Positions 1-64,000 are shown, counted from the first letter of the stretch. The stretch is DNA of 64,000 nucleotides from Deltaproteobacteria bacterium (GCA_023265625.1 JAHFST010000011.1:1-64000), one strand, 5' to 3'. Numbers and translations are program-made. The notes: generated by a model from the sequence alone, not told the origin.

Positions 1-129
1 GGCTCGGGTGTCGGAGTTGGAACGAGAGTTAGAGGCGAAGCGAGCCGAGCTAGAGGCGTTGCAGAGTCCCGAGAGTGCTGGAGCAAAGGCCCAGGCTCGG
101 GTGTCGGAGTTGGAACGAGAATTGGAGAC
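1..129. repeat. 93-bp direct repeat (31-codon coiled-coil unit), two copies visible
   Basis: The segment starting at 1 (ggctcgggtgtcggagttgg...) recurs at 94 with nearly the same sequence for about 36 bases. The period of 93 bp equals 31 codons, so the reading frame is kept. The array probably continues upstream of the window. Confidence 0.75.
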
Positions 130-262
130 AAAGACCCAGACTCTGATCGCGGCTCAAGCGGATGTGGTCGGATTAAACGAAAGTCTGAGAGTGGCAAAGG
201 ATGCTTTTGCCGAGGTATCAGTGCTACAGCAAGCTAGTCAACGCAGTCGCCGTGCGTCATAG
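2..262 (+). CDS. C-terminal end of a repetitive coiled-coil protein (5' end outside window)
   Basis: The frame is open from the left edge and closes with TAG at 260-262, so only about the last 86 codons are visible. The translation is rich in Glu, Leu, Ala and Arg with heptad-like spacing (VSELERELEAKRAEL), as in long alpha-helical coiled coils. It contains a 31-residue repeat that matches a 93-bp DNA repeat, so the protein upstream is probably built of many such units. The tail is basic (QRSRRAS). It lies 133 bp before the FHA/PP2C gene, in the same direction, and another long coiled-coil protein is encoded at 10437-13499. No function can be assigned; a structural or scaffolding role is inference. 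Confidence 0.7.
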   Translation, partial: ARVSELERELEAKRAELEALQSPESAGAKAQARVSELERELETKTQTLIAAQADVVGLNESLRVAKDAFAEVSVLQQASQRSRRAS

Positions 263-335
263 CAGTCAAATTAGTATAATAAAATCAATATGTTGTGCTA
301 AATATGAAAAACATTATTTTTCCACATCTTCGCAA

Positions 336-363
336 GCAACATCTTCCCCCAATTAGCCGATAA
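336..363 (+). promoter_or_regulatory. Shared promoter-like motif, copy 1
   Basis: GCAACATCT at 336-344 and GCCGATAA at 356-363, 20 bases from first base to first base. The second half is identical to the classical sigma-28 -10 element, while GCAAC resembles ECF-sigma -35 elements. The same pair of boxes precedes the genes at 6693, 7768, 9903 and 10437. It lies 32 bases before the ATG at 396, with an AAGGAG ribosome site in between (372-377). Confidence 0.6.
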
Positions 364-395
364 CTAACCCTAAGGAGAAAAGTCACAAGCATTCC

Positions 396-3300
396 ATGAA
401 CCAGGCATTGAACAGCTCGTTACAAAATTTCTTCAGCTCCTCCCGAAGCTTTTCCAGCTTGGCATGGACTACGGGGACTGATTTGTCTCGGTTTCAATCA
501 GCAGCCTCGGCGGTGCGTGATTCCCTGGTTTCATTGCAGGCTCAAGGGTTGCCTCTTGGACCTGGTGCTGGGGTCTTGGGCAATTTGGAGCAGTTGATTA
601 GTGGGATGGCCGATCTGGCGAGGCGTCCTCAGGTGGTTCGGGAGATTCGCGAACTCGAATTGACCGTCCGTCACTCCGTGGCCCGTCAATTGCTCAATTC
701 CAGTGACGAAGCACTGCGCGTGTCCCTGCGTGTTCCCACCGGAACCCTGAACGATTTTTCTCCCGATCTTCGTCTAGATGCGGACGGACTCTTGGCGGGC
801 GCGGGCCAGCTCATTCCTGGGGCGGAATCTTTTACGGAGCTGCAACGGTATTTGCGCGTCTATGGCGGGGCCAATTTCAATCTGCGCGAAGAACTGGAAA
901 AACACGGGCCGGAACTGCTCGGGGCCCTGCCCCAGCCGCTGGCCGATCGGGTGAGGATCTTGTGTCAGCGCGCGTTGCGCATCGTCCATTTCGGCCGCTT
1001 TCGGGACATTCCGAGCAGCGAGGTACGCGACCAATGGCTCTTGGGAGAGCCGGATATTGCGGCCCTCCGAACCTTCGAGTCTTGGATTCCTGAGACGGTG
1101 TCCGCTGAAATCGTTGTGAATCAAGATCTGGAAGGGGCCTTGTGTGTATTCGAGGCGGTGGAGCGCAGGCTCGGTGCCGCCACGGATCATGCCGAGCTTG
1201 CCCAAGCCCTGGAAGATGTCCCGCAACTTCGTTTTGTGGGGAAGGACGCGAACCAGCGGTTGATTCCCAAAGAAGAATTGATGGATGCGTTACGCAATCA
1301 TCGACCCGTGCCGGCGACTATTTTAGCGGGTTTGGATCCTCGCTTGGCACCCGTGATCGAACCGCAAAGACAAGAATTAGAACCAAAAGACGCAAGAGAT
1401 CTGGCCCGGTTAAGGTCTCAAACGGAAAGTTTAGAAGCGAGACTGTTGCATGCGGATTTTCGTCAGGCCTCTGATGATCAGGTGGCACGGGTACGATACT
1501 TGTTGGATGATGCCATGGGTGAACAGATTTTGGCTCTTCGTCAAAAAGCGGGTGAGGGTCCCGAAGTCCTTGCAGCCGAGATTGATCGTTTAGCGGAACG
1601 TCGTCGCGATCTCTTCGCGGCAGAAGTGGCGGTAAGGGCCGCAGTCTCAGCGGTGCAGAATGAAGGTGGAAAAATTTCCGAGGCGCGGACTGTTTGGGAT
1701 GAAAAATTTGAAAAATTTGATCTTGCCTGTGATACCGCGGCCGAAAAATTTGTGGATACGGTCATGAGTAATCCCTGTGTGAGGATGCATGGCATTGTCA
1801 CTTTGCGGCTCAATCGGGTGGATGGGATGGTGTTCCGCCGGGTGCGAGGTGACCAGCGAACCCGTGATATGAAAGGGAGCAATGTGCGCGTCCAGCCCGG
1901 GGATCAGTTGGAAATCGTTGAAGAGGCTACGGGAGAGGTTAAGGAGACATTGCTTATTCAGTTTGAGGAGGCGCAACGGACTTTTCGTGTTTCATCGACC
2001 ACAAAGGAGGCCCCAAGGGCAGAACCAGCGAAAACAGCTGATGCTTCTCAAGAGGATGGGGCACCGGTACCTCAGGAAGCGACTCCCCTGGAACAATGGC
2101 GCGCACGCTTTGGCCTCTTGACCCCGCGTTTGGCAGCGTTGCATGGATTGTGGGAGCGATCAGAAGCCCTCAAGTCGAAAGTCAGGGCCGTACAAGACTT
2201 GCGCGATGTCATTTGTGGGCGGGCTGCCGTTGTTGGTCTTAAGACGGAAGTTGGGGCTGTTTTACAACAGTTTCCGGAGGACGCGTCCGAACTCGTGCTT
2301 GCAAGCCGCATGCGTATGCAGGCCGTGGTTGCTGAGGGTGGAGAGGTGGAGGTTGTTTTTGACCAAGCGAGACAGGTGATTCAAAAATACAATGAACTGA
2401 AACGAACCCTGAGCTCACTCTATGGCCCCGCCCGTCTTGGTTTGACGGCGGGAAAGTTGCGAGATCTCCTGACTCAAGTGGCCACTGTCTATGGAGATGG
2501 AACCATGCCCACCTCCTGGGGGAATGCCCTCCCGGATAACGCTGAAGACCCCTTCACTTTTGATGAATGGCTGAGTCGCATTGCCGGGACTGACGAAGAA
2601 TTGGCCCCATTGAAGGCCTGGCTTGATGTGGTGGAAAGCGCGGATCTAGCGCCATTGGACTCGAATATGACAGCCCTGGGAGGTGCAGGGGGAGAGATTG
2701 CTGCCTTCAATTCAAGGGCGGGGGCACTCAAGACTGAGCTAGACGGAATCAAGGGACGATTGACGGAACTTCCTCCACAGGCCTATGAGGCGTCCGACGC
2801 AGACGCCAGGGGCTTCCGTCGTGCTTTCAAGGACCCTCTTGCAACTTTGTATCCCTCAGGGGTCGATGCCGCGGTGACCAGCGCTTGGTCGCGCTTGCAC
2901 AAGAATGTACCCGCACTGGCCGCTTCATTCACGCCACAGACCTGGTTGGCCGATGCCGCGGGTCAGGACCGGTTGCTGACGGAAACCCGGGAGCGTATTC
3001 GATCACGGGCTCGGGTCGCCGCCGATTTTCAGGCCCAGGCCCTGGCCGATCTGGCAACGATTGAGACCAGCTTTCAGCGTAGCTATGCCGAGCCCTCGGT
3101 AGCGCAGGAAGATCAATTCAAACAGACTTATGACACCGATCTAAAGTCCCTTTACGGCAGGGGGCGTGAGGCGGATCTCATCGAATTGAGGGCTTCGGAT
3201 GGAACCCCGAGCATTCGCCCTTCGATCTTGAGGGGTGCCTGGGCTCGGCTTCACCACAATTTCCCTGAATTGCGAACGACCTTGACCCCTACTTCATGGC

Positions 3301-6300
3301 AAGGGGCGGATCAATCAGGGCAGATGCGTCTCTTAGATGCTGCGCGGAAAAAGATCAAAGACGCGACCCGAGTGTCTGAGGATTTCAAGCACAGGGCCGA
3401 GCAGGACCTGAAGATCATCGAGACCGCCCAAACCCCCATTCCCAGGGTCGAGGATTCGGAAGTCAGTCTTCTCAAAAGGAGCCAGCGTGACCGGCTGAAA
3501 AAACTCTTCGAAGCCAGGAGGCAGGAAAAAGCGGCTGAGGAATTTGCCATACTCCAGAAGGTGCTACCCGACGCCTATAACCATGCCGAGGTCGGAAAGT
3601 CCCTCCGACCGGAGCGGATCGAAGTGGCGATTGACCTCGTTGCCGCAAAATTGCCTGAGCAGGTGCAAGTTGATTTGGTCGAGCATTTGCGCGGGAGGAT
3701 CGACCGCCTGGCGGGTGCCGCGATGGATGCCGCCGGAGTGGCGTTGTTAAGGTCCAAGCTCGACCAGTTGGGCTCCCACACCGATCGCGTCTCTGCGGCG
3801 TTGGAGCGGTTGGAGGAGCGTATTCAAGTGGCGGAAACGAATCGGGGTCTTCCGGATGATCCTCATCGCGGGGACCTGGATCGGTTGCGGCGCGAGAAAT
3901 CGAAAGAGTTTTTTGAGAACCACAAAGAGTGGAAGAAACTGACGAGAGCCCTCTCCTTGGAGACCCATCCGGATAACGGGCGCCCTCACCAGCAGTGGAA
4001 ACTCTACGAGGCGGTCTTCAAGGCCACGGAAAATATCAAGGCCTATCTGCTGGAGAATATGGCCTCGTTTGCCGATTCCCGTGCTGATGTGACCCTTGAG
4101 GAGGACCCTCCTGCCTCCGAAGAGCTTCGACAGGGATATCGGTTCCGTCGCGAAGGGACCGCGGGACATTACACCTTTACCCGCGAGGCTGGTGCCGCTA
4201 CGGCTTCATTCGGACGCCTGGATTTAGGTAAGAATTACCAAGAGGTTGTTCCGGATCATTTGCAGGTGTGTTTTCAAGGAGGCGAATGGCAGGTTCAATC
4301 CTTCAGCACGGATGGCACCCGTGTGAACGGCAAAAAGCTTTCGACGGGTTCTTTTGTCAAAATCAATGACCAAGACATTCTTCAGTTGGGCAATGCCTAT
4401 TTTCAGGTTGCTATCCCGGCATCGGGTCAGTTTCAACTTTGCGAGATGGCCGAGGTTGACGCCAAAAAGATATTGGAGAAAAAACGTCCCATTTCCTGCA
4501 CGGGGACGCTCGGAAGCTATGTCGTCACTATTCAAAAAGCCTCGGCCTTGGAAGGGATTAAGTTGGGAAGAAGCAATGAGGTCCTTGTTGACGCTAAGAC
4601 CATTTCCAGGGAACACCTGAGACTTGACCATGATGGAACCCGCTGGAGGGTTTCCAATTTGAACGCTAGAAATGAGACTTATGTGAATGGTGTCGTCGTG
4701 GCAGCCGCCCCGATGTTGTTAGGAGAACGTCCTTTCCTAAGCATGGGAGAATGTTATTTCCGAGTCTCTTTTGACAATCCCGTCAATATTGTCCTGACAC
4801 AAATTTCAAAAGACGAGGTCCCTGAAGATTGCAGGCGTCCGGAGGATAGGACTCCTCAACCTAGGGGAGGAAATGCTGGGTCAGGTGCCGCCCCGCGTGC
4901 CGGAGCGGCAGCGCCTCGAGCTCGGACAGCTACCAAGCATACCTTTGCGTTTGCGCCACAATCGGGAAAAATTTATTGGCTTGGCAAGGCAAAGCATTGC
5001 AATGCCGAGATTCCCAATGGAGACCTAGCGAGTGAGCATTTAAGCTTTGCCTGGGAAAGTGATCATTGGGAGATCCAGGATATGGGCACTGACGGAGGAA
5101 CACGTCTGAATGGGCGTGATATCGGTCAGGGGAGTGGCAATCGTGGTGATTGGTTATCGTTGGAAAGTGGTTCTATCTTTGAAGTGGGAGGGATTTATTT
5201 TGAGGTGACCGTCAATGCGGCCAATAACTTGCAGTTGATTGAAATTACTGAAGTCGACGCAAAGACAAAAATTGGGCTTAAAAGGGCGCAGGGCGCCGGA
5301 GCCGGTTCTCAGGCAGGTTCAGCGGCCATTCCAGCACCGGTGATGCTCCGAGGTGATGTTGATTTGAACAATATCCCCGTTGTCAGTCGCGAGGCGACCG
5401 GTCAGTTGGGAAGTTTTTCCATCGCGACCAGTCAAGGGGTTGGCTACCAGGCCAAATCAGGTCATAACGAAGATACGGCTGCGTACGTTTTTGATCCCAA
5501 CGGCGATCTTTGTCTGCTCGATATCGACGGTATGGGGGGGCATGGGCATGGTGATGTGGCGTCCGGATTGATTACTGACGAGTTTGTGAATCATTTTGGT
5601 CGCACCGGAGATGCTCGGGGAGCGTTTCGTAAGGGACATGAGGCGGTTGATCGTTGGAATGATCAAAATATTTCCGATAGAGAGCTCGGTAATTCACCGG
5701 GAGCGGTCGGTGTTTCAGCGCAGATTCTTAAACCCAAGGCCGATTGGCCCGCCTATCGTGTGAAGTATCACTGGAGTGGCGATCCTGAGGGATTTCATTT
5801 GAGGCGTGAGAAGGGTGGCGCATGGAAAGTTGTCTATGATATCGAGAAACATGAACGCGCGGGGCAACCCACCCAATGTCTTGGGGCGGCCGAGCGTCTG
5901 TTCAAGGTTGATTCGAGTTCGGAAATGGAGTTGGAAGAAGGAGATTTGGTCTTACTTGGGTCCGATTGTCTTACCAAGATTTACGGAGATGATTTGGCGC
6001 TCCTGCTCCCTATCATTCGTCAGTGCCAGACAGCGGACGAAGTCGTAAGGACCATCACTCAAGATGCCCACGCGAGAATGCGGTCAGGAGGCAAAAAAGA
6101 CAATTACAGTGTGGCGGCCTACCTCCATCGCCTCAAGGGACAGGCGAGTGGTAAAGGTGCAGGAACAAAGGGTGCTGCGAGTGGTGGTGCCCAGGCGGGT
6201 GCTCCTAGTGGATCAGGGGCAGCACGTGGTAATGGGGCTCCATCTTGTCAACAGTCTGGAAAAGGTGTTGAAGTGAGATTGGGAAACGCCAAAAAGATCC

Positions 6301-6581
6301 GGATTGAAAAAGGCGCTTCTCTGGGAGTGGCTCCGACCATCATGGGTGGAACAAGAGAGGGGATGTATGCCCTCACGATCCCCGGCTTAAAACGCGGGCC
6401 TTTTGGCTCCATTTCACCAGATCCTAATCAGCCCGGCGTTTTCAAGGTCATGGCCACCGAAGATGGAATGCAGATTCATCGAAGAGGTCGGCACATCAAA
6501 ACGTTGGATGCCGCTGACGAGATGGACCTCCAAACTGGCGATGTGATTGTCATCCAAGGGGTATCGATCGTCGTTTCTTAA
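396..6581 (+). CDS. Giant multidomain protein: J-domain-like segment, three FHA domains, PP2C-type phosphatase
   Basis: 2061 residues. The N-terminal half (to about 1150) is alpha-helical with no recognised family; it holds a duplicated unit of about 100 residues near 800-890 and 905-1010, sharing AW-RLH-N and TP--W motifs. Around 1165-1225 is a J-domain-like stretch with the HPD tripeptide (LETHPDNGR). Three FHA-like domains follow (about 1245-1345, 1365-1460, 1513-1605); the second is the most canonical (GRS...SREH...N...VNG). A PP2C domain (about 1668-1910) has its metal motifs: HNED, DIDGMGGHGHG, SDCLT and KKDNYS. A Gly/Ala/Ser linker leads to a beta-rich tail. FHA domains bind phospho-Thr and PP2C removes Ser/Thr phosphates, so a phospho-signalling hub is likely; the substrate is unknown. 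No signal peptide is seen, so it should be cytoplasmic. Confidence 0.85.
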   Translation: MNQALNSSLQNFFSSSRSFSSLAWTTGTDLSRFQSAASAVRDSLVSLQAQGLPLGPGAGVLGNLEQLISGMADLARRPQVVREIRELELTVRHSVARQLLNSSDEALRVSLRVPTGTLNDFSPDLRLDADGLLAGAGQLIPGAESFTELQRYLRVYGGANFNLREELEKHGPELLGALPQPLADRVRILCQRALRIVHFGRFRDIPSSEVRDQWLLGEPDIAALRTFESWIPETVSAEIVVNQDLEGALCVFEAVERRLGAATDHAELAQALEDVPQLRFVGKDANQRLIPKEELMDALRNHRPVPATILAGLDPRLAPVIEPQRQELEPKDARDLARLRSQTESLEARLLHADFRQASDDQVARVRYLLDDAMGEQILALRQKAGEGPEVLAAEIDRLAERRRDLFAAEVAVRAAVSAVQNEGGKISEARTVWDEKFEKFDLACDTAAEKFVDTVMSNPCVRMHGIVTLRLNRVDGMVFRRVRGDQRTRDMKGSNVRVQPGDQLEIVEEATGEVKETLLIQFEEAQRTFRVSSTTKEAPRAEPAKTADASQEDGAPVPQEATPLEQWRARFGLLTPRLAALHGLWERSEALKSKVRAVQDLRDVICGRAAVVGLKTEVGAVLQQFPEDASELVLASRMRMQAVVAEGGEVEVVFDQARQVIQKYNELKRTLSSLYGPARLGLTAGKLRDLLTQVATVYGDGTMPTSWGNALPDNAEDPFTFDEWLSRIAGTDEELAPLKAWLDVVESADLAPLDSNMTALGGAGGEIAAFNSRAGALKTELDGIKGRLTELPPQAYEASDADARGFRRAFKDPLATLYPSGVDAAVTSAWSRLHKNVPALAASFTPQTWLADAAGQDRLLTETRERIRSRARVAADFQAQALADLATIETSFQRSYAEPSVAQEDQFKQTYDTDLKSLYGRGREADLIELRASDGTPSIRPSILRGAWARLHHNFPELRTTLTPTSWQGADQSGQMRLLDAARKKIKDATRVSEDFKHRAEQDLKIIETAQTPIPRVEDSEVSLLKRSQRDRLKKLFEARRQEKAAEEFAILQKVLPDAYNHAEVGKSLRPERIEVAIDLVAAKLPEQVQVDLVEHLRGRIDRLAGAAMDAAGVALLRSKLDQLGSHTDRVSAALERLEERIQVAETNRGLPDDPHRGDLDRLRREKSKEFFENHKEWKKLTRALSLETHPDNGRPHQQWKLYEAVFKATENIKAYLLENMASFADSRADVTLEEDPPASEELRQGYRFRREGTAGHYTFTREAGAATASFGRLDLGKNYQEVVPDHLQVCFQGGEWQVQSFSTDGTRVNGKKLSTGSFVKINDQDILQLGNAYFQVAIPASGQFQLCEMAEVDAKKILEKKRPISCTGTLGSYVVTIQKASALEGIKLGRSNEVLVDAKTISREHLRLDHDGTRWRVSNLNARNETYVNGVVVAAAPMLLGERPFLSMGECYFRVSFDNPVNIVLTQISKDEVPEDCRRPEDRTPQPRGGNAGSGAAPRAGAAAPRARTATKHTFAFAPQSGKIYWLGKAKHCNAEIPNGDLASEHLSFAWESDHWEIQDMGTDGGTRLNGRDIGQGSGNRGDWLSLESGSIFEVGGIYFEVTVNAANNLQLIEITEVDAKTKIGLKRAQGAGAGSQAGSAAIPAPVMLRGDVDLNNIPVVSREATGQLGSFSIATSQGVGYQAKSGHNEDTAAYVFDPNGDLCLLDIDGMGGHGHGDVASGLITDEFVNHFGRTGDARGAFRKGHEAVDRWNDQNISDRELGNSPGAVGVSAQILKPKADWPAYRVKYHWSGDPEGFHLRREKGGAWKVVYDIEKHERAGQPTQCLGAAERLFKVDSSSEMELEEGDLVLLGSDCLTKIYGDDLALLLPIIRQCQTADEVVRTITQDAHARMRSGGKKDNYSVAAYLHRLKGQASGKGAGTKGAASGGAQAGAPSGSGAARGNGAPSCQQSGKGVEVRLGNAKKIRIEKGASLGVAPTIMGGTREGMYALTIPGLKRGPFGSISPDPNQPGVFKVMATEDGMQIHRRGRHIKTLDAADEMDLQTGDVIVIQGVSIVVS

Positions 6582-6637
6582 TCCGGGGCACTCATTAGCT
6601 GCGTTGGGCAATATCTGCAAAAATCTTCAAAAAACTC

Positions 6638-6664
6638 GCAACATTTTTACCCGCCAGCCGACAT
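6638..6664 (+). promoter_or_regulatory. Shared promoter-like motif, copy 2
   Basis: GCAACATTT at 6638-6646 and GCCGACAT at 6657-6664, 19 bases start to start. The -10-like box differs from the consensus GCCGATAA at two positions. It precedes the gene at 6693, which has a GGGAGG ribosome site. Confidence 0.55.
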
Positions 6665-6692
6665 CAAGACAAGACCAAAAGGGAGGATTACT

Positions 6693-7682
6693 ATGACGAC
6701 AACCACTTGGCGCCCCGGAATGCCGACTTCGGATATGCATGCCGGTCAGGTGCCCATGCAGACTGGTTACCAATTGGCTTCACACCTGCTGGGAGATGTG
6801 ATGCAAACCGAGGCTCCGGATCAGCTCGTAAAATGGCAGGCCCTGCAGGCGGGCAAGGATCCGCAGGTACTGGTGGTCGATGGTTGTTATGACCATATGC
6901 ATCTTATCTTGGAGGCGTCGGGCATCCCGTTTGCTCGCCTGGGAGAGCCGGCCTTGCTGGCCGCCGCTTTGGAAGAGCACCCTATGGTCAAGGCGGTTTT
7001 GATCAACTGTGGCCGCACCTTTCCCGAAGCTTCCGCTCGCACCGCCGCTGCCTTTGTTGAACGAGGTGGTCTCTTGGTCACAACCGATTGGGCTTTGGAG
7101 AATGTCCTCGAGGTGGGTTTCCCTGGGACCGTGAAGCACAATGGGAAAACGACGGATGGGCATGTTTTTGTTGATGTGGAATTTGGCGATCCGAGAAAAA
7201 AAGCCCTGCCGGCCCCGTCGCTGGCTAGTCATCGGGTGATGGCTAAGTTGGCGGGTGCGTCCAGTGCCAAACCCCGTTGGTGGTTGGAACCAACGAGTTA
7301 TCCCATTGCACGTTTGACGGATGATCTCGATATATTGATCTATTCCCCGCAGATGAAGACGGGATATGGCTCAGGTTCGGTCATGGTGCGTTTCCGACAT
7401 GGGGCGGGGTGGGTTTATCATATGGTTTCACACGCTTTTTTGCAGCATAAAGCCCCGGGCGATTGGGCAAAGGCCTCTGCCGATCCAAATGACGCTCCAT
7501 CCACCGTGCTTTACACATCGTTGATGGGCGCGTCACCCAAAACCACCGAAGCTTACGAAGCCGCTGAGCAGGCTGATCCGGAATTTGACGAGGCGGCCGC
7601 TGCCAACACTTCCCTTTCCACGGCGGCGTTGTTGTTACCCATTTTTGAGGCCACCAAGTTAGATACCGACACGGGACGATAG
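6693..7682 (+). CDS. Uncharacterised protein with class I glutamine-amidotransferase-like fold
   Basis: 329 residues, starting at an ATG behind a good GGGAGG site. Residues about 55-150 alternate beta strands and helices in a flavodoxin/GATase-like way: VLVVDGCYDH, a hydrophobic strand ending in LINCGRTF, then AAFVERGGLLVTTDW. This resembles ThuA-like or trimerisation-type GATase folds, which usually lack the catalytic triad. The G-x-C-x-G nucleophile elbow is not seen, so enzymatic activity is doubtful. The C-terminal half contains a segment RFRHGAGWVYHMVSHAF and an acidic Ala-rich stretch. No signal peptide. It sits between the FHA/PP2C gene and another gene with the same upstream motif, so it probably acts in the same process. 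The fold call is inference from pattern only. Confidence 0.6.
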   Translation: MTTTTWRPGMPTSDMHAGQVPMQTGYQLASHLLGDVMQTEAPDQLVKWQALQAGKDPQVLVVDGCYDHMHLILEASGIPFARLGEPALLAAALEEHPMVKAVLINCGRTFPEASARTAAAFVERGGLLVTTDWALENVLEVGFPGTVKHNGKTTDGHVFVDVEFGDPRKKALPAPSLASHRVMAKLAGASSAKPRWWLEPTSYPIARLTDDLDILIYSPQMKTGYGSGSVMVRFRHGAGWVYHMVSHAFLQHKAPGDWAKASADPNDAPSTVLYTSLMGASPKTTEAYEAAEQADPEFDEAAAANTSLSTAALLLPIFEATKLDTDTGR

Positions 7683-7707
7683 CCCCCAATTTTTTCATCA
7701 AAAACAC

Positions 7708-7734
7708 GCAACAATTCCACCCTCCTGCCGATAA
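7708..7734 (+). promoter_or_regulatory. Shared promoter-like motif, copy 3
   Basis: GCAACAATT at 7708-7716 and a perfect GCCGATAA at 7727-7734, 19 bases start to start. The ATG of the next gene is at 7768 behind AAGGAGGG (7753-7760). Confidence 0.6.
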
Positions 7735-7767
7735 CAAGAAAGAGCCTTTTTTAAGGAGGGGATCTTT

Positions 7768-9156
7768 ATGCATGTACCACCATCAGGAGGTAGAGGGGCT
7801 GCAGGTAGTGTGTTCAACGGTCAATTGTCCCATGCGATTTCCGTGCTCCGCGCACCCCCTGTAACGGCTGCTTTACTAGGTCGCACGGTGGCGTCTGCTA
7901 CGTTGCGGATTGCCGAAATCTTTACCCCGACGGTGAATCCAGGGATTCCCGTGGTGCAAGCCTATCAGGTGGGGGCAGGGGATGGAATTCGAGCTTATCC
8001 GCAATTGATGATCGGCCTGGGGCCCTGTACGGGACCTTGTTCGTTTATTGTCAGTTCCAAACAAAGGGGGCCTGGGTTTGTCACTCTGCCCGATTCGGAA
8101 AAGTTTGTCGATCCGAGCGGGTCGATGAAGGTGGAGGTGGCGAGACATGGGGTTGGGAATAAAGTGACCCTCACCAATCTCAAGCCGAATGCTTTTCGCA
8201 TGATGTTTCGAGTGAACGGAAAAGATGGGCTAGTGGAGAGTTCGATATTGCAAGGATCTCAGAGTTTTGATGCGTCACGGGTTGACTCTGTTCAGGTTGT
8301 TTTGGTCGACAAAGGGAGTTATCCCTTTCAGTTTGAGCAAGGGTTTTATCTGGCGGATATTGCGTTGAATCTTCCCAAGGTTGCGGTGCGGCCCGAGGTT
8401 CCCGATATGGACTCTGGAGTAGATTCACATGCTCGTGTTTACGTGAGAGCAGCGGATTTGGACTTAATGGGAGTTGTTGGGGGAAGGCATATGCCGAATC
8501 CGCGTGTGCCTGCCCGTGTGACACCTGTGAAGGCGACTGCGGTCCCGGCGATTCGAGATCGAGGGCGCATTGCAGTGGTGGCGACCGTCAGCCATCTGGC
8601 TGTTGCCGCTGGCCGTTTGGTGGTTGCTGCGTGGAGACGCTTCTTCCCGCAGCCCTTGAAGGGCGCGATTCATCAAGCGACCAAGTATGCTTTCAAAGGA
8701 TCTCCTCCTTTGGAGGTCAATTTGGACTCCGTGGATTGGACCAAAACAAAAGAGTTGGAATCGTCTTTGACCGTCACGGTGCGACGGGCAGACAAAGGGC
8801 GGAAGCGCCAGACAGTGGCTACCGAGACTGGGGCCGAGATCCAAGTCCCTTCCTTTGACAATCGCTTTTCCCGCTCTGGCACGATCGCACTGGAGTTGCA
8901 TAGGGAAGGAACCGGTGTGACCAATCTTGAAAAAGTTCCTCTTCGGCTGAGTTATGAAGGATTTGTTTATAAAACTCTGGAACCGTCTCAAGCGGTGAGC
9001 CTTCCCTTGCAAAATAGACGGATTACCGTGGAGAGGATGGGCGAATCAGGATGGGAAAGGCTGGTTGACTTCTTCTTGCCAGACAGAGACACAAATCCCG
9101 TGGCCGAAGGTTGCCAGACCGCCGCCATTCATTCGGACGACTGGGGCGCTAAGTGA
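7768..9156 (+). CDS. Uncharacterised protein of the FHA/PP2C cluster
   Basis: 462 residues from an ATG with a strong AAGGAGGG site. I do not recognise a family. The N-terminal third has a Gly/Pro-rich start and an odd CTGPC pair near residue 90; much of the rest looks beta-rich (many alternating Val/Leu/Thr strands), with a basic, Ala/Val-rich helical segment near residues 265-295 (AVVATVSHLAVAAGRLVVAAW) that could pack against a membrane or be a buried helix. The C-terminal 140 residues look like an immunoglobulin-like beta sandwich. No clear signal peptide. Its upstream motif links it to the other cluster genes. Function unknown. Confidence 0.6.
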   Translation: MHVPPSGGRGAAGSVFNGQLSHAISVLRAPPVTAALLGRTVASATLRIAEIFTPTVNPGIPVVQAYQVGAGDGIRAYPQLMIGLGPCTGPCSFIVSSKQRGPGFVTLPDSEKFVDPSGSMKVEVARHGVGNKVTLTNLKPNAFRMMFRVNGKDGLVESSILQGSQSFDASRVDSVQVVLVDKGSYPFQFEQGFYLADIALNLPKVAVRPEVPDMDSGVDSHARVYVRAADLDLMGVVGGRHMPNPRVPARVTPVKATAVPAIRDRGRIAVVATVSHLAVAAGRLVVAAWRRFFPQPLKGAIHQATKYAFKGSPPLEVNLDSVDWTKTKELESSLTVTVRRADKGRKRQTVATETGAEIQVPSFDNRFSRSGTIALELHREGTGVTNLEKVPLRLSYEGFVYKTLEPSQAVSLPLQNRRITVERMGESGWERLVDFFLPDRDTNPVAEGCQTAAIHSDDWGAK

Positions 9157-9220
9157 CTGAAGGCGGCAGTCGCCGATTTAACCCAGAACTTTCCAACGAT
9201 CCCCAACAAAACCAAGTTTT

Positions 9221-9257
9221 TTGACTATTGTATTTTTATATAATATTGATATAAAAT
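9221..9257 (+). promoter_or_regulatory. AT-rich promoter region of the brnTA pair
   Basis: TTGACT at 9221-9226 is followed by several -10-like AT strings (TATAAT at 9239, TATAAA at 9250). None sits at the ideal 17-base spacing, so the exact boxes are uncertain. The BrnT start codon follows at 9262. Confidence 0.35.
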
Positions 9258-9261
9258 CGAT

Positions 9262-9534
9262 ATGTATCATTGGGATGAAAAGAAAGATCGGACGAACCAG
9301 AAAAAACATGGGATCAGCTTTTCAGAGGCTAGGGATCATATTTTTGAAGGGAACAATGTTTTGGCACCACAGATTGCTTATGAAAAAGAAGAAGCAAGGC
9401 ATGCGGTCATTGGGAAGTTCAAGGGGAAATACTATGTGGGTATTTTTACCTTTACCCTTCAAGGGGTACGCATCATTTCGGTAAGGAGGGCGCGACGTGA
9501 AGAAGAAAAACAAGCTCAAGAAAAAGGGATTTGA
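9262..9534 (+). CDS. brnT: BrnT-family toxin (type II toxin-antitoxin)
   Basis: 90 residues with the BrnT pattern: an N-terminal YHWDEKKDRTNQKKHGISF segment (family signature W-D--K---N--KHG), a central VIGKFKGKYYVGIFTF strand pair, and a C-terminal IISVRRARREE helix. BrnT proteins are RelE-fold ribonucleases that stop translation until neutralised by BrnA. The gene overlaps the downstream brnA by 38 bases, the usual toxin-first order for this family. The DNA upstream is more AT-rich than its neighbours, which fits a mobile module inserted in the cluster. Family assignment is from sequence pattern. Confidence 0.85.
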   Translation: MYHWDEKKDRTNQKKHGISFSEARDHIFEGNNVLAPQIAYEKEEARHAVIGKFKGKYYVGIFTFTLQGVRIISVRRARREEEKQAQEKGI

Positions 9535-9745
9535 CGAGCGGTTTGATGAGGGGCGTGAAGTCATTGACTTCTCGGGCGGGCATGTCACGCGCGGACTCAG
9601 CAAAACGATCAAGCTGCCCCCTTTGGATGTGCCAGCCTGGATCGCCATGGAGATCGAACGGTTGGCGCAATTTCAGGCAAACTCCAAGGCCTCGGTCGTA
9701 CGACAGTTGCTCGTTGAGGCGGTAGAACGCCGGTTGGCCTCTTAA
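9497..9745 (+). CDS. brnA: BrnA-family antitoxin
   Basis: 82 residues starting at a GTG (9497) with an AAGGAGGG site at 9483-9490 inside brnT. The N-terminus is Lys-rich, followed by FDEGREVIDFSGG and, in the C-terminal half, a ribbon-helix-helix-like segment (LPPLDVPAWIAMEIERLA...SKASVVRQLL). BrnA antitoxins bind BrnT and repress their own promoter through the RHH domain. The start codon choice rests on the ribosome site; the overlap with brnT suggests translational coupling. Confidence 0.8.
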   Translation: MKKKNKLKKKGFDERFDEGREVIDFSGGHVTRGLSKTIKLPPLDVPAWIAMEIERLAQFQANSKASVVRQLLVEAVERRLAS

Positions 9746-9765
9746 ATTCTCAATTATTTCGCTCC

Positions 9766-9835
9766 CCAAAAATAACTCCCCCCAAAGCGCAACATTTCCG
9801 CCGATCCACCGATAATATCGGGTGAGGTTAACTAT
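9766..9835. repeat. 70-bp direct repeat, copy 1 (other copy 10355-10424)
   Basis: The 70 bases from ccaaaaataactcc to ttaactat are matched at 10355-10424 with only four mismatches. The repeat includes the whole promoter-like motif. The two copies bracket the DUF4258/DUF2283 pair exactly. Confidence 0.9.
9789..9815 (+). promoter_or_regulatory. Shared promoter-like motif, copy 4
   Basis: GCAACATTT at 9789-9797 and ACCGATAA at 9808-9815, 19 bases start to start. It is inside the first 70-bp repeat, 87 bases before the small gene at 9903. Confidence 0.55.
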
Positions 9836-9902
9836 CCCACTTCAACTGTTCTCTTTGATTTCCCCTTGCCTATCAAGGTGATGCAGGGTAGCGGTAATAG
9901 GA

Positions 9903-10157
9903 ATGGACGTTGTTTTCAGCACCCACGCCGAAGAAAAAATAGAACTTTTGAATACCAACGGTTTTTCCATTACTAAAAATCAGGTTGTTGAATGTCTCGA
10001 TAAACCTGATAGAATGGATGCTGGTTACAAGGGTAGGATCATTGCCCAACGGGTCATTGACGACCGGCATGTTTTAAGGGTTGTTTTTGAAGACAAAGAT
10101 AATGTGAGACGTGTTATCACCTTGTATCCGGGCAGGAGGGAACGATATGAAGATTAA
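9903..10157 (+). CDS. DUF4258-type small protein, putative toxin
   Basis: 84 residues. The pattern FSTHAEEKIELLNTNGFSIT at the start and a strand pair ending VLRVVFEDKDNVRRVITLYP fits the DUF4258/RelE-like group: a His near the N-terminus, a central G-xx-AQRVIDDRHVLRVV core, and a final Tyr-Pro strand. Such proteins are commonly paired with DUF2283 proteins and are thought to be toxins of type II modules. The ATG follows a weak ribosome site (TAGGA). The gene overlaps the next by 11 bases. Toxin function is inference. Confidence 0.7.
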   Translation: MDVVFSTHAEEKIELLNTNGFSITKNQVVECLDKPDRMDAGYKGRIIAQRVIDDRHVLRVVFEDKDNVRRVITLYPGRRERYED

Positions 10158-10353
10158 CTATGATCGTGAGGATGATATTTTGATGATTGAAACGGCTCCG
10201 GGTAGGATCGACCACGCCGAAGAAATGGGGCAGATTATCGTTCATTTCACTAAGGATGATAAACCGGTCCTTCTAGAGATCTTGGATGCCAGTGATTTTC
10301 TAAGTTTAGTCACCAAAACTTCGTTGCGGGCCAAATCGATCGAAATCAATTGA
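10147..10353 (+). CDS. DUF2283 protein, putative partner/antitoxin
   Basis: 68 residues starting at ATG 10147, behind GGAGGGAACG, inside the end of the preceding gene. The N-terminus MKINYDREDDILMIE and the following H-AEEMG-IIVHF are the DUF2283 hallmark (a YD---D-LYI start, then a strand). An upstream in-frame start at 10111 would add 12 residues but lacks the family match. These proteins are usually found beside DUF4258-type genes, which supports a two-gene module. Confidence 0.75.
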   Translation: MKINYDREDDILMIETAPGRIDHAEEMGQIIVHFTKDDKPVLLEILDASDFLSLVTKTSLRAKSIEIN

Positions 10354-10354
10354 T

Positions 10355-10424
10355 CCAAAAATAACTCCCCCCAAAGCGCAACATTTTCGCCGATCCACCG
10401 ATAATGTCGGGTGATGATAACTAT
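10355..10424. repeat. 70-bp direct repeat, copy 2
   Basis: Second copy of the promoter-containing repeat at 9766-9835, with four mismatches. It forms the upstream region of the coiled-coil gene at 10437. Confidence 0.9.
10378..10404 (+). promoter_or_regulatory. Shared promoter-like motif, copy 5
   Basis: GCAACATTT at 10378-10386 and ACCGATAA at 10397-10404, 19 bases start to start. It would place the transcript start near 10411, which rules out the ATG at 10404 as the start codon of the next gene and favours 10437. Confidence 0.58.
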
Positions 10425-10436
10425 CGTGGGAGAGGT

Positions 10437-13400
10437 ATGCCTTTAGACGTTAGATCCTATGCGCGCGCGCTGGAGGGGCTCCGGTTTGTCAGTAATTTGG
10501 CGGTCTTGACGCCCCAAGGGACGCCTGTGTCCCTTGACTTGGTGCGTCAAGCCCTGGAGCCTGTTACCGAGTTGTTTGCGGGCCCCGATGCACTGTGCTT
10601 GTCACGGCTTAATTTTAAAGAATTGTTCGAAGCGGCGCAGGGGCAAGTGAGAGCGCAACAGGTATTACCCATGGGCCCGTGGCGGGATTTGGAAGGGTTG
10701 TTGCGCGGGAGCGTGATGTCGTTGCAGCGGGACCGGTTGGATGGCCAACTGGCGGCAGCTGTATCGGATGCCGCGATATACAACGAGCGCCGGCCTGACC
10801 GGATGCCATTGCCCAGCATCGCTGTGACTCCCTCTACGCTTTTGGACAGGTCCCGGTTCGATAAAACCTGGCTGTTGCGCATGGATCGAGTGCTGGGTGT
10901 TTCGATTCCGTTCATTCCGTGCCACGTCATGATGGCTCACCCCGATATTTTTCTGCACCCTCCGGGATACACGGTCGACTATGGTTTTAAGGAGTTATGT
11001 CGGACTTATTTCCCGCCCGCCATGAGCGAAGAGGATGTGTTGCAACATGCCGAAATTTTGCAACAGGCGCTGGAACAATCGGACCTCGATGAAATTATTC
11101 CGGTGTTGTTGGGTTCGCAGATCCAGGATGCTCGAAAAACGGAATTGAGAGAAGTTATCACTCACTTGCGAACCCTGTCGCAAGATTGGCACCACGACCC
11201 GAAGGACGTCCACGATTTGCTCCAAACGATCCCACAGGCCTTTGGACTACGGACGAGATTGGAACAATTGGTCGGGACGCCGGTGCGTACCGTGGTGGTG
11301 GTCCGTGAGGTGGAGCACAAAGTGATGGTGGCGACCGAGGTTGTGGATCCCACAAGTACAGCTGAGTATCAAGAGTTGGCGCGGCAGGTGTTGGCGAAGG
11401 CTGAAGAAACAGCCGTCCATGCTACCGCGCTTGGTGTTTTGCAGAGGCGATTTGATCTTTTAGAGGTAGGTGAAGCCACTGCACAACGAAGCGTAGCCGC
11501 TTTGACGGAAACCCTTGGAGAGGTCAGCGCCAGAGCGGAGACTCAGGAGGGTTTGCTGGTTGAATGGAGCGCGAAAATTGCAAGACTAGAGCATGCGGTT
11601 GATGAGCTTACAGATAGCGAACAGGCTGCGATCCGCACCATGGTTGACGCGAACGCACGATCCGAAGCCTTGTCAGTAAGTCTCTCTGGGGCCGAGGATA
11701 AGTTAGTTATTGCCGCGCTGCGAGAGGCTGAGGTGGAACACCGTACCGATCAGTTGTCCCGAGCCTCATGGCGCCGATTGGATTCTGTTCGGAAGTATCG
11801 TGAAGGATTGGAAGTACAAGAACAATCATTGGCGGAGCGGGTGGGGGCCATCGAGGCCAAGGAACAGGCCGCGGCGCTCGCCGTGCAGCGGGCTGGGCTC
11901 TTGCTCACCTTGAGCGAGCATCGTGTGACCCTGATGGAACAGCAACGGGACCAGGCCCTAGCGGCGCGGGATCATTGGGTACTCGAACATGGACGGGCGT
12001 TGCAGGGTGTTGCAGTCGCTAATAAATTGTTACGCACTAAGGGAGAGCGGGAGGTCGCTTTGGAACAAGCCCTGGCTGATCTTACCCTGGCTCGGGAAAG
12101 GGCCGATCAATCTCGAGAGGCGGCCGCGGTAGATGCGAGTGCCGCTCGGCAGACATTCTTTGAGTTTAGAATGGCGGCGCTTCGTCAGACCCGAGCGCTT
12201 GAAGACCTGAAAGAGGATCGGGATGGCATTGACTCCAAACATCAGGCGCAAAAAGAGGTTGAGCGTACATTGCGTGACGCCTTGAGCCAGGCCCAAGGCG
12301 AGCGCATCGCGGCGCAGCGTTCGCAGAAGGAGACGGAAGGGCGTCTGGCTGATTCGCAGGCAGCGGTGGCTCGTTTCGAAGCGGCTGCTCATGAACATGC
12401 GGAGGTGGTGCAACGCCTGCGTGACGAACGGGATGCCAAGCAGGTTCAGTTGGCGAAGAGTTTAGGGGAGTTGGCCCATGAGCGCAGAGCTTTGTCGAGG
12501 GTGGCTTTGGATCGTGATCGGCTGCGTGAAGAACTAACGACGACTCGGCAGGCCTTGGCTGACGCCACGGAGCGTCTCAGTCGTTTGGAAACAGTCGAGG
12601 CCGATTTCAAGAAGTTAAGCGAAGAGCGAGACCGGCTGACCGAAGAGGCGAGCCGATGGAAGTTGACGGCGCAGGGGAGCCGGGATGTCAATGGCAGCCT
12701 GCAAGAACGCATGGCCCGCTTGCAGGACGAACTGCGACGCTTGGAATTATTGGTTGGGGATCTGAGGCGGGGAGACACCTTGGTGGAAGAGATCATGCCT
12801 TTTGAGGCGGAAATGGCACCCGGCATGGAGCGCTATTTTCAAGTGGCAGACTATCAGGTTGTTTCGGCAGGGCAGGCGGTGAATACCCGTCTCATGGTTG
12901 TGGAGGGATACCAGCTTTTTCTGGTACGGCGCTCCTCGAAAACAAAACAGGAACTCCCGATGGATCCAAGCCGGGCCTACCATCTATTTCATGGCGACCA
13001 AATTCTGATTAAAGGAATGGACTCAGTGGTGCAAGCCTTTGTGAACATCTCTCCGGACAAGATTGCGTTTGCGTTAGTGCCCCCGTTTCCTGGTACCTCG
13101 GGTCGCGCCGCGATCAGGCCCGCAGATCCGGGCATCGACTTTGCCTCCCTGAGTCTAACGCAAGATATTCAGATCCCGGATGCCTTACAGCATGTGATGG
13201 GGATCGAACACTCGCCCGAAAGCCATCACTCCAGGCATCAGACGGTGGCAGTCAAGTTGCGTGCCCTAGATGCCGGAATCGTTGGTGCGAATCGCACGAT
13301 CTTTCATGTGAACACCGCCGGCCAAGAGACGGTGATTCCGGAAGACAGGGCACACCCTTTTGTCCTGCAGGCCCATGATCAAATCCGGGTCGTGGAGAAG

Positions 13401-13499
13401 TCTTGGTTACAACGGGATCGAGTCTCCGTGTATCAAGTCCAGTTCCAACCGACGGGGGATGCGGGTTTCCGCCGACTCGCCCTGGTTGCGGTCAAATAG
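10437..13499 (+). CDS. Long coiled-coil protein with beta-rich C-terminus
   Basis: 1020 residues from ATG 10437, which has a GGGAGAGG site; an in-frame ATG at 10404 overlaps the promoter-like box and is unlikely. The N-terminal 300 residues are mixed alpha/beta and unrecognised. Residues of about 310-800 are a nearly unbroken coiled coil rich in Glu, Arg, Ala, Leu and Gln. The last 210 residues hold two beta-rich modules: one with LFHGDQILIKGMDSVV, the other with FVLQAHDQIRVV. The D-QI-I pattern recalls the final strands of the FHA/PP2C protein (LQTGDVIVIQG) and of FHA domains, so a degenerate FHA-like fold is possible. No signal peptide. It is probably a cytoplasmic scaffold working with the FHA/PP2C protein; this is inference from shared upstream motif and position. 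Confidence 0.72.
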   Translation: MPLDVRSYARALEGLRFVSNLAVLTPQGTPVSLDLVRQALEPVTELFAGPDALCLSRLNFKELFEAAQGQVRAQQVLPMGPWRDLEGLLRGSVMSLQRDRLDGQLAAAVSDAAIYNERRPDRMPLPSIAVTPSTLLDRSRFDKTWLLRMDRVLGVSIPFIPCHVMMAHPDIFLHPPGYTVDYGFKELCRTYFPPAMSEEDVLQHAEILQQALEQSDLDEIIPVLLGSQIQDARKTELREVITHLRTLSQDWHHDPKDVHDLLQTIPQAFGLRTRLEQLVGTPVRTVVVVREVEHKVMVATEVVDPTSTAEYQELARQVLAKAEETAVHATALGVLQRRFDLLEVGEATAQRSVAALTETLGEVSARAETQEGLLVEWSAKIARLEHAVDELTDSEQAAIRTMVDANARSEALSVSLSGAEDKLVIAALREAEVEHRTDQLSRASWRRLDSVRKYREGLEVQEQSLAERVGAIEAKEQAAALAVQRAGLLLTLSEHRVTLMEQQRDQALAARDHWVLEHGRALQGVAVANKLLRTKGEREVALEQALADLTLARERADQSREAAAVDASAARQTFFEFRMAALRQTRALEDLKEDRDGIDSKHQAQKEVERTLRDALSQAQGERIAAQRSQKETEGRLADSQAAVARFEAAAHEHAEVVQRLRDERDAKQVQLAKSLGELAHERRALSRVALDRDRLREELTTTRQALADATERLSRLETVEADFKKLSEERDRLTEEASRWKLTAQGSRDVNGSLQERMARLQDELRRLELLVGDLRRGDTLVEEIMPFEAEMAPGMERYFQVADYQVVSAGQAVNTRLMVVEGYQLFLVRRSSKTKQELPMDPSRAYHLFHGDQILIKGMDSVVQAFVNISPDKIAFALVPPFPGTSGRAAIRPADPGIDFASLSLTQDIQIPDALQHVMGIEHSPESHHSRHQTVAVKLRALDAGIVGANRTIFHVNTAGQETVIPEDRAHPFVLQAHDQIRVVEKSWLQRDRVSVYQVQFQPTGDAGFRRLALVAVK

Positions 13500-13502
13500 C
13501 CT

Positions 13503-13545
13503 GCCTCAATGATAGGCAGCCGCTTACTTTTGAGGCGGTTTTTTT
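13503..13545 (+). terminator. Probable intrinsic terminator after the coiled-coil gene
   Basis: GCCTCAA (13503-13509) pairs with TTGAGGC (13530-13536), followed by GG and seven T. An inner CTGCCT/AGGCAG pairing competes with it. It ends the FHA/PP2C cluster. Confidence 0.6.
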
Positions 13546-13601
13546 GTTTCTGATGTTTGAAAAAAGGGCAGATTTCCACCAGTTAAGAAAAATAATCCAA
13601 T

Positions 13602-13617
13602 GGCATGGCTTTTGCTT
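13602..13617 (+). promoter_or_regulatory. Sigma-54 promoter
   Basis: TGGCATG-N4-TTGCT, a full match to the sigma-54 consensus TGGCAYR-N4-TTGCW, with GG and GC correctly spaced. It predicts a transcript start near 13628, 22 bases before the ATG at 13650, leaving room for the AAAGGAG site at 13637-13643. Sigma-54 promoters need an enhancer-binding activator; none is encoded in the window. Confidence 0.75.
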
Positions 13618-13649
13618 ACCAGTGGGGGCTTTTTTTAAAGGAGCGGGTT

Positions 13650-14678
13650 ATGGGTGATGATCATGGTTCAGTGACCCCCTACGGGCAGTACCGAGCGGTG
13701 GGGAATTTGCGGGGAGACGAGGAGAATCAGGAGCGGGGTTTAACCACGCTCAACGCCAATCGCAAGGAGGCGCATATCCCGGAAGTGATGGGTCTGCGAC
13801 TCGTTGTGACCCCATTGGGGGTGAACCCGGTGCCCGCCCTGACCTTTGTGCTGGATGGTTATGCCGGGGCCTTTGCCGGGCTGATGCTGCCCTATGGCTT
13901 CGATAACAAAATCCCCAGTGAAAAATTTGCGATGAACCTGAATGAGGCCTCGGTGGCCGTTCAGTCAAATGGATTTCATGCCAAGATGGGATTCATGCCG
14001 ACGTTTCTCAGCGTAGAACTGCCTTTCCTCAACGGCTATGGCGCCAACTATGGCGATACCCCTCCGGTCTTTATTTCCAATTCTTTTCTGTTCAATGCGG
14101 TCCCCTTTTATCATCTGGGGGGAAACTTGGGGTATGGCGGCGATCATGTGGATACGACGTTTCACGTTTATATGGGGTCGGATAAGGTTCGACCCAAAAC
14201 CAATGTGCCGAGCTTTGTCTGGAGCCTGGCCACAAAACCGGTTCCGGAATTCAACTTTACGTCGCACCTCATGGCTGGTCCCGAAGGGGAAGAGAGCGAT
14301 CATTGGCGGTTTACGTTGGATTTATTGGCCTGCTACAAACCCACTCCCGATTGGAGCCTGGTCTTGGAATATTTGCACAAGATGGAGAAGGTGGATCATG
14401 ATTATGTGACCGTGCAGGGAGCGGCATTGTACGTGAACTACAGTCCCAAGGACGGTTGGGGCAATGCCACCCTGCGCCAGGAAGTTTATGCCAATGAATC
14501 CGGCAAGACTTATTATGAAGTAACCCTGGCGGCCGCCCTGGATGTGGGGCGTGTGGCCAAGCTTCCAGCGCTCGAAGGACTTCAGGTGAAAGGGGAATAC
14601 CGGCATGATGAGTTAGGCGGTATTCATCAGGACACCTTGGGAGTGCAGTTGGTCTATGCGCGACCTTTCAGTTTTTAA
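13650..14678 (+). CDS. Outer-membrane-type beta-barrel protein without obvious signal peptide
   Basis: 342 residues. ATG 13650 is chosen because AAAGGAG lies 6 bases upstream and the sigma-54 transcript would start after the alternative ATG at 13605. From about residue 45 onward the sequence alternates aromatic/hydrophobic and polar residues in amphipathic strands with Gly/Asn-rich turns and ends in the aromatic F-S-F, the usual C-terminal signature for BAM-assembled barrels; it resembles OmpL-like porin-2 barrels. However, the first 40 residues are hydrophilic (MGDDHGSVTPYGQYR) and no cleavable signal is visible with either start. Either export is unusual, or the start is wrong, or this is a barrel-derived cytoplasmic protein. 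Placed between the cluster terminator and proS. Confidence 0.65.
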   Translation: MGDDHGSVTPYGQYRAVGNLRGDEENQERGLTTLNANRKEAHIPEVMGLRLVVTPLGVNPVPALTFVLDGYAGAFAGLMLPYGFDNKIPSEKFAMNLNEASVAVQSNGFHAKMGFMPTFLSVELPFLNGYGANYGDTPPVFISNSFLFNAVPFYHLGGNLGYGGDHVDTTFHVYMGSDKVRPKTNVPSFVWSLATKPVPEFNFTSHLMAGPEGEESDHWRFTLDLLACYKPTPDWSLVLEYLHKMEKVDHDYVTVQGAALYVNYSPKDGWGNATLRQEVYANESGKTYYEVTLAAALDVGRVAKLPALEGLQVKGEYRHDELGGIHQDTLGVQLVYARPFSF

Positions 14679-14720
14679 ATTTCATATTGCACCCGCGCTG
14701 ACAATTCGTTACACGACCCC

Positions 14721-15980
14721 ATGCTCTTTTCCCAACTCTTGATCCCCACCCTGCGCGAGGCCCCGGCGGAGGCGGAGGTGATCAGTCACCAACTCTTGAT
14801 CCGCGCGGGGATGATTCGCAAACTGGCCTCCGGGGTCTACAGCTACTTGCCCTTGGCGCTGCGCACGATCCGCAAGATAGAAACGATTATTCGCGAAGAG
14901 ATGAATGCCGCGGGCGCGGCGGAACTTCTGCTGCCCATCGTGATGCCGCGCGAACTCTGGGAAGAGACGGGGCGTTGGGGGATCTACGGCAAGGAGTTGT
15001 TGCGTTTTAAAGATCGGCACGATCGTGATTTTTGCATCGGACCGACCCACGAAGAGGCGATTACGGACCTGGTGCGCAACGAAGTGCGATCCTACCGCCA
15101 GCTCCCGTTGTCGTTGTATCAGATCCAGACTAAATTCCGCGATGAAGTGCGGCCGCGCTTTGGCCTGATGCGGGGGCGCGAATTTATCATGAAGGATTGT
15201 TACAGTTTTGATTTGGATGAGGCCGGGGCGAAGCGGACGTATCAACGCATGTACGACGCCTACGTCAAAATTTTTCGGCGTTGCGGCTTGACCTTCAAGG
15301 CGGTGGAGGCGGGGACTGGCAATATTGGCGGCAATCTCTCCCATGAGTTTCAGGTGTTGGCCCAATCGGGTGAGGACGCGATTCTTTCTTGCACCGGTTG
15401 CGATTGGGGCATGAACAAGGAGATGGCGACGGAGCGGTCGATTGCGGGGCAGTGTCCGCAGTGCCAGAAACCGTTGGAGGAGATGCGCGGGATTGAGGTG
15501 GGGCAGGTTTTTTATCTCGGCACCAAATATTCCCAGGCGCTGCGTGCGGTTTATTTGGATCAGGGGGGCAAGGAACAAGTGATCGAAATGGGTTGTTACG
15601 GCATTGGCGTGAGTCGGACCGCCGCGGCGGCCATTGAGCAAAATCACGACGAGAAGGGGATTGTCTGGCCGGTGCCGATCGCGCCATTTTCGGTGGAGGT
15701 GGTGTGTCTCAACAAGGGTGCGGATGAGTCTTGGCAAGTTGCGCAACAGTTGCAAGCCCAGTTAAGTGAGGCCGGTATCGATGCGGTGGTGGATGATCGC
15801 GACCTGACCCCCGGTGTGAAATTTAAAGACGCCGATCTGATCGGCATCCCCTACCAAGTGGTGGTCGGGCCCAAGGGGTTGGCCAAGGGTGAAGTGGAGA
15901 TTAAGGAACGCAAGTCAGGCGTGGCGGTGGGGGTGGTGAAGGATCAGGTGGCGGGGTGGATTCGGCAGAAAATAATTTAG
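14721..15980 (+). CDS. proS: Prolyl-tRNA synthetase, short form lacking the INS editing domain
   Basis: 419 residues; charges tRNA-Pro with proline. Class II motifs are visible: motif 1 region ending [10 protein letters not shown], motif 2 [21 protein letters not shown], and motif 3 [14 protein letters not shown], followed by a C-terminal anticodon-binding domain. The usual bacterial enzyme is about 570 residues with an editing insert between motifs 2 and 3. Here that place holds only a small segment with two CxxC pairs (CTGCDW...CPQC), like a zinc ribbon. Short enzymes of this kind occur in alphaproteobacteria and some other lineages, and cannot clear mischarged Ala-tRNA-Pro themselves. pyrF follows 3 bases after the stop. 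Confidence 0.93.
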
Positions 15981-15983
15981 ATC

Positions 15984-16694
15984 ATGGTTCAAAATCCCCT
16001 AATCGTTGCCTTAGACCTCCCCACCCTGCGCGCGGCCGAGGTCGTTGTCAAACGTCTCAAAAAACACGTCACAATTTTTAAGATCGGCCTGCAGCTCTTT
16101 ACCCGCGAGGGTCCCAAGGTGGTGCAGATGGTCCAACGCCACGGGGGCGAGGTGTTTCTCGATCTGAAATTTCACGACATTCCCAATACGGTGGCCCAGG
16201 CCTGTGAGTCGGCGACGCGCTTGCGGGTGGCCATGATGACGCTGCATGTGTCTGGCGGCCTCGAGATGTTGCAACGGGCGGTGGCGTCGACTCGTAGTGT
16301 TGCGAAGTCTATCAAATGTCCCAAACCACATTTGCTCGGCGTGACGGTCCTGACCAGCACGGCCCCGACCGCTGCTACCAAGCGCCAGGTCCGAGCCATG
16401 GCGCAATTGGCCCAGGAGGCGGGTCTAGACGGCGTCGTGTGCGCGGCCACTGAGTTGTCCGCGGTGCGTCGCGTCTGCGGCCCCAAGCTCCTCCTGGTGA
16501 CCCCGGGGATACGTCCGGCTGGGGATGCCCACGGTGACCAAAAACGAGTGATGACCCCCAAGGAGGCGATTGACCTGGGGGCCAATTATCTGGTGATGGG
16601 CCGGCCGATCTTGGAAAGCCGGGATCCGGTGGGGGTTTGTAGGGGCGTGATTCATCACGCCCTGCATCGTGTGTTGCCGGGGTACAGTTCATAA
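15984..16694 (+). CDS. pyrF: Orotidine 5'-phosphate decarboxylase
   Basis: 236 residues; last step of UMP synthesis, removing CO2 from OMP. It is a TIM barrel with the family signature DLKFHDIPNTV, giving the catalytic Asp60-Lys62-Asp65 set, plus Asp11 and Lys33 for substrate binding. The phosphate-binding segment near the C-terminus reads VTPGIRPAGDAHGDQKR, and GANYLVMGRPI follows. It starts 3 bases after proS and is likely co-transcribed with it. The stop codon overlaps the left end of a palindromic repeat (16692-16782) that probably also stops transcription. Confidence 0.95.
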   Translation: MVQNPLIVALDLPTLRAAEVVVKRLKKHVTIFKIGLQLFTREGPKVVQMVQRHGGEVFLDLKFHDIPNTVAQACESATRLRVAMMTLHVSGGLEMLQRAVASTRSVAKSIKCPKPHLLGVTVLTSTAPTAATKRQVRAMAQLAQEAGLDGVVCAATELSAVRRVCGPKLLLVTPGIRPAGDAHGDQKRVMTPKEAIDLGANYLVMGRPILESRDPVGVCRGVIHHALHRVLPGYSS

Positions 16695-16782
16695 CACCCC
16701 CCCAGCCCCCTCTTACTTTAAGAGGGGGGAGAAAACCGCTGTCCTTACCCCCTCTTGAGGTAAGAGGGGGATGGGGGTGTTA
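16692..16782. repeat. Palindromic MITE-like element after pyrF
   Basis: The 91-bp element has inverted ends: TAACACCCCC-cag-CCCCCTCTTAC on the left against GTAAGAGGGGGatGGGGGTGTTA on the right. Inside, two hairpins can form: CCCCCTCTTA-ctt-TAAGAGGGGG (16706-16728) and a similar 9-bp stem on the right side. The left end covers the pyrF stop codon. It looks like a dispersed non-coding element and may serve as a transcription terminator. No transposase is nearby. Confidence 0.75.
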
Positions 16783-16930
16783 TGAGAACCCCACCCCCCA
16801 AATTGAGGTCTGTACCCCCCAATTTTCCATTTTTAAATCCCCCCAAAAAAAACAAAAAATACATTAATATCAATAGTTTATAAATTTTTATCCCCCTGGT
16901 CATAAGTTTGCATTGTTAAGGGCTTAGAGC

Positions 16931-16958
16931 GTAGGGGTTCAAAATTTTGAACCCCTAC
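16931..16958. repeat. Perfect 28-bp palindrome GTAGGGGTTCAAAA...
   Basis: GTAGGGGTTCAAAA is followed directly by its exact reverse complement, with no loop. It lies 29 bases before the small gene at 16987. The GTAGGGG ends are shared with palindromes at 46373 and 47437, suggesting a family of short dispersed repeats. Confidence 0.8.
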
Positions 16959-16986
16959 CCACATCAACCTTAGCCAGGAGGGCGTC

Positions 16987-17313
16987 ATGGAAACCAGCGA
17001 AACACTAGAGATGTTTGAGGGAGAAGAAGTGGTGCTGGGGACGGGGCTCCAAGAGGTGGCGTTTACGAACCCGACGAATCTGCAAATGGTGTTGGTGACC
17101 AGTTCGATGAATCACGAATATACCCGCCAAGAATATGAACAAGAGGAATCCTACCAACGTCGGCAAGAACTTGGCACGCGCATGGAGCATCTCAAGACGC
17201 TCTACTTCCACGCCCGCAAGAATCTTGCCCTGACCAACCCGGAAAAACTCGAGGAATTGGAACAGGACCTATCCCTGCAAAAACAAGTCATCCTGAACGA
17301 ATACATGATCTGA
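16987..17313 (+). CDS. Small uncharacterised protein
   Basis: 108 residues from an ATG behind AGGAGGG. The N-terminal 45 residues include a possible beta hairpin (EEVVLGTGLQEVAFTN). The rest is a charged helix-turn-helix hairpin: residues of about 50-80 (EYTRQEYEQEESYQRRQELG) and 85-108, the latter ending EELEQDLSLQKQVILNEYMI. I recognise no family. It sits alone between palindromic repeats and rlmB, 42 bases before the latter. The good ribosome site and ordinary composition support a real gene. Confidence 0.6.
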   Translation: METSETLEMFEGEEVVLGTGLQEVAFTNPTNLQMVLVTSSMNHEYTRQEYEQEESYQRRQELGTRMEHLKTLYFHARKNLALTNPEKLEELEQDLSLQKQVILNEYMI

Positions 17314-17355
17314 CTTCTTGCTTCTTGTCTTTTCTTTAGCTAGACCCTCCCCCCT

Positions 17356-18075
17356 ATGAGCGAATGGATCTATGGCCGTCATGCGGTGGTCGGAGTGCTG
17401 ACCGCGGGACGGCGCCGCAGTAACCAACTTTTTTTACTCCATGATAAAGGCGAAGAGGCCTTGTCGGCACTGGCCAAGCAACATCAAGTCCCCGTCCAGG
17501 TGGTCCCTCCTGCATTTTTCAGCAAACGGCTCCCCGCGGGGAGTGTCCATCAAGGCGTTTTGTTGGAGGCCGAACCCTATTCTTATGTCGCTTTTGAGGA
17601 GTTGCTGGATTGCACCGGGCTCCTGTTGTTGGACGAAATTCAAGACCCGCAAAACCTGGGGGCCTTGATCCGCTCGGCCCTCCTGTTGGGGATGGGGGGC
17701 GTGGTGATTAGTAGTGTGCGCGGGGCGGGGGTGGAGGGGGGGTGTCTCAAGGCCTCTTCGGGGGCGTGCGAATTATTGCCGATCGCCCGAGTCTCCAGTA
17801 TCGCCAATGCCCTGGAACGGCTGAAAGAACATGGTTTTTGGAGCTATGGGGCGGATCCCGGGGCGACGAAACTCCTGTACGATGAGGTCTTCCCAGCCAA
17901 GGTGGCCTTGGTCATTGGCAACGAGGGGAAGGGGTTGCGGCACCTCGTGAAGGAACGATGTGACATTTTGCTGCAAATCCCCATGAAAGCGGCGGAAGGG
18001 GTCGATTCCCTCAATGCCTCCGTGACGGGGGCCATCATGGGCTACGAGCTCGCCCGCCAACGCGGAAAAAAGTGA
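17356..18075 (+). CDS. rlmB: 23S rRNA 2'-O-ribose methyltransferase, TrmH/SpoU family
   Basis: 239 residues. An N-terminal substrate-binding domain (IYGRHAVVGVL) is followed by a SPOUT methyltransferase domain with its three motifs: DEIQDPQNLGALIRSA, then VIGNEGKGLRH, and LNASVTGAIMGYELAR at the C-terminus, which form the trefoil knot that binds S-adenosylmethionine. The best match is RlmB, which methylates G2251 of 23S rRNA; other TrmH-like targets cannot be excluded. It lies just upstream of the tRNA-tuf operon, separated by a promoter. Confidence 0.88.
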   Translation: MSEWIYGRHAVVGVLTAGRRRSNQLFLLHDKGEEALSALAKQHQVPVQVVPPAFFSKRLPAGSVHQGVLLEAEPYSYVAFEELLDCTGLLLLDEIQDPQNLGALIRSALLLGMGGVVISSVRGAGVEGGCLKASSGACELLPIARVSSIANALERLKEHGFWSYGADPGATKLLYDEVFPAKVALVIGNEGKGLRHLVKERCDILLQIPMKAAEGVDSLNASVTGAIMGYELARQRGKK

Positions 18076-18105
18076 ACTATTTTCGCAGTTTTTTTCAATA
18101 AGCTA

Positions 18106-18134
18106 TTGACTTTTTTTGTCAAAATCACTATTCC
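18106..18134 (+). promoter_or_regulatory. Sigma-70-type promoter of the tRNA-tuf operon
   Basis: TTGACT (18106-18111), 17-base spacer, TATTCC (18129-18134). It lies about 100 bases upstream of tRNA-Thr(TGT) and is the only good promoter seen before the tRNA block. Confidence 0.6.
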
Positions 18135-18232
18135 CATCCGGCTTCGTACCAAAAGACCCTCCAAAAATAGCGAGGGGGGTGTTTTGGTGTATTTGTAGTT
18201 GGAGCAGCTCTTCGCGGCAACTTTCCAAGATT

Positions 18233-18305
18233 GCTGGCGTAGCTCAGCTGGTAGAGCAGCTGATTTGTAATCAGCAGGTCGTCGGTTCGATTCCGACCGC
18301 CAGCT
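18233..18305 (+). tRNA. tRNA-Thr (anticodon TGT)
   Basis: 73 bases. Acceptor GCTGGCG pairs with CGCCAGC; anticodon stem GCTGA/TCAGC with loop TTTGTAA gives TGT; the T arm has TTCGATT. CCA is not encoded. It is first in the order Thr-Tyr-Gly-Thr-tuf, the same as in Escherichia coli. Confidence 0.96.
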
Positions 18306-18330
18306 TAGTAGGAGCAGGGGTTTCCGATAT

Positions 18331-18393
18331 ACGAAGAACGAATTACGAAGAACGAAATTTCCGGCGGGTGGCGTTCACGTTTTTCGTTCTTCG
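18331..18393. repeat. Direct and inverted CGAAGAACGAA repeats between tRNA-Thr and tRNA-Tyr
   Basis: ACGAAGAACGAA occurs at 18331-18342 and 18345-18356 and is inverted as TTCGTTCTTCG at 18383-18393. The precursor RNA could fold into a long hairpin between the two tRNAs. It fills most of the unusually long 114-base spacer. Confidence 0.65.
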
Positions 18394-18419
18394 GGAAAAA
18401 TTTCCAGGCGGAAATTTTT

Positions 18420-18502
18420 GGAGGGGTGGCCGAGTGGACTAAGGCACCAGACTGTAAATCTGGCGGCTCACGCCTTCGAAGGTTCGAATCCTTCCCCCTC
18501 CA
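18420..18502 (+). tRNA. tRNA-Tyr (anticodon GTA)
   Basis: 83 bases with a long variable arm, as expected for tRNA-Tyr. Acceptor GGAGGGG pairs with CCCCTCC; anticodon stem CCAGA/TCTGG, loop CTGTAAA. CCA is not complete in the DNA. Confidence 0.96.
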
Positions 18503-18546
18503 CAGTAAGGCAGGGGATGGGGTTTGGTGGGTTGGTGATTTTTTGT

Positions 18547-18618
18547 GCGGGAGTAGCTCAGTGGTAGAGCTCCTGCCTTCCAAGCAGGAGGTCGCGGGTT
18601 CGAATCCCGTCTCCCGCT
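18547..18618 (+). tRNA. tRNA-Gly (anticodon TCC)
   Basis: 72 bases. Acceptor GCGGGAG/CTCCCGC, anticodon stem CCTGC/GCAGG, loop CTTCCAA, T loop TTCGAAT. Confidence 0.96.
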
Positions 18619-18630
18619 TTTAAGAGTTCT

Positions 18631-18703
18631 GCCCACGTAGCTCAGTCGGTAGAGCATCTCCATGGTAAGGAGAAGGTCACCAGTTCGATTCTGGTCGTGG
18701 GCT
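18631..18703 (+). tRNA. tRNA-Thr (anticodon GGT)
   Basis: 73 bases. Acceptor GCCCACG/CGTGGGC, anticodon stem TCTCC/GGAGA with loop ATGGTAA, T stem ACCAG/CTGGT. It is followed immediately by two decayed tandem derivatives of itself. Confidence 0.96.
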
Positions 18704-18807
18704 TAAGTTGGTAGGGCATCTCCATGGTAAGGAGAAGAGCAAGCCGGCAAACTTGAGCCGGTGGCTCAAGGCAAACGGCGCGGTAGTATGATGATCTGGT
18801 CGTGGGC
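18703..18807 (+). repeat. tRNA-Thr(GGT)-derived 105-bp tandem unit A
   Basis: The unit keeps the D-arm-to-anticodon-stem part of tRNA-Thr(GGT) (GGTAG-GCATCTCCATGGTAAGGAGAAG) and the 3' end CTGGTCGTGGGC. The T-arm 5' side is replaced by about 58 bases containing a perfect hairpin CTTGAGCC-ggt-GGCTCAAG (18752-18770), enclosed by GCCG/CGGC. It lacks the acceptor 5' half, so it cannot be a normal tRNA. Confidence 0.85.
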
Positions 18808-18912
18808 TTAAGTTGGTAGAGAATCTCCATGGTAAGGAGAAGAGCAAGCCGGCAAACTTGAGCCGGTGGCTCAAGGCAAACGGCGCGGTAGTATGATGAT
18901 CTGGTCGTGGGC
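18808..18912 (+). repeat. tRNA-Thr(GGT)-derived 105-bp tandem unit B
   Basis: Same length and nearly the same sequence as unit A (differences include GGGCATC to GAGAATC). A shorter, degenerate third piece follows at about 18913-18962 (GGTCGGCGCGGTGGTATGATG). These units fill the leader between the last tRNA and tuf. Confidence 0.85.
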
Positions 18913-18996
18913 TTAAGAAGGAAGAGGGTGGTCGGCGCGGTGGTATGATGTTTTGGTCATGACATTTTAAACTGCATTTTACTGGGGAGAAACAAT

Positions 18997-20187
18997 ATGT
19001 CGAAGACAAAGTTTGAAAGAAAAAAACCGCACGTTAACGTCGGAACTATCGGCCATGTCGATCATGGAAAGACAACGCTGACTGCTGCGATTACCAAGGT
19101 TCTATCCAAAAAGGGTTGGGCGCAGTTTCTAGCATACGATCAAATCGATAAGGCTCCCGAAGAGCGCGAACGTGGTATCACGATCGCGACGGCCCATGTG
19201 GAATACGAGAGTGAGAAGCGTCACTATGCCCACGTCGATTGCCCCGGTCATGCGGACTACGTCAAGAATATGATCACGGGCGCGGCTCAGATGGATGGGG
19301 GGATTCTGGTGGTGAGTGCGGCCGATGGTCCGATGCCGCAGACACGCGAGCACGTGTTGTTGGCTCGTCAGGTGAACGTCCCTCATATCGTTGTTTATCT
19401 GAATAAGTGCGACATGGTTGACGATAAAGAGCTGCTTGAGTTGGTGGAGTTGGAAGTTCGTGAGTTGCTCAATAAGTATGATTTTCCGGGAGACAAGACC
19501 CCGATTATTCGTGGGAGTGCTTTGAAGGCCATGGAGGGGGATGCCGGTGAGTTGGGTGAACCTTCCATTTATAAATTGTTGGACGCGATTGATGCTTTTA
19601 TTCCAGAGCCGAAGCGCGATATCGACAAACCGTTTTTGATGCCGGTGGAAGATGTCTTCTCGATTTCGGGTCGTGGGACGGTGGCGACGGGTCGTGTGGA
19701 TCGTGGCAAGGTGAAGACCGGTGAGGAAATTGAGTTGGTGGGTATTCGTGATACGACCAAGACGGTGGTGACCGGCGTGGAAATGTTTCGTAAATTGTTG
19801 GATGAGGGGATGGCCGGTGACAACGTTGGATTGCTGCTTCGCGGGTTGAAGCGAGAAGATGTGGAGCGTGGTCAGGTGTTGGCGAAGCCGGGTTCGATTA
19901 CCCCGCACAAAAAGTTCAAGGCGGAAGTTTATATTTTAACTAAGGAAGAGGGTGGGCGTCATACCCCATTCTTTAACGGGTATCGCCCGCAGTTTTATTT
20001 CAGAACAACCGACGTGACGGGTCTGGTGACCCTGCCGGCTGGTGTTGAGATGGTGATGCCGGGCGACCGAGTGAGTGTTGTTGTGGATTTGATCACGCCG
20101 ATTGCCTTGGAGAAAGAACTACGTTTCGCGATCCGCGAGGGCGGGCATACCGTCGGCGCTGGTGTGGTGGCGGAAGTGGTTGAGTAA
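18997..20187 (+). CDS. tuf: Elongation factor Tu
   Basis: 396 residues, the usual length. It delivers aminoacyl-tRNA to the ribosome as a GTP complex. G1 motif GHVDHGKT at 19-26, the switch region RERGITI, DCPGH, and NKCD are all intact, followed by the two beta-barrel domains. An ATG with GGGGAGA upstream. This is the tRNA-linked (tufB-type) copy; no second copy is found between fusA and rpsJ. The long leader contains tRNA-derived repeats. Confidence 0.98.
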
Positions 20188-20196
20188 GGATTTTTT

Positions 20197-20346
20197 ATGA
20201 GAACTATTTTTCAATTAGAATGTACGGCATGCAAGCATCGAAACTATTCGGCGACGAAGAATAAGCGTCTGACACCGGGTAAATTTGAGATCAAAAAGTA
20301 CTGCCGTTTTTGTCGCAAGCACGTGGCTCACAAAGAGACCAAGTAA
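20197..20346 (+). CDS. rpmG: Ribosomal protein L33
   Basis: 49 residues: [18 protein letters not shown] at the start, with zinc-type Cys pairs C9/C12 and C36/C39 (CTAC, CRFC), so this is the zinc-binding form. It starts 9 bases after the tuf stop and 16 bases before tRNA-Trp. A protein of the 50S subunit near the E site. Confidence 0.95.
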
Positions 20347-20362
20347 CGGCCCTGTCTCTCAT

Positions 20363-20435
20363 AGGGGAGTAGCTCAGTTGGTAGAGCACCGGTCTCCAAA
20401 ACCGGGGGTCGCAGGTTCGAACCCTGTCTCCCCTG
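20363..20435 (+). tRNA. tRNA-Trp (anticodon CCA)
   Basis: 73 bases. Acceptor AGGGGAG/CTCCCCT, anticodon stem CCGGT/ACCGG with loop CTCCAAA, T loop TTCGAAC. It lies between rpmG and secE, a common bacterial arrangement. Confidence 0.96.
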
Positions 20436-20482
20436 TGGGGGGCAGATGAGGGCACTCGTTGTGAAAGGTAAAGATAGCGACT

Positions 20483-20857
20483 ATGCAGACACAGAAGTGG
20501 GTTAATTTGGGATTGTTGGGGGCTGCGACGGCGCTGTTTCTTTTGTTCTCCCAGGTGTTTCGGATGGTTTGGGACTGGGGAGGGTGGGCGGTTGCGGCGG
20601 ATTGGCCCATTGAGCCGGTCTACTTGATTAGTTTTTTTCTGGCAGTGGTGATGGCCTTTGGGGCTCGTTGGTCGAAGCCGATCAATGGATTTATCAATGA
20701 GGTGGCCCTGGAGTTGTCGCGCGTGACTTGGCCTCAGCGGAAGGAGACGATTGGTTCCTCCGGTGTGGTGATTGTCTTGGTGGGTGTTGCCGCGGTTGTT
20801 TTGTTTATTATTGATCTCGTCTGGGGGACAGCCACCCGGGGATTATTTAAATACTAG
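20483..20857 (+). CDS. secE: Preprotein translocase subunit SecE
   Basis: 124 residues, the long proteobacterial type with three membrane helices (about 8-28, 45-65, 95-117) rather than the single-helix form. The conserved cytoplasmic segment E-SRVTWPQRKET precedes the last helix. It forms the SecYEG channel with the secY product encoded at 43551. The weak ribosome site leaves some doubt on the exact start. nusG follows after 12 bases. Confidence 0.93.
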   Translation: MQTQKWVNLGLLGAATALFLLFSQVFRMVWDWGGWAVAADWPIEPVYLISFFLAVVMAFGARWSKPINGFINEVALELSRVTWPQRKETIGSSGVVIVLVGVAAVVLFIIDLVWGTATRGLFKY

Positions 20858-20869
20858 AGAGGGTTTTCG

Positions 20870-21397
20870 ATGCAGCAATGGTACGTGGTTCATACTTATT
20901 CTGGATTTGAGCAAAAGGCCAAGAAGACCCTAGAGGATAAGGTCAAGTCTCTTGGTAAGGCCGATTTGATCACCGAGGTGTTGGTTCCTTCTGAGAATGT
21001 TGTCGAAATTAAAAAAGGGATCAAAAAGACTTCGAAGCGCAAGATTTTTCCGGGCTACATGTTGGTCCGGATGGAATTGAACGATGACACTTGGCATATT
21101 ATCAAGGGTATTCCCAAGGTTACGGGGTTTGTCGGCGGGAGTAAAAATCCCCCGGTGGTCCCTGATGAAGAGGTGGGACGTATTGCGCAACAGATTGCTG
21201 ATGGGGCGGGAAAACCCAAGCCAAAAGTTTCATTTGATAAAGGTGAGAGTGTTCGGGTAGTAGACGGCCCCTTTACGAGTTTCAATGGGATTGTCGACGA
21301 GGTGAAGCCGGAGCGGGGTAAGCTCAAGGTCTTAGTCAGCATCTTTGGCCGATCCACCCCGGTTGAGTTGGATTTCATGCAGGTGGAGAAGAACTAA
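20870..21397 (+). CDS. nusG: Transcription elongation/antitermination factor NusG
   Basis: 175 residues. The NGN domain starts [20 protein letters not shown], and the C-terminal KOW domain contains [21 protein letters not shown]. It binds RNA polymerase and links it to Rho or the ribosome. Normal length; sits in the conserved secE-nusG-rplK order. Confidence 0.97.
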
Positions 21398-21408
21398 AAG
21401 GAAATTTT

Positions 21409-21843
21409 ATGGCGCCTCCCGTTAAAAAAGTACAGGCTCAGATAAAGTTGCAGGTGCCGGCCGGCCAGGCGAATCCGGCCCCGCCGATTGGTCCCGCGCT
21501 CGGTCAGCACGGGGTCAACATCATGGAGTTTTGCAAACAGTTTAATGCCAAGACGCAAAAAATGGAGGCGGGGTTAATCATTCCCGTCATTATTACCGTT
21601 TATCAGGATCGCTCGTTTAGCTTTATCATGAAGACCCCACCGGTCTCCGTCTTGATCAAGAAGACGATCGGTTTGGCCAAGGGGTCCGGTCAGCCCAACA
21701 AGGAAAAGGTGGGGGTTCTGACCAAGGCTCAGGTCACTGATATTGCGAAGCAAAAGATGCCCGATTTAAATGTGAATACCCTCGAGGCCGCGATGCGCAC
21801 GGTCGAGGGTACGGCCCGCAGTATGGGAGTTGATGTTAAATAA
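21409..21843 (+). CDS. rplK: Ribosomal protein L11
   Basis: 144 residues. The N-terminal domain holds the proline-rich [16 protein letters not shown] signature and the C-terminal RNA-binding domain ends with [11 protein letters not shown]. It binds the GTPase-associated region of 23S rRNA. ATG behind AAAGGAA. rplA begins 22 bases after the stop. Confidence 0.97.
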
Positions 21844-21865
21844 AAGGATAATGGTGGAGATATTT

Positions 21866-22567
21866 ATGCCAGGAAAAAAATACCGAACGGCAGTCGATAA
21901 GGTGGATCGTGATAAGCGATATACCTTGGCCGAGGCCCTCACCATGTTGCCGACGGTGAAATATTCTAAGTGGGATGAGACGGTGGATCTTGCCATTCGC
22001 CTCGGGGTGGATCCGAAGCAGACCGATCAAATGGTGCGTGGTGCGGCGCCGTTGCCTCATGGGTTGGGGAAGACGGTGCGTGTCATCGTGTTTGCCAAGG
22101 GAGAGAAGCAGAAAGAGGCCACTCAGGCCGGTGCGGATCAAGTGGGTGCGGAAGACCTGGTGGAAAAAATTGAACAGGGATGGTTGGAGTTTGATCAAGT
22201 GATTGCGACCCCGGATATGATGGGTCTGGTGAGTAAGTTGGGTCGCGTCTTGGGGCCTCGGGGTCTGATGCCCAATCCAAAGTTGGGTACCGTCACGTTT
22301 GAGGTGGGTAAGGCCGTCAAGGAAGTCAAGGCGGGTAAGGCTGAATTTAAGATTGATAAGGGCGCCATCGTCCACTCCTCTGTTGGGAAAATATCCTTTG
22401 ATTCTGGCAAGTTGAAAGACAATATTCATGCATTACTTGAAGCGGTACTTCGGGCCAAGCCGGCGACCTCCAAGGGGATTTATCTGCGGACGGTGACCAT
22501 TTCGACGACCATGAGTCCGGGGATTAAGTTGGATCCTGCCCAGTTGCAGACGGAGGTGGGTTTATGA
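21866..22567 (+). CDS. rplA: Ribosomal protein L1
   Basis: 233 residues from ATG 21866, which has GGTGGAG upstream and begins [15 protein letters not shown], matching the family start; an in-frame ATG at 21830 would overlap rplK. Conserved [13 protein letters not shown] is intact. L1 forms the stalk that releases E-site tRNA and in many bacteria represses its own mRNA. Its TGA overlaps the rplJ start codon (ATGA). Confidence 0.97.
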
Positions 22568-23088
22568 GCTTGAAGCGTTCAGAGAAGGAAGTGGTGGTGA
22601 AGGGGATTGGGGATCGGTTTCGTGTGGCCACGTCCATGATCGTGACAGAATATGCCGGTTTGAAGGTCTCTGAGATGACCGAGTTGCGCCGCGAGATTCG
22701 CAAGGTGGATGGCGAGTTGCATGTTTTGAAAAATCGACTCGTGAAGCGTGCCCTGATGGACACCGAGATGAAGGTTTTGGCGGACTATCTCAAGGGGCCG
22801 ACGGCCATTGCGTTTAGCCATGGGGATCCAGTGGCCCTTTCCAAGGTGATCGCCAAGTATGTGGAGAGTTTGGAAAAGTTGAAGCTCAAGGGTGGTTTCT
22901 TGGGTGGCAAGTTGTTGGCGGCCAAAGATGTGCAGCAGATTGCCAAATTGCCTTCTAAGGAAGAATTGTACGCAAAATTATTGGGAACGTTACAGGCCCC
23001 AATTCAAGGAGTGTTACGGACCTTGCAAGGGGTTCCACAGAAACTTGTATTGGCTTTGAATGAAATCAAGAACAAGAAGGAAGCTTAA
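22564..23088 (+). CDS. rplJ: Ribosomal protein L10
   Basis: 174 residues. N-terminal rRNA-binding domain with [25 protein letters not shown]-terminal helix binds L7/L12 dimers. It overlaps rplA by four bases, so translation is coupled and there is no separate leader. Confidence 0.96.
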
Positions 23089-23114
23089 AAAATAACGAAA
23101 GGGAGGGTAGTGGT

Positions 23115-23495
23115 ATGGCCGAAGTCGGAAAAATTGAGATTGTTGAGGCGCTCAAAAAAATGCCTCTGTTGGAAGTTGCCGAGCTAGTCAAGGACCTGGA
23201 ACAGGTTTTTGGTGTGTCTGCAGCCGCGCCAGTGATGATGGCGGGGCCAGGTGGTGGTGCCGCTGCGGCTGCCGCTGAGGAACAGACCGAGTTTACGGTC
23301 GTTCTGCTTGCTGCGGGCGAAAATAAGATCAATGTCATCAAGGAAGTGCGTGCCATTACGGGTCTTGGCTTGAAAGAAGCGAAGGACTTGGTTGAGGGTG
23401 CCCCTAAGAACGTGAAGGAAGGCGTTTCCAAGGATGATGCGAAGAAGATGAAGGAACAGCTCGAGAAGGCTGGCGCCAAAGTCGAAGTTAAATAA
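23115..23495 (+). CDS. rplL: Ribosomal protein L7/L12
   Basis: 126 residues. An N-terminal dimerisation domain, an Ala/Gly/Pro hinge (about 36-54), and a C-terminal domain with KIKVIKEVR-like [23 protein letters not shown], which binds translation factors. Start ATG behind GGGAGGG. A hairpin lies between this gene and rpoB. Confidence 0.97.
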
Positions 23496-23524
23496 CTCAA
23501 GGCTCGAAATGAGTTGTTTTGGTA

Positions 23525-23557
23525 GGGGAGTTCCCTGACGGGGATTGCTCCATTTTT
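23525..23557 (+). terminator. Attenuator-like hairpin between rplL and rpoB
   Basis: GGGGAGTTCCC-tgac-GGGGATTGCTCC is an imperfect stem followed by ATTTTTTG. A partial terminator at this place is known in E. coli, where it lowers rpoBC expression relative to rplJL. The stem here has G-T pairs, so strength is uncertain. Confidence 0.5.
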
Positions 23558-23594
23558 TGCTTGGATCGTTATCTACGCCAATTGGGAGGCCAAC

Positions 23595-27701
<4,107 letters not shown>

Positions 27702-27713
27702 CTAGGAGGTCTT

Positions 27714-30700
27714 GTGTCTGATGTTTTCAGCTTTTTTGAGAAGCCGAGGGATCCTCAGGTTTATAAGGGAGTGCGACTCAGCCTCGCCTCTCCTGAGAAA
27801 ATTCGTGAATGGTCTCATGGTGAGGTAAAAAAACCAGAGACAATCAATTATCGTACCTTCAAGCCGGAACGTGACGGTTTATTCTGCGCTAAGATCTTCG
27901 GGCCAGTCAAAGACTACGAATGCAATTGTGGTAAATATAAGCGCATGAAGCATCGCGGGATTGTTTGCGAAAAGTGCGGCGTGGAGGTGATTGCCTCCAA
28001 GGTCAGGCGGGAGCGGATGGGGCATATTACCCTGGCCACCCCGGTGGCCCACATCTGGTTTTTGAAGAGCCTGCCCTCCAGGATTGGGATCATGCTGGAT
28101 ATGTCATTGCGTGATCTGGAAAAGGTGCTCTATTGCGAGGCCTACGTCGTGACCGATCCGGGTAACTCGGAATTTGCGGAAGGCGAGATTATTTCTGAGT
28201 CCATTTATCAAAAGGCTTATGCCGAAGGATTGAAATTTTCCGTGGGCATTGGCGGTGAAGTCGTCGGCTCCTTGCTCAAAAAACTTAATTTAGAAGATTT
28301 AATGAAGAAAGTTCGCAAAGATTTGGCCGCGACGAAGTCGGAGGCGACGCGCAAAAAACTCTCGCGACGCTTGAAACTCTGCGAGGCCTTTATTCATTCA
28401 GGCAATAAACCGGAGTGGATGATGGTCGAGACGATTCCGGTATTGCCTCCGGATCTGCGTCCGTTAGTGCCGCTGGATGGCGGGCGTTTTGCCACGTCCG
28501 ATTTGAATGATCTCTACCGGCGTGTGATCAACCGTAACAATCGGCTCAAGCGCTTGATGGAGCTCAATGCCCCCGATATTATCATTCGCAATGAGAAGCG
28601 GATGTTGCAGGAGGCGGTGGATGCGCTGTTTGACAATGGTCGGAGGAGCAAGGTCTTCACGGGGCCCAATAAGCGCCCGTTGCGTTCCCTCTCCGATATG
28701 TTGAAGGGGAAGCAAGGTCGTTTCCGGCAGAATCTTTTGGGAAAACGCGTCGACTACTCGGGTCGTTCGGTCATTGTGGTCGGCCCTGAGCTTCGCTTGC
28801 ACCAGGCGGGACTTCCCAAGGTCATGGCCTTGGAGTTGTTCAAGCCCTTTATTTACCAAAGATTGGAAGAACGCGGTTTTGTCTCCACGATTAAGGGAGC
28901 CAAGAAGATGGTTGAGAAGGAACGTCCGGAGGTTTGGGATGTGTTGGAAGAGGTGATTCGTGAACATCCCATCATGCTCAATCGGGCGCCAACGTTGCAT
29001 CGTTTGGGTATCCAGGCCTTTGAACCCGTGTTGATTGAAGGGAAGGCGATCCAATTGCATCCCCTCGTTTGCACGGCCTTTAACGCCGACTTTGACGGTG
29101 ACCAAATGGCCGTCCATGTGCCGCTTTCTCTTGAGGCACAAATCGAGACCCGGGTGTTGATGATGAGCACCAACAACATTCTTTCGCCCGCTTCCGGTAA
29201 GCCGATCATTGTCCCATCCCAGGATATGGTTTTGGGGATCTACTACCTGACCCGCGAGATGCCTTATTCCAAGGGTGAGGGAAAGATATTCTCCTCTCCG
29301 GACGAGGTCCGCATTGCCTATGACGCCGGGGAGATTGATTTACATGCCAAGATTAAGGTTCGGATTGATGGGGCGCGGGTCGAGACGACCGTTGGGCGTG
29401 TTATCTTGTTTGATGCGTGCCCGGAAGGGATTCCTTTCTCGTTCGTCAACAAGGTTTTGGATAAGAAGGCTGTCGCGGATTTGATTGAGGCCTGCTACCG
29501 CACCTTGGGCAGCAAGGCGACGGTTTTGCTGGCGGATCACTTGAAGGACATGGGTTACATGTATGCGACCAAGGCGGGGACCTCGGTCTGCATTGACGAC
29601 ATGAAGATTTCCGCCACCAAGCAAAAACTAATTGAGAGCGCGCAACGCGAGGTTCGTGAGATCGAGAATCAATACCAGGACGGTTTGATTACGGCCGGAG
29701 AAAAATACAATAAGGTTGTCGATATTTGGGCGCAGATCACCGAGGACGTGGCGCGCGAGATGATGAAGGGGATGAGTACGGACATCGTTGAGGGGGAGAA
29801 GGGTGAAAAGAAGGAGATTGCCAGCTTTAACCCGATCTTCATGATGGCCGACTCCGGGGCTCGCGGTAGCGCCCAGCAGATGAGGCAATTGGCCGGGATG
29901 CGCGGTTTGATGGCGAAACCTTCCGGTGAAATCATTGAAACTCCGATCACCGCCAACTTCCGCGAAGGCCTGACCGTGTTACAGTACTTTATTTCCACAC
30001 ACGGTGCCCGCAAAGGCTTGGCTGATACGGCCCTCAAGACCGCGAACTCCGGTTATCTGACGCGGCGCTTGGTGGATGTGGCGCAAGATGTCATTATTTT
30101 TACGCCAGACTGCGCGACGGTTGATGGGATCGAGATGAGCGCCCTGGTGGAAGGCGGGGAAATTATCGAGCCAATGGGCGTGCGTATTTTAGGTCGGACG
30201 GCCCTGGAGGATATCTGTGACACCTTCACGGGTGAGGTTTTGGTGAAGTCTGGCAATGAGATTCAGGAAGATGATGTGGCGCGTATTGAGTCTTCCGGCC
30301 TGGAAAAGGTCAAGATTCGATCGGTGCTGACCTGTCAGAGTGAGTGGGGCGTTTGCATCAAGTGCTATGGCCGCGACCTGGCCCGTGGTCACACGGTGAA
30401 TATCGGGGAAGCGGCGGGGGTCATTGCCGCCCAGTCGATCGGGGAGCCGGGCACGCAGTTGACGATGAGAACCTTCCATATCGGCGGTGCTGCCTCGCGG
30501 CGCGTTGAGCAGAGCACCTTGGAAGTGCGTCACGAAGGATTTGTGAAATTTCATAATTTGAAGACGGTAACCAATAAGGAAAGCAACCTGACCGTGATGA
30601 ACCGCAACGGCGAGATCTCGGTGGTGAATGCGGAAGGTCGCGAGTGGGAGAAGTATTCGGTGATTTACGGGGCGCGTTTGTTGGTGAAGGAAGGCGACCC

Positions 30701-31829
30701 TGTGAAACCGGGCATGATGATTGCCGAATGGTCCCCTTACACAACGCCGATTCTGACCGAGGTGAGCGGTGTAGTGAAATATGGCGATATCGTCGAAGGA
30801 TTTTCCATGCAGGAGCAGGTGGATGAAGTGACGGGTTTGTCTCGTAAGGTGGTCATTGAATCGAAGGATCCTAATTTACGGCCGCGCGTTTCCATCAAGG
30901 ACGAGCATGGTGTCACCAAAAAAATCCCGGGAACGGAACGGGATGCGCGTTATCTATTGCCGGTGGGTGCCAATATTGTCGTCCCAGAGGGGCAGAAGGT
31001 CGATGGCGGTGATGTCATCGTCAAGATCCCCCGAGAGACCACCAAGACCAAGGATATTACCGGAGGTCTGCCGCGGGTTGTCGAGTTATTTGAGGCCCGC
31101 AAACCCAAGGAGTGTGCGATCATCAGTGAGATCGATGGGGTTATTTCATTCGGCAAGGACACCAAGGGGAAACGTCGTGTCATTGCGACTCCAGAAGTGG
31201 GTGAGCCCATTGAATATCTGATCCCTCGAGGTAAGCATATCAATGTGCATGAGGGTGATCATGTCAGGGCCGGTGAGCCGTTGATGGATGGCGCCGCAAA
31301 TCCCCATGATATCCTTAAGGTCTTAGGCGAGAAGGCCTTGGCCAAGTACTTGGTCGACGAAATCCAAGAGGTGTATCGACTCCAAGGCGTGAAAATCAAT
31401 GATAAGCATATTGAGGTTATTGTCCGGCAGATGTTGCGTCGGGTGCGGATCAAGGATCCTGGGCAAACCAGCTTTTTGGCCGATGAGCATGTCGAGAAGG
31501 GGGCCTTTGAGCGCGAGAATGCCAAATTTGGCAAGAAGAGTGACAAGCCAGCGACCGCAGAGCCTTTGCTGTTGGGGATTACCAAGGCATCGCTCTCGAC
31601 CGATAGCTTCATCTCAGCCTCCTCTTTCCAGGAGACCACACGGGTCCTGACCGAGGCGGCGGTGGCCGGTAAGATCGACTATCTAAGAGGTTTAAAAGAA
31701 AACGTCATCATGGGTCGCTTGATTCCGGCGGGGACCGAGGCGGTCCGTTACCGTGACATCAAGATGGAAGTGAAGGATGAGGCGCGTGAGTACGTTGAAC
31801 TCCCCTTTGTGAAGGGAGCCACGGGATAA
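27714..31829 (+). CDS. rpoC: RNA polymerase beta' subunit
   Basis: 1371 residues from GTG 27714, behind AGGAGG at 27704-27709. The N-terminal zinc site is CNCGKYK...CEKCG, the catalytic Mg motif is [10 protein letters not shown], and the second Cys cluster is [13 protein letters not shown]. The length is near the usual proteobacterial value, with no sign of break. Confidence 0.98.
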
Positions 31830-31852
31830 TTCGCTGTTTTTAGTACATTTTC

Positions 31853-31881
31853 TTGACACCCCCCTGTCATTTTGATAGTTA
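31853..31881 (+). promoter_or_regulatory. Promoter upstream of the str cluster
   Basis: TTGACA (31853-31858), 17-base spacer, TAGTTA (31876-31881), about 70 bases before rpsL. A short CCGC...GCGG pairing and GGGGTTTT follow in the leader (31883-31911) and may affect expression. Confidence 0.65.
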
Positions 31882-31949
31882 ACCGCCTCTTTTGTGTTAT
31901 GCGGGGGTTTTGATTAGTTAAACCGTTGTTTTTTAAGGGGAATTTTTAA

Positions 31950-32321
31950 ATGCCCACGATCAGTCAGTTAGTAAAATCGGGTCGAGAAAAGGTGGTCCAT
32001 AAAACGACTGCCCCGGCCCTCGTTGGTGCCCCGCAGCGACGCGGTGTTTGCGTGCGTGTCTATACCACGACTCCGAAAAAACCAAACTCTGCGTTGCGCA
32101 AAGTCGCGCGTGTTCGGTTGAGCAATGGGATGGAAGTTTCGGCCTACATTCCGGGCGAGGGACATAATTTGCAGGAGCATTCTGTCGTGCTCGTGCGAGG
32201 TGGTCGTGTCAAGGATTTGCCGGGTGTGCGTTATCACATTGTGCGTGGGACGCTCGATACGGCGGGTGTTGAAAAACGAAAAAAGAGTCGGTCAAAATAC
32301 GGTGCCAAGCAACCGAAGTAG
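31950..32321 (+). CDS. rpsL: Ribosomal protein S12
   Basis: 123 residues. The decoding-site loop [12 protein letters not shown] carries the Lys equivalent to K43, the position linked to streptomycin resistance, in its sensitive form, and [12 protein letters not shown] is intact. First gene after its own promoter; rpsG follows after 9 bases. Confidence 0.98.
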
Positions 32322-32330
32322 GGGTGAATT

Positions 32331-32801
32331 ATGTCAAGAAAAGGCGCAACAGCTCATCGTGAGATTCTTCCTGACCCAAAATTTCGGGACAAGCTTGTCG
32401 CAAAGTTAATTAACAAATCAATCTTGGATGGAAAAAAGTCGGTGATGGAGCGCATCGTCTATCGTGCATTTGACTTGATCCAATCCAAGACGGGGCAGGA
32501 GCCTCTTAAGGTTTTTAAAGAGGCGCTGGAGAATATCAAGCCCGTGTTGGAAATTCGTTCCAGGCGTGTCGGTGGTGCGACTTATCAGGTGCCGGTTGAG
32601 GTGCGCTCGGATCGCCGCGTGTCTTTGGGGCTGCGTTGGTTGATTTTGTGTGCGCGTGAGCGTGGCGAGAAGTCGATGGAAGATCGTCTTGCGGGTGAGA
32701 TTATGGATGCCCATGCGCGTAAGGGTGGGGCCATGAAAAAGAAGGAAGATGTTCATCGTATGGCCGAGGCGAATCGCGCTTTTGCGCATTATCGTTGGTA
32801 A
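32331..32801 (+). CDS. rpsG: Ribosomal protein S7
   Basis: 156 residues, the standard length. Starts [18 protein letters not shown] and includes [14 protein letters not shown], which contacts the 3' major domain of 16S rRNA. It initiates assembly of the 30S head. fusA begins 15 bases downstream. Confidence 0.98.
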
Positions 32802-32816
32802 CTACATTTAAAATTT

Positions 32817-34904
32817 ATGGCATCAGACAAGACACAATTAGAGAGCACCCGAAATATTGGCATCATTGCCCATATTGATGCGGGTAAGACGACGGTGACG
32901 GAGCGGATTCTTTTTTACACCGGGATCACTCACAAGCTGGGTGAGGTGCATGATGGGTCGGCCACGATGGATTGGATGATTCAAGAGCAGGAGCGTGGCA
33001 TTACGATTACCTCGGCAGCGACGACCTGTTTTTGGCAGGATCATCGCATCAATATTATTGATACTCCCGGTCATGTTGACTTTACGATTGAGGTGGAGCG
33101 TTCCTTGCGCGTGTTGGATGGCGCGGTTGGGGTTTTTTGCGGCGTGGCAGGGGTTCAGCCTCAGTCCGAAACGGTTTGGAAGCAGGCGAATCGTTACGCG
33201 GTGCCTCGGATAGCGTTTGTGAATAAGATGGATCGTACCGGTGCCGACCTGTTTCGTTGTGTCGGAATGATGAAGGATCGCCTCCATGCCAATCCGGTGA
33301 TTTTTGTCTTGCCCATGGGGCAAGGCGCGGACTTTGTCGGTGTGATTGATTTGGTTAAGATGAAGGTCTATGAGTTTGACGAAGAGAGTCAGGGTGGTAC
33401 GGTTGTGGAGAAGGATATACCGGCTGATTTTCTCGCACAGGCACAAGAGTATCGCGACAAGATGGTGGAGGAGATTTCCTCTCATGATGATATTTTGATG
33501 GCGCGTTATTTGGATGGCAAGTCTCCTTCGGTGGAAGAGTTGATTGGGGCGGCTCGTCGTGCCACGCTCGCGGCAAAGATTATCCCGGTCTTTTGTGGCG
33601 CCGCGTTTCGCAATAAGGGGATTCAGTTGTTGTTGGATGCCGTGGTTCATTTTCTCCCTTCACCTGTCGACATTGGAACGGTTCGAGGATGGAATTCGGC
33701 GACTAAAGATCAAATTAAGTCTCGTCAGCCGGAGGCCTCGGCCTCATTGGCGGCGTTGGCATTTAAAATTGCGACGGATTCTTTTGTGGGTTCGCTGACC
33801 TATTTGCGGGTTTACTCGGGGACGCTTGAAGCCGGGGATCAGGTTTATAATTCTTCTAAGGGAAAAAAAGAGAAGGTGACTCGTTTGCTTCGTATGCATG
33901 CCAATAAACGCGAGGATATCAAGAAGGCTGTGGCCGGTGATATTGTGGCGTTGGTTGGCCTGAAACATACGACTACCGGTGATACCCTTTGTGAAGAGCG
34001 CGATCCAATTTTGCTTGAATCGATGGAGTTTCCGGAGCCGGTGATTTCCATTGCGATTGAGCCGAAGACGAAGGCGGATCAGGATAAGTTGTCAGGCTCG
34101 TTGCAAAAGTTGGCGATGGAAGACCCGTCGTTTCGTGTTCGAGTGGATCAAGAAACAGGGCAAACGATTATTTCCGGGATGGGTGAGCTTCACCTTGAGA
34201 TCATTGTGGATCGCTTAATGCGCGAATTCAAGGTGGGTGCCAATATTGGTAAGCCGCAGGTTTCTTACAAGGAAACGGTGACCCAGTCGGCGCGGGCTGA
34301 GGGGCAGTATATTCGGCAATCGGGTGGGCGTGGTCATTATGGTCATGTCTGTCTCTTGGTGGAGCCTCTGCCGCGTGGTGCGGGTTTTGAGTTTGTTGAC
34401 AAGGTTGTGGGTGGTGTCATTCCTAAACAGTTTATTCCCTCGGTTGGTAAGGGGGTTGAGGAAGTGCTTTCGGGCGGGTTTTTGGCCGGCTACTCCTTGG
34501 TTGATGTGCGCGTGACCCTTGAGGGTGGTTCTTTTCATGAAGTCGATTCCTCGGAGATGGCGTTCAAGATTGCGGGTTCTATTGGGTTTAAAGATGCCGT
34601 GCTTAAGGCGGGTCTGGCCATCCTCGAACCTATCATGAAGGTGGAGGTGACGACACCGGATGAATTTTTAGGGGCCGTCGTGGGGGATATTAATGCCCGG
34701 CGCGGACAAATTTTAGGTTCGGAATCGCGCTTGGGGAGTACGAACGTGGATGCGGCCGTCCCGTTGGCGAGGATGTTTGGTTATTCGACGGATATCCGTT
34801 CGCTCACTCAGGGGCGTGCGCTTTTTAGTATGGAATTTTCGCATTATGAGGCAGTGCCTCGTAATGTCTCGGAAGAAATTGTAGCTCGTTCAGAGGGAAG
34901 GTAA
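32817..34904 (+). CDS. fusA: Elongation factor G
   Basis: 695 residues; GTP-driven translocase. G1 motif AHIDAGKT at 18-25, switch [20 protein letters not shown], and domain [11 protein letters not shown] are present. No strong ribosome site precedes the ATG. Unlike in many proteobacteria there is no tuf gene after it; rpsJ begins 5 bases downstream, joining the str and S10 clusters. Confidence 0.98.
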
Positions 34905-34909
34905 CTGAA

Positions 34910-35236
34910 ATGGCAACCGAATACGACAAGGGTACAAAAATTAGGATCCGGCTCAAAGGTTTTGATCACAGGCTGTTGGATCAATCCACGGGTGAGATTG
35001 TTGAGACGGTGCGCCGCACTGGTGGGCATATCGCCGGGCCGATTCCGCTCCCGACTAAGATTGAGCGCTATTGCGTCTTGCGTTCCCCCCACACGGATAA
35101 GAAATCGCGTGAGCAGTTTGAGATTAGGACACACAAGAGATTGCTCGATATTCTCGAGCCAACCCAACAGACCATTGATTCCCTGATGAAGTTAGAGTTG
35201 TCGGCGGGGATTGAGGTTGAGATTAGAATTTTATAA
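34910..35236 (+). CDS. rpsJ: Ribosomal protein S10
   Basis: 108 residues, a few longer at the N-terminus than the usual 102-105. Contains [20 protein letters not shown] and [11 protein letters not shown]. Besides its 30S role, S10 is NusE in antitermination complexes. Five bases after fusA, so probably one transcript. Confidence 0.97.
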
Positions 35237-35248
35237 ACAGGACATATC

Positions 35249-35848
35249 ATGTTGATTGGTAGAAAATTAGGAATGACGCAGCTCTTCAATGAAGCGGGGC
35301 ATCTGGTGCCGGTGACGGTTATTCAGGCTGGTCCTTGCTCGGTGGTGCGCAAGAAGACGCGTGAGCGGGATGGGTATGAATCGCTTCAGTTGGGTTTTGA
35401 GCCCGTTTCGGATCATAAAAAGAAACGCAAAAATCCCCGTATGTTTCGGATCCTTCGGGAATTTCGGGTGGAGGATGGGGCGGGTTTTGATGCCGGGCAG
35501 GTCTTGACGGTAACGCTTTTTAAATCGTCCGATATTGTGCATGTGGTTGGCACCTCCAAGGGGCGTGGCTTCCAGGGTGTTATCAAGCGTCATGGCAAGG
35601 CCGGTGGACCGGCTTCGCACGGATCCCGGTTTCATCGTACCACGGGTTCCATTGGGCAGAGAACATGGCCGGGAGAGGTTTTTAAGAATATGAAACTGCC
35701 GGGTCACATGGGTGATGAGCGTGTCACGGTGCGGAATCTCCAGGTGGTTGGGATCCGTGAGGAAGATAATTTATTGCTGATTCGCGGGGCCGTTCCTGGA
35801 TGTAAAAATAGTTTGGTTTTAATCAAGAATGCGGCGGCACAAGGTTAA
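35249..35848 (+). CDS. rplC: Ribosomal protein L3
   Basis: 199 residues. The long internal arm that reaches the peptidyl-transferase centre is recognisable (GRGFQGVIKRHGKAGGPASH, then HRTTGSIGQ). Starts MLIGRKLGMTQLF. Gln in the SIGQ turn is the usual methylated residue. rplD follows after 6 bases. Confidence 0.97.
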   Translation: MLIGRKLGMTQLFNEAGHLVPVTVIQAGPCSVVRKKTRERDGYESLQLGFEPVSDHKKKRKNPRMFRILREFRVEDGAGFDAGQVLTVTLFKSSDIVHVVGTSKGRGFQGVIKRHGKAGGPASHGSRFHRTTGSIGQRTWPGEVFKNMKLPGHMGDERVTVRNLQVVGIREEDNLLLIRGAVPGCKNSLVLIKNAAAQG

Positions 35849-35854
35849 TTTTTT

Positions 35855-36469
35855 ATGGCGCAACTAAAATCTCTAGAGATCGATAAGCAGGTTTGGGGTG
35901 AGAAGGGTAATCCCTTCTTGGTTCACCAGGTGGTGGTAAAGGAGTTGTCCTCGAGGCGTCAGGGGAATTCCAAGGTTAAAAGCCGCCACGAGGTAGCCGG
36001 GAGTACGCGCAAGATATACCGGCAAAAGGGGACGGGTAACGCCCGTCACGGTGATATCAAGGCCCCGCTTTTTGTCGGGGGTGGTCAGGCCTTTGGTCCG
36101 AAACCGCGTGATTGGTCCTATGTATTGCCGCGCAAGATTAGAAAAGGTGGGCTGCGCGCCGTAATATTGCAACGTAAGTTGGAAGAGAAATTGTGGCTTT
36201 TGGAGAATCTTGATTGGCAGACACCGAAGACAAAATTGGCGGCGCAGTTTTTTGCCGGAGCCAAAATTACGAGCGGCTTAGTGGTGGTTGAGGGTACGGA
36301 TCAGATGGCCGAGCGCGCCATTCGTAATTTAGCGCGTTTTGCCGTGCGTCGTTGGGAAGACGTGAGTGTGGCCGATATTCTTAAGTATGAGAATCTCATC
36401 TTGACGCAGGGGGCTTATCAGCAATTGACCCGACGTTTAGTGCAAGGTGAAAAGGAGCGTGTGGCATGA
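35855..36469 (+). CDS. rplD: Ribosomal protein L4
   Basis: 204 residues. The extended loop reads RKIYRQKGTGNARHGDIKAPLFVGGGQAFGPKPRDW when joined across its two conserved halves, and lines the exit tunnel. L4 often represses the S10 operon, but no leader structure could be assigned here. Overlaps rplW by four bases. Confidence 0.96.
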   Translation: MAQLKSLEIDKQVWGEKGNPFLVHQVVVKELSSRRQGNSKVKSRHEVAGSTRKIYRQKGTGNARHGDIKAPLFVGGGQAFGPKPRDWSYVLPRKIRKGGLRAVILQRKLEEKLWLLENLDWQTPKTKLAAQFFAGAKITSGLVVVEGTDQMAERAIRNLARFAVRRWEDVSVADILKYENLILTQGAYQQLTRRLVQGEKERVA

Positions 36470-36753
36470 GGGCTATGGATGTTGTGAGGCGTCCTGTCAT
36501 TACGGAAAAGGCCATGGCGTCTCGGGAACTGAGCAATCGCTATGTTTTTGAGGTGGCGGTGGCTGCCTCCAAGCCGGTGATTCGCAAGGCTGTGGAAGAA
36601 TTATTTAAGGTGAAAGTCGCAACGGTGCACACTTTGATTCAGCATGGGCGTTTTCGTAGAATGGGAAAAAATCGCACGAGGATTGCCAATTGGAAAAAAG
36701 CCGTGGTGACCTTGGAGGCGGGACAAAAGATTGAAATGTTGGAGACGAAATAA
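36466..36753 (+). CDS. rplW: Ribosomal protein L23
   Basis: 95 residues: [14 protein letters not shown] at the start and [18 protein letters not shown] in the rRNA-binding loop. It sits at the tunnel exit and docks trigger factor and SRP. ATGA overlap with rplD. Confidence 0.96.
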
Positions 36754-36755
36754 TT

Positions 36756-37586
36756 ATGCCAGTTAAAAATTACCAACCTTTTACTCCGACACGACGCTAT
36801 CTGACGACCCTGGATTATTCAGGTTTGAGTAAGCAGGGCCCGGAACGTAAGTTGTTGCGTCCGATGCCCAAAAGCGGCGGGCGTAACAATCGAGGGCGTG
36901 TCACGGCCCGGTTCATTGGCGGTGGTCACAAGCAGCGGTATCGCGTGATTGATTTTAAGCGCAACAAATGGGGCATTCCTGGTCGTGTGGAGACCTTGGA
37001 GTATGATCCAAATCGAACGGCGTTTATCGCGTTGGTGGTTTATAGCGATGGAGAGCGCCGTTATATTTTGGCCCCGATTGGTTTGCGCGTGAACGACGAT
37101 GTGATTGCGGCCCAAGAGGCGGATATTCGTCCGGGTAACCATTTGCCGCTGCGTCATATCCCGCTGGGCACGGAAATTCACAATGTCGAACTTTATAAGG
37201 GCCGGGGTGGGCAGATGGTGCGTAGCGCTGGCAGCATGGCGCAGTTGGTGGCCAAGGAGGGCACGCATGCTCAGATCCGCCTCCCCTCTGGTGAAGTGAG
37301 GGTGGTTAATCTTGATTGTTCGGCGACGATTGGGCAGGTCTCAAATCCGGATAATTTTAACATCACCATGGGTAAGGCCGGCCGGACTCGTTGGGCGGGT
37401 CGACTGCCTCGCCAACGCGGTGTTTCGATGAACCCGGTGGATCATCCGCATGGCGGTGGTGAAGGAAAATCGAAGGGTGGCAATCATCCTGTGTCGATTT
37501 GGGGAACTCCGGCTAAGGGTTACAAGACTAGACATAATAAACGTACGGATCGTTTCATTGTGAAAGATCGTCGGGCAAAAATTTAG
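36756..37586 (+). CDS. rplB: Ribosomal protein L2
   Basis: 276 residues, full length. Contains the conserved segment [19 protein letters not shown] with the His implicated in peptidyl-transferase function, and [19 protein letters not shown]. Only 2 bases separate it from rplW. Confidence 0.98.
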
Positions 37587-37595
37587 GAACTGACT

Positions 37596-37937
37596 ATGGC
37601 GAGATCTATTAAAAAAGGGCCGTTTGTCGATAAGCATCTGAGTGAAAAGGTTGAGGCGTCACGCGGTAATCAGAGCCGCAAGGTGATCAAGACTTGGTCG
37701 CGACGCTCCACCATTACGCCTGATTTTGTCGGGTTAACCTTTGCGGTGCATAATGGGCGTAAGTTTATTCCGGTGTTTGTGAATGAAAATATGGTGGGAC
37801 ACAAATTGGGAGAGTTTTCTCCGACACGTTTATTCAAGGGGCATTCCGGCATTCGCAAGGCGGAGACTCCAGGTGGAGCGCCCGGTGGAGCGCCTGGAGC
37901 CGCACCAGCAGCGGCCCCGGCCGCCAAGGCGGGATAA
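37596..37937 (+). CDS. rpsS: Ribosomal protein S19 with Gly/Ala/Pro-rich tail
   Basis: 113 residues; the usual length is about 92. The core is normal ([15 protein letters not shown] ... [18 protein letters not shown]). The last 24 residues are a low-complexity tail of Gly, Ala and Pro ([15 protein letters not shown]...AAKAG). S19 sits in the 30S head with S13; the tail would be disordered and near the A-site tRNA side. rplV starts 3 bases after the stop. Confidence 0.96.
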
Positions 37938-37940
37938 TTT

Positions 37941-38294
37941 ATGGCAGAGGTTAAAGCAAAGTTGCGTTATTTGAGGGTGTCACCGCGTAAGGTTAGACGC
38001 GTGGTGGATACCATCCGTGGTCGCAAGGTGGAGGAGGCGCTTGATATCCTTAACTTCACCACCATGGCCTCAGCGCCGGATCTTTCTAAGTTGATCCGTT
38101 CCGCGTTGGCCAATGCGGGTCAGCGGGGCGGCATGGATGTGGATCAGCTCTATCTGAAATCGATTTGGGTCAGTGTTGGACCCATTATTAAGCGGTATCT
38201 GGCAAGGGCTCGTGGCTCGGCCTCACGGATCAATAAGCGCACGAGTCACATCACCGTTGTGTTGGATGAAAAGCAATTAACGAAGTCTAGCTGA
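37941..38294 (+). CDS. rplV: Ribosomal protein L22
   Basis: 117 residues. Starts [23 protein letters not shown] and ends with the beta-hairpin segment [17 protein letters not shown], which reaches the exit tunnel. Normal for the family. Confidence 0.97.
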
Positions 38295-38304
38295 GGGAGC
38301 GCGG

Positions 38305-38976
38305 ATGGGACAGAAGACAAATCCAATTGGTTTTCGACTTGGCATCACTCGGGCGGGGATTTCCCATTGGTATGCGCGTCGTGATTACGCAAAGTATGTG
38401 CGTGAAGACAATGACATTCGCATCCTCGTGAAAAAACGCCTCTACCATGCGGGGGTGAGCCGCACCGAGATTGAGCGTCGAGGCAGCGGTGTGACGGTCA
38501 ATATTTACACCGCGCGTCCGGGAATCGTGATCGGGAAAAAAGGCACGGGGATTGACGCCTTGAAGATTGAATTGAATCAGATGATGGCTAAAGAGATTAA
38601 TGTGAACATTCATGAAGTGCGCAAGCCGGAATTGGATGCCCAATTGGTCGCGGAAAACATCGCCCTCCAGCTCGAGCGTCGTATTGCGTTTCGTCGCGCG
38701 TTGAAAAAAGCGGTTCAATCAACGCTCAAGTTTGGGGCTTTGGGAATTAAAGTTCAATGTGGCGGTCGTTTGGGGGGGGCTGAAATTGCCCGATCTGAGT
38801 GGTATCGGGAAGGGCGAGTTCCGCTTCATACGTTGCGGGCGGATATTGATTACGGTGTCGCTGAGGCGAATACGACATATGGAAAGATTGGCGTTAAGTG
38901 TTGGATTTATCGGGGAGAGGTTCTGGCCCCTCGGGCAGGGATAGCGCCGCAAAAGGTTGTTGGAGGTCAAGCTTAG
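38305..38976 (+). CDS. rpsC: Ribosomal protein S3
   Basis: 223 residues. [16 protein letters not shown] at the N-terminus, a KH domain with [12 protein letters not shown], and the C-terminal domain ending [16 protein letters not shown]. It helps form the mRNA entry site. ATG behind GGGAGCGCGG. Confidence 0.97.
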
Positions 38977-38977
38977 T

Positions 38978-39400
38978 ATGTTACAGCCGGCACGTACAAA
39001 ATTTAGAAAGACTCACAAGGGGCGTAATCGTGGCATGGCGACCCGGGGTTGTTTTTTGAATTTCGGGGAGTTTGGTTTGCAGGCCCTGACGCGAGGGACA
39101 GTGACGGCGCGTCAGATTGAGGCCTGTCGTCTGTCCATGGCGCGTCTTTTGAAAAAGGGTGGCAAGGTGTTTGTCCGCTTTTTCCCCGATAAGCCGATCA
39201 CCAAGAAGCCTCTCGAGACCCGGCAAGGAAAAGGTAAGGGGCCGGTTGAAGCGTGGGGTGCGGTGATCAAGCCGGGTCGTGTCTTGTTTGAAATTGGCGG
39301 CGTGGAAGAGGTGCTTGCCAAAGAAGCCTTAAAGCTGGCTTCCGATAAATTGTCGGTTAGGTCACAGATTGTCAGCCGGGAGAAATTTCGTGGAGCTTAA
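38978..39400 (+). CDS. rplP: Ribosomal protein L16
   Basis: 140 residues from ATG 38978, one base after the rpsC stop; GGAGG at 38962-38966 is the ribosome site. An in-frame start at 38957 would overlap rpsC without family support. Conserved [16 protein letters not shown] and [10 protein letters not shown]-like [13 protein letters not shown] are intact. It overlaps rpmC by 11 bases. Confidence 0.96.
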
Positions 39401-39593
39401 AGAAATTAGGACAAAGAAGGTGGATGAATTGGTCGTGCTTGAAGAGAAGTTGCGGCAGGACCTGAGTGGTCTTCATTTAAAGAAGATAACGGGCAATTTG
39501 ACCGATACGACTTCGATGCGTAAAGTACGAAAAAACATTGCTCGTGTTCTAACGATTAAGGGAGAGATGTTGCGGAAGGGTGAAAAAGTATGA
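39390..39593 (+). CDS. rpmC: Ribosomal protein L29
   Basis: 67 residues from GTG 39390 ([20 protein letters not shown]), chosen by the GGAG at 39379-39382 and the family start; an upstream start at 39369 lies deeper in rplP. Two-helix protein at the tunnel exit. ATGA overlap with rpsQ. Confidence 0.93.
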
Positions 39594-39856
39594 ACAAACG
39601 TAGAATTAAAAAAAGCAAGGTAGGTCGTGTTATCTCTCACGCGATGAATAAGACGGCGGTGGTAGAGTCCAGTCGCCTGGTGCACCACGGCCAATTTAAA
39701 AAATATGTCAAGAGCTCGAAGATTTATAAAGTTCATGATGAAAAAAATGAGTGCAAAGTAGGTGATAGGGTCATTATTCTCGAGATGCGGCCACTTTCCA
39801 AGACTAAGTCTTGGCGGGTTGATAAGATTTTAGAACGTCGGGAGGCGTTGCAATGA
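39590..39856 (+). CDS. rpsQ: Ribosomal protein S17
   Basis: 88 residues of the OB fold type: [15 protein letters not shown], then [14 protein letters not shown] and [20 protein letters not shown]. Overlaps both neighbours by four bases. Confidence 0.96.
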
Positions 39857-40221
39857 TTCAACCCTTTACTATGTGTCGTTCCGCAGACAATTCCGGTGCG
39901 CGTAAGCTGATGTGCATTCGCGTGCTGGGTGGGACACGCAGACGTTATGCATCGATTGGCGATGTCATTGTGGTAGCGGTTAAGGAGGCTTTGCCTGATT
40001 CGAAGGTTAAAAAAGGTGATGTCAAAAAAGCGGTTATTGTCCGGACGACTAAAGAGATTCGGCGCCAGGATGGCACGTATATAAAATTTGACGAGAATTC
40101 GGTGGTATTGATTGACCAGGCGGGAGAGCCTTTAGGGACGCGTATCTTTGGGCCGGTGGCTCGTGAATTGAGGGCCAAGCGGTTTGGTAAAATTATTTCG
40201 TTGGCACCAGAGGTTTTATGA
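39853..40221 (+). CDS. rplN: Ribosomal protein L14
   Basis: 122 residues, the standard length. [27 protein letters not shown] at the start (family signature spans two strands) and [13 protein letters not shown] near the end. Part of the 50S interface. Overlaps rpsQ and rplX by four bases. Confidence 0.97.
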
Positions 40222-40529
40222 GAATTAAGAAAAATGATACCGTCATTGTGATCTCAGGACGTTCCAAGGGTAAGATTGGGAAGGTGTTGAGCGTGGTGAG
40301 GGAGAGCGAGCGGGCCTTTGTTGAGAAGGTCAATATGGTGAAACGCCATCAGAAGCCGACCCAGCAAAATCGTCAGGGCGGGATTGTGGAGAAAGAGGCC
40401 TCGATTCATCTCTCCAATTTAATGTTACTGGATCCTAAAGATAAAAAGCCGACGCGGATTAGTTATAAAATTGCAAAAGATGGTTCAAAAAATCGAGTTT
40501 CAAAGCGATCTGGTGAGGTAATCAAATAA
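40218..40529 (+). CDS. rplX: Ribosomal protein L24
   Basis: 103 residues. KOW motif near the N-terminus ([20 protein letters not shown]), then [20 protein letters not shown]. Initiates 50S assembly. Its stop TAA shares one base with the ATG of rplE. Confidence 0.96.
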
Positions 40530-41062
40530 TGTCTTACGAAGCTATCTATAAACAGAAGAGTGCCGATTTGGCAAAAGAACTTGGGATTAAAAATCCGATG
40601 CGTTTGCCCCGCTTGAGCAAGATTGTTGTTTCAAGCTGCGTGAAGGACGTGACGCAAGATTCCAAGGTGCTCGACAAGGTAGCGGAAGAAGTGGGTGTTA
40701 TTACCGGTCAGAAACCTTTGATCACCAAGGCCAAGAAGTCGATCGCCAATTTTAAGCTGCGTGAAGGCATGTCGATTGGTTGCAAGGTGACGTTGCGTCG
40801 CAAGATGATGTATGAGTTTCTCAACCGCTTGGTCAACCTGTCGATGCCTCGGATGCGCGATTTTCATGGCATTCCAAGCAAGGGTTTTGACGGACGCGGC
40901 AATTACACCTTGGGTGTAACCGAGCAGATTATTTTTCCAGAGATCAACTTTGATAAGATCGACAAAGTCCGTGGGATGAATGTTACTTTTGTGACCACGG
41001 CGCGGACTGACCAGGAGGCGAAGGCCTTGCTCAAGGTTTTAGGAATGCCGTTTAGTGCTTGA
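40529..41062 (+). CDS. rplE: Ribosomal protein L5
   Basis: 177 residues. The N-terminal [34 protein letters not shown], and [20 protein letters not shown] are recognised. It binds 5S rRNA and contacts the P-site tRNA. Confidence 0.97.
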
Positions 41063-41076
41063 AAGGATTTTTTTAT

Positions 41077-41262
41077 ATGGCCAAAAAGTCGTTAATGTTG
41101 AAGGCGCTCAAGACACCAAAATTTAAGGTGAGGGGCTACAATCGTTGTGGTTATTGCGGCCGGCCGCGCGCCTTTTTGCGCCGCTTTGGGATGTGCCGGC
41201 TTTGTTTCCGCAAAAAAGCCCTGTTTGGTGAATTACCGGGAATCATGAAGGCTAGTTGGTAA
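41077..41262 (+). CDS. rpsN: Ribosomal protein S14, zinc-binding short type
   Basis: 61 residues from ATG 41077, starting [10 protein letters not shown]; an in-frame ATG at 41059 would overlap rplE. Zinc site C24, C27, C40, C43 (CGYC...CRLC). This short zinc form (rpsZ type) differs from the 101-residue zinc-free form of many gammaproteobacteria. Confidence 0.95.
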
Positions 41263-41277
41263 AAAGTGGAGATTTAA

Positions 41278-41682
41278 ATGACAGATCCGATCGCAGACTT
41301 GTTGACTAGGATTCGTAACGCGTTGAAGGCTCGACATGCCGAGGTGGCGGTGCCTCATTCCAATTTGAAGCATGAGATTGTTCGCATCCTTTACCAAGAA
41401 GGTTTGGTGACGGGTTATCGCTTGGCGGAGAGTGAAGAGGGAGAGGGGCACGGTAAGGTCATCTGTATTGCCTTAAAGTATGCCAAAGATAAGCAGCCCG
41501 TGATTGAGAGATTGAGACGTTATAGCCGTCCCGGGCTTCGCACGTATGTTGGTTATAAGGAGTTACGTCCGGTTCGTAACGGAATGGGACTCATGATTCT
41601 TTCGACCCCAAAAGGGGTACTCACCGATACGCAGGCGAGGCAGCAAAAAGTCGGTGGGGAAGCACTTTGTACTATCTGGTAA
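41278..41682 (+). CDS. rpsH: Ribosomal protein S8
   Basis: 134 residues: MTDPIADLLTRIRNAL at the start and the C-terminal GLMILSTPKGVLTD and GGEALCTIW. Binds the central domain of 16S rRNA and often represses the spc operon. Normal length. Confidence 0.97.
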   Translation: MTDPIADLLTRIRNALKARHAEVAVPHSNLKHEIVRILYQEGLVTGYRLAESEEGEGHGKVICIALKYAKDKQPVIERLRRYSRPGLRTYVGYKELRPVRNGMGLMILSTPKGVLTDTQARQQKVGGEALCTIW

Positions 41683-41693
41683 GGGAGTAATTT

Positions 41694-42248
41694 ATGTCAC
41701 GTGTGGGAAAAATGCCAATTTTAGTTCCTGACAAGGTCAAGGTTGACCTCAAGGGGGAAGCCTGTTCAGTGACCGGTCCGCTGGGGACATTGAAGCTCAG
41801 CGTTGATCCATTGATCGAGGTCAAGGTGGTGGATGGAAAGATCCTCCTCACAGAACGCGCCCCTTCCAATCTTTCAAACGCACGTCATGGTCTGATGCGC
41901 AACTTGATTCAAAATATGGTCACTGGGGTCAGTCAGGGTTTTAAAAGAGATTTGGAAATTAACGGCGTCGGTTATCGGGCTGAAGTGAAGGGGAGTTCTT
42001 TGGTTTTGAGTCTCGGTTTTTCCCATCCCATCGACTTTCCGATTCCTCAAGGGATCAAGATTGCGGTGGAGAAGCAAGTGCGTTTGAGCATTTCCGGCGC
42101 TTCTAAGGCTGTGGTGGGCGAGGTGGCCGCGCAAATTCGCAAAATGAAAATGCCGGAACCTTACAAAGGTAAAGGCATTAAATATACCGAAGAGGTTATT
42201 ATTCGCAAAGTTGGTAAGGCCGCTGCCGGGGCAGGGGGAGGTAAGTAA
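41694..42248 (+). CDS. rplF: Ribosomal protein L6
   Basis: 184 residues, two similar domains. Starts MSRVGKMPILVPDKVKVD and ends with PEPYKGKGIKYTEEVIIRKVGK followed by an Ala/Gly tail. Located near the GTPase centre. Shares one base with rplR. Confidence 0.97.
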   Translation: MSRVGKMPILVPDKVKVDLKGEACSVTGPLGTLKLSVDPLIEVKVVDGKILLTERAPSNLSNARHGLMRNLIQNMVTGVSQGFKRDLEINGVGYRAEVKGSSLVLSLGFSHPIDFPIPQGIKIAVEKQVRLSISGASKAVVGEVAAQIRKMKMPEPYKGKGIKYTEEVIIRKVGKAAAGAGGGK

Positions 42249-42610
42249 TGTTATCTAGCCAGAAAGTTGCCGCTCGTGTTCGGAGAAAAGCTCGTATTCG
42301 GAAAAAGATCGCCGGAACCGCCGAGCGACCCCGTCTTACGGTGTATCGTAGCCTGAAAAACTTTCATGCCCAGATTGTGGACGATTTGTCGGGGAAGACT
42401 TTGTTGGGTTCTTCCACTTTGGCGGAACCTTTTACCAATAAAAAGAACGCCGGCAATGTGAAGGGGGCCCATGAGTTGGGCATGATGGTTGCCAAGTTGG
42501 CGCTGACAAAGGATATCAAGCAGGTGGTGTTTGACCGGGGTGGTTTTGATTATCATGGTCGTGTGAAGGCCTTTGCCGATGGGGCTCGTGAGGGTGGTTT
42601 AAAATTCTAA
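42248..42610 (+). CDS. rplR: Ribosomal protein L18
   Basis: 120 residues. [21 protein letters not shown] and [28 protein letters not shown] are typical. Binds 5S rRNA together with L5. The first base of its ATG is the last base of the rplF stop. Confidence 0.97.
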
Positions 42611-42620
42611 AGGAGTGGTA

Positions 42621-43097
42621 ATGCAAGAAGCAAGTCAGCTAATTGAAAAAATTATTCATATCTCCCGAGTCGCGAAGGTTGTGAAGGGGGGACGTCGCTT
42701 CAGCTTTTCCATTCTGGTGGTGGTCGGTGATGGACAAGGCAGTGTGGGGTTGGGACTCGGCAAGGCCAAGGAAGTTCCGGTGGCGATCAAGAAGGCCACC
42801 GATCAGGCCCGCAAAGAGATGGTCCAGGTTTCGTTATTGGAAGGGTCGATCCCTCATGAGGTTTTGGGGCGTTTTGGTGCCGCCAAGGTGATCTTGAAGC
42901 CAGCCTCGGCCGGAACCGGAGTCATTGCGGGTGGTGCGGTACGTGCCGTGGTGGAAGCCGCCGGTGTCCATAATATTTTGACAAAATGTCTGGGGACTAA
43001 CAACCCGCACAATGCGGCCAAGGCAACCTTGGATGCGTTACAATGCTTGCAGAGCCGTGAGGATTATGAGCGGTTGCGCAAGGTGGGGAATTTATAA
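42621..43097 (+). CDS. rpsE: Ribosomal protein S5
   Basis: 158 residues from ATG 42621; a GTG at 42615 overlaps the AGGAG site and is less likely. Contains [21 protein letters not shown] and the second domain [20 protein letters not shown]. In most bacteria rpmD (L30) follows; here rplO starts only 3 bases after the stop. Confidence 0.97.
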
Positions 43098-43100
43098 TTT

Positions 43101-43550
43101 ATGAATCTAGGTTCATTACAAGCTCCTGTTGGGGCAAAAAAGAAGCGAAAACGAGTGGGTCGTGGTGAGGGTTCCGGACATGGTGGCACTTCATGCCGTG
43201 GACACAAGGGACAAAAGGCGCGGGCCGGTGGTTTTCACAAGCGTGGTTTTGAGGGCGGTCAAACGCCTTTGATTCGGCGTATCCCAAAACGGGGATTTTT
43301 TAACCCGTTTCGTAGGCCTTCTGAAATGGTCAATGTGGGAGACTTTAAGGAATTAGCCAAGGGACAAGTGGTTGACCCATCCTTTCTCAAAGAATATGGT
43401 TTGATACGGGGACGCGGGAGTTTGAAAATTTTAGGAGATGGCGATCTGCAGGTGGCCTTGACGGTGAAGGCTCATTCTTTTTCTAAATCCGCAAAGCAAA
43501 AAATTGAGGCGGCTGGTGGGACGGCTGAGGTGTTAGGGGGCTCGTTGTAA
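43101..43550 (+). CDS. rplO: Ribosomal protein L15
   Basis: 149 residues. Basic Gly-rich N-terminus (KKKRKRVGRGEGSGHGGTS), then GGQTPLIRRIPKRGF. It starts right after rpsE, so no room exists for rpmD. secY starts one base after its stop. Confidence 0.97.
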   Translation: MNLGSLQAPVGAKKKRKRVGRGEGSGHGGTSCRGHKGQKARAGGFHKRGFEGGQTPLIRRIPKRGFFNPFRRPSEMVNVGDFKELAKGQVVDPSFLKEYGLIRGRGSLKILGDGDLQVALTVKAHSFSKSAKQKIEAAGGTAEVLGGSL

Positions 43551-44858
43551 ATGGCCATTCCAGCTGTCGCCAATATTGCCAAGATTCCGGAACTTCGGAA
43601 GCGCTTGTTGTATACCCTTCTTCTGCTCGCAGTGGCTCGGATTGGTGTGTTTATCCCCACTCCTGGCATCCATGTGAGCGCCCTACAAAGACTGGTGAGA
43701 GGGCAGACCGTTTTCGATATCTTCAATCTCTTCTCGGGCGGGGCCTTAAGTAACTTCTCGATTTTTGCCCTGGGGATTATGCCCTACATCAGTGCTTCCA
43801 TTATTATCCAGCTCTTGACGGTGGCCGTCCCCGCCTTGGAGAAGCTCTCGAAGGAAGGGGAACAGGGCCGAAAAATTATTACGCAATATACGCGATATGG
43901 GGCGGTGTTACTGGCCTTTATCCAAGGTTTTGGGATCAGTTATGGTTTACAACAGCAAAAAGTGCTGCTGCCGGGGGTTGGCGGTATTTCCTATTATATC
44001 CTGACCATGCTTACCTTGGCCACGGGCACTTGCTTTATCATGTGGTTGGGCGAACAAATTACCGAGCGGGGAGTAGGTAATGGGATCTCCTTGATTATTT
44101 TTGCGGGGATTGTGACGCACATCCCTCAAGGTTTTCGTGATGCGTGGGCCACGAAAGACCAATTTGCCGGGCTCTTTGGCTTCTTGCTCTTGCTGGGTTT
44201 TATTTTTGCCGTCATTAGCACGATTATTTTTTTTGAACGTGCCCATCGGCGCATCCCGATTCAGTACGCCAAGCGGGTGGTGGGCCGAAAGGTTTATGCG
44301 GGACAAAGCACTCATCTTCCCCTGAAGCTAAATTCGGCGGGTGTTATTCCGCCTATCTTTGCGTCGTCCCTGATCCTATTCCCGGCGACGATTGCGCAGT
44401 TTGGCAATCATGCGGCCCTGAAGACGGTGGCCAATTTACTCAGTACCGGTTGGTTGCACACTACGCTCTATGTCAGCTTGATTGTGTTCTTCACATATTT
44501 TTATACGGCCGTGACCTTTAATCCGATGGATGTGGCCGACAATGTGCGTAAGCAGGGTGGATTTATTCCTGGGATTAGGCCCGGTCAGAGCACCTCGGAA
44601 TACATTGATCGCATTTTATCTCGGATCACCCTGGGAGGTGCTATTTACCTCGCGGGTGTTTGTGTCCTGCCGGAGATATTGACCAAGCAGTTTGGCATCC
44701 CTTCTTCGTTGGCCTCCACGTTTGGTGGCACCTCGCTCTTGATTGTGGTGGGGGTTGCGATTGATACCCTCTCGCAAATCGAGGCGCATCTCATGACGCG
44801 CAATTACGAAGGATTATTGGGTGAAGGGAAGGGCCGGTTTCGCGGGAGGCGGGGTTGA
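43551..44858 (+). CDS. secY: Preprotein translocase subunit SecY
   Basis: 435 residues with about ten membrane helices. Conserved [23 protein letters not shown] (plug/helix 2 region) and [22 protein letters not shown] loop are intact. It forms the channel with SecE. Its TGA overlaps the TTG start of adk. Confidence 0.97.
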
Positions 44859-45409
44859 ATCTCATCCTGTTAGGACCTCCCGGGGCTGGTAAAGGGACCC
44901 AGGCGGTTCGCTTGGCTGGACAGTTGGGAGTGCCGCAAGTTTCCACCGGAGATATACTACGAGCGGCACGTAAGGCGCAGAGCCCGTTGGGTAAGGATGT
45001 GGAACGAATTATGTTGGCTGGGGGCTTGGTTCCCGATGGAGTTGTCACCGAGCTGGTGAGGGAACGACTGAAGGAACAGGATGCCAAGAAGGGTTATATC
45101 TTGGACGGTTACCCGAGGACATTAGGACAGGCGCAGGCCTTGGATGAAATGCTCAGGGCCAGTGGATCTCGGATTGATCATGTCCTGAATTTACAGGTGG
45201 CGGAGTCTGAGTTGTTGAAGAGGCTCTTAGGACGCGGCAGGGAAGACGATAATGCCGCGGTGATTCAGGGTCGTTTGCAGGTTTATCAGAAGGAGACGGC
45301 TCCGCTGATTGATTATTATGCGCGACAGGGTTTGTTGAGAAATATTGACGGTGTGGGCGAGCAAGATGACATTTTTAAGAGGCTCCTCGAGTCGAGCAGC
45401 GGTCGATGA
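44855..45409 (+). CDS. adk: Adenylate kinase, short-LID form
   Basis: 184 residues from TTG 44855, overlapping the secY stop (TTGA). It interconverts ATP + AMP and 2 ADP. P-loop GPPGAGKGT at 7-15, AMP-binding STGDILRAA and [10 protein letters not shown]. The LID is the short form ([18 protein letters not shown]) without the zinc-binding insert found in 210-residue enzymes. Overlaps map by four bases. The rare TTG start may limit its level. Confidence 0.95.
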
Positions 45410-46152
45410 TCATCTTAAAATCGGCATCTGAGATTGATACCATGCGGCGGGCCAGCCAGATTGTGGCGGAGGCCTTGGAGCGATTAAAAGAAGCGGTGGT
45501 GCCGGGCGTGACCACGTTAGATTTGGACCGGATTGCCGAGGAGTTGATTAGGAAGCGTCAGGCCAAACCGGCTTTTAAGGGGTACCGGGGTTATCGCCAT
45601 ACCCTCTGCACCTCGGTGAATGAGGAAGTGGTGCATGGGATCCCTTCGCAGCGTGTTTTAGTCGAAGGCGATATTGTCGGCGTTGATTGCGGCGCGATTG
45701 TGGATGGATTTTACGGAGATGCGGCCCGTAGTTTGGGGGTGGGTAAGATTGACCCAGAGTCGCAGCGCTTGATGGATGTAACCCGCGAGTCGTTGGATTG
45801 CGGCATCGCCCAGATGAAGGTGGGACAGCGTTTGCATGATATTTCTTGGGCGGTGCAAGAGCATGTGGAGCGGGCTGGTTACACGGTGGTGCGGGATTTT
45901 GTCGGGCATGGCATCGGTCGGCAGCTTCATGAAGAGCCGCAGGTGCCAAATTTTGGCACACCGGGTACGGGGATGCGGTTGGTCGTGGGATTGGTTTTGG
46001 CCATTGAACCGATGGTGAATGTGGGGATGCCTGAGGTGGAGGTATTAGCGGATGGGTGGACCGCGGTGACTCGGGATCGAAAAAGATCGGCTCACTTTGA
46101 ACATACGATTGCGATTACCGAACAGGGGACGGAGATTTTGAGCCGTATTTAG
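45406..46152 (+). CDS. map: Methionine aminopeptidase, type I
   Basis: 248 residues. Removes N-terminal Met from new proteins. The metal ligands are visible: D94, D105, H168, E201 and E232, with substrate His78 (EEVVHGIPS). Type Ia without the N-terminal zinc finger. Four-base overlap with adk; infA follows after 2 bases. Confidence 0.97.
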
Positions 46153-46154
46153 TT

Positions 46155-46373
46155 ATGGCAAAAGAAGAGGCAATAGAGGTAGAAGGCGTCGTCGTTGAGC
46201 CCTTGTCGAATGCGATGTTTCGGGTGGAATTAGACAATGGTCGCAAGGTGTTGGCGCATGTTTCAGGAAAAATGCGGGTGCATTTTATAAAAATTTTGCC
46301 GGGGGATCGAGTCAAGGTTGAGTTATCCCCCTACGATTTAACGAGGGGTAGAATTACCTTTCGATCCAAGTAG
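46155..46373 (+). CDS. infA: Translation initiation factor IF-1
   Basis: 72 residues, the standard length, one S1/OB domain: [25 protein letters not shown] and [22 protein letters not shown]. It starts 2 bases after map. A short palindrome sits between this gene and rpmJ. Confidence 0.97.
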
Positions 46374-46394
46374 GGGCGACCCGGTGGGTCGCCC
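46374..46394. repeat. Short palindrome between infA and rpmJ
   Basis: GGGCGACCC-ggt-GGGTCGCCC, a perfect 9-bp stem, preceded by TAG so that the left end reads TAGGGGCGA. Same family look as the repeat at 47437-47491. Its left end abuts the infA stop codon. Confidence 0.8.
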
Positions 46395-46411
46395 TCATAA
46401 GGGAGTGAATT

Positions 46412-46525
46412 ATGAAAGTCAGATCGTCTGTTAAAAAGATATGTATGAAGTGTAAGATCATCAAGCGGAAAGGGGTTATCCGCGCGATTTGCTCGAACCC
46501 CAAGCATAAACAAAAGCAGGGTTAA
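46412..46525 (+). CDS. rpmJ: Ribosomal protein L36
   Basis: 37 residues, [18 protein letters not shown] at the start, with a zinc site C11, C14, C27 and H32. ATG behind AAGGGAG. Between infA and rpsM as in many bacteria. Confidence 0.95.
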
Positions 46526-46545
46526 CGATTTAACAAGAGGTTTTT

Positions 46546-46932
46546 ATGCCACGCATTGCGGGTGTTGATATTCCGAATAAGAAAAGGATGGAGGTCGCGC
46601 TTACCTATATTTATGGGGTCGGCTTGACCACTTCACGGAAGGTTTTGGCCACCATTAAGATTGATCCGAATCTGCGCAGTGATCAGATCAGCGATCAGCA
46701 ACTGGCCAAGATCCAGGATGAACTGGAAAACAACTACAAGGTGGAAGGCGATCTGCGCAAGGTTGTGAACATGGATATCAAGCGGATGATTGATTTAGGG
46801 GCCTATCGCGGGTTACGGCATAAGAATAAATTGCCGGTGCGAGGTCAGCGGACCCATACCAATGCCCGTACCCGAAAGAATAAACCAAGGATCGCGGTGG
46901 CCGGCAAGAAGAAGGCCCCAACGAGTAAATAG
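46546..46932 (+). CDS. rpsM: Ribosomal protein S13
   Basis: 128 residues. MPRIAGVDIPNKKRMEVALTYI-like start and the C-terminal RGLRHKNKLPVRGQRTHTNARTRK, which contacts the P-site tRNA. ATG behind AAGAGG. Confidence 0.97.
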   Translation: MPRIAGVDIPNKKRMEVALTYIYGVGLTTSRKVLATIKIDPNLRSDQISDQQLAKIQDELENNYKVEGDLRKVVNMDIKRMIDLGAYRGLRHKNKLPVRGQRTHTNARTRKNKPRIAVAGKKKAPTSK

Positions 46933-46954
46933 TGGCACCCATTAGGAGAATTTT

Positions 46955-47434
46955 ATGGCTAAGGAAACGGTAGGGACGGAGAAGAAGGCAGACAAGGCGG
47001 CAGCGAAGCCCGAGGTGGCGGTAGCGGCCTTGGAAGGGGCCCCTGAGGATGCCACCAAGAAACCAAAAAAGAAGAAATCACGGAAAAATATTGCGGTGGG
47101 AGTGGTGCATATCCATGCGTCGTTTAATAATACGTTGATTAGCATTACGGATCCGATGGGAAATGTCATTTCCTGGTCGTCGTCCGGGTCTCGCGGTTTC
47201 AAGGGGTCTCGTAAGAGCACGCCTTATGCCGCTCAGATGGCCGCGGAAGATGCGGCCCGTAAGGCCCAAGAGCATGGTTTAAGAACGGTGACGGTGCTGA
47301 TTAAAGGCCCAGGTTCAGGACGTGAGTCCGCCCTACGTGCCTTGTCATCAACGGGAATCCGGGTGACAGCGATTCGCGATGTCACCCCCATTCCGCATAA
47401 TGGATGCCGCCAGCCTAAGCGACGGCGTGTTTAA
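46955..47434 (+). CDS. rpsK: Ribosomal protein S11 with extended N-terminus
   Basis: 159 residues against the usual 127-130. The extra N-terminal 30 or so are Lys/Ala/Glu-rich ([20 protein letters not shown]) ahead of the normal [22 protein letters not shown]. The C-terminus [18 protein letters not shown] is intact. S11 lies on the 30S platform near the mRNA exit. Confidence 0.96.
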
Positions 47435-47436
47435 TC

Positions 47437-47491
47437 GTAGGGGCGAATCTTGTATTCGCCGAAACTGGGCGATCACAAGGATCGCCCGTAC
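47437..47491. repeat. Double-hairpin repeat between rpsK and rpsD
   Basis: Two hairpins in tandem: GGCGAAT-cttgt-ATTCGCC (47442-47460) and GGGCGATC-acaag-GATCGCCC (47467-47487). The loops CTTGT and ACAAG are complementary, and the entire 55 bp is an imperfect inverted repeat with ends GTAGGGGCGA and TCGCCCGTAC. It occupies the gap just before the rpsD ribosome site. Confidence 0.8.
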
Positions 47492-47504
47492 ATAGGAGGT
47501 AGTA

Positions 47505-48131
47505 GTGGCAAGATATACCGGTTCAGTGTGTCGATTGTGTCGTCGGGAAGGTTTGAAACTTTTCCTGAAGGGGCAACGTTGTTATACCGAGAAGTGTGCG
47601 ATTGAGCGCCGTGAGTATGCGCCTGGCCAGCATGGTCAGGGGCGTACCAAGCTCTCCGATTATGGGGCGCAATTGCGTGAAAAGCAAAAGGTGAAGCGCC
47701 TCTATGGGCTTTTGGAACGCCAATTTCGCGGTTCATTCCACAAGGCCGAGCGAGTCAAGGGGGTCACAGGCGAGCAAATGCTTTTGCGCCTGGAACGACG
47801 TCTCGATAATATGGTCTATCGATTTGGGTTTGCTAATTCTCGTTCGGAGGCAAGGCAACTGGTGTTGCATGGCCACTTTCATGTGAATGGTAAGAAGGTG
47901 ACGATTCCTTCTTACCTGACGGATGCGGGCGATCAGGTTTCGGTACGGGATAAGAGCCGCCAAATGATGCGCATTCAGGAATCCCTGGAGGCCGTTGAGC
48001 GGCGCGGTGTGCCGACTTGGTTGGAGCTGGAAAAAGAGAAGATGAGTGGGACGGTGAAGACATTGCCGGCTCGCGAAGAGTTGACTCTACCTATGCAAGA
48101 ACAATTGATTGTTGAACTCTATTCTAAATAA
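47505..48131 (+). CDS. rpsD: Ribosomal protein S4
   Basis: 208 residues from GTG 47505 behind [29 protein letters not shown] holds a Cys pair; the S4 RNA-binding domain reads [28 protein letters not shown]4 commonly represses the alpha operon. The upstream double hairpin may influence access to the start. Confidence 0.97.
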
Positions 48132-48140
48132 GGAGCTTTT

Positions 48141-49151
48141 ATGTACAGAAATTGGCGTAATTTGATCAAGCCGAAGGGGTTGGAGTTTGAGAAGGAAGTG
48201 AATGCCCCGTACTATGGAAAATTCGTCGCCAGGCCCCTCGAACGGGGTTTCGGTCAGACCTTGGGCAACGCCTTGCGGCGCGTGCTGCTCTCGTCCTTGC
48301 AGGGTGCGGCCATTCAATCCATTCGTATTGATGGCGTCTTGCATGAATTTGCCACGATTCCCGGGGTGGTCGAGGATGTTTCCGACATTATCCTGAATCT
48401 CAAGCAATTACGGCTGAAGATCCACTCCGGAGATGAGGAGACGATTCGCCTGAATATCAAGGGTGAGCATGAGGTCAAGGCGAGTGATATTGAGGCCAAT
48501 GATAATGTCACGATCCTGAATCCCGACATGCATATTGCCTCCCTGTCGTCAGAGGGGCAGCTCAGGATGGAAATGAAGGTCAGTATGGGGAAGGGGTATA
48601 TTCCCTCGGAGCGAAATAAGTCCGAGAAGGACCCCATCGGGACGATTGCGATTGATTCCATTCACTCGCCGATCACCAAGGTGAACTATGCGGTGACGAA
48701 TGCGCGCGTTGGGCAGATGACCGATTATGACCGCTTGACGATGGAGATATGGACCGATGGTTCCGTGTTACCCACCGATGCCTTGGCCTTTGCGGCCAAG
48801 ATCATGAAAGAACAAGTTCAGATCTTTATCAACTTTGAGGAGATTCCTGAGCCGGTGATTCAAGAGATGGAACCGGAGAAACCTTCTTTCAATGAGAATT
48901 TAAATCGACGTGTGGAAGAACTGGAACTGTCGGTTCGTTCGGCCAATTGTTTGCAGAGCGCCAGCATCCATTTTATTGGCGAACTGTGTCAGAAGACCGA
49001 GGCGGAGATGTTACGCACCAAGAATTTTGGCAGAAAGTCGCTCAACGAGATCAAGGAGATACTTTCCGAGATGGGGCTTTCACTGGGCATGAAGTTGGAC
49101 AGCTGGGTCCTTCCGAAAGAGGATGAAAAACCTAAAGAAGAGATCGAGTAA
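48141..49151 (+). CDS. rpoA: RNA polymerase alpha subunit
   Basis: 336 residues. The N-terminal dimerisation domain has [23 protein letters not shown], and the C-terminal DNA-binding domain contains [14 protein letters not shown] and [16 protein letters not shown]. It assembles with the beta and beta' subunits and contacts activators and UP elements. Confidence 0.98.
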
Positions 49152-49162
49152 AAGGATACCTT

Positions 49163-49696
49163 ATGAGACATGGCAAGTCGGTTCACAAATTAGAGCGGCC
49201 TTATAGTCATCGTCGGGCCTTGTTAAGGCACCTGACGACGGCACTTATCCAGCACGAGCGGATCGAAACGACCCTCCCCAAGGCGAAGGCCATGAGGAAG
49301 TACGCTGACCGGATGATTACCTTTGCCAAGAACGGCACGCTTCATGCCCGACGCCATGCGGCGCGTTTTGTGACCGATCAGGAGGCCTTGAGCAAACTAT
49401 TTACCGTCCTTTCGACCCGTTTTAAGGATCGATCAGGCGGATATACCCGTGTGATCAAGCTTGGCTTCCGGCGCGGCGATGCCGCCCCCATGGCGGTGAT
49501 CGAATATCTCGGGTATCAGCCCAAGGTTGTTCCAGCCCCTGGTGAGAAGAAGATCGAAGAAAAGAAGGAAAAGGTAAAAGCCAAGGCGAAGGAACCCAAG
49601 AAAACAAAATCCACTGCCAAGCCCAAGGCCGAGAAGCAACCTGCTAAGAAGAAGGGGTTGTTTGGCCGATTGAAAAAGGAAAAGGGAGAGGAATAA
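49163..49696 (+). CDS. rplQ: Ribosomal protein L17 with Lys/Ala-rich tail
   Basis: 177 residues; the usual length is 115-130. The core (MRHGKSVHKLERPYSHRRAL ... GGYTRVIKLGFRRGDAAPMAVIEY) is normal. About 55 residues at the C-terminus are Lys, Ala, Pro and Glu-rich and end in LFGRLKKEKGEE. Last gene of the alpha operon; the next gene begins 6 bases downstream. Confidence 0.96.
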   Translation: MRHGKSVHKLERPYSHRRALLRHLTTALIQHERIETTLPKAKAMRKYADRMITFAKNGTLHARRHAARFVTDQEALSKLFTVLSTRFKDRSGGYTRVIKLGFRRGDAAPMAVIEYLGYQPKVVPAPGEKKIEEKKEKVKAKAKEPKKTKSTAKPKAEKQPAKKKGLFGRLKKEKGEE

Positions 49697-49702
49697 CCAG
49701 GC

Positions 49703-50212
49703 GTGAAGCTGAAGTTGCTCGTCTTCCTGTTTGCCGCAGCGACACTGCTCTACTTTCTCTACGTCCTTCCTGCCAAGGAGGGAGTCAGGGGAGGGCAGAA
49801 GGCCCCCTCGTTTAGTCTGATCAACGAATCAGGCCAATTAGTGACATCGAGTCAGATGACCGGGAGCGTGGTTCTCCTCAATTTTTGGGCCACCTGGTGC
49901 CCATCCTGTGTCCGTGAAATCCCCTCCCTGAATCAGCTCTCGAAGCTGGTGAATAACCCAAAATTCAAGGTGATCGGGGTGAGTGTCGATGAAGAAGGTT
50001 GGCCCGCCATCAATCGATTCCGCAGCAGGGTGCCCCTCGAGTTTGACATCTTGCTCGATCAAAATTCCACCGCCGCCGATCAATTCGGGACGTTTCAGAT
50101 CCCCGAAACTTTTTTGATTGATAAATACGGTACGATTGTCCGCAAGTACGAAGGACCGCGCGACTGGGCCGATCCCAGCATTGTGAAGACTATCCAGCAG
50201 CTTTTGCAGTGA
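49703..50212 (+). CDS. TlpA/ResA-like thioredoxin-fold protein
   Basis: 169 residues from GTG 49703. A membrane anchor or signal segment covers residues about 4-22 (LLVFLFAAATLLYFLY); the mature part should face the periplasm. The active site is WCPSC (65-69) and the cis-Pro region reads FQIPETFLIDKYG. This family reduces disulfides in apocytochromes or other exported proteins. It follows rplQ by 6 bases and may be read from the alpha operon. The partner cannot be named from the window. Confidence 0.88.
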   Translation: MKLKLLVFLFAAATLLYFLYVLPAKEGVRGGQKAPSFSLINESGQLVTSSQMTGSVVLLNFWATWCPSCVREIPSLNQLSKLVNNPKFKVIGVSVDEEGWPAINRFRSRVPLEFDILLDQNSTAADQFGTFQIPETFLIDKYGTIVRKYEGPRDWADPSIVKTIQQLLQ

Positions 50213-50266
50213 GTGGTTGTCAACATTCTCATCTTGACAGTTTGCCTATAAATCAATAAAAGAAAT

Positions 50267-50281
50267 TGAAAATCAATATCA
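50267..50281 (+). promoter_or_regulatory. Fur-box-like operator upstream of fur
   Basis: TGAAAATCAATATCA matches the core Fur box TGATAATNATTATCA at 12 of the 14 defined positions. It lies 14 bases before the fur ATG. A TTGACA at 50234 with a weak TAAAAG at 50257 (17-base spacing) may be the promoter. Confidence 0.6.
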
Positions 50282-50294
50282 ATTAGGAATCCCT

Positions 50295-50729
50295 ATGGAA
50301 GACAAAATTTCATTATTGAACAAGCACTTGAAGGAAAAAGGCCTCAAATCAACCCGGCAGAGGGACCTAATTGTCAGTGAATTCTTTAAGCGCCATCAGC
50401 ACTTAACGGTGGAGGAATTGCTGGAGCGGGTGCGTAAGATTGACCAGGGCATTGGCTATGCGACGGTCTATCGGACCCTGCGCCTCTTGACGGAATGTGG
50501 GTTGGCATTTAAGCGCGAATTTGGCGGCTCAGCGCGGTTTGAGCACAGTACCGACCATCATCATGACCACCTCATCTGCCTGGATTGCGGCAAAATTGTC
50601 GAGTTTGAAAATGACCGGATTGAGAAGCTGCAAGCCGAGGTGTGTCAGAAAAACCGCTTCAAACTAATCAATCATAAGATGGAACTTTATGGCTATTGTG
50701 AGAAATGTCATGGCAAACATCATGAGTGA
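50295..50729 (+). CDS. fur: Ferric uptake regulator Fur
   Basis: 144 residues. An N-terminal winged helix (LKSTRQRDLIVSEFF ... GIGYATVYRTLRLL), then the metal-binding and dimer part with HSTDHHHDHLICLDCGK and CEKC near the end; Cys95/98 and Cys135/138 form the structural zinc site. Fur with iron blocks iron-uptake genes. It is first in the iron cluster and overlaps feoB by 8 bases, so it probably regulates itself together with feoB through the site at 50267. Zur or PerR cannot be excluded, but the feoB context favours Fur. Confidence 0.9.
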   Translation: MEDKISLLNKHLKEKGLKSTRQRDLIVSEFFKRHQHLTVEELLERVRKIDQGIGYATVYRTLRLLTECGLAFKREFGGSARFEHSTDHHHDHLICLDCGKIVEFENDRIEKLQAEVCQKNRFKLINHKMELYGYCEKCHGKHHE

Positions 50730-52650
50730 ACCCAAAATAGCCCTCGTGGGTAATCCCAATGTTGGTAAGAGCGTGATTTTTGGCTTCATGACCGGCCGTT
50801 ATGTTACCGTTTCCAATTATCCTGGAACCACGGTGGAGGTCTCACGGGGCCGTGCTCAGATTGCCGGACAAGACGTTGAAATCGTCGACACCCCCGGCAT
50901 CAATACCTTGGTGCCCATGTCGGAAGATGAACGGGCCACCCGCAATATCTTGTTAAACGAAAAATTTGATGCGGTCCTGCAGGTGTGCGATGCCAAGAAT
51001 TTACGCCGCGGGCTGCTGATTACCTTGCAACTCATTGAAATGGGAGTCCCGGTCCTGTTGGATCTCAACATGGAAGACGAGGTGACTTCGCGCGGTATCT
51101 CGATTGATAAAGTTAAATTGGCCGCCCTGTTAAAAATTAAGGTGAAGGGCTCCACGGCCATTCAAAAGCGTGGCTTGTCGGACATTCAAAAAGAAATTTT
51201 AACCGTCCAACCTTCAGAATATCGATTTTCTTATTCGCAGCCGATTGAACAGGCCATTGCCACCCTGACCGAGTTGCTCCCCACGACCTTCATCGCCAAA
51301 CGATCCATTGCCTTGATGCTCTTGGCCGGGGATCGAAGTTTGACGACATGGCTGCATCAATATATTCCCGACGAAAAAATCAAACAGATAGATGATGTGT
51401 GCCATCAAGTGGCGCGGCAGTTTGTGGAAGGCTTGAGCTATGTCATCTATCGCCAACGAAGCCGGTATGTCGAAGAAATTTGTCACGGTGTTATCACCCA
51501 GGAAAAACGCCAAGAGATGGGGTGGGCTGTTTGGCTGGGCAAGTGGTCGACACATCCGATCGGTGGCGTGTTCATGTTGTTGGCCGTCTTGCTCATTCTT
51601 TACGAATTTGTCGGGGTCTTTGGCGCCGGTACGGCCGTGGGTTGGCTGGAAAACGGCGTATTTAACGGCTGGCTTAATCCTTTAGCCATTCGCGGTTTTG
51701 CCAAACTGTTTTATTTTTCACCGTTTATGCGTGATATTTTTGTGGGTCCGTACGGCATCATCACGATGGGCCTCACCTATTCGCTCGCCATCATCTTGCC
51801 GATTGTCGTTACTTTTTTTATCGCCTTCAGCATTATGGAAGATTCCGGCTATCTACCTAGGCTCGCCATCATGATGAATCGCATCTTTAAGTGGATGGGT
51901 TTAAACGGCAAGGCGGTGGTGCCCATGGTGCTTGGGTTGGGTTGCGATACGATGGCCACCATGACGGCACGGATCATGGATACGCGTAAGGAACGGATTA
52001 TTTTGACCTTGCTCCTGGCGCTCGGAATTCCTTGTTCCGCTCAACTGGGTATTATTCTCGGCATGCTTTCGGCCTTGCCGGCTTGGATGACCTTGCTGTG
52101 GCTTGGGGTGGTTACTGGGGTGCTGTTTTTGGTGGGCTCACTCGCCTCCATGGTGGTGCCGGGTCATAGCTCTGATTTTATCATGGAAATACCCCCCATT
52201 CGTCGTCCCATGTTGCTCAACATTATGACCAAAACGATGGCGCGTCTTGAATGGTACCTCAAAGAAGTGGTGCCGTTATTCGTGATTGGGACCCTGGCCT
52301 TGTTTTTCTTGGATCGTTTGGGGGTCTTGCCGGTGATCCGAAATTTTGCCCATCCCTTCGTGACCGGTTTTCTCGGGCTCCCGGATCAAGCAACGGATGC
52401 TTTTTTGATTGGCTTTTTACGCAGGGATTATGGGGCCACGCACTTCTTCGATATGTTTAACAAGGGTCAAATGGACAGTATCCAGGCGATTGTCTCGCTC
52501 ATTGTGATGACCCTCTTTGTCCCGTGTCTCGCCAATGCCTTGATGATTGTGAAAGAGCGCGGCATGGCGGTGATGGTGGCGATTGTTGGTTTTATCTACC
52601 CCTTTGCATTTTTGGTGGGGGGCATAGTGAATTGGACGCTACGCCTATGA
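50722..52650 (+). CDS. feoB: Ferrous iron transporter FeoB
   Basis: 642 residues from ATG 50722 (MSEPKIALVGNPNVGKS); an in-frame ATG at 50689 lies deeper in fur. The G domain has GNPNVGKS, a switch region NYPGTTVE and DTPG; the usual NKxD is replaced by NMED. After a helical linker come about nine membrane helices with two gate motifs: MVLGLGCDTMATMTAR and, in place of the usual GRGDYGAA type, FLRRDYGATHFF. It imports Fe2+ using GTP hydrolysis. Smaller than E. coli FeoB (773). No separate feoA gene is nearby; a FeoA-like domain is fused to the DtxR-type regulator downstream. ATGA overlap with the next gene. Confidence 0.94.
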   Translation: MSEPKIALVGNPNVGKSVIFGFMTGRYVTVSNYPGTTVEVSRGRAQIAGQDVEIVDTPGINTLVPMSEDERATRNILLNEKFDAVLQVCDAKNLRRGLLITLQLIEMGVPVLLDLNMEDEVTSRGISIDKVKLAALLKIKVKGSTAIQKRGLSDIQKEILTVQPSEYRFSYSQPIEQAIATLTELLPTTFIAKRSIALMLLAGDRSLTTWLHQYIPDEKIKQIDDVCHQVARQFVEGLSYVIYRQRSRYVEEICHGVITQEKRQEMGWAVWLGKWSTHPIGGVFMLLAVLLILYEFVGVFGAGTAVGWLENGVFNGWLNPLAIRGFAKLFYFSPFMRDIFVGPYGIITMGLTYSLAIILPIVVTFFIAFSIMEDSGYLPRLAIMMNRIFKWMGLNGKAVVPMVLGLGCDTMATMTARIMDTRKERIILTLLLALGIPCSAQLGIILGMLSALPAWMTLLWLGVVTGVLFLVGSLASMVVPGHSSDFIMEIPPIRRPMLLNIMTKTMARLEWYLKEVVPLFVIGTLALFFLDRLGVLPVIRNFAHPFVTGFLGLPDQATDAFLIGFLRRDYGATHFFDMFNKGQMDSIQAIVSLIVMTLFVPCLANALMIVKERGMAVMVAIVGFIYPFAFLVGGIVNWTLRL

Positions 52651-52838
52651 AGTGTCCATTGTGCCAATTTGAATTTAACGATGACAGTGCCTGCCATGGT
52701 TGTGGTTTTACGACCCATTGCACGATGATTAAATGCCCTAACTGTCAGTACGAGTTTGTCGAAAAATCGGCCGTCTTTAATTTTTTTGGGAAAATTTTTG
52801 TAAAAATCAAACATAAATTAAGGGGTAAATCGAAATGA
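52647..52838 (+). CDS. Zinc-ribbon mini-protein of the iron operon
   Basis: 63 residues from ATG 52647, four-base overlap with feoB and again with the next gene, so it is firmly in the operon. Two CxxC pairs make one ribbon (C3/C6 and C16/C19) and C25, C30 and C33 suggest part of a second. The C-terminus is basic and hydrophobic (VFNFFGKIFVKIKHKLRGK), possibly membrane-touching. It occupies the place where feoC or a Cys-rich FeoB-associated protein is found elsewhere. A role in FeoB control is inference. Confidence 0.75.
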   Translation: MKCPLCQFEFNDDSACHGCGFTTHCTMIKCPNCQYEFVEKSAVFNFFGKIFVKIKHKLRGKSK

Positions 52839-53521
52839 AATCGAGCTCAACCTGTGGCCAAGAAGTGCGTGCGCATGAGTTGGATGAATTGTTAGAACGT
52901 GTTTGGACCTTGCGTGAACAAGGCAAAAATGAAGTCACGGACTTGCTGTCCATCACGCCCATCGAAGACGGCAAGCTCTGGTTGCAACAATTGCAAACTC
53001 TGGGGTTGGTGACCCTGTTGCAAAATACCGTCAAAATGACCAAGGAAGGGGAGCGGGAGGCGGAGCAGATCCTGAGACGCCACCGTCTAGCCGAACGACT
53101 TTTTGCCGATGTTTTTCTCACCAGCGAAGAGGTCTGGGAGCGTGAGGCCTGTGAATTGGAGCATCAGTCTGTCTTGACCGAGGAGGCTGTCAGTGCGGTG
53201 TGCGCCTTTTTGGGGCATCCTCCGACCTGTCCTCACGGGCGGCCGATCCCACGGGGCGCGTGTTGCTCGCATTTTCAAAAAGAGATCAAACCTTTCGTGA
53301 TTCCTTTGACAGAGGCGGCCCTGGCCGATCATTATCAGATCGTCTTTATGACACCCAAGAGTCATGCCCCATTGGATCGCTTGGCGACCTTGGGGATTCA
53401 CCCGGGTGGCGAGATTCGTGTCACCCAGCGTCGTCCGTCCTTTGTGGTCCGGGTTGGTGAGACGGATGTGGCCTTGGATAAGAGCTTGGCGCAGGATATT
53501 TTTGTGAAACAGATAAGTTAG
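52835..53521 (+). CDS. DtxR/MntR-type metalloregulator with FeoA-like C-terminal domain
   Basis: 228 residues. Residues of about 8-75 form a winged helix (VTDLLSITPIEDGKLWLQQLQTLGLVTLLQNTVKMTKEG), followed by the DtxR dimerisation/metal domain (HRLAERLFADVF ... ACELEHQSV). A CPHGRPIPRG segment and CCSHF follow, then an SH3-like FeoA-type domain (about 155-228) with LATLGIHPGGEIRVTQRRP. DtxR proteins sense Fe2+ or Mn2+. The first winged-helix half is unusual in sequence. Together with Fur this gives two metal sensors in one operon. Confidence 0.83.
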   Translation: MKSSSTCGQEVRAHELDELLERVWTLREQGKNEVTDLLSITPIEDGKLWLQQLQTLGLVTLLQNTVKMTKEGEREAEQILRRHRLAERLFADVFLTSEEVWEREACELEHQSVLTEEAVSAVCAFLGHPPTCPHGRPIPRGACCSHFQKEIKPFVIPLTEAALADHYQIVFMTPKSHAPLDRLATLGIHPGGEIRVTQRRPSFVVRVGETDVALDKSLAQDIFVKQIS

Positions 53522-53531
53522 GAAGGTATCC

Positions 53532-54068
53532 ATGAAACTTTGGTTAAGTATTTTTTTTCTGTTCTGGATCAGACCCGCCTGGGCCCAGACTGTTTATTTA
53601 ACACCGGAAGAGGCCTTGAAACGGGCCTTTCAAAATTCCCAGCAAGTGATCAGTGACAAAAAACAGCTCACCGATCCGCAAAAGAGTTTTGTCGAAAAGA
53701 CCCTCGGCAAGGCCCTGGCCAAGACACAATGGACCTTTTACCTGGGAAAATCCGGCAAACAAACGGATGGCTATGCCTTGATCGACAATGAAGTCGGCAA
53801 GACGGAGCCTATTACCTTCATGACCATGATTGGCCCGGACGGAAAGGTGCGACAGGTGGAGATTCTCGTCTATCGCGAACCCATTGGCGGAGAGATTCAA
53901 TCAGACAATTTTCGAAAACAGTTCCTCAATAAAACGGCCGCAGACCCCGTGCGGAGCGGACAGGATATTAAAAACATCAGTGGGGCGACCCTGTCTTCCC
54001 GTGCGGTGAGCCTTGGGGTAAAACGAGCCCTGCTACTTTGGAAGGAATTTTATGATAAAACTCCATAG
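53532..54068 (+). CDS. Periplasmic FMN-binding domain protein
   Basis: 178 residues. Signal peptide 1-18 with an AWA-Q cleavage site. The C-terminal FMN_bind domain carries the flavin-attachment signature SGAT (150-153) in DIKNISGATLSSRAV, where Thr153 would bind FMN covalently, as in RnfG and NqrC. The flavin would act as an electron carrier in the periplasm; the nearby feo genes suggest reduction of ferric iron before uptake, which is inference. It overlaps the next gene by 17 bases. Confidence 0.85.
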   Translation: MKLWLSIFFLFWIRPAWAQTVYLTPEEALKRAFQNSQQVISDKKQLTDPQKSFVEKTLGKALAKTQWTFYLGKSGKQTDGYALIDNEVGKTEPITFMTMIGPDGKVRQVEILVYREPIGGEIQSDNFRKQFLNKTAADPVRSGQDIKNISGATLSSRAVSLGVKRALLLWKEFYDKTP

Positions 54069-54540
54069 CCTCCCCGCCAGTCTCAAGGTCTTGATCACGG
54101 CCTTTTGTCTCTCCATCGCGATGGGTTATGGGGTGGCTTGTTTGCAGATCTTTTCCAGAACTGGATTTAGTGTGCAAGACGCCGCGCGGCATTACCACGG
54201 AGGCCTGACAGAACAAGAGCAGGAGATCTACACGCCGCCGAGTTTCAATACCCTGTTGGCGGTGTCCCACGTGCACACCTTCAGCCAGCCGGTGATGTTG
54301 GGACTTCTCGGTCTCATTTTTGCCCTGACGTATCTCCCGGAAGGTGTGAAGGTGTTATTTATCCTGCTGTCATTTATGGGCAGTTTGGGCAGCAATCTGG
54401 CCCCTTGGTTGATTCGCTATGTCTCGCCCCATTGGACCTTTTTGTTGCCCTTGACGCAGTTACTTGTGATGGGGTCGTTTTTTCTGATGTTGTTCGTGAT
54501 CTTGTATGATGTGTGGGGGAATCCGGAGAGGGATGAGTAA
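54052..54540 (+). CDS. Four-helix inner-membrane protein of the iron operon
   Basis: 162 residues with four predicted membrane helices (about 10-32, 72-92, 98-118, 128-150). Two His-containing motifs stand out: ARHYHGG at the end of the first periplasmic segment and AVSHVHTFSQPVM at the start of the second helix; these could bind heme or iron. I do not recognise a named family. It overlaps the FMN-binding gene, so the two probably work together as a membrane electron-transfer pair. The function is inference. Confidence 0.75.
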   Translation: MIKLHSLPASLKVLITAFCLSIAMGYGVACLQIFSRTGFSVQDAARHYHGGLTEQEQEIYTPPSFNTLLAVSHVHTFSQPVMLGLLGLIFALTYLPEGVKVLFILLSFMGSLGSNLAPWLIRYVSPHWTFLLPLTQLLVMGSFFLMLFVILYDVWGNPERDE

Positions 54541-54587
54541 GTTCAAGAAGAAGTCATCGATATAGAAGCCAAAAATCTTTTTTTTTC

Positions 54588-56195
54588 TTAGGGAGCCCTA
54601 TCAGGCATTGGTTGAAAAGGAATGGTGTTTTTTTGAGGCGTTTGCATGGGGGTGGGATCGATGTTGCCGCATAGTTTGGAATAGATAGGTTCTCCCACTT
54701 TTCCCGCCGCGCAAATCTCGTTTTTGTTGGGGGCGCTCGGCTTGCACTGGGAGCAGTCACATTTGGCTTGGCCGCCGCCCGATGGAGGGAGGTCAACCGG
54801 CTTCAAGGTGCCACCAGAGCAACAGGTAGGACAATTCGATTTGTTTGAAGCATCCAATTTGTTGCTGCCGCTACCGCTAAAGACCTCTCCAGCCTTACCC
54901 TTTTTGAGACAGGGGCAGCTCATCACAAACGGGCCGTCGGGGTTGATATCGGAGTCGGAATTCTGCGCGATTTTCTTGTTTGCACCCAAGGAACATTCGG
55001 CTTGCGGCAAGATCGTTTGGTTGCTCTGCTGCCAGCAGCCTCTCACATAGGCGGCCACTTGTTCCTCGCACCAGGCGGCGTCATTGGCGTCCGGAGAGGG
55101 AGTGAAGCTCCCTCCCACCCCGATACTGGCCTCAATAGCGCCGTTTTTGGAGACGCTTCCCCAATGAACCCCTCCTATGGAGAAATTGCCATCAATTTTA
55201 TGATAGACGCCGCCACCACCGCCATACTTGTTGGGATCGTTGGGGTCCTTGCCGCCGAATCCATGGAATTGCCATTCTCCTGTATCGTAAAGCACGTATC
55301 CGCCCCCTTTGCCGTTGGAGCCGGCACTGAGGCCGTTTGGATTGTCACTGGAAGACACTGCGGGTGGGCCGGCAGGGATATTATTGCCCTGTCCCCCTGG
55401 ATCTGTTGCCCCTTGGTTGTTGTCGGAGTGACCACCCTGGGAATTTTTATCCTTATCCTTGGTGGACTCTTTTTCTTTGTTGCCCGGTTCAGGGGGGCTT
55501 GACTCGTTCGCTTCTTTCGCTTCCTTTTTAGGTTCTTTGGGAGCGGGGGCTTCATCGGAGGCACCACCATAGAGCTTGATGGGATCGATCTTTAAACATT
55601 TTTCCGCAAAGGCCTTCATGGCATTTTGTTGCATCTCTTGGCCGATGCCATTTTTGGGTGTAGACCCGCCCTCGTCCCTGGATAGGTACTCCTCGCTCGG
55701 TCCAGTCGATGGGAAACCGCAAAAAGGATTGGCCGTTCCGTTGGCAGTGCATGCCCCCGGCGAGGCGATGTTCAACGCCTTCATGCCGGCTCCGCCCTTG
55801 CTCAGGGCAAGGGCCTGTTTTTGCATCGAGGAAAAGGCCGGGTCGTTCTGGTAGTTGAGATATTTCAGCAGGGCCTGTTCGGCCAGACACCACCAGCCAA
55901 TCAGTTCCGCCGATAGATTGGTCATGCCGTTTATCTTGTGGCTCAAGGAACCTGAAGACGTTCCCTCTAATTCACGTTGCAGGGTGTTGCAGCTATTTAA
56001 GACCTGTTCGGCACAATCCTCCAGATTTGGATCACCTTGGCAGCCGTGCTGCGAGACATAGGCGAACACCTCTTGAAATTTGGTTGGTACAGGATTGTAG
56101 GCCTGTTGAGATTTTGGAGCTCTGCTATTTGCGTCCCGTAAGGGAGTGAGGCAGGACAACAGCAGCACTAAAACAGTCAGTATGAAACGAGTCAT
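54588..56195 (-). CDS. Secreted Cys/Gly-rich protein, probable lipoprotein
   Basis: 535 residues from the ATG at 56195 (an upstream in-frame ATG at 56228 would add 11). The N-terminus MTRFILTVLVLLLSCLTPLRD is a signal with a lipobox-like LLSC. The middle (about 210-300) is low-complexity Lys/Glu, Ser/Asn and Gly; then a Gly/Tyr/Trp beta-rich stretch follows (YVLYDTGEWQFHGFGGKDPNDPN). The last 180 residues hold many Cys in close pairs (CPCLKKG, CPTCC, CDCSQCKP). Probably exported and disulfide-bonded. No family recognised. It converges with the iron operon. Confidence 0.65.
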   Translation of the reverse strand: MTRFILTVLVLLLSCLTPLRDANSRAPKSQQAYNPVPTKFQEVFAYVSQHGCQGDPNLEDCAEQVLNSCNTLQRELEGTSSGSLSHKINGMTNLSAELIGWWCLAEQALLKYLNYQNDPAFSSMQKQALALSKGGAGMKALNIASPGACTANGTANPFCGFPSTGPSEEYLSRDEGGSTPKNGIGQEMQQNAMKAFAEKCLKIDPIKLYGGASDEAPAPKEPKKEAKEANESSPPEPGNKEKESTKDKDKNSQGGHSDNNQGATDPGGQGNNIPAGPPAVSSSDNPNGLSAGSNGKGGGYVLYDTGEWQFHGFGGKDPNDPNKYGGGGGVYHKIDGNFSIGGVHWGSVSKNGAIEASIGVGGSFTPSPDANDAAWCEEQVAAYVRGCWQQSNQTILPQAECSLGANKKIAQNSDSDINPDGPFVMSCPCLKKGKAGEVFSGSGSNKLDASNKSNCPTCCSGGTLKPVDLPPSGGGQAKCDCSQCKPSAPNKNEICAAGKVGEPIYSKLCGNIDPTPMQTPQKNTIPFQPMPDRAP

Positions 56196-56424
56196 ACATA
56201 AAAATAAGCAACAAACATGCCATGCCACTCATCAGTAAATTATTATGTAACTATTTAAAATATAAACACTTTTTAATTTAATGTGTATTGAATCGGGGCT
56301 AATTTTGGGGACAGGGTGGGTACTTTACTACTCGTATCGTCCTAATTCCGTCAGGAGTTGAGCAGGATTTGCGTCTTTCCTCAACATGTGGTGTTGAATT
56401 TATTGATTTTTATTTTTTCAATAG

Positions 56425-56451
56425 GCAACTTTTTGCCCCACCATCCGATCA
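56425..56451 (+). promoter_or_regulatory. Possible sixth copy of the GCAAC...CCGAT motif
   Basis: GCAAC at 56425-56429 and TCCGATCA at 56444-56451, with the same 19-base offset as in copies 2-5. The -10-like half is weaker. If used, the transcript would begin almost at the ATG of the next gene (56461). Confidence 0.35.
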
Positions 56452-56460
56452 CAACAAACA

Positions 56461-57159
56461 ATGGCGACTTTACCCTATGGCGTGGCTGTTTATGATGGAG
56501 TGGCACCTTCTGCTTTGTGCAGACAGTTGATTACGCATTTTGACGCAACACCCAAAAAAGCCATCGATCATAAAATTGATGGGAAGCCGGAACCCTTTGA
56601 GTATTTAGAAGTTGATGAAGAAAATATCAGGAGTCATATTGCGATTCATGAAGTGTATCGGAGAATTAGTCGGTATGTGGATAGGTATTTGGATGAGCAC
56701 ATAGCCAGTCCCGAGTTTAGAAGCCAATTGAAGGCAGGCATTTATTCCCTGGATCCTAGGATGAAGAAATATTCTGTGGGCGGTGACTTTCCATCACATA
56801 CGGATGATTCCAGTATCATCGCTCAATCAAGAAGGTTTGCGTATATTCTCTATCTCAACGATGATTTTACAGGTGGCCACACGGTATTTAGGAGTGGCAC
56901 CGCTGAGGTGGCAAGAATAGTTCCAGCAGAAGGGGCTCTGGCTGTTTTTGCCGTTCATCCTGTGTTTATGCATGAAGGCGCACCCATCACCAGCGGATCC
57001 AAATATATTTTTAATGGGTTTGTGGAAACCATGGTATCCCAAGCGAGGGCGGCTCAAGAGGGCTCTACAGCCTCAAAGCTGGATGTTGTGAAAATCGAGC
57101 TTGCGATGAATGTTGCGAAGTTGAGTCGTGCGGCAGAAAAAGTTTTTGGAAAGAGATAG
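56461..57159 (+). CDS. 2-oxoglutarate/Fe(II)-dependent oxygenase, prolyl-4-hydroxylase type
   Basis: 232 residues. The double-stranded beta-helix core is visible: the iron ligands His113 and Asp115 in PSHTDDS, the distal His171 in VFMHEG, and the 2OG-binding Lys181 in TSGSKYIFNGF. Such enzymes hydroxylate amino-acid residues or small molecules, using O2 and 2-oxoglutarate; the substrate is unknown. The C-terminal 40 residues form an extra helix. No Shine-Dalgarno site precedes the ATG (ACAACAAACA), so translation may be leaderless. It ends 5 bases before a DUF1016 fragment on the other strand. Confidence 0.85.
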   Translation: MATLPYGVAVYDGVAPSALCRQLITHFDATPKKAIDHKIDGKPEPFEYLEVDEENIRSHIAIHEVYRRISRYVDRYLDEHIASPEFRSQLKAGIYSLDPRMKKYSVGGDFPSHTDDSSIIAQSRRFAYILYLNDDFTGGHTVFRSGTAEVARIVPAEGALAVFAVHPVFMHEGAPITSGSKYIFNGFVETMVSQARAAQEGSTASKLDVVKIELAMNVAKLSRAAEKVFGKR

Positions 57160-57163
57160 GAAG

Positions 57164-57394
57164 TTAGCGGGTAGAAAACATTTGATTCCATGCCTGGCTG
57201 CAGGCAAGAAGATTCTCGCCGTAACCGGCCCGCTTTTGTTCTTTTTGCTCTTCTTCCACGATTTCCCGGCCGATCAGCCAATAAGCTAAGACTTGAGACA
57301 TATTGACGGAACGGGCCGCTCCAGCTCGTACTGATTCGATGATTTCTCGAATGCGCTGATACAGAAGAGAAGATTTTTGAAGCTTCATTGGCAT
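57164..57394 (-). pseudogene. Truncated DUF1016/YhcG-type nuclease N-terminal fragment
   Basis: 76 residues. The segment YQRIREIIESVRAGAARSVN followed by AYWLIGREIVEEEQ and RAGYGE is the conserved N-terminal domain of DUF1016 proteins, which are about 340-380 residues with a C-terminal PD-(D/E)XK nuclease. Here the frame stops soon after RAGYGENLLACSQAWNQ, so the nuclease part is missing. It directly abuts the oxygenase gene, suggesting loss by rearrangement. Confidence 0.7.
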
Positions 57395-57428
57395 GGAAAT
57401 TTACCAGGTAGACGGTTTTGTGCTTCAA

Positions 57429-58145
57429 TCATATCCGTTCAGTCCCACCAAATTTCTGCCAATGTTTGTCTCGGTAGACAATGTGTTCATCAACGGTGGT
57501 TTGGAACGCAGAAAATGCCAGCGGTATCGCAGCTCCTGGATGGTGGATGATACGTGCTCGCATCGGTCGCTCGATGGTGAAGTCATCCTCTGTTTTAAAG
57601 TTGTCGAACCGGCACCCCGGCTCGTTTACAAGAACTGCGCTGATGTAAGACCTTTCCCCACTGGCAAAGGGGGAGCCGTCGTCCTGATGCTCAAATACAG
57701 GCTGATCAACCTGGTTACCTGTCACTGAATCAATTTTGAAAGTGAAATACTGTTCGCCGAATAGAGAGACGAGTTCTCTATACTCAAGCGACAACCCGAC
57801 CTGCCGATGATTGTCTAGGACGATGACGAGTGAGAGCCCTAGATCAGCGTAGGGTTTCAGTTGATCAGCAGCGTTGCGAACCGCACGATTTATTCGCTTC
57901 TGTAGCACCATATGGCTGAGACTCATTACATGTGACTTTTTTGTATGCAGAACCGTCTTTTTTTCAAACGATTCCACCTCAACAAGGAACGCCAGATTGT
58001 CGATCGACTGTACATAAAAGTCAGGTGTTTTGTTGCATTTTGGGATTATCTTATTTTTGAAAATATCCTCTTCATACTCATAATGGTATCCGCGTTGCCT
58101 TATGAGCCATTCGAATCGGCGAAGGGAGATGACATCACTCTTCAT
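57429..58145 (-). CDS. Uncharacterised protein with PD-(D/E)XK-like motif
   Basis: 238 residues. Residues 41-58 read PDFYVQSIDNLAFLVEVE: Pro-Asp, about 14 residues, then E-V-E, a pattern of nuclease-fold cores in which the final Lys may be displaced. A helix with QLKPYADLGLSLVIVLDN follows, as in such folds. The C-terminal half is not recognised. The DNA is AT-richer than the conserved regions. It lies in the same direction as the SNase-kinase operon, 152 bases downstream of it. Nuclease activity is inference. Confidence 0.55.
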   Translation of the reverse strand: MKSDVISLRRFEWLIRQRGYHYEYEEDIFKNKIIPKCNKTPDFYVQSIDNLAFLVEVESFEKKTVLHTKKSHVMSLSHMVLQKRINRAVRNAADQLKPYADLGLSLVIVLDNHRQVGLSLEYRELVSLFGEQYFTFKIDSVTGNQVDQPVFEHQDDGSPFASGERSYISAVLVNEPGCRFDNFKTEDDFTIERPMRARIIHHPGAAIPLAFSAFQTTVDEHIVYRDKHWQKFGGTERI

Positions 58146-58297
58146 AATTTACCTATAGCTCCGAGCGAGCTGTCGCATTGAGAACTCCTGTCGCCAAGTT
58201 ATCTATTTGGCGTAATGAACATAACGGTGTCACACCTGCGCACAGCCTACTGAAACTCAAAGCTAAGATCCATAAATTCAAACCCATGGAGCCGACT

Positions 58298-58891
58298 TCA
58301 ATGACCGATGGCCTTTCTCACCATGCACGGCAGGATTGTCTTCGGATCGGACCAAAGTCGGATCTTCTTTACCCGCGCTCTTTCTTCGGCGGCAATATAG
58401 GGACGCGGATCGTAATCATAGGATTTCTTGTTTGCTGGATAATCGCTGCAACCAGGACGGTAGTAAGTGGCGAGTCCAATTTCAATAAGCTCAATTCCGA
58501 TATCTCGACCGTCAACCATTACTTGTCCCAGCACTCGATTGTAGCGGTCCATCTTGGGGCCTACCGATTGGATTTCAATTTTCTTTCCTTCGATCCGACT
58601 CTTAAGCTCCACAGTCGTCAGTTTTCTGAAAGCGGAACCCTTTTCCGGTGCATCCATGCCCGCGATCCGCACATGGAATTTGATATTCCCATCGGTGGCA
58701 TCGAAGGTATCACCGCCGATGATTTTTATTGCCTCATAGACGCGGATTGCTGCCCTTGTTTCGCTCTTGGCCTCAAGCGGCATGGGGAAAAAGGAAAGTA
58801 TGGTGAGGATAAAAAATGAGAGGCTGAACGAAATGGAGCTGATAGGTTTCAGCGATAAATCCAGTTGAAATTTTTGTAAATGGAGTGCCAT
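58298..58891 (-). CDS. Secreted staphylococcal-nuclease-like (SNase) protein
   Basis: 197 residues. A hydrophobic segment at about 18-40 (SISFSLSFFILTILSFF) ending PLEAKS looks like a signal peptide. The SNase core has IIGGDTFDA, VRIAGMDAPEKGSAF with the active-site Arg, Asp and a Glu, and KMDRYNRVLGQVMVDG with the second Arg. Such enzymes cut DNA and RNA with Ca2+. It starts 6 bases after the end of the preceding gene, so it is in an operon with the kinase. An exported nuclease is unusual in a kinase operon. Confidence 0.85.
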   Translation of the reverse strand: MALHLQKFQLDLSLKPISSISFSLSFFILTILSFFPMPLEAKSETRAAIRVYEAIKIIGGDTFDATDGNIKFHVRIAGMDAPEKGSAFRKLTTVELKSRIEGKKIEIQSVGPKMDRYNRVLGQVMVDGRDIGIELIEIGLATYYRPGCSDYPANKKSYDYDPRPYIAAEERARVKKIRLWSDPKTILPCMVRKAIGH

Positions 58892-58897
58892 TTTGTA

Positions 58898-59581
58898 TCA
58901 TTCCTCTACTGTTGCGAGGCGCTCAATGAAATTCTTAGTTAGACCAATGCGGTGTGCCGGAATATCAGCTGCTAATTTTTCAGCTTTCGATAATATGTCT
59001 TCGCTTGAAGATCGTGAAAGCCCCTTCAACATCCCTCCAATGAAAGATTGAGCCATCCTCTCCCACGCGATGGCGAACCCATAAGCATTGACCTGAGTTA
59101 TAAACGAGGGAGATGTGACACCTAATACATTCATCCATTTCACCAAAACCTGAGTGCGAGCCTCATCCGAATCCTTTGAGTAATGAGTTTGGTCAAGAAC
59201 CTCCGATGAATTACGCTGCAGTCGATGATTGATATCAGCCAACACGAAAATACCCCAGACCTCCGGTAGATACTGAACGATGTTTGAAGACAACTTGTTG
59301 ATTGAGTCAGGATCTGGACGCTTGAAGCATCGACACAGTCCAACAATAGCCTCATCAATAAGCTGTATTTTTAAATTGGCGTTCAATCCCTGAGGCCCAA
59401 CGACGGCAGAAATATGGTTTGTTTTAAGAAAAGATTCGAGCGGAGCAACGAGCTCCATCTCGACATTCTGACGACAGAAATCATAGCCACAAAGGACTGC
59501 GGCAACTATGCGCTGTCGATTTGCGTCGAGTTTCGAAATCTTATACCAAACAGGGTTAAATAATTTATCCAATAGTCCCAT
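58898..59581 (-). CDS. Uncharacterised protein encoded with the Ser/Thr kinase
   Basis: 227 residues, mostly alpha-helical by composition, with no signal or membrane segment. Starts MGLLDKLFNPVWYKISKLDANRQRIVA. I recognise no family. It overlaps the kinase gene by 17 bases and precedes the SNase gene by 6, so the three are translated from one message. It could be a kinase substrate or regulator, which is inference. Confidence 0.7.
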   Translation of the reverse strand: MGLLDKLFNPVWYKISKLDANRQRIVAAVLCGYDFCRQNVEMELVAPLESFLKTNHISAVVGPQGLNANLKIQLIDEAIVGLCRCFKRPDPDSINKLSSNIVQYLPEVWGIFVLADINHRLQRNSSEVLDQTHYSKDSDEARTQVLVKWMNVLGVTSPSFITQVNAYGFAIAWERMAQSFIGGMLKGLSRSSSEDILSKAEKLAADIPAHRIGLTKNFIERLATVEE

Positions 59582-61286
59582 AGTACTTACCCCCTGTCAC
59601 CGCCATATCCAAAGATCTTATGACGGTTTTGCATACGTGCAGATCCAATGGAGGTTTAAAAGTAGGAGGCTTCACGCCAAGTTCATTAGCTATTTTGATC
59701 AACTCTTCCTCATGTGTGCCATATGCGTGATCAACTAGTCTTTTGGCCAGTGTGGGCATGGAGTAGTTTGCCAAAACACAGGCATTCAATGCCGATACCA
59801 CGGTTAGATTTTCTAGGGTTAGATACAATTCTGCAATTTGGTCCGCATATTCACTGAATTTTTCAGACAGCCAGGCCGCAAGCGTGAGCCACATGAGAGG
59901 GGCAATAGCGGCCTCATCTGGAGACTTTGATCTATATACCTTTAAAATGTGGTCGCATGCTCCACTGGTTTTCCCATTGTAGAGATACCACCATCCAAAT
60001 TCGGGATAGTTGAATAGGAGAACAGGCGAATATTCGACACACCACTTGAACACCACGCTCAATGTTTGGTCGGCTTGACTAAACTCGTTTGCTGCAATCA
60101 TCTGCCCGGCAAGATTCACCGCAGGGTCTATATACAGCTTGCCCTCATGCTTGCCCGAAGTAAGACTGAGACTCTCCAAGGCCATCTTAAACATTTCATG
60201 AGCCTCCAATTTTCTGCCTTCCGTCAATAGGAGAATGGCATATGAGTTCAGCAGGAAAAGGTTAGTGGGACTTTTCTGAAGCGAATTTCGAAGCAATGTT
60301 TCGGCCTCTCCGTGGCGACCTTGCGATCTGAGAAATGCCGCTTGTACAATAATATCCGAAACCTGATCCGAACGCCGCTGTTGATGTGCTGTGAGGTTGT
60401 GAAGACCAGCTTCAGAAATAAGAGCCGTGTACGAATTCGGTCGAGATTCTGGACTGAGTCTGAGGGCGGCAATGATAAGGGATATCAAAGGCTGGATTTC
60501 CTGACCCCTCTCATTGAAAACCAATCGTAATGGAGCATTCCTTAGAATTGGTCGAAAGCGGTAACCAGTTTCAGCGCCCAAGAATGGGTGCTGTCCTGTG
60601 AGAGCTTCGTAAAAAGTTACTCCAAGAGAATAAATATCAGTCCTGACAGACGGAGAGCCTCCAAAAAATAACTCGGGAGCCATGTAAAGCGGAGTACCTC
60701 CAATTCCCCCGAGTAAAATCGAATGATTCATATCTTTTTGGAGATCGTCTATGCTTCGAAGATCCCCAAGTCTTTCAATGGCAAAGCTCGCCATTCCAAA
60801 GTCCGATAGCCGTGGTGCATTTGAAGTATCAAGTAGTACGTTCGAAGGCTTTATATCCTGGTGTATAATTTTAGTAGAATCGAGCGCGTAGCAAAGCCCC
60901 TCGACCAACTGTAAACTGAACTTAATAATATTGGGGGATGGCCATTCCATGATCTTAGTTTCGGCAAGTGACTTGTCATACCAATCAGCGATAATCGCGG
61001 GTTTAGGTCCCCACTCTGTGTAGGCTCTTGCATGCGAGATATATGGATGGGTTCCGAGAGAAATCCAAAGTTCGACTTCTTTCATGAATTGCGAACGCTC
61101 CGCCAATTCCTGATAAGTTTTCAATGCGAGTGGCGGAAACCAGACTGGGTGTACAGGAATAAGTTGATATACCGTGCCCATTCCACCTTTTAGAATCTTC
61201 CCAATGACGAACTTCTCATTCTCCAAGGCCTGCAGTGAGATAATTGAACCAACTAATGGTTCTGTTAACAATTGGGTGTTGGACAT
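59565..61286 (-). CDS. Ser/Thr protein kinase with TPR-like C-terminal region
   Basis: 573 residues. The Hanks-type kinase domain covers about 25-285: Gly loop KGGMGTVY, Lys56 in LALKTY, catalytic loop IHQDIKPSN (141-149, with Gln in place of the usual Arg before the catalytic Asp144), SDFGMAS (DFG 162-164), and MAPEL. Residues of about 310-570 are helical repeats of TPR type (AAFLRSQGRHGEAETLLRNSL, NSYAILLLTEGRKLEAHEMF). There is no membrane helix, so this is a soluble kinase. The missing Arg makes it a non-RD kinase, usually not controlled by activation-loop phosphorylation. Confidence 0.9.
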   Translation of the reverse strand: MSNTQLLTEPLVGSIISLQALENEKFVIGKILKGGMGTVYQLIPVHPVWFPPLALKTYQELAERSQFMKEVELWISLGTHPYISHARAYTEWGPKPAIIADWYDKSLAETKIMEWPSPNIIKFSLQLVEGLCYALDSTKIIHQDIKPSNVLLDTSNAPRLSDFGMASFAIERLGDLRSIDDLQKDMNHSILLGGIGGTPLYMAPELFFGGSPSVRTDIYSLGVTFYEALTGQHPFLGAETGYRFRPILRNAPLRLVFNERGQEIQPLISLIIAALRLSPESRPNSYTALISEAGLHNLTAHQQRRSDQVSDIIVQAAFLRSQGRHGEAETLLRNSLQKSPTNLFLLNSYAILLLTEGRKLEAHEMFKMALESLSLTSGKHEGKLYIDPAVNLAGQMIAANEFSQADQTLSVVFKWCVEYSPVLLFNYPEFGWWYLYNGKTSGACDHILKVYRSKSPDEAAIAPLMWLTLAAWLSEKFSEYADQIAELYLTLENLTVVSALNACVLANYSMPTLAKRLVDHAYGTHEEELIKIANELGVKPPTFKPPLDLHVCKTVIRSLDMAVTGGKYYGTIG

Positions 61287-61424
61287 GCACCCAACCTAAG
61301 AAAATATCTAACTATTGTCTAGTTCTTGAATCCCAATCAGATGAGTGATTACATGAACCAATGTCGAAATAGAAAATAGAAGACGGAGTAACTAAAAAAA
61401 ACAAATAACATCATATATTTAAAT

Positions 61425-61473
61425 TAAATTGATCAATATTTATTAAAAATGTATTGTAAATTGATCAATATTT
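61425..61473. promoter_or_regulatory. Two identical palindromic operator-like sites
   Basis: TAAATTGATCAATATTT occurs at 61425-61441 and again at 61457-61473, 32 bases apart, about three helix turns. Each contains the perfect palindrome ATTGATCAAT. They lie just before the ATPase gene at 61488 and probably bind a dimeric regulator. Confidence 0.65.
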
Positions 61474-61487
61474 GATAATACTATCTT

Positions 61488-62798
61488 GTGATTCAACGTA
61501 AGCTAGCTGCCAAGTTATCTCAACTCATTAAAAATAAAGAAGAATTTAATAATGTTCTATTGGTGGAAGGGGCGCGTCAGGTGGGGAAGACTACCCTGGT
61601 GCGTCAGGTACTTGGAGGGCTTGAACTGCCCTATCGGGAAATCAACCTGGAGGAGGAGCGGGAACTTGCGGAGAAGATCGACCTCTGTGAGAATTTTTCC
61701 CAGTTGGAGCAGTTGATCCAGCTGGACATGAAATTTCGTTCGGGTGGGAGTCAGGTTCTGTTTATAGATGAGGCCCAGGAGAGCCGGCGTCTGGGGGGCT
61801 TTGTTCGTTTCTTTAAGGAAAAATGGCCACACACCCAGGTGATTCTATCCGGTTCTGTCCTATCACGTTTGTTTCGCGATAATGTTCGCTACCCGGTTGG
61901 TCGCGTCACGACGCTGCATCTTCAGCCCTTTTCCTTTGAAGAATTTCTCATGGCCAAAAAAGAGGAAGCTCTGTTGGAAATGCTGAAGACCGCAGAACTG
62001 GCCCCCCTGACCCATGAACGGCTCCTGAAATTGCTGTCAGAATATGTCGAGGTGGGAGGCTTGCCAGAAGTGGTGACGCACTATGAGCGAGGCCTGGATT
62101 GGCGGCAGAAACGTGAGATGTTACTACTGGGGTACTACAGTGATTTTAAGAGGGTCTTCGGGGAAGAGAAACAGGCCTATTTCAAGGCGGCCTTGCGTGC
62201 CACGGCGTCCCTGTTGGGTGCCCCGTTCAAAAACAGCGCGGTGGCCCATCTCCTGGATGGGGGGAAAAACAAAACGATCATTGACGCCTTGGGACAACTC
62301 GAGGCCTGGAAGATGATCTTTCGCGCGGAACAAAGAGGCCCCAGCGTGGAGACCTCGTTCCATCCCAAACGTTATCTTTTTGATCTGGGGATTGCCAAGC
62401 AACTGAGGGAAATGGCGATTCCAGGCGTGAGTCTTCTCAAGACCCAATCCATGGATCAAAGGACCCCGGTGGGGGGCTTGATCGAAAATCTTGTGGCACA
62501 GGTCTTGATGGCGGATCAACCCGAGCTCTCCGGATGGAAGAAGGCTACTTCAGGATCGGAGGTCGATTTCATTGTGAAGCAATCTGCGGCAACGGTATTA
62601 CCCATTGAGTGCAAGGCGGCCTACGCCATCAAGAACAGCCATCTCGGCGGCGTGCGGGATTTTATGCGACGGCACAAGGTCACGCGGGGCATGGTGGTGG
62701 CGATGGCGCCGTTGGAAAGACGGCGGTTGTCTCGCTCGGAAGAGATGGTCATTCTTCCCCTCTATCTCATGGAGCGATGGCAGGAGATTCTTGGTTAA
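61488..62798 (+). CDS. DUF4143/AAA_14 family ATPase
   Basis: 436 residues from GTG 61488. Walker A GARQVGKTT (28-36), Walker B VLFIDEAQ (90-97), arginine-bearing GSVLSRLFRD, then the DUF4143 domain (about 200-400) ending with a nuclease-like core GSEVDFIVK...PIECKAAYA. Family members are widespread, often acquired genes, of uncertain function and sometimes linked to toxin-antitoxin or defence loci. The operator pair just upstream suggests tight control. No ribosome site is obvious. Confidence 0.85.
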   Translation: MIQRKLAAKLSQLIKNKEEFNNVLLVEGARQVGKTTLVRQVLGGLELPYREINLEEERELAEKIDLCENFSQLEQLIQLDMKFRSGGSQVLFIDEAQESRRLGGFVRFFKEKWPHTQVILSGSVLSRLFRDNVRYPVGRVTTLHLQPFSFEEFLMAKKEEALLEMLKTAELAPLTHERLLKLLSEYVEVGGLPEVVTHYERGLDWRQKREMLLLGYYSDFKRVFGEEKQAYFKAALRATASLLGAPFKNSAVAHLLDGGKNKTIIDALGQLEAWKMIFRAEQRGPSVETSFHPKRYLFDLGIAKQLREMAIPGVSLLKTQSMDQRTPVGGLIENLVAQVLMADQPELSGWKKATSGSEVDFIVKQSAATVLPIECKAAYAIKNSHLGGVRDFMRRHKVTRGMVVAMAPLERRRLSRSEEMVILPLYLMERWQEILG

Positions 62799-63028
62799 GG
62801 TTGAGGGACTTTGTTACAATCTTGCCTGTTTTGTTTTCGTCGCCGCTCCAGATAACTCCTGATATCGGTTTCGGTGGCGCTTTTGTAGTTTAAAAATTAA
62901 AGATTTGATTTTTAGAAGGGTGGAGTAGCTTGGCCCCGTTCCAATCCTTGAGTAGATAATCTCCCGGTAAATTTTCTCCCTCGATCTGGCTAGTGATCGA
63001 TGTCGATGATGAAAAATGGAGAAAGATA

Positions 63029-64000
63029 TTATAATTCAATTCTTATCTGAGTTTCAACTTGTGCGACCAGCTTCACCTTCTGTACCTTGTGTGTATCCGT
63101 TCGCGGAATTTCGCTGGCCTGTAGCCAATGGATGCCTCGGGGGAGGGCGTGCCTGGCCAATTGGGGGCGGAGCCATTCGATTAACTCTTTATCATCAGGG
63201 GGCGTTTGACCGGTTTTTGCGACAACCACCATATGCGGTACGACTCCCAAGATGGGATCGGGGAGTCCGATGACGTAGGCCTCGCTGATCTTGGGATGTT
63301 TTGCCAAAACCGCCTCCACCTCGACAGTGGAGATCAGTTCGCCGCCGCACTTAAAGATATCTAGGTTTGTGCCTTCCTTGCTGAGCCGTCCCTTGAGTGA
63401 GACATAACCGTCGGTATCCACGGAGGCGGCATCACCGGTGCGGAACCATCCGTCTGTGGTGAAGGATGCCTGGGTGCGTTTGGGATCTCTCCAATATTCG
63501 CGACAGATGTTGTCCCCCTTGAGGAGCAAATGGCCGATTTGGCCGGTGCCCACTTCACGTGTTTCATCTTCCAGCTCGACGGTGCGGATTTGAATGCCGG
63601 GGAGGGGGCGGCCCACCGTTCCGGGGCGGCGGAGTGAGACATCCATTGGATCGGTAAAATTCATCCCCGTTTCGGTCATCCCGGCCCGATTGAGGGGGCG
63701 TTGCCCAAAAATCTCCGTTAGGCGTTTCAGCATGACTTCTTCGCTCTTCTCCGAACCCACCACGACCAGACGAAAATGACTGCGGCAAGCCTCGCGGAAG
63801 GTCCGTTGTTCGTCTTCAGAGACCGAATCGTAATGGTTGAGTAGAATTCGATAAATCGATGGAACCGCCATCAATAGGGTGATCCGATCGCGTGTGTTCA
63901 AGATTCGTTCCCATGTTTTGGTTGCGCTAAAGAAGGGCATCATGTCGCAGGTGGCCCCGGACCAGAGGGCACAGCAGAGTACGTTTAAAATTCCATGAAG
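63029..64000 (-). CDS. Acyl-CoA synthetase, malonyl-CoA-synthetase/ACSF3 type (N-terminal part outside window)
   Basis: The frame stays open through the right edge: the 19 codons from 64000 down to 63944 read LHGILNVLCCALWSGATCD, matching the family, so the gene is cut by the window. About 323 residues are visible. They include the adenylation motif LNRAGMTETGM, the acyl-CoA ligase DGWFRTGDAA, the hinge GRLSKE, and near the end a THKVQK segment holding the catalytic Lys. The sequence is closest to the ACSF3/malonyl-CoA ligase group; substrate is inference. Odd points are GSEKSE instead of the usual GSA-LP, and an insertion after GRLSKE. The upstream P-loop is outside the window. Confidence 0.8.
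   Translation of the reverse strand, partial: LHGILNVLCCALWSGATCDMMPFFSATKTWERILNTRDRITLLMAVPSIYRILLNHYDSVSEDEQRTFREACRSHFRLVVVGSEKSEEVMLKRLTEIFGQRPLNRAGMTETGMNFTDPMDVSLRRPGTVGRPLPGIQIRTVELEDETREVGTGQIGHLLLKGDNICREYWRDPKRTQASFTTDGWFRTGDAASVDTDGYVSLKGRLSKEGTNLDIFKCGGELISTVEVEAVLAKHPKISEAYVIGLPDPILGVVPHMVVVAKTGQTPPDDKELIEWLRPQLARHALPRGIHWLQASEIPRTDTHKVQKVKLVAQVETQIRIEL

Follow-up and report, generated by a model that had tools for sequence, protein, structure and literature searches.

The window analysed here, a stretch of 64,000 nucleotides from a Deltaproteobacteria bacterium, carries near its start a single unbroken reading frame that runs on the plus strand from an ATG at position 396 to a stop codon at 6581 and encodes a protein of 2061 residues. 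The main features of this protein are presented in Table 1. The codon-position GC of the ORF (0.64/0.46/0.55) is coding-like throughout and resembles that of other genes in the window, and the gene is present in a single copy within its own 2.93-Mb, 96%-complete genome. The open frame, the coding-like GC and the single copy bear out the protein proposed at this position by the first-pass annotation of this DNA. No transmembrane segment is predicted in the 2061-residue protein (maximum 19-residue hydropathy, 1.43), and no obvious signal peptide was observed in it. Peptide patterns of the whole protein found no match when scanned against the collection of genome contigs, nor did plasmid and phage searches with the target. 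Directly upstream, positions 1-261 of the window contain the end of a repetitive coiled-coil gene that is cut by the contig start.

Table 1. Features of the 2061-residue protein and their positions in the window.
Feature	Residues	Position	Strand	Description or basis
Whole gene	2061 aa	396..6581	+	Helical N-terminal half, tandem helical repeat, J-like hairpin, FHA1-3, PP2C, C-terminal beta-type segment
N-terminal part	1-806	396..2813	+	No family match; no relatives detectable in other giants
Tandem repeat of ~100 aa	807-907 and 908-1015	2814..3440	+	Units 43% identical over 74 residues; residues 907-1060 have relatives in two other giants
J-like helix-HPD-helix stretch	1160-1230 (HPD 1191-1193)	3873..4085	+	Unconfirmed
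FHA1	1267-1341	4194..4418	+	Ser (V1285) and Asn (D1306) of the phosphothreonine site lost
FHA2	1379-1460	4530..4775	+	Complete signature: G1391, R1392, S1404, H1407, N1426
FHA3	1519-1607	4950..5216	+	Arg replaced by K1531, Ser by A1545, Asn by G1567
PP2C phosphatase domain	1663-1924	5382..6167	+	Lineage profile, AF2/Foldseek, metal-ligand positions
C-terminal segment	1946-2061	6231..6578	+	Beta pattern; possible degenerate fourth FHA-like fold; no match found

The ~1250 N-terminal residues match no family, in agreement with the large helical sequence of no known family that had been described at first reading. Within this region, the two units of the tandem repeat are 43% identical over 74 residues. 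The stretch from about residue 907 to 1060 has homologous segments in two other giant proteins, in each case preceding the FHA array: one in G015:C25 (E=3.5e-7) and, more weakly, one in G019:C23. No relative was detectable for the N-terminal sequence outside residues ~907-1060. Between the helical part and the FHA array, the HPD motif of the J-like stretch is present as first annotated. The J domain itself is unproven, because the isolated segment matched no Pfam family at E<=10, a profile built from the genome's own four J domains aligned weakly (15.7 bits for the segment and 9.7 for the whole protein, over the helix II-HPD part only), a single-sequence AF2 model of the J-like stretch with FHA1-2 placed the HPD in the loop of a helix-loop-helix at an overall pLDDT of 39, which is not usable, and no counterpart was found in the giant ORFs of relatives. 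A PF00226 scan of the genome identified four other J domains, and the target's stretch was not among them. If real, this domain would be private to the target protein.

The FHA family (PF00498) was matched in Pfam over three stretches (E=7.8e-22), each of them above the gathering cut-off in the whole-genome search, which confirms the three FHA domains noted initially. The phosphothreonine-site signature of FHA domains consists of Gly, Arg, Ser, His and Asn (PMC4037201). Among the three domains of the target, the complete five-residue signature was observed in FHA2 only. The complete site is placed differently in relatives with a triple array, where it occurs in the first and third domains of one giant (L033) and in the third domain of another (L039). 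At the domain level, a marginal match was obtained between the target FHA and the FHA structure of plant KAPP (1mzk, E=0.046). The segment at the C-terminal end of the protein possibly represents a degenerate fourth FHA-like fold, as suggested by its beta pattern.

Searched with the target alone, the PP2C domain stays under the Pfam cut-offs (SpoIIE, 0.016; PP2C_2, 0.055), and the NCBIfam model Stp1_PP2C matches residues 1690-1739 only, with E=4.3e-9 and well under the family cut-off. The domain was therefore aligned with 21 relatives from the class, and the resulting profile (A2) was compared with solved PP2C structures. The best matches were tPphA (E about 6e-29 to 7e-29) and Stp1 (7e-24), followed by PstP (E=7e-20) and PppA (E=2e-18); the profile matches the target at 1.5e-70, though the target is itself a row of A2. 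For the structural model, an AF2 alignment was assembled from the PP2C domain of the window and 11 PP2C homologues from viral contigs, leaving out the closer class relatives. The model reached a mean pLDDT of 72 and a pTM of 0.76, values to which the canonical PP2Cs in the alignment contribute by helping the fold along. In the Foldseek comparison with the PDB, the listed top 50 matches were all PP2C-superfamily phosphatases (tPphA, Stp1, PstP and PppA), with E-values down to 9e-14. All metal-ligand positions are present and aligned to conserved columns, namely D1693 (in the motif NED), D1711 and G1712 (DGMGGH), D1796 (GD), D1857 (SD) and D1902 (DN), and we take these positions to hold the metals as they do in tPphA and PP2C-alpha. 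Thus, the fold could be modelled, and the metal motifs that had looked intact in the first-pass annotation align throughout.

Several positions of the PP2C domain depart from the canonical enzymes. The phosphate-binding Arg, expected three residues before NED, is replaced by S1688, with K1687 one residue earlier; the SDG motif reads SDC; and the insertion that the closest relatives carry between SDG and DN is absent. In the PP2C tree, the branch leading to the target is long (1.75 changes per site), and the target falls among the PP2Cs of giant proteins, a grouping that is only moderate because the gathering fork has a support of 96/71 and is marked open. These departures, together with the erosion of two of the three FHA phosphothreonine sites, would suit a pseudophosphatase scaffold, whose PP2C fold would have lost catalysis and would persist as a structural module or a binder of phosphoproteins. 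We consider this rather unlikely, since the sequence has diverged strongly and yet retains all five metal-binding positions, a pattern not easily accounted for unless selection has preserved them. Furthermore, a Lys or a shifted basic residue in the place of the Arg is usual among class relatives, and this Arg is not a fold-defining criterion for PP2C (PPM).

The target's own genome contains nine kinase matches over the Pfam cut-off, four PP2C matches besides the target and seven FHA matches outside it. Within the window, the kinase gene closest to the target encodes a Ser/Thr kinase with TPR (59565-61286, minus strand) and lies 53 kb away. Housekeeping genes (EF-Tu, rpoB) are found within 20-30 kb of the target. 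Sequence comparison revealed no link between the target and its neighbours at 6693, 7768 and 10404. The first of these (6693-7682) encodes a 329-residue protein without a family match that has relatives in four other class genomes, and no PP2C or FHA genes were found near those relatives; one of them (L284) adjoins a Ser/Thr kinase gene. No relatives of the gene at 7768 were found in other class genomes. The gene at 10404-13499 encodes a 1031-residue protein of no family, which combines an SMC-like coiled coil with a C-terminus rich in beta structure. The interval separating it from the 7768 gene contains a BrnT toxin gene followed by a small gene placed like an antitoxin (9262-9745) and a DUF4258/DUF2283 pair (9903-10353).

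Of the 105 PP2C matches tallied in the A2 search of 46 class genomes, 44 fall within open frames of 1000 residues or more; the tally omits the weakest tail of the match list. At least 39 distinct giant frames of 1000-17,560 residues were counted in 12 of the 46 genomes; the true proteins may be shorter, because open-frame lengths run from stop to stop. In ten named genomes outside the class, the search gave 35 matches in frames of 253-1093 residues. When 241 genomes were sampled, of which about 195 lie outside the class, seven outside matches were obtained at E<=1e-25, all in frames of ordinary size (241-499 residues). As A2 was built from class members, the search favours the class. The counts show a class restriction of the A2-type PP2C group, and giant PP2C proteins of other origin may exist elsewhere.

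Among the class giants, FHA-PP2C or FHA-PP2C-FHA orders were observed in L035, L037, L038, L045 and L049, the L045 genome belonging to the target's order, and the PP2C-FHA order in L043, L044 and L047. The helical segment combined with a triple FHA array recurs in two other giants (G015:C25 and G019:C23). On G019:C23, the giant with this combination is followed directly by a giant PP2C gene and then by another FHA giant. Given this adjacency, which is as expected if the modules work together, the target ORF looks like a fusion of the functions of two neighbouring genes. The complete domain order of the target was found in no relative. The first-pass annotation had been unable to match the architecture to a known family and had anticipated few homologues with the same order. 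This is valid for the full order; the combination of FHA and PP2C is known from KAPP and from bacterial PP2Cs and recurs in the class giants, so that the outcome is mixed, with an order seen nowhere else assembled from modules that recur in many giants. That unrelated genes were joined into this ORF as a chimera or by misassembly is very improbable even though the window begins at a contig end inside a repetitive gene and the full order stands alone, as the coding signal extends across the whole ORF, the contig measures 121 kb, and the helical segment with the FHA array and the FHA with the PP2C each recur in independent genomes.

Further giant frames of the class combine other domains. The longest frame, of 17,560 residues (G008:C17; L036, L273), contains five or more PP2C matches, one or more FHA domains and hydrophobic segments resembling membrane helices. 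Kinase-like (APH/Kdo/RIO), RelA_SpoT, HD and PP2C domains were observed in one frame of 5942 residues (L034:8129-19498, on G019:C13). In family f13, several members of which carry 8-14 PP2C matches per genome, giant RelA_SpoT/TPR genes (L043:8856-16001 and L047:7262-14971) lie directly downstream of PP2C-FHA giants; their identity was assigned by Pfam for L043 and by resemblance of the same segment for L047. This arrangement suggests a possible link of the PP2C scaffolds to ppGpp-type signalling. Tentatively, the class may possess its own PP2C group, mostly in FHA proteins of 1000-17,560 residues and sometimes with RelA/SpoT, HD or kinase-like domains, as a private phospho-signalling system whose huge scaffolds would unite reader and eraser, perhaps together with second-messenger enzymes; we regard this broader proposal as somewhat doubtful.

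Two other explanations were considered. The target could serve in conflict or defence, as one of a set of modular giants found across the class whose scaffold ends exchange signalling domains (PP2C, RelA/SpoT, HD, kinase-like). Relatives do join PP2C with such domains or adjoin RelA_SpoT giants, and their N-terminal halves diverge rapidly; however, PADLOC returned no match for the target or its three larger neighbours, the target has no membrane segment, and EF-Tu and rpoB are encoded nearby, which makes a defence role improbable. Less probable still is a regulator of a secretion system that acts like threonine phosphorylation by type VI PpkA-Fha-PppA and carries the Fha-type and PppA-type functions on one chain. 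That pathway is built from a kinase, an FHA protein and a PP2C (PMC5995506), the Foldseek and profile matches include PppA (6jkv), and the FHA part matches TagH/VI_FHA (TIGR03354) with 40.6 bits, which is below the cut-off of 120. Against this, the Stp1 and tPphA matches are equal or better, and no secretion gene was observed among the neighbours examined.

The reading we favour, with modest confidence, is a soluble cytoplasmic PP2C-type Ser/Thr phosphatase placed at the end of a long helical scaffold, addressed by FHA and opposing the cell's own kinases; in this reading we infer catalysis, docking through FHA2, the substrate and the role of the scaffold. FHA2 would dock on a phosphothreonine made by one of the cell's Hanks-type kinases, either on the kinase itself or on a partner. 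FHA1 and FHA3 may provide structural or phospho-independent contacts, and the helical N-terminal half may bring in other partners. The tethered PP2C would then strip phosphates from the docked complex, and the signal would end. Counted in favour of the phosphatase were the PP2C fold with its metal ligands, the FHA2 signature, the adjacency of FHA and PP2C in relatives, the nine kinases, the absence of a transmembrane segment and the tree grouping. Counted against it were the displaced Arg, the SDC motif, the long branch, the distance of the nearest window kinase, the variable position of the intact FHA among relatives, and the neighbour at 6693, which is not linked to PP2C or FHA genes elsewhere. 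The initial suggestion of one scaffold that both reads and removes phosphates is plausible: PP2C does occur together with FHA, and only FHA2 would be left to do the reading, the phosphopeptide-binding Ser and Asn being absent from FHA1 and FHA3.

An FHA domain and a phosphatase on one chain would offer a direct route to a self-addressing end of a phospho-signal. Among the genomes searched, the giant PP2C family was seen in no class but the target's own, which is uncultured. This distribution suggests that the lineage has its own means of switching off kinase signals, and the recurrence of the family in the class gives a testable function to some giant ORFs of uncultured bacteria, for most of which the role is obscure. 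In addition, one complete and two eroded FHA sites, with the complete one shifting among relatives, provide a naturally occurring test of the roles that FHA arrays have apart from phosphothreonine binding.

Compared with known systems, the target shares the fold and the metal-ligand positions of bacterial PP2Cs of the Stp1/PstP/tPphA type, its best structural and profile matches, and differs from them in that the domain sits in a 2061-residue FHA chain, has a shifted or replaced Arg and an SDC motif, and remains under the Pfam cut-off alone. Mycobacterial PstP with FhaA/FhaB combines kinase, FHA reader and PP2C in one pathway. The type VI PpkA-Fha-PppA system has the same three components (PMC5995506). 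In both pathways these are separate proteins, whereas the target fuses reader and phosphatase. Bacterial PP2Cs with FHA have been listed (PMC12088040) and join the two domains as the target does; neither a giant helical portion nor an array of three FHA domains is mentioned in that source. In uncultured lineages such as Omnitrophota, ORFs of great length and poor conservation are described mostly as membrane or extracellular proteins with adhesion domains (PMC10066038), whereas the target is predicted to be soluble and carries FHA and PP2C. An Omnitrophota origin, which the giant ORFs might have suggested, found no support in an rpoB comparison; this pointed to a deltaproteobacteria-like placement, the best match being 68% to a MAG labelled Myxococcales. 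In plants, KAPP unites an FHA reader with a PP2C eraser in a single polypeptide (PMC3091634) and is understood to act on receptor kinases as an FHA-addressed phosphatase (PMC3091634, PMC2553837). The proposed logic is the same, although KAPP has no giant helical part or FHA array and is not orthologous to the target, the similarity extending only through the two domain families. The target is therefore KAPP-like in its logic and not a KAPP, and its novelty lies less in the combination of FHA and PP2C, which was already known, than in the class-restricted expansion of giant PP2C/FHA proteins.
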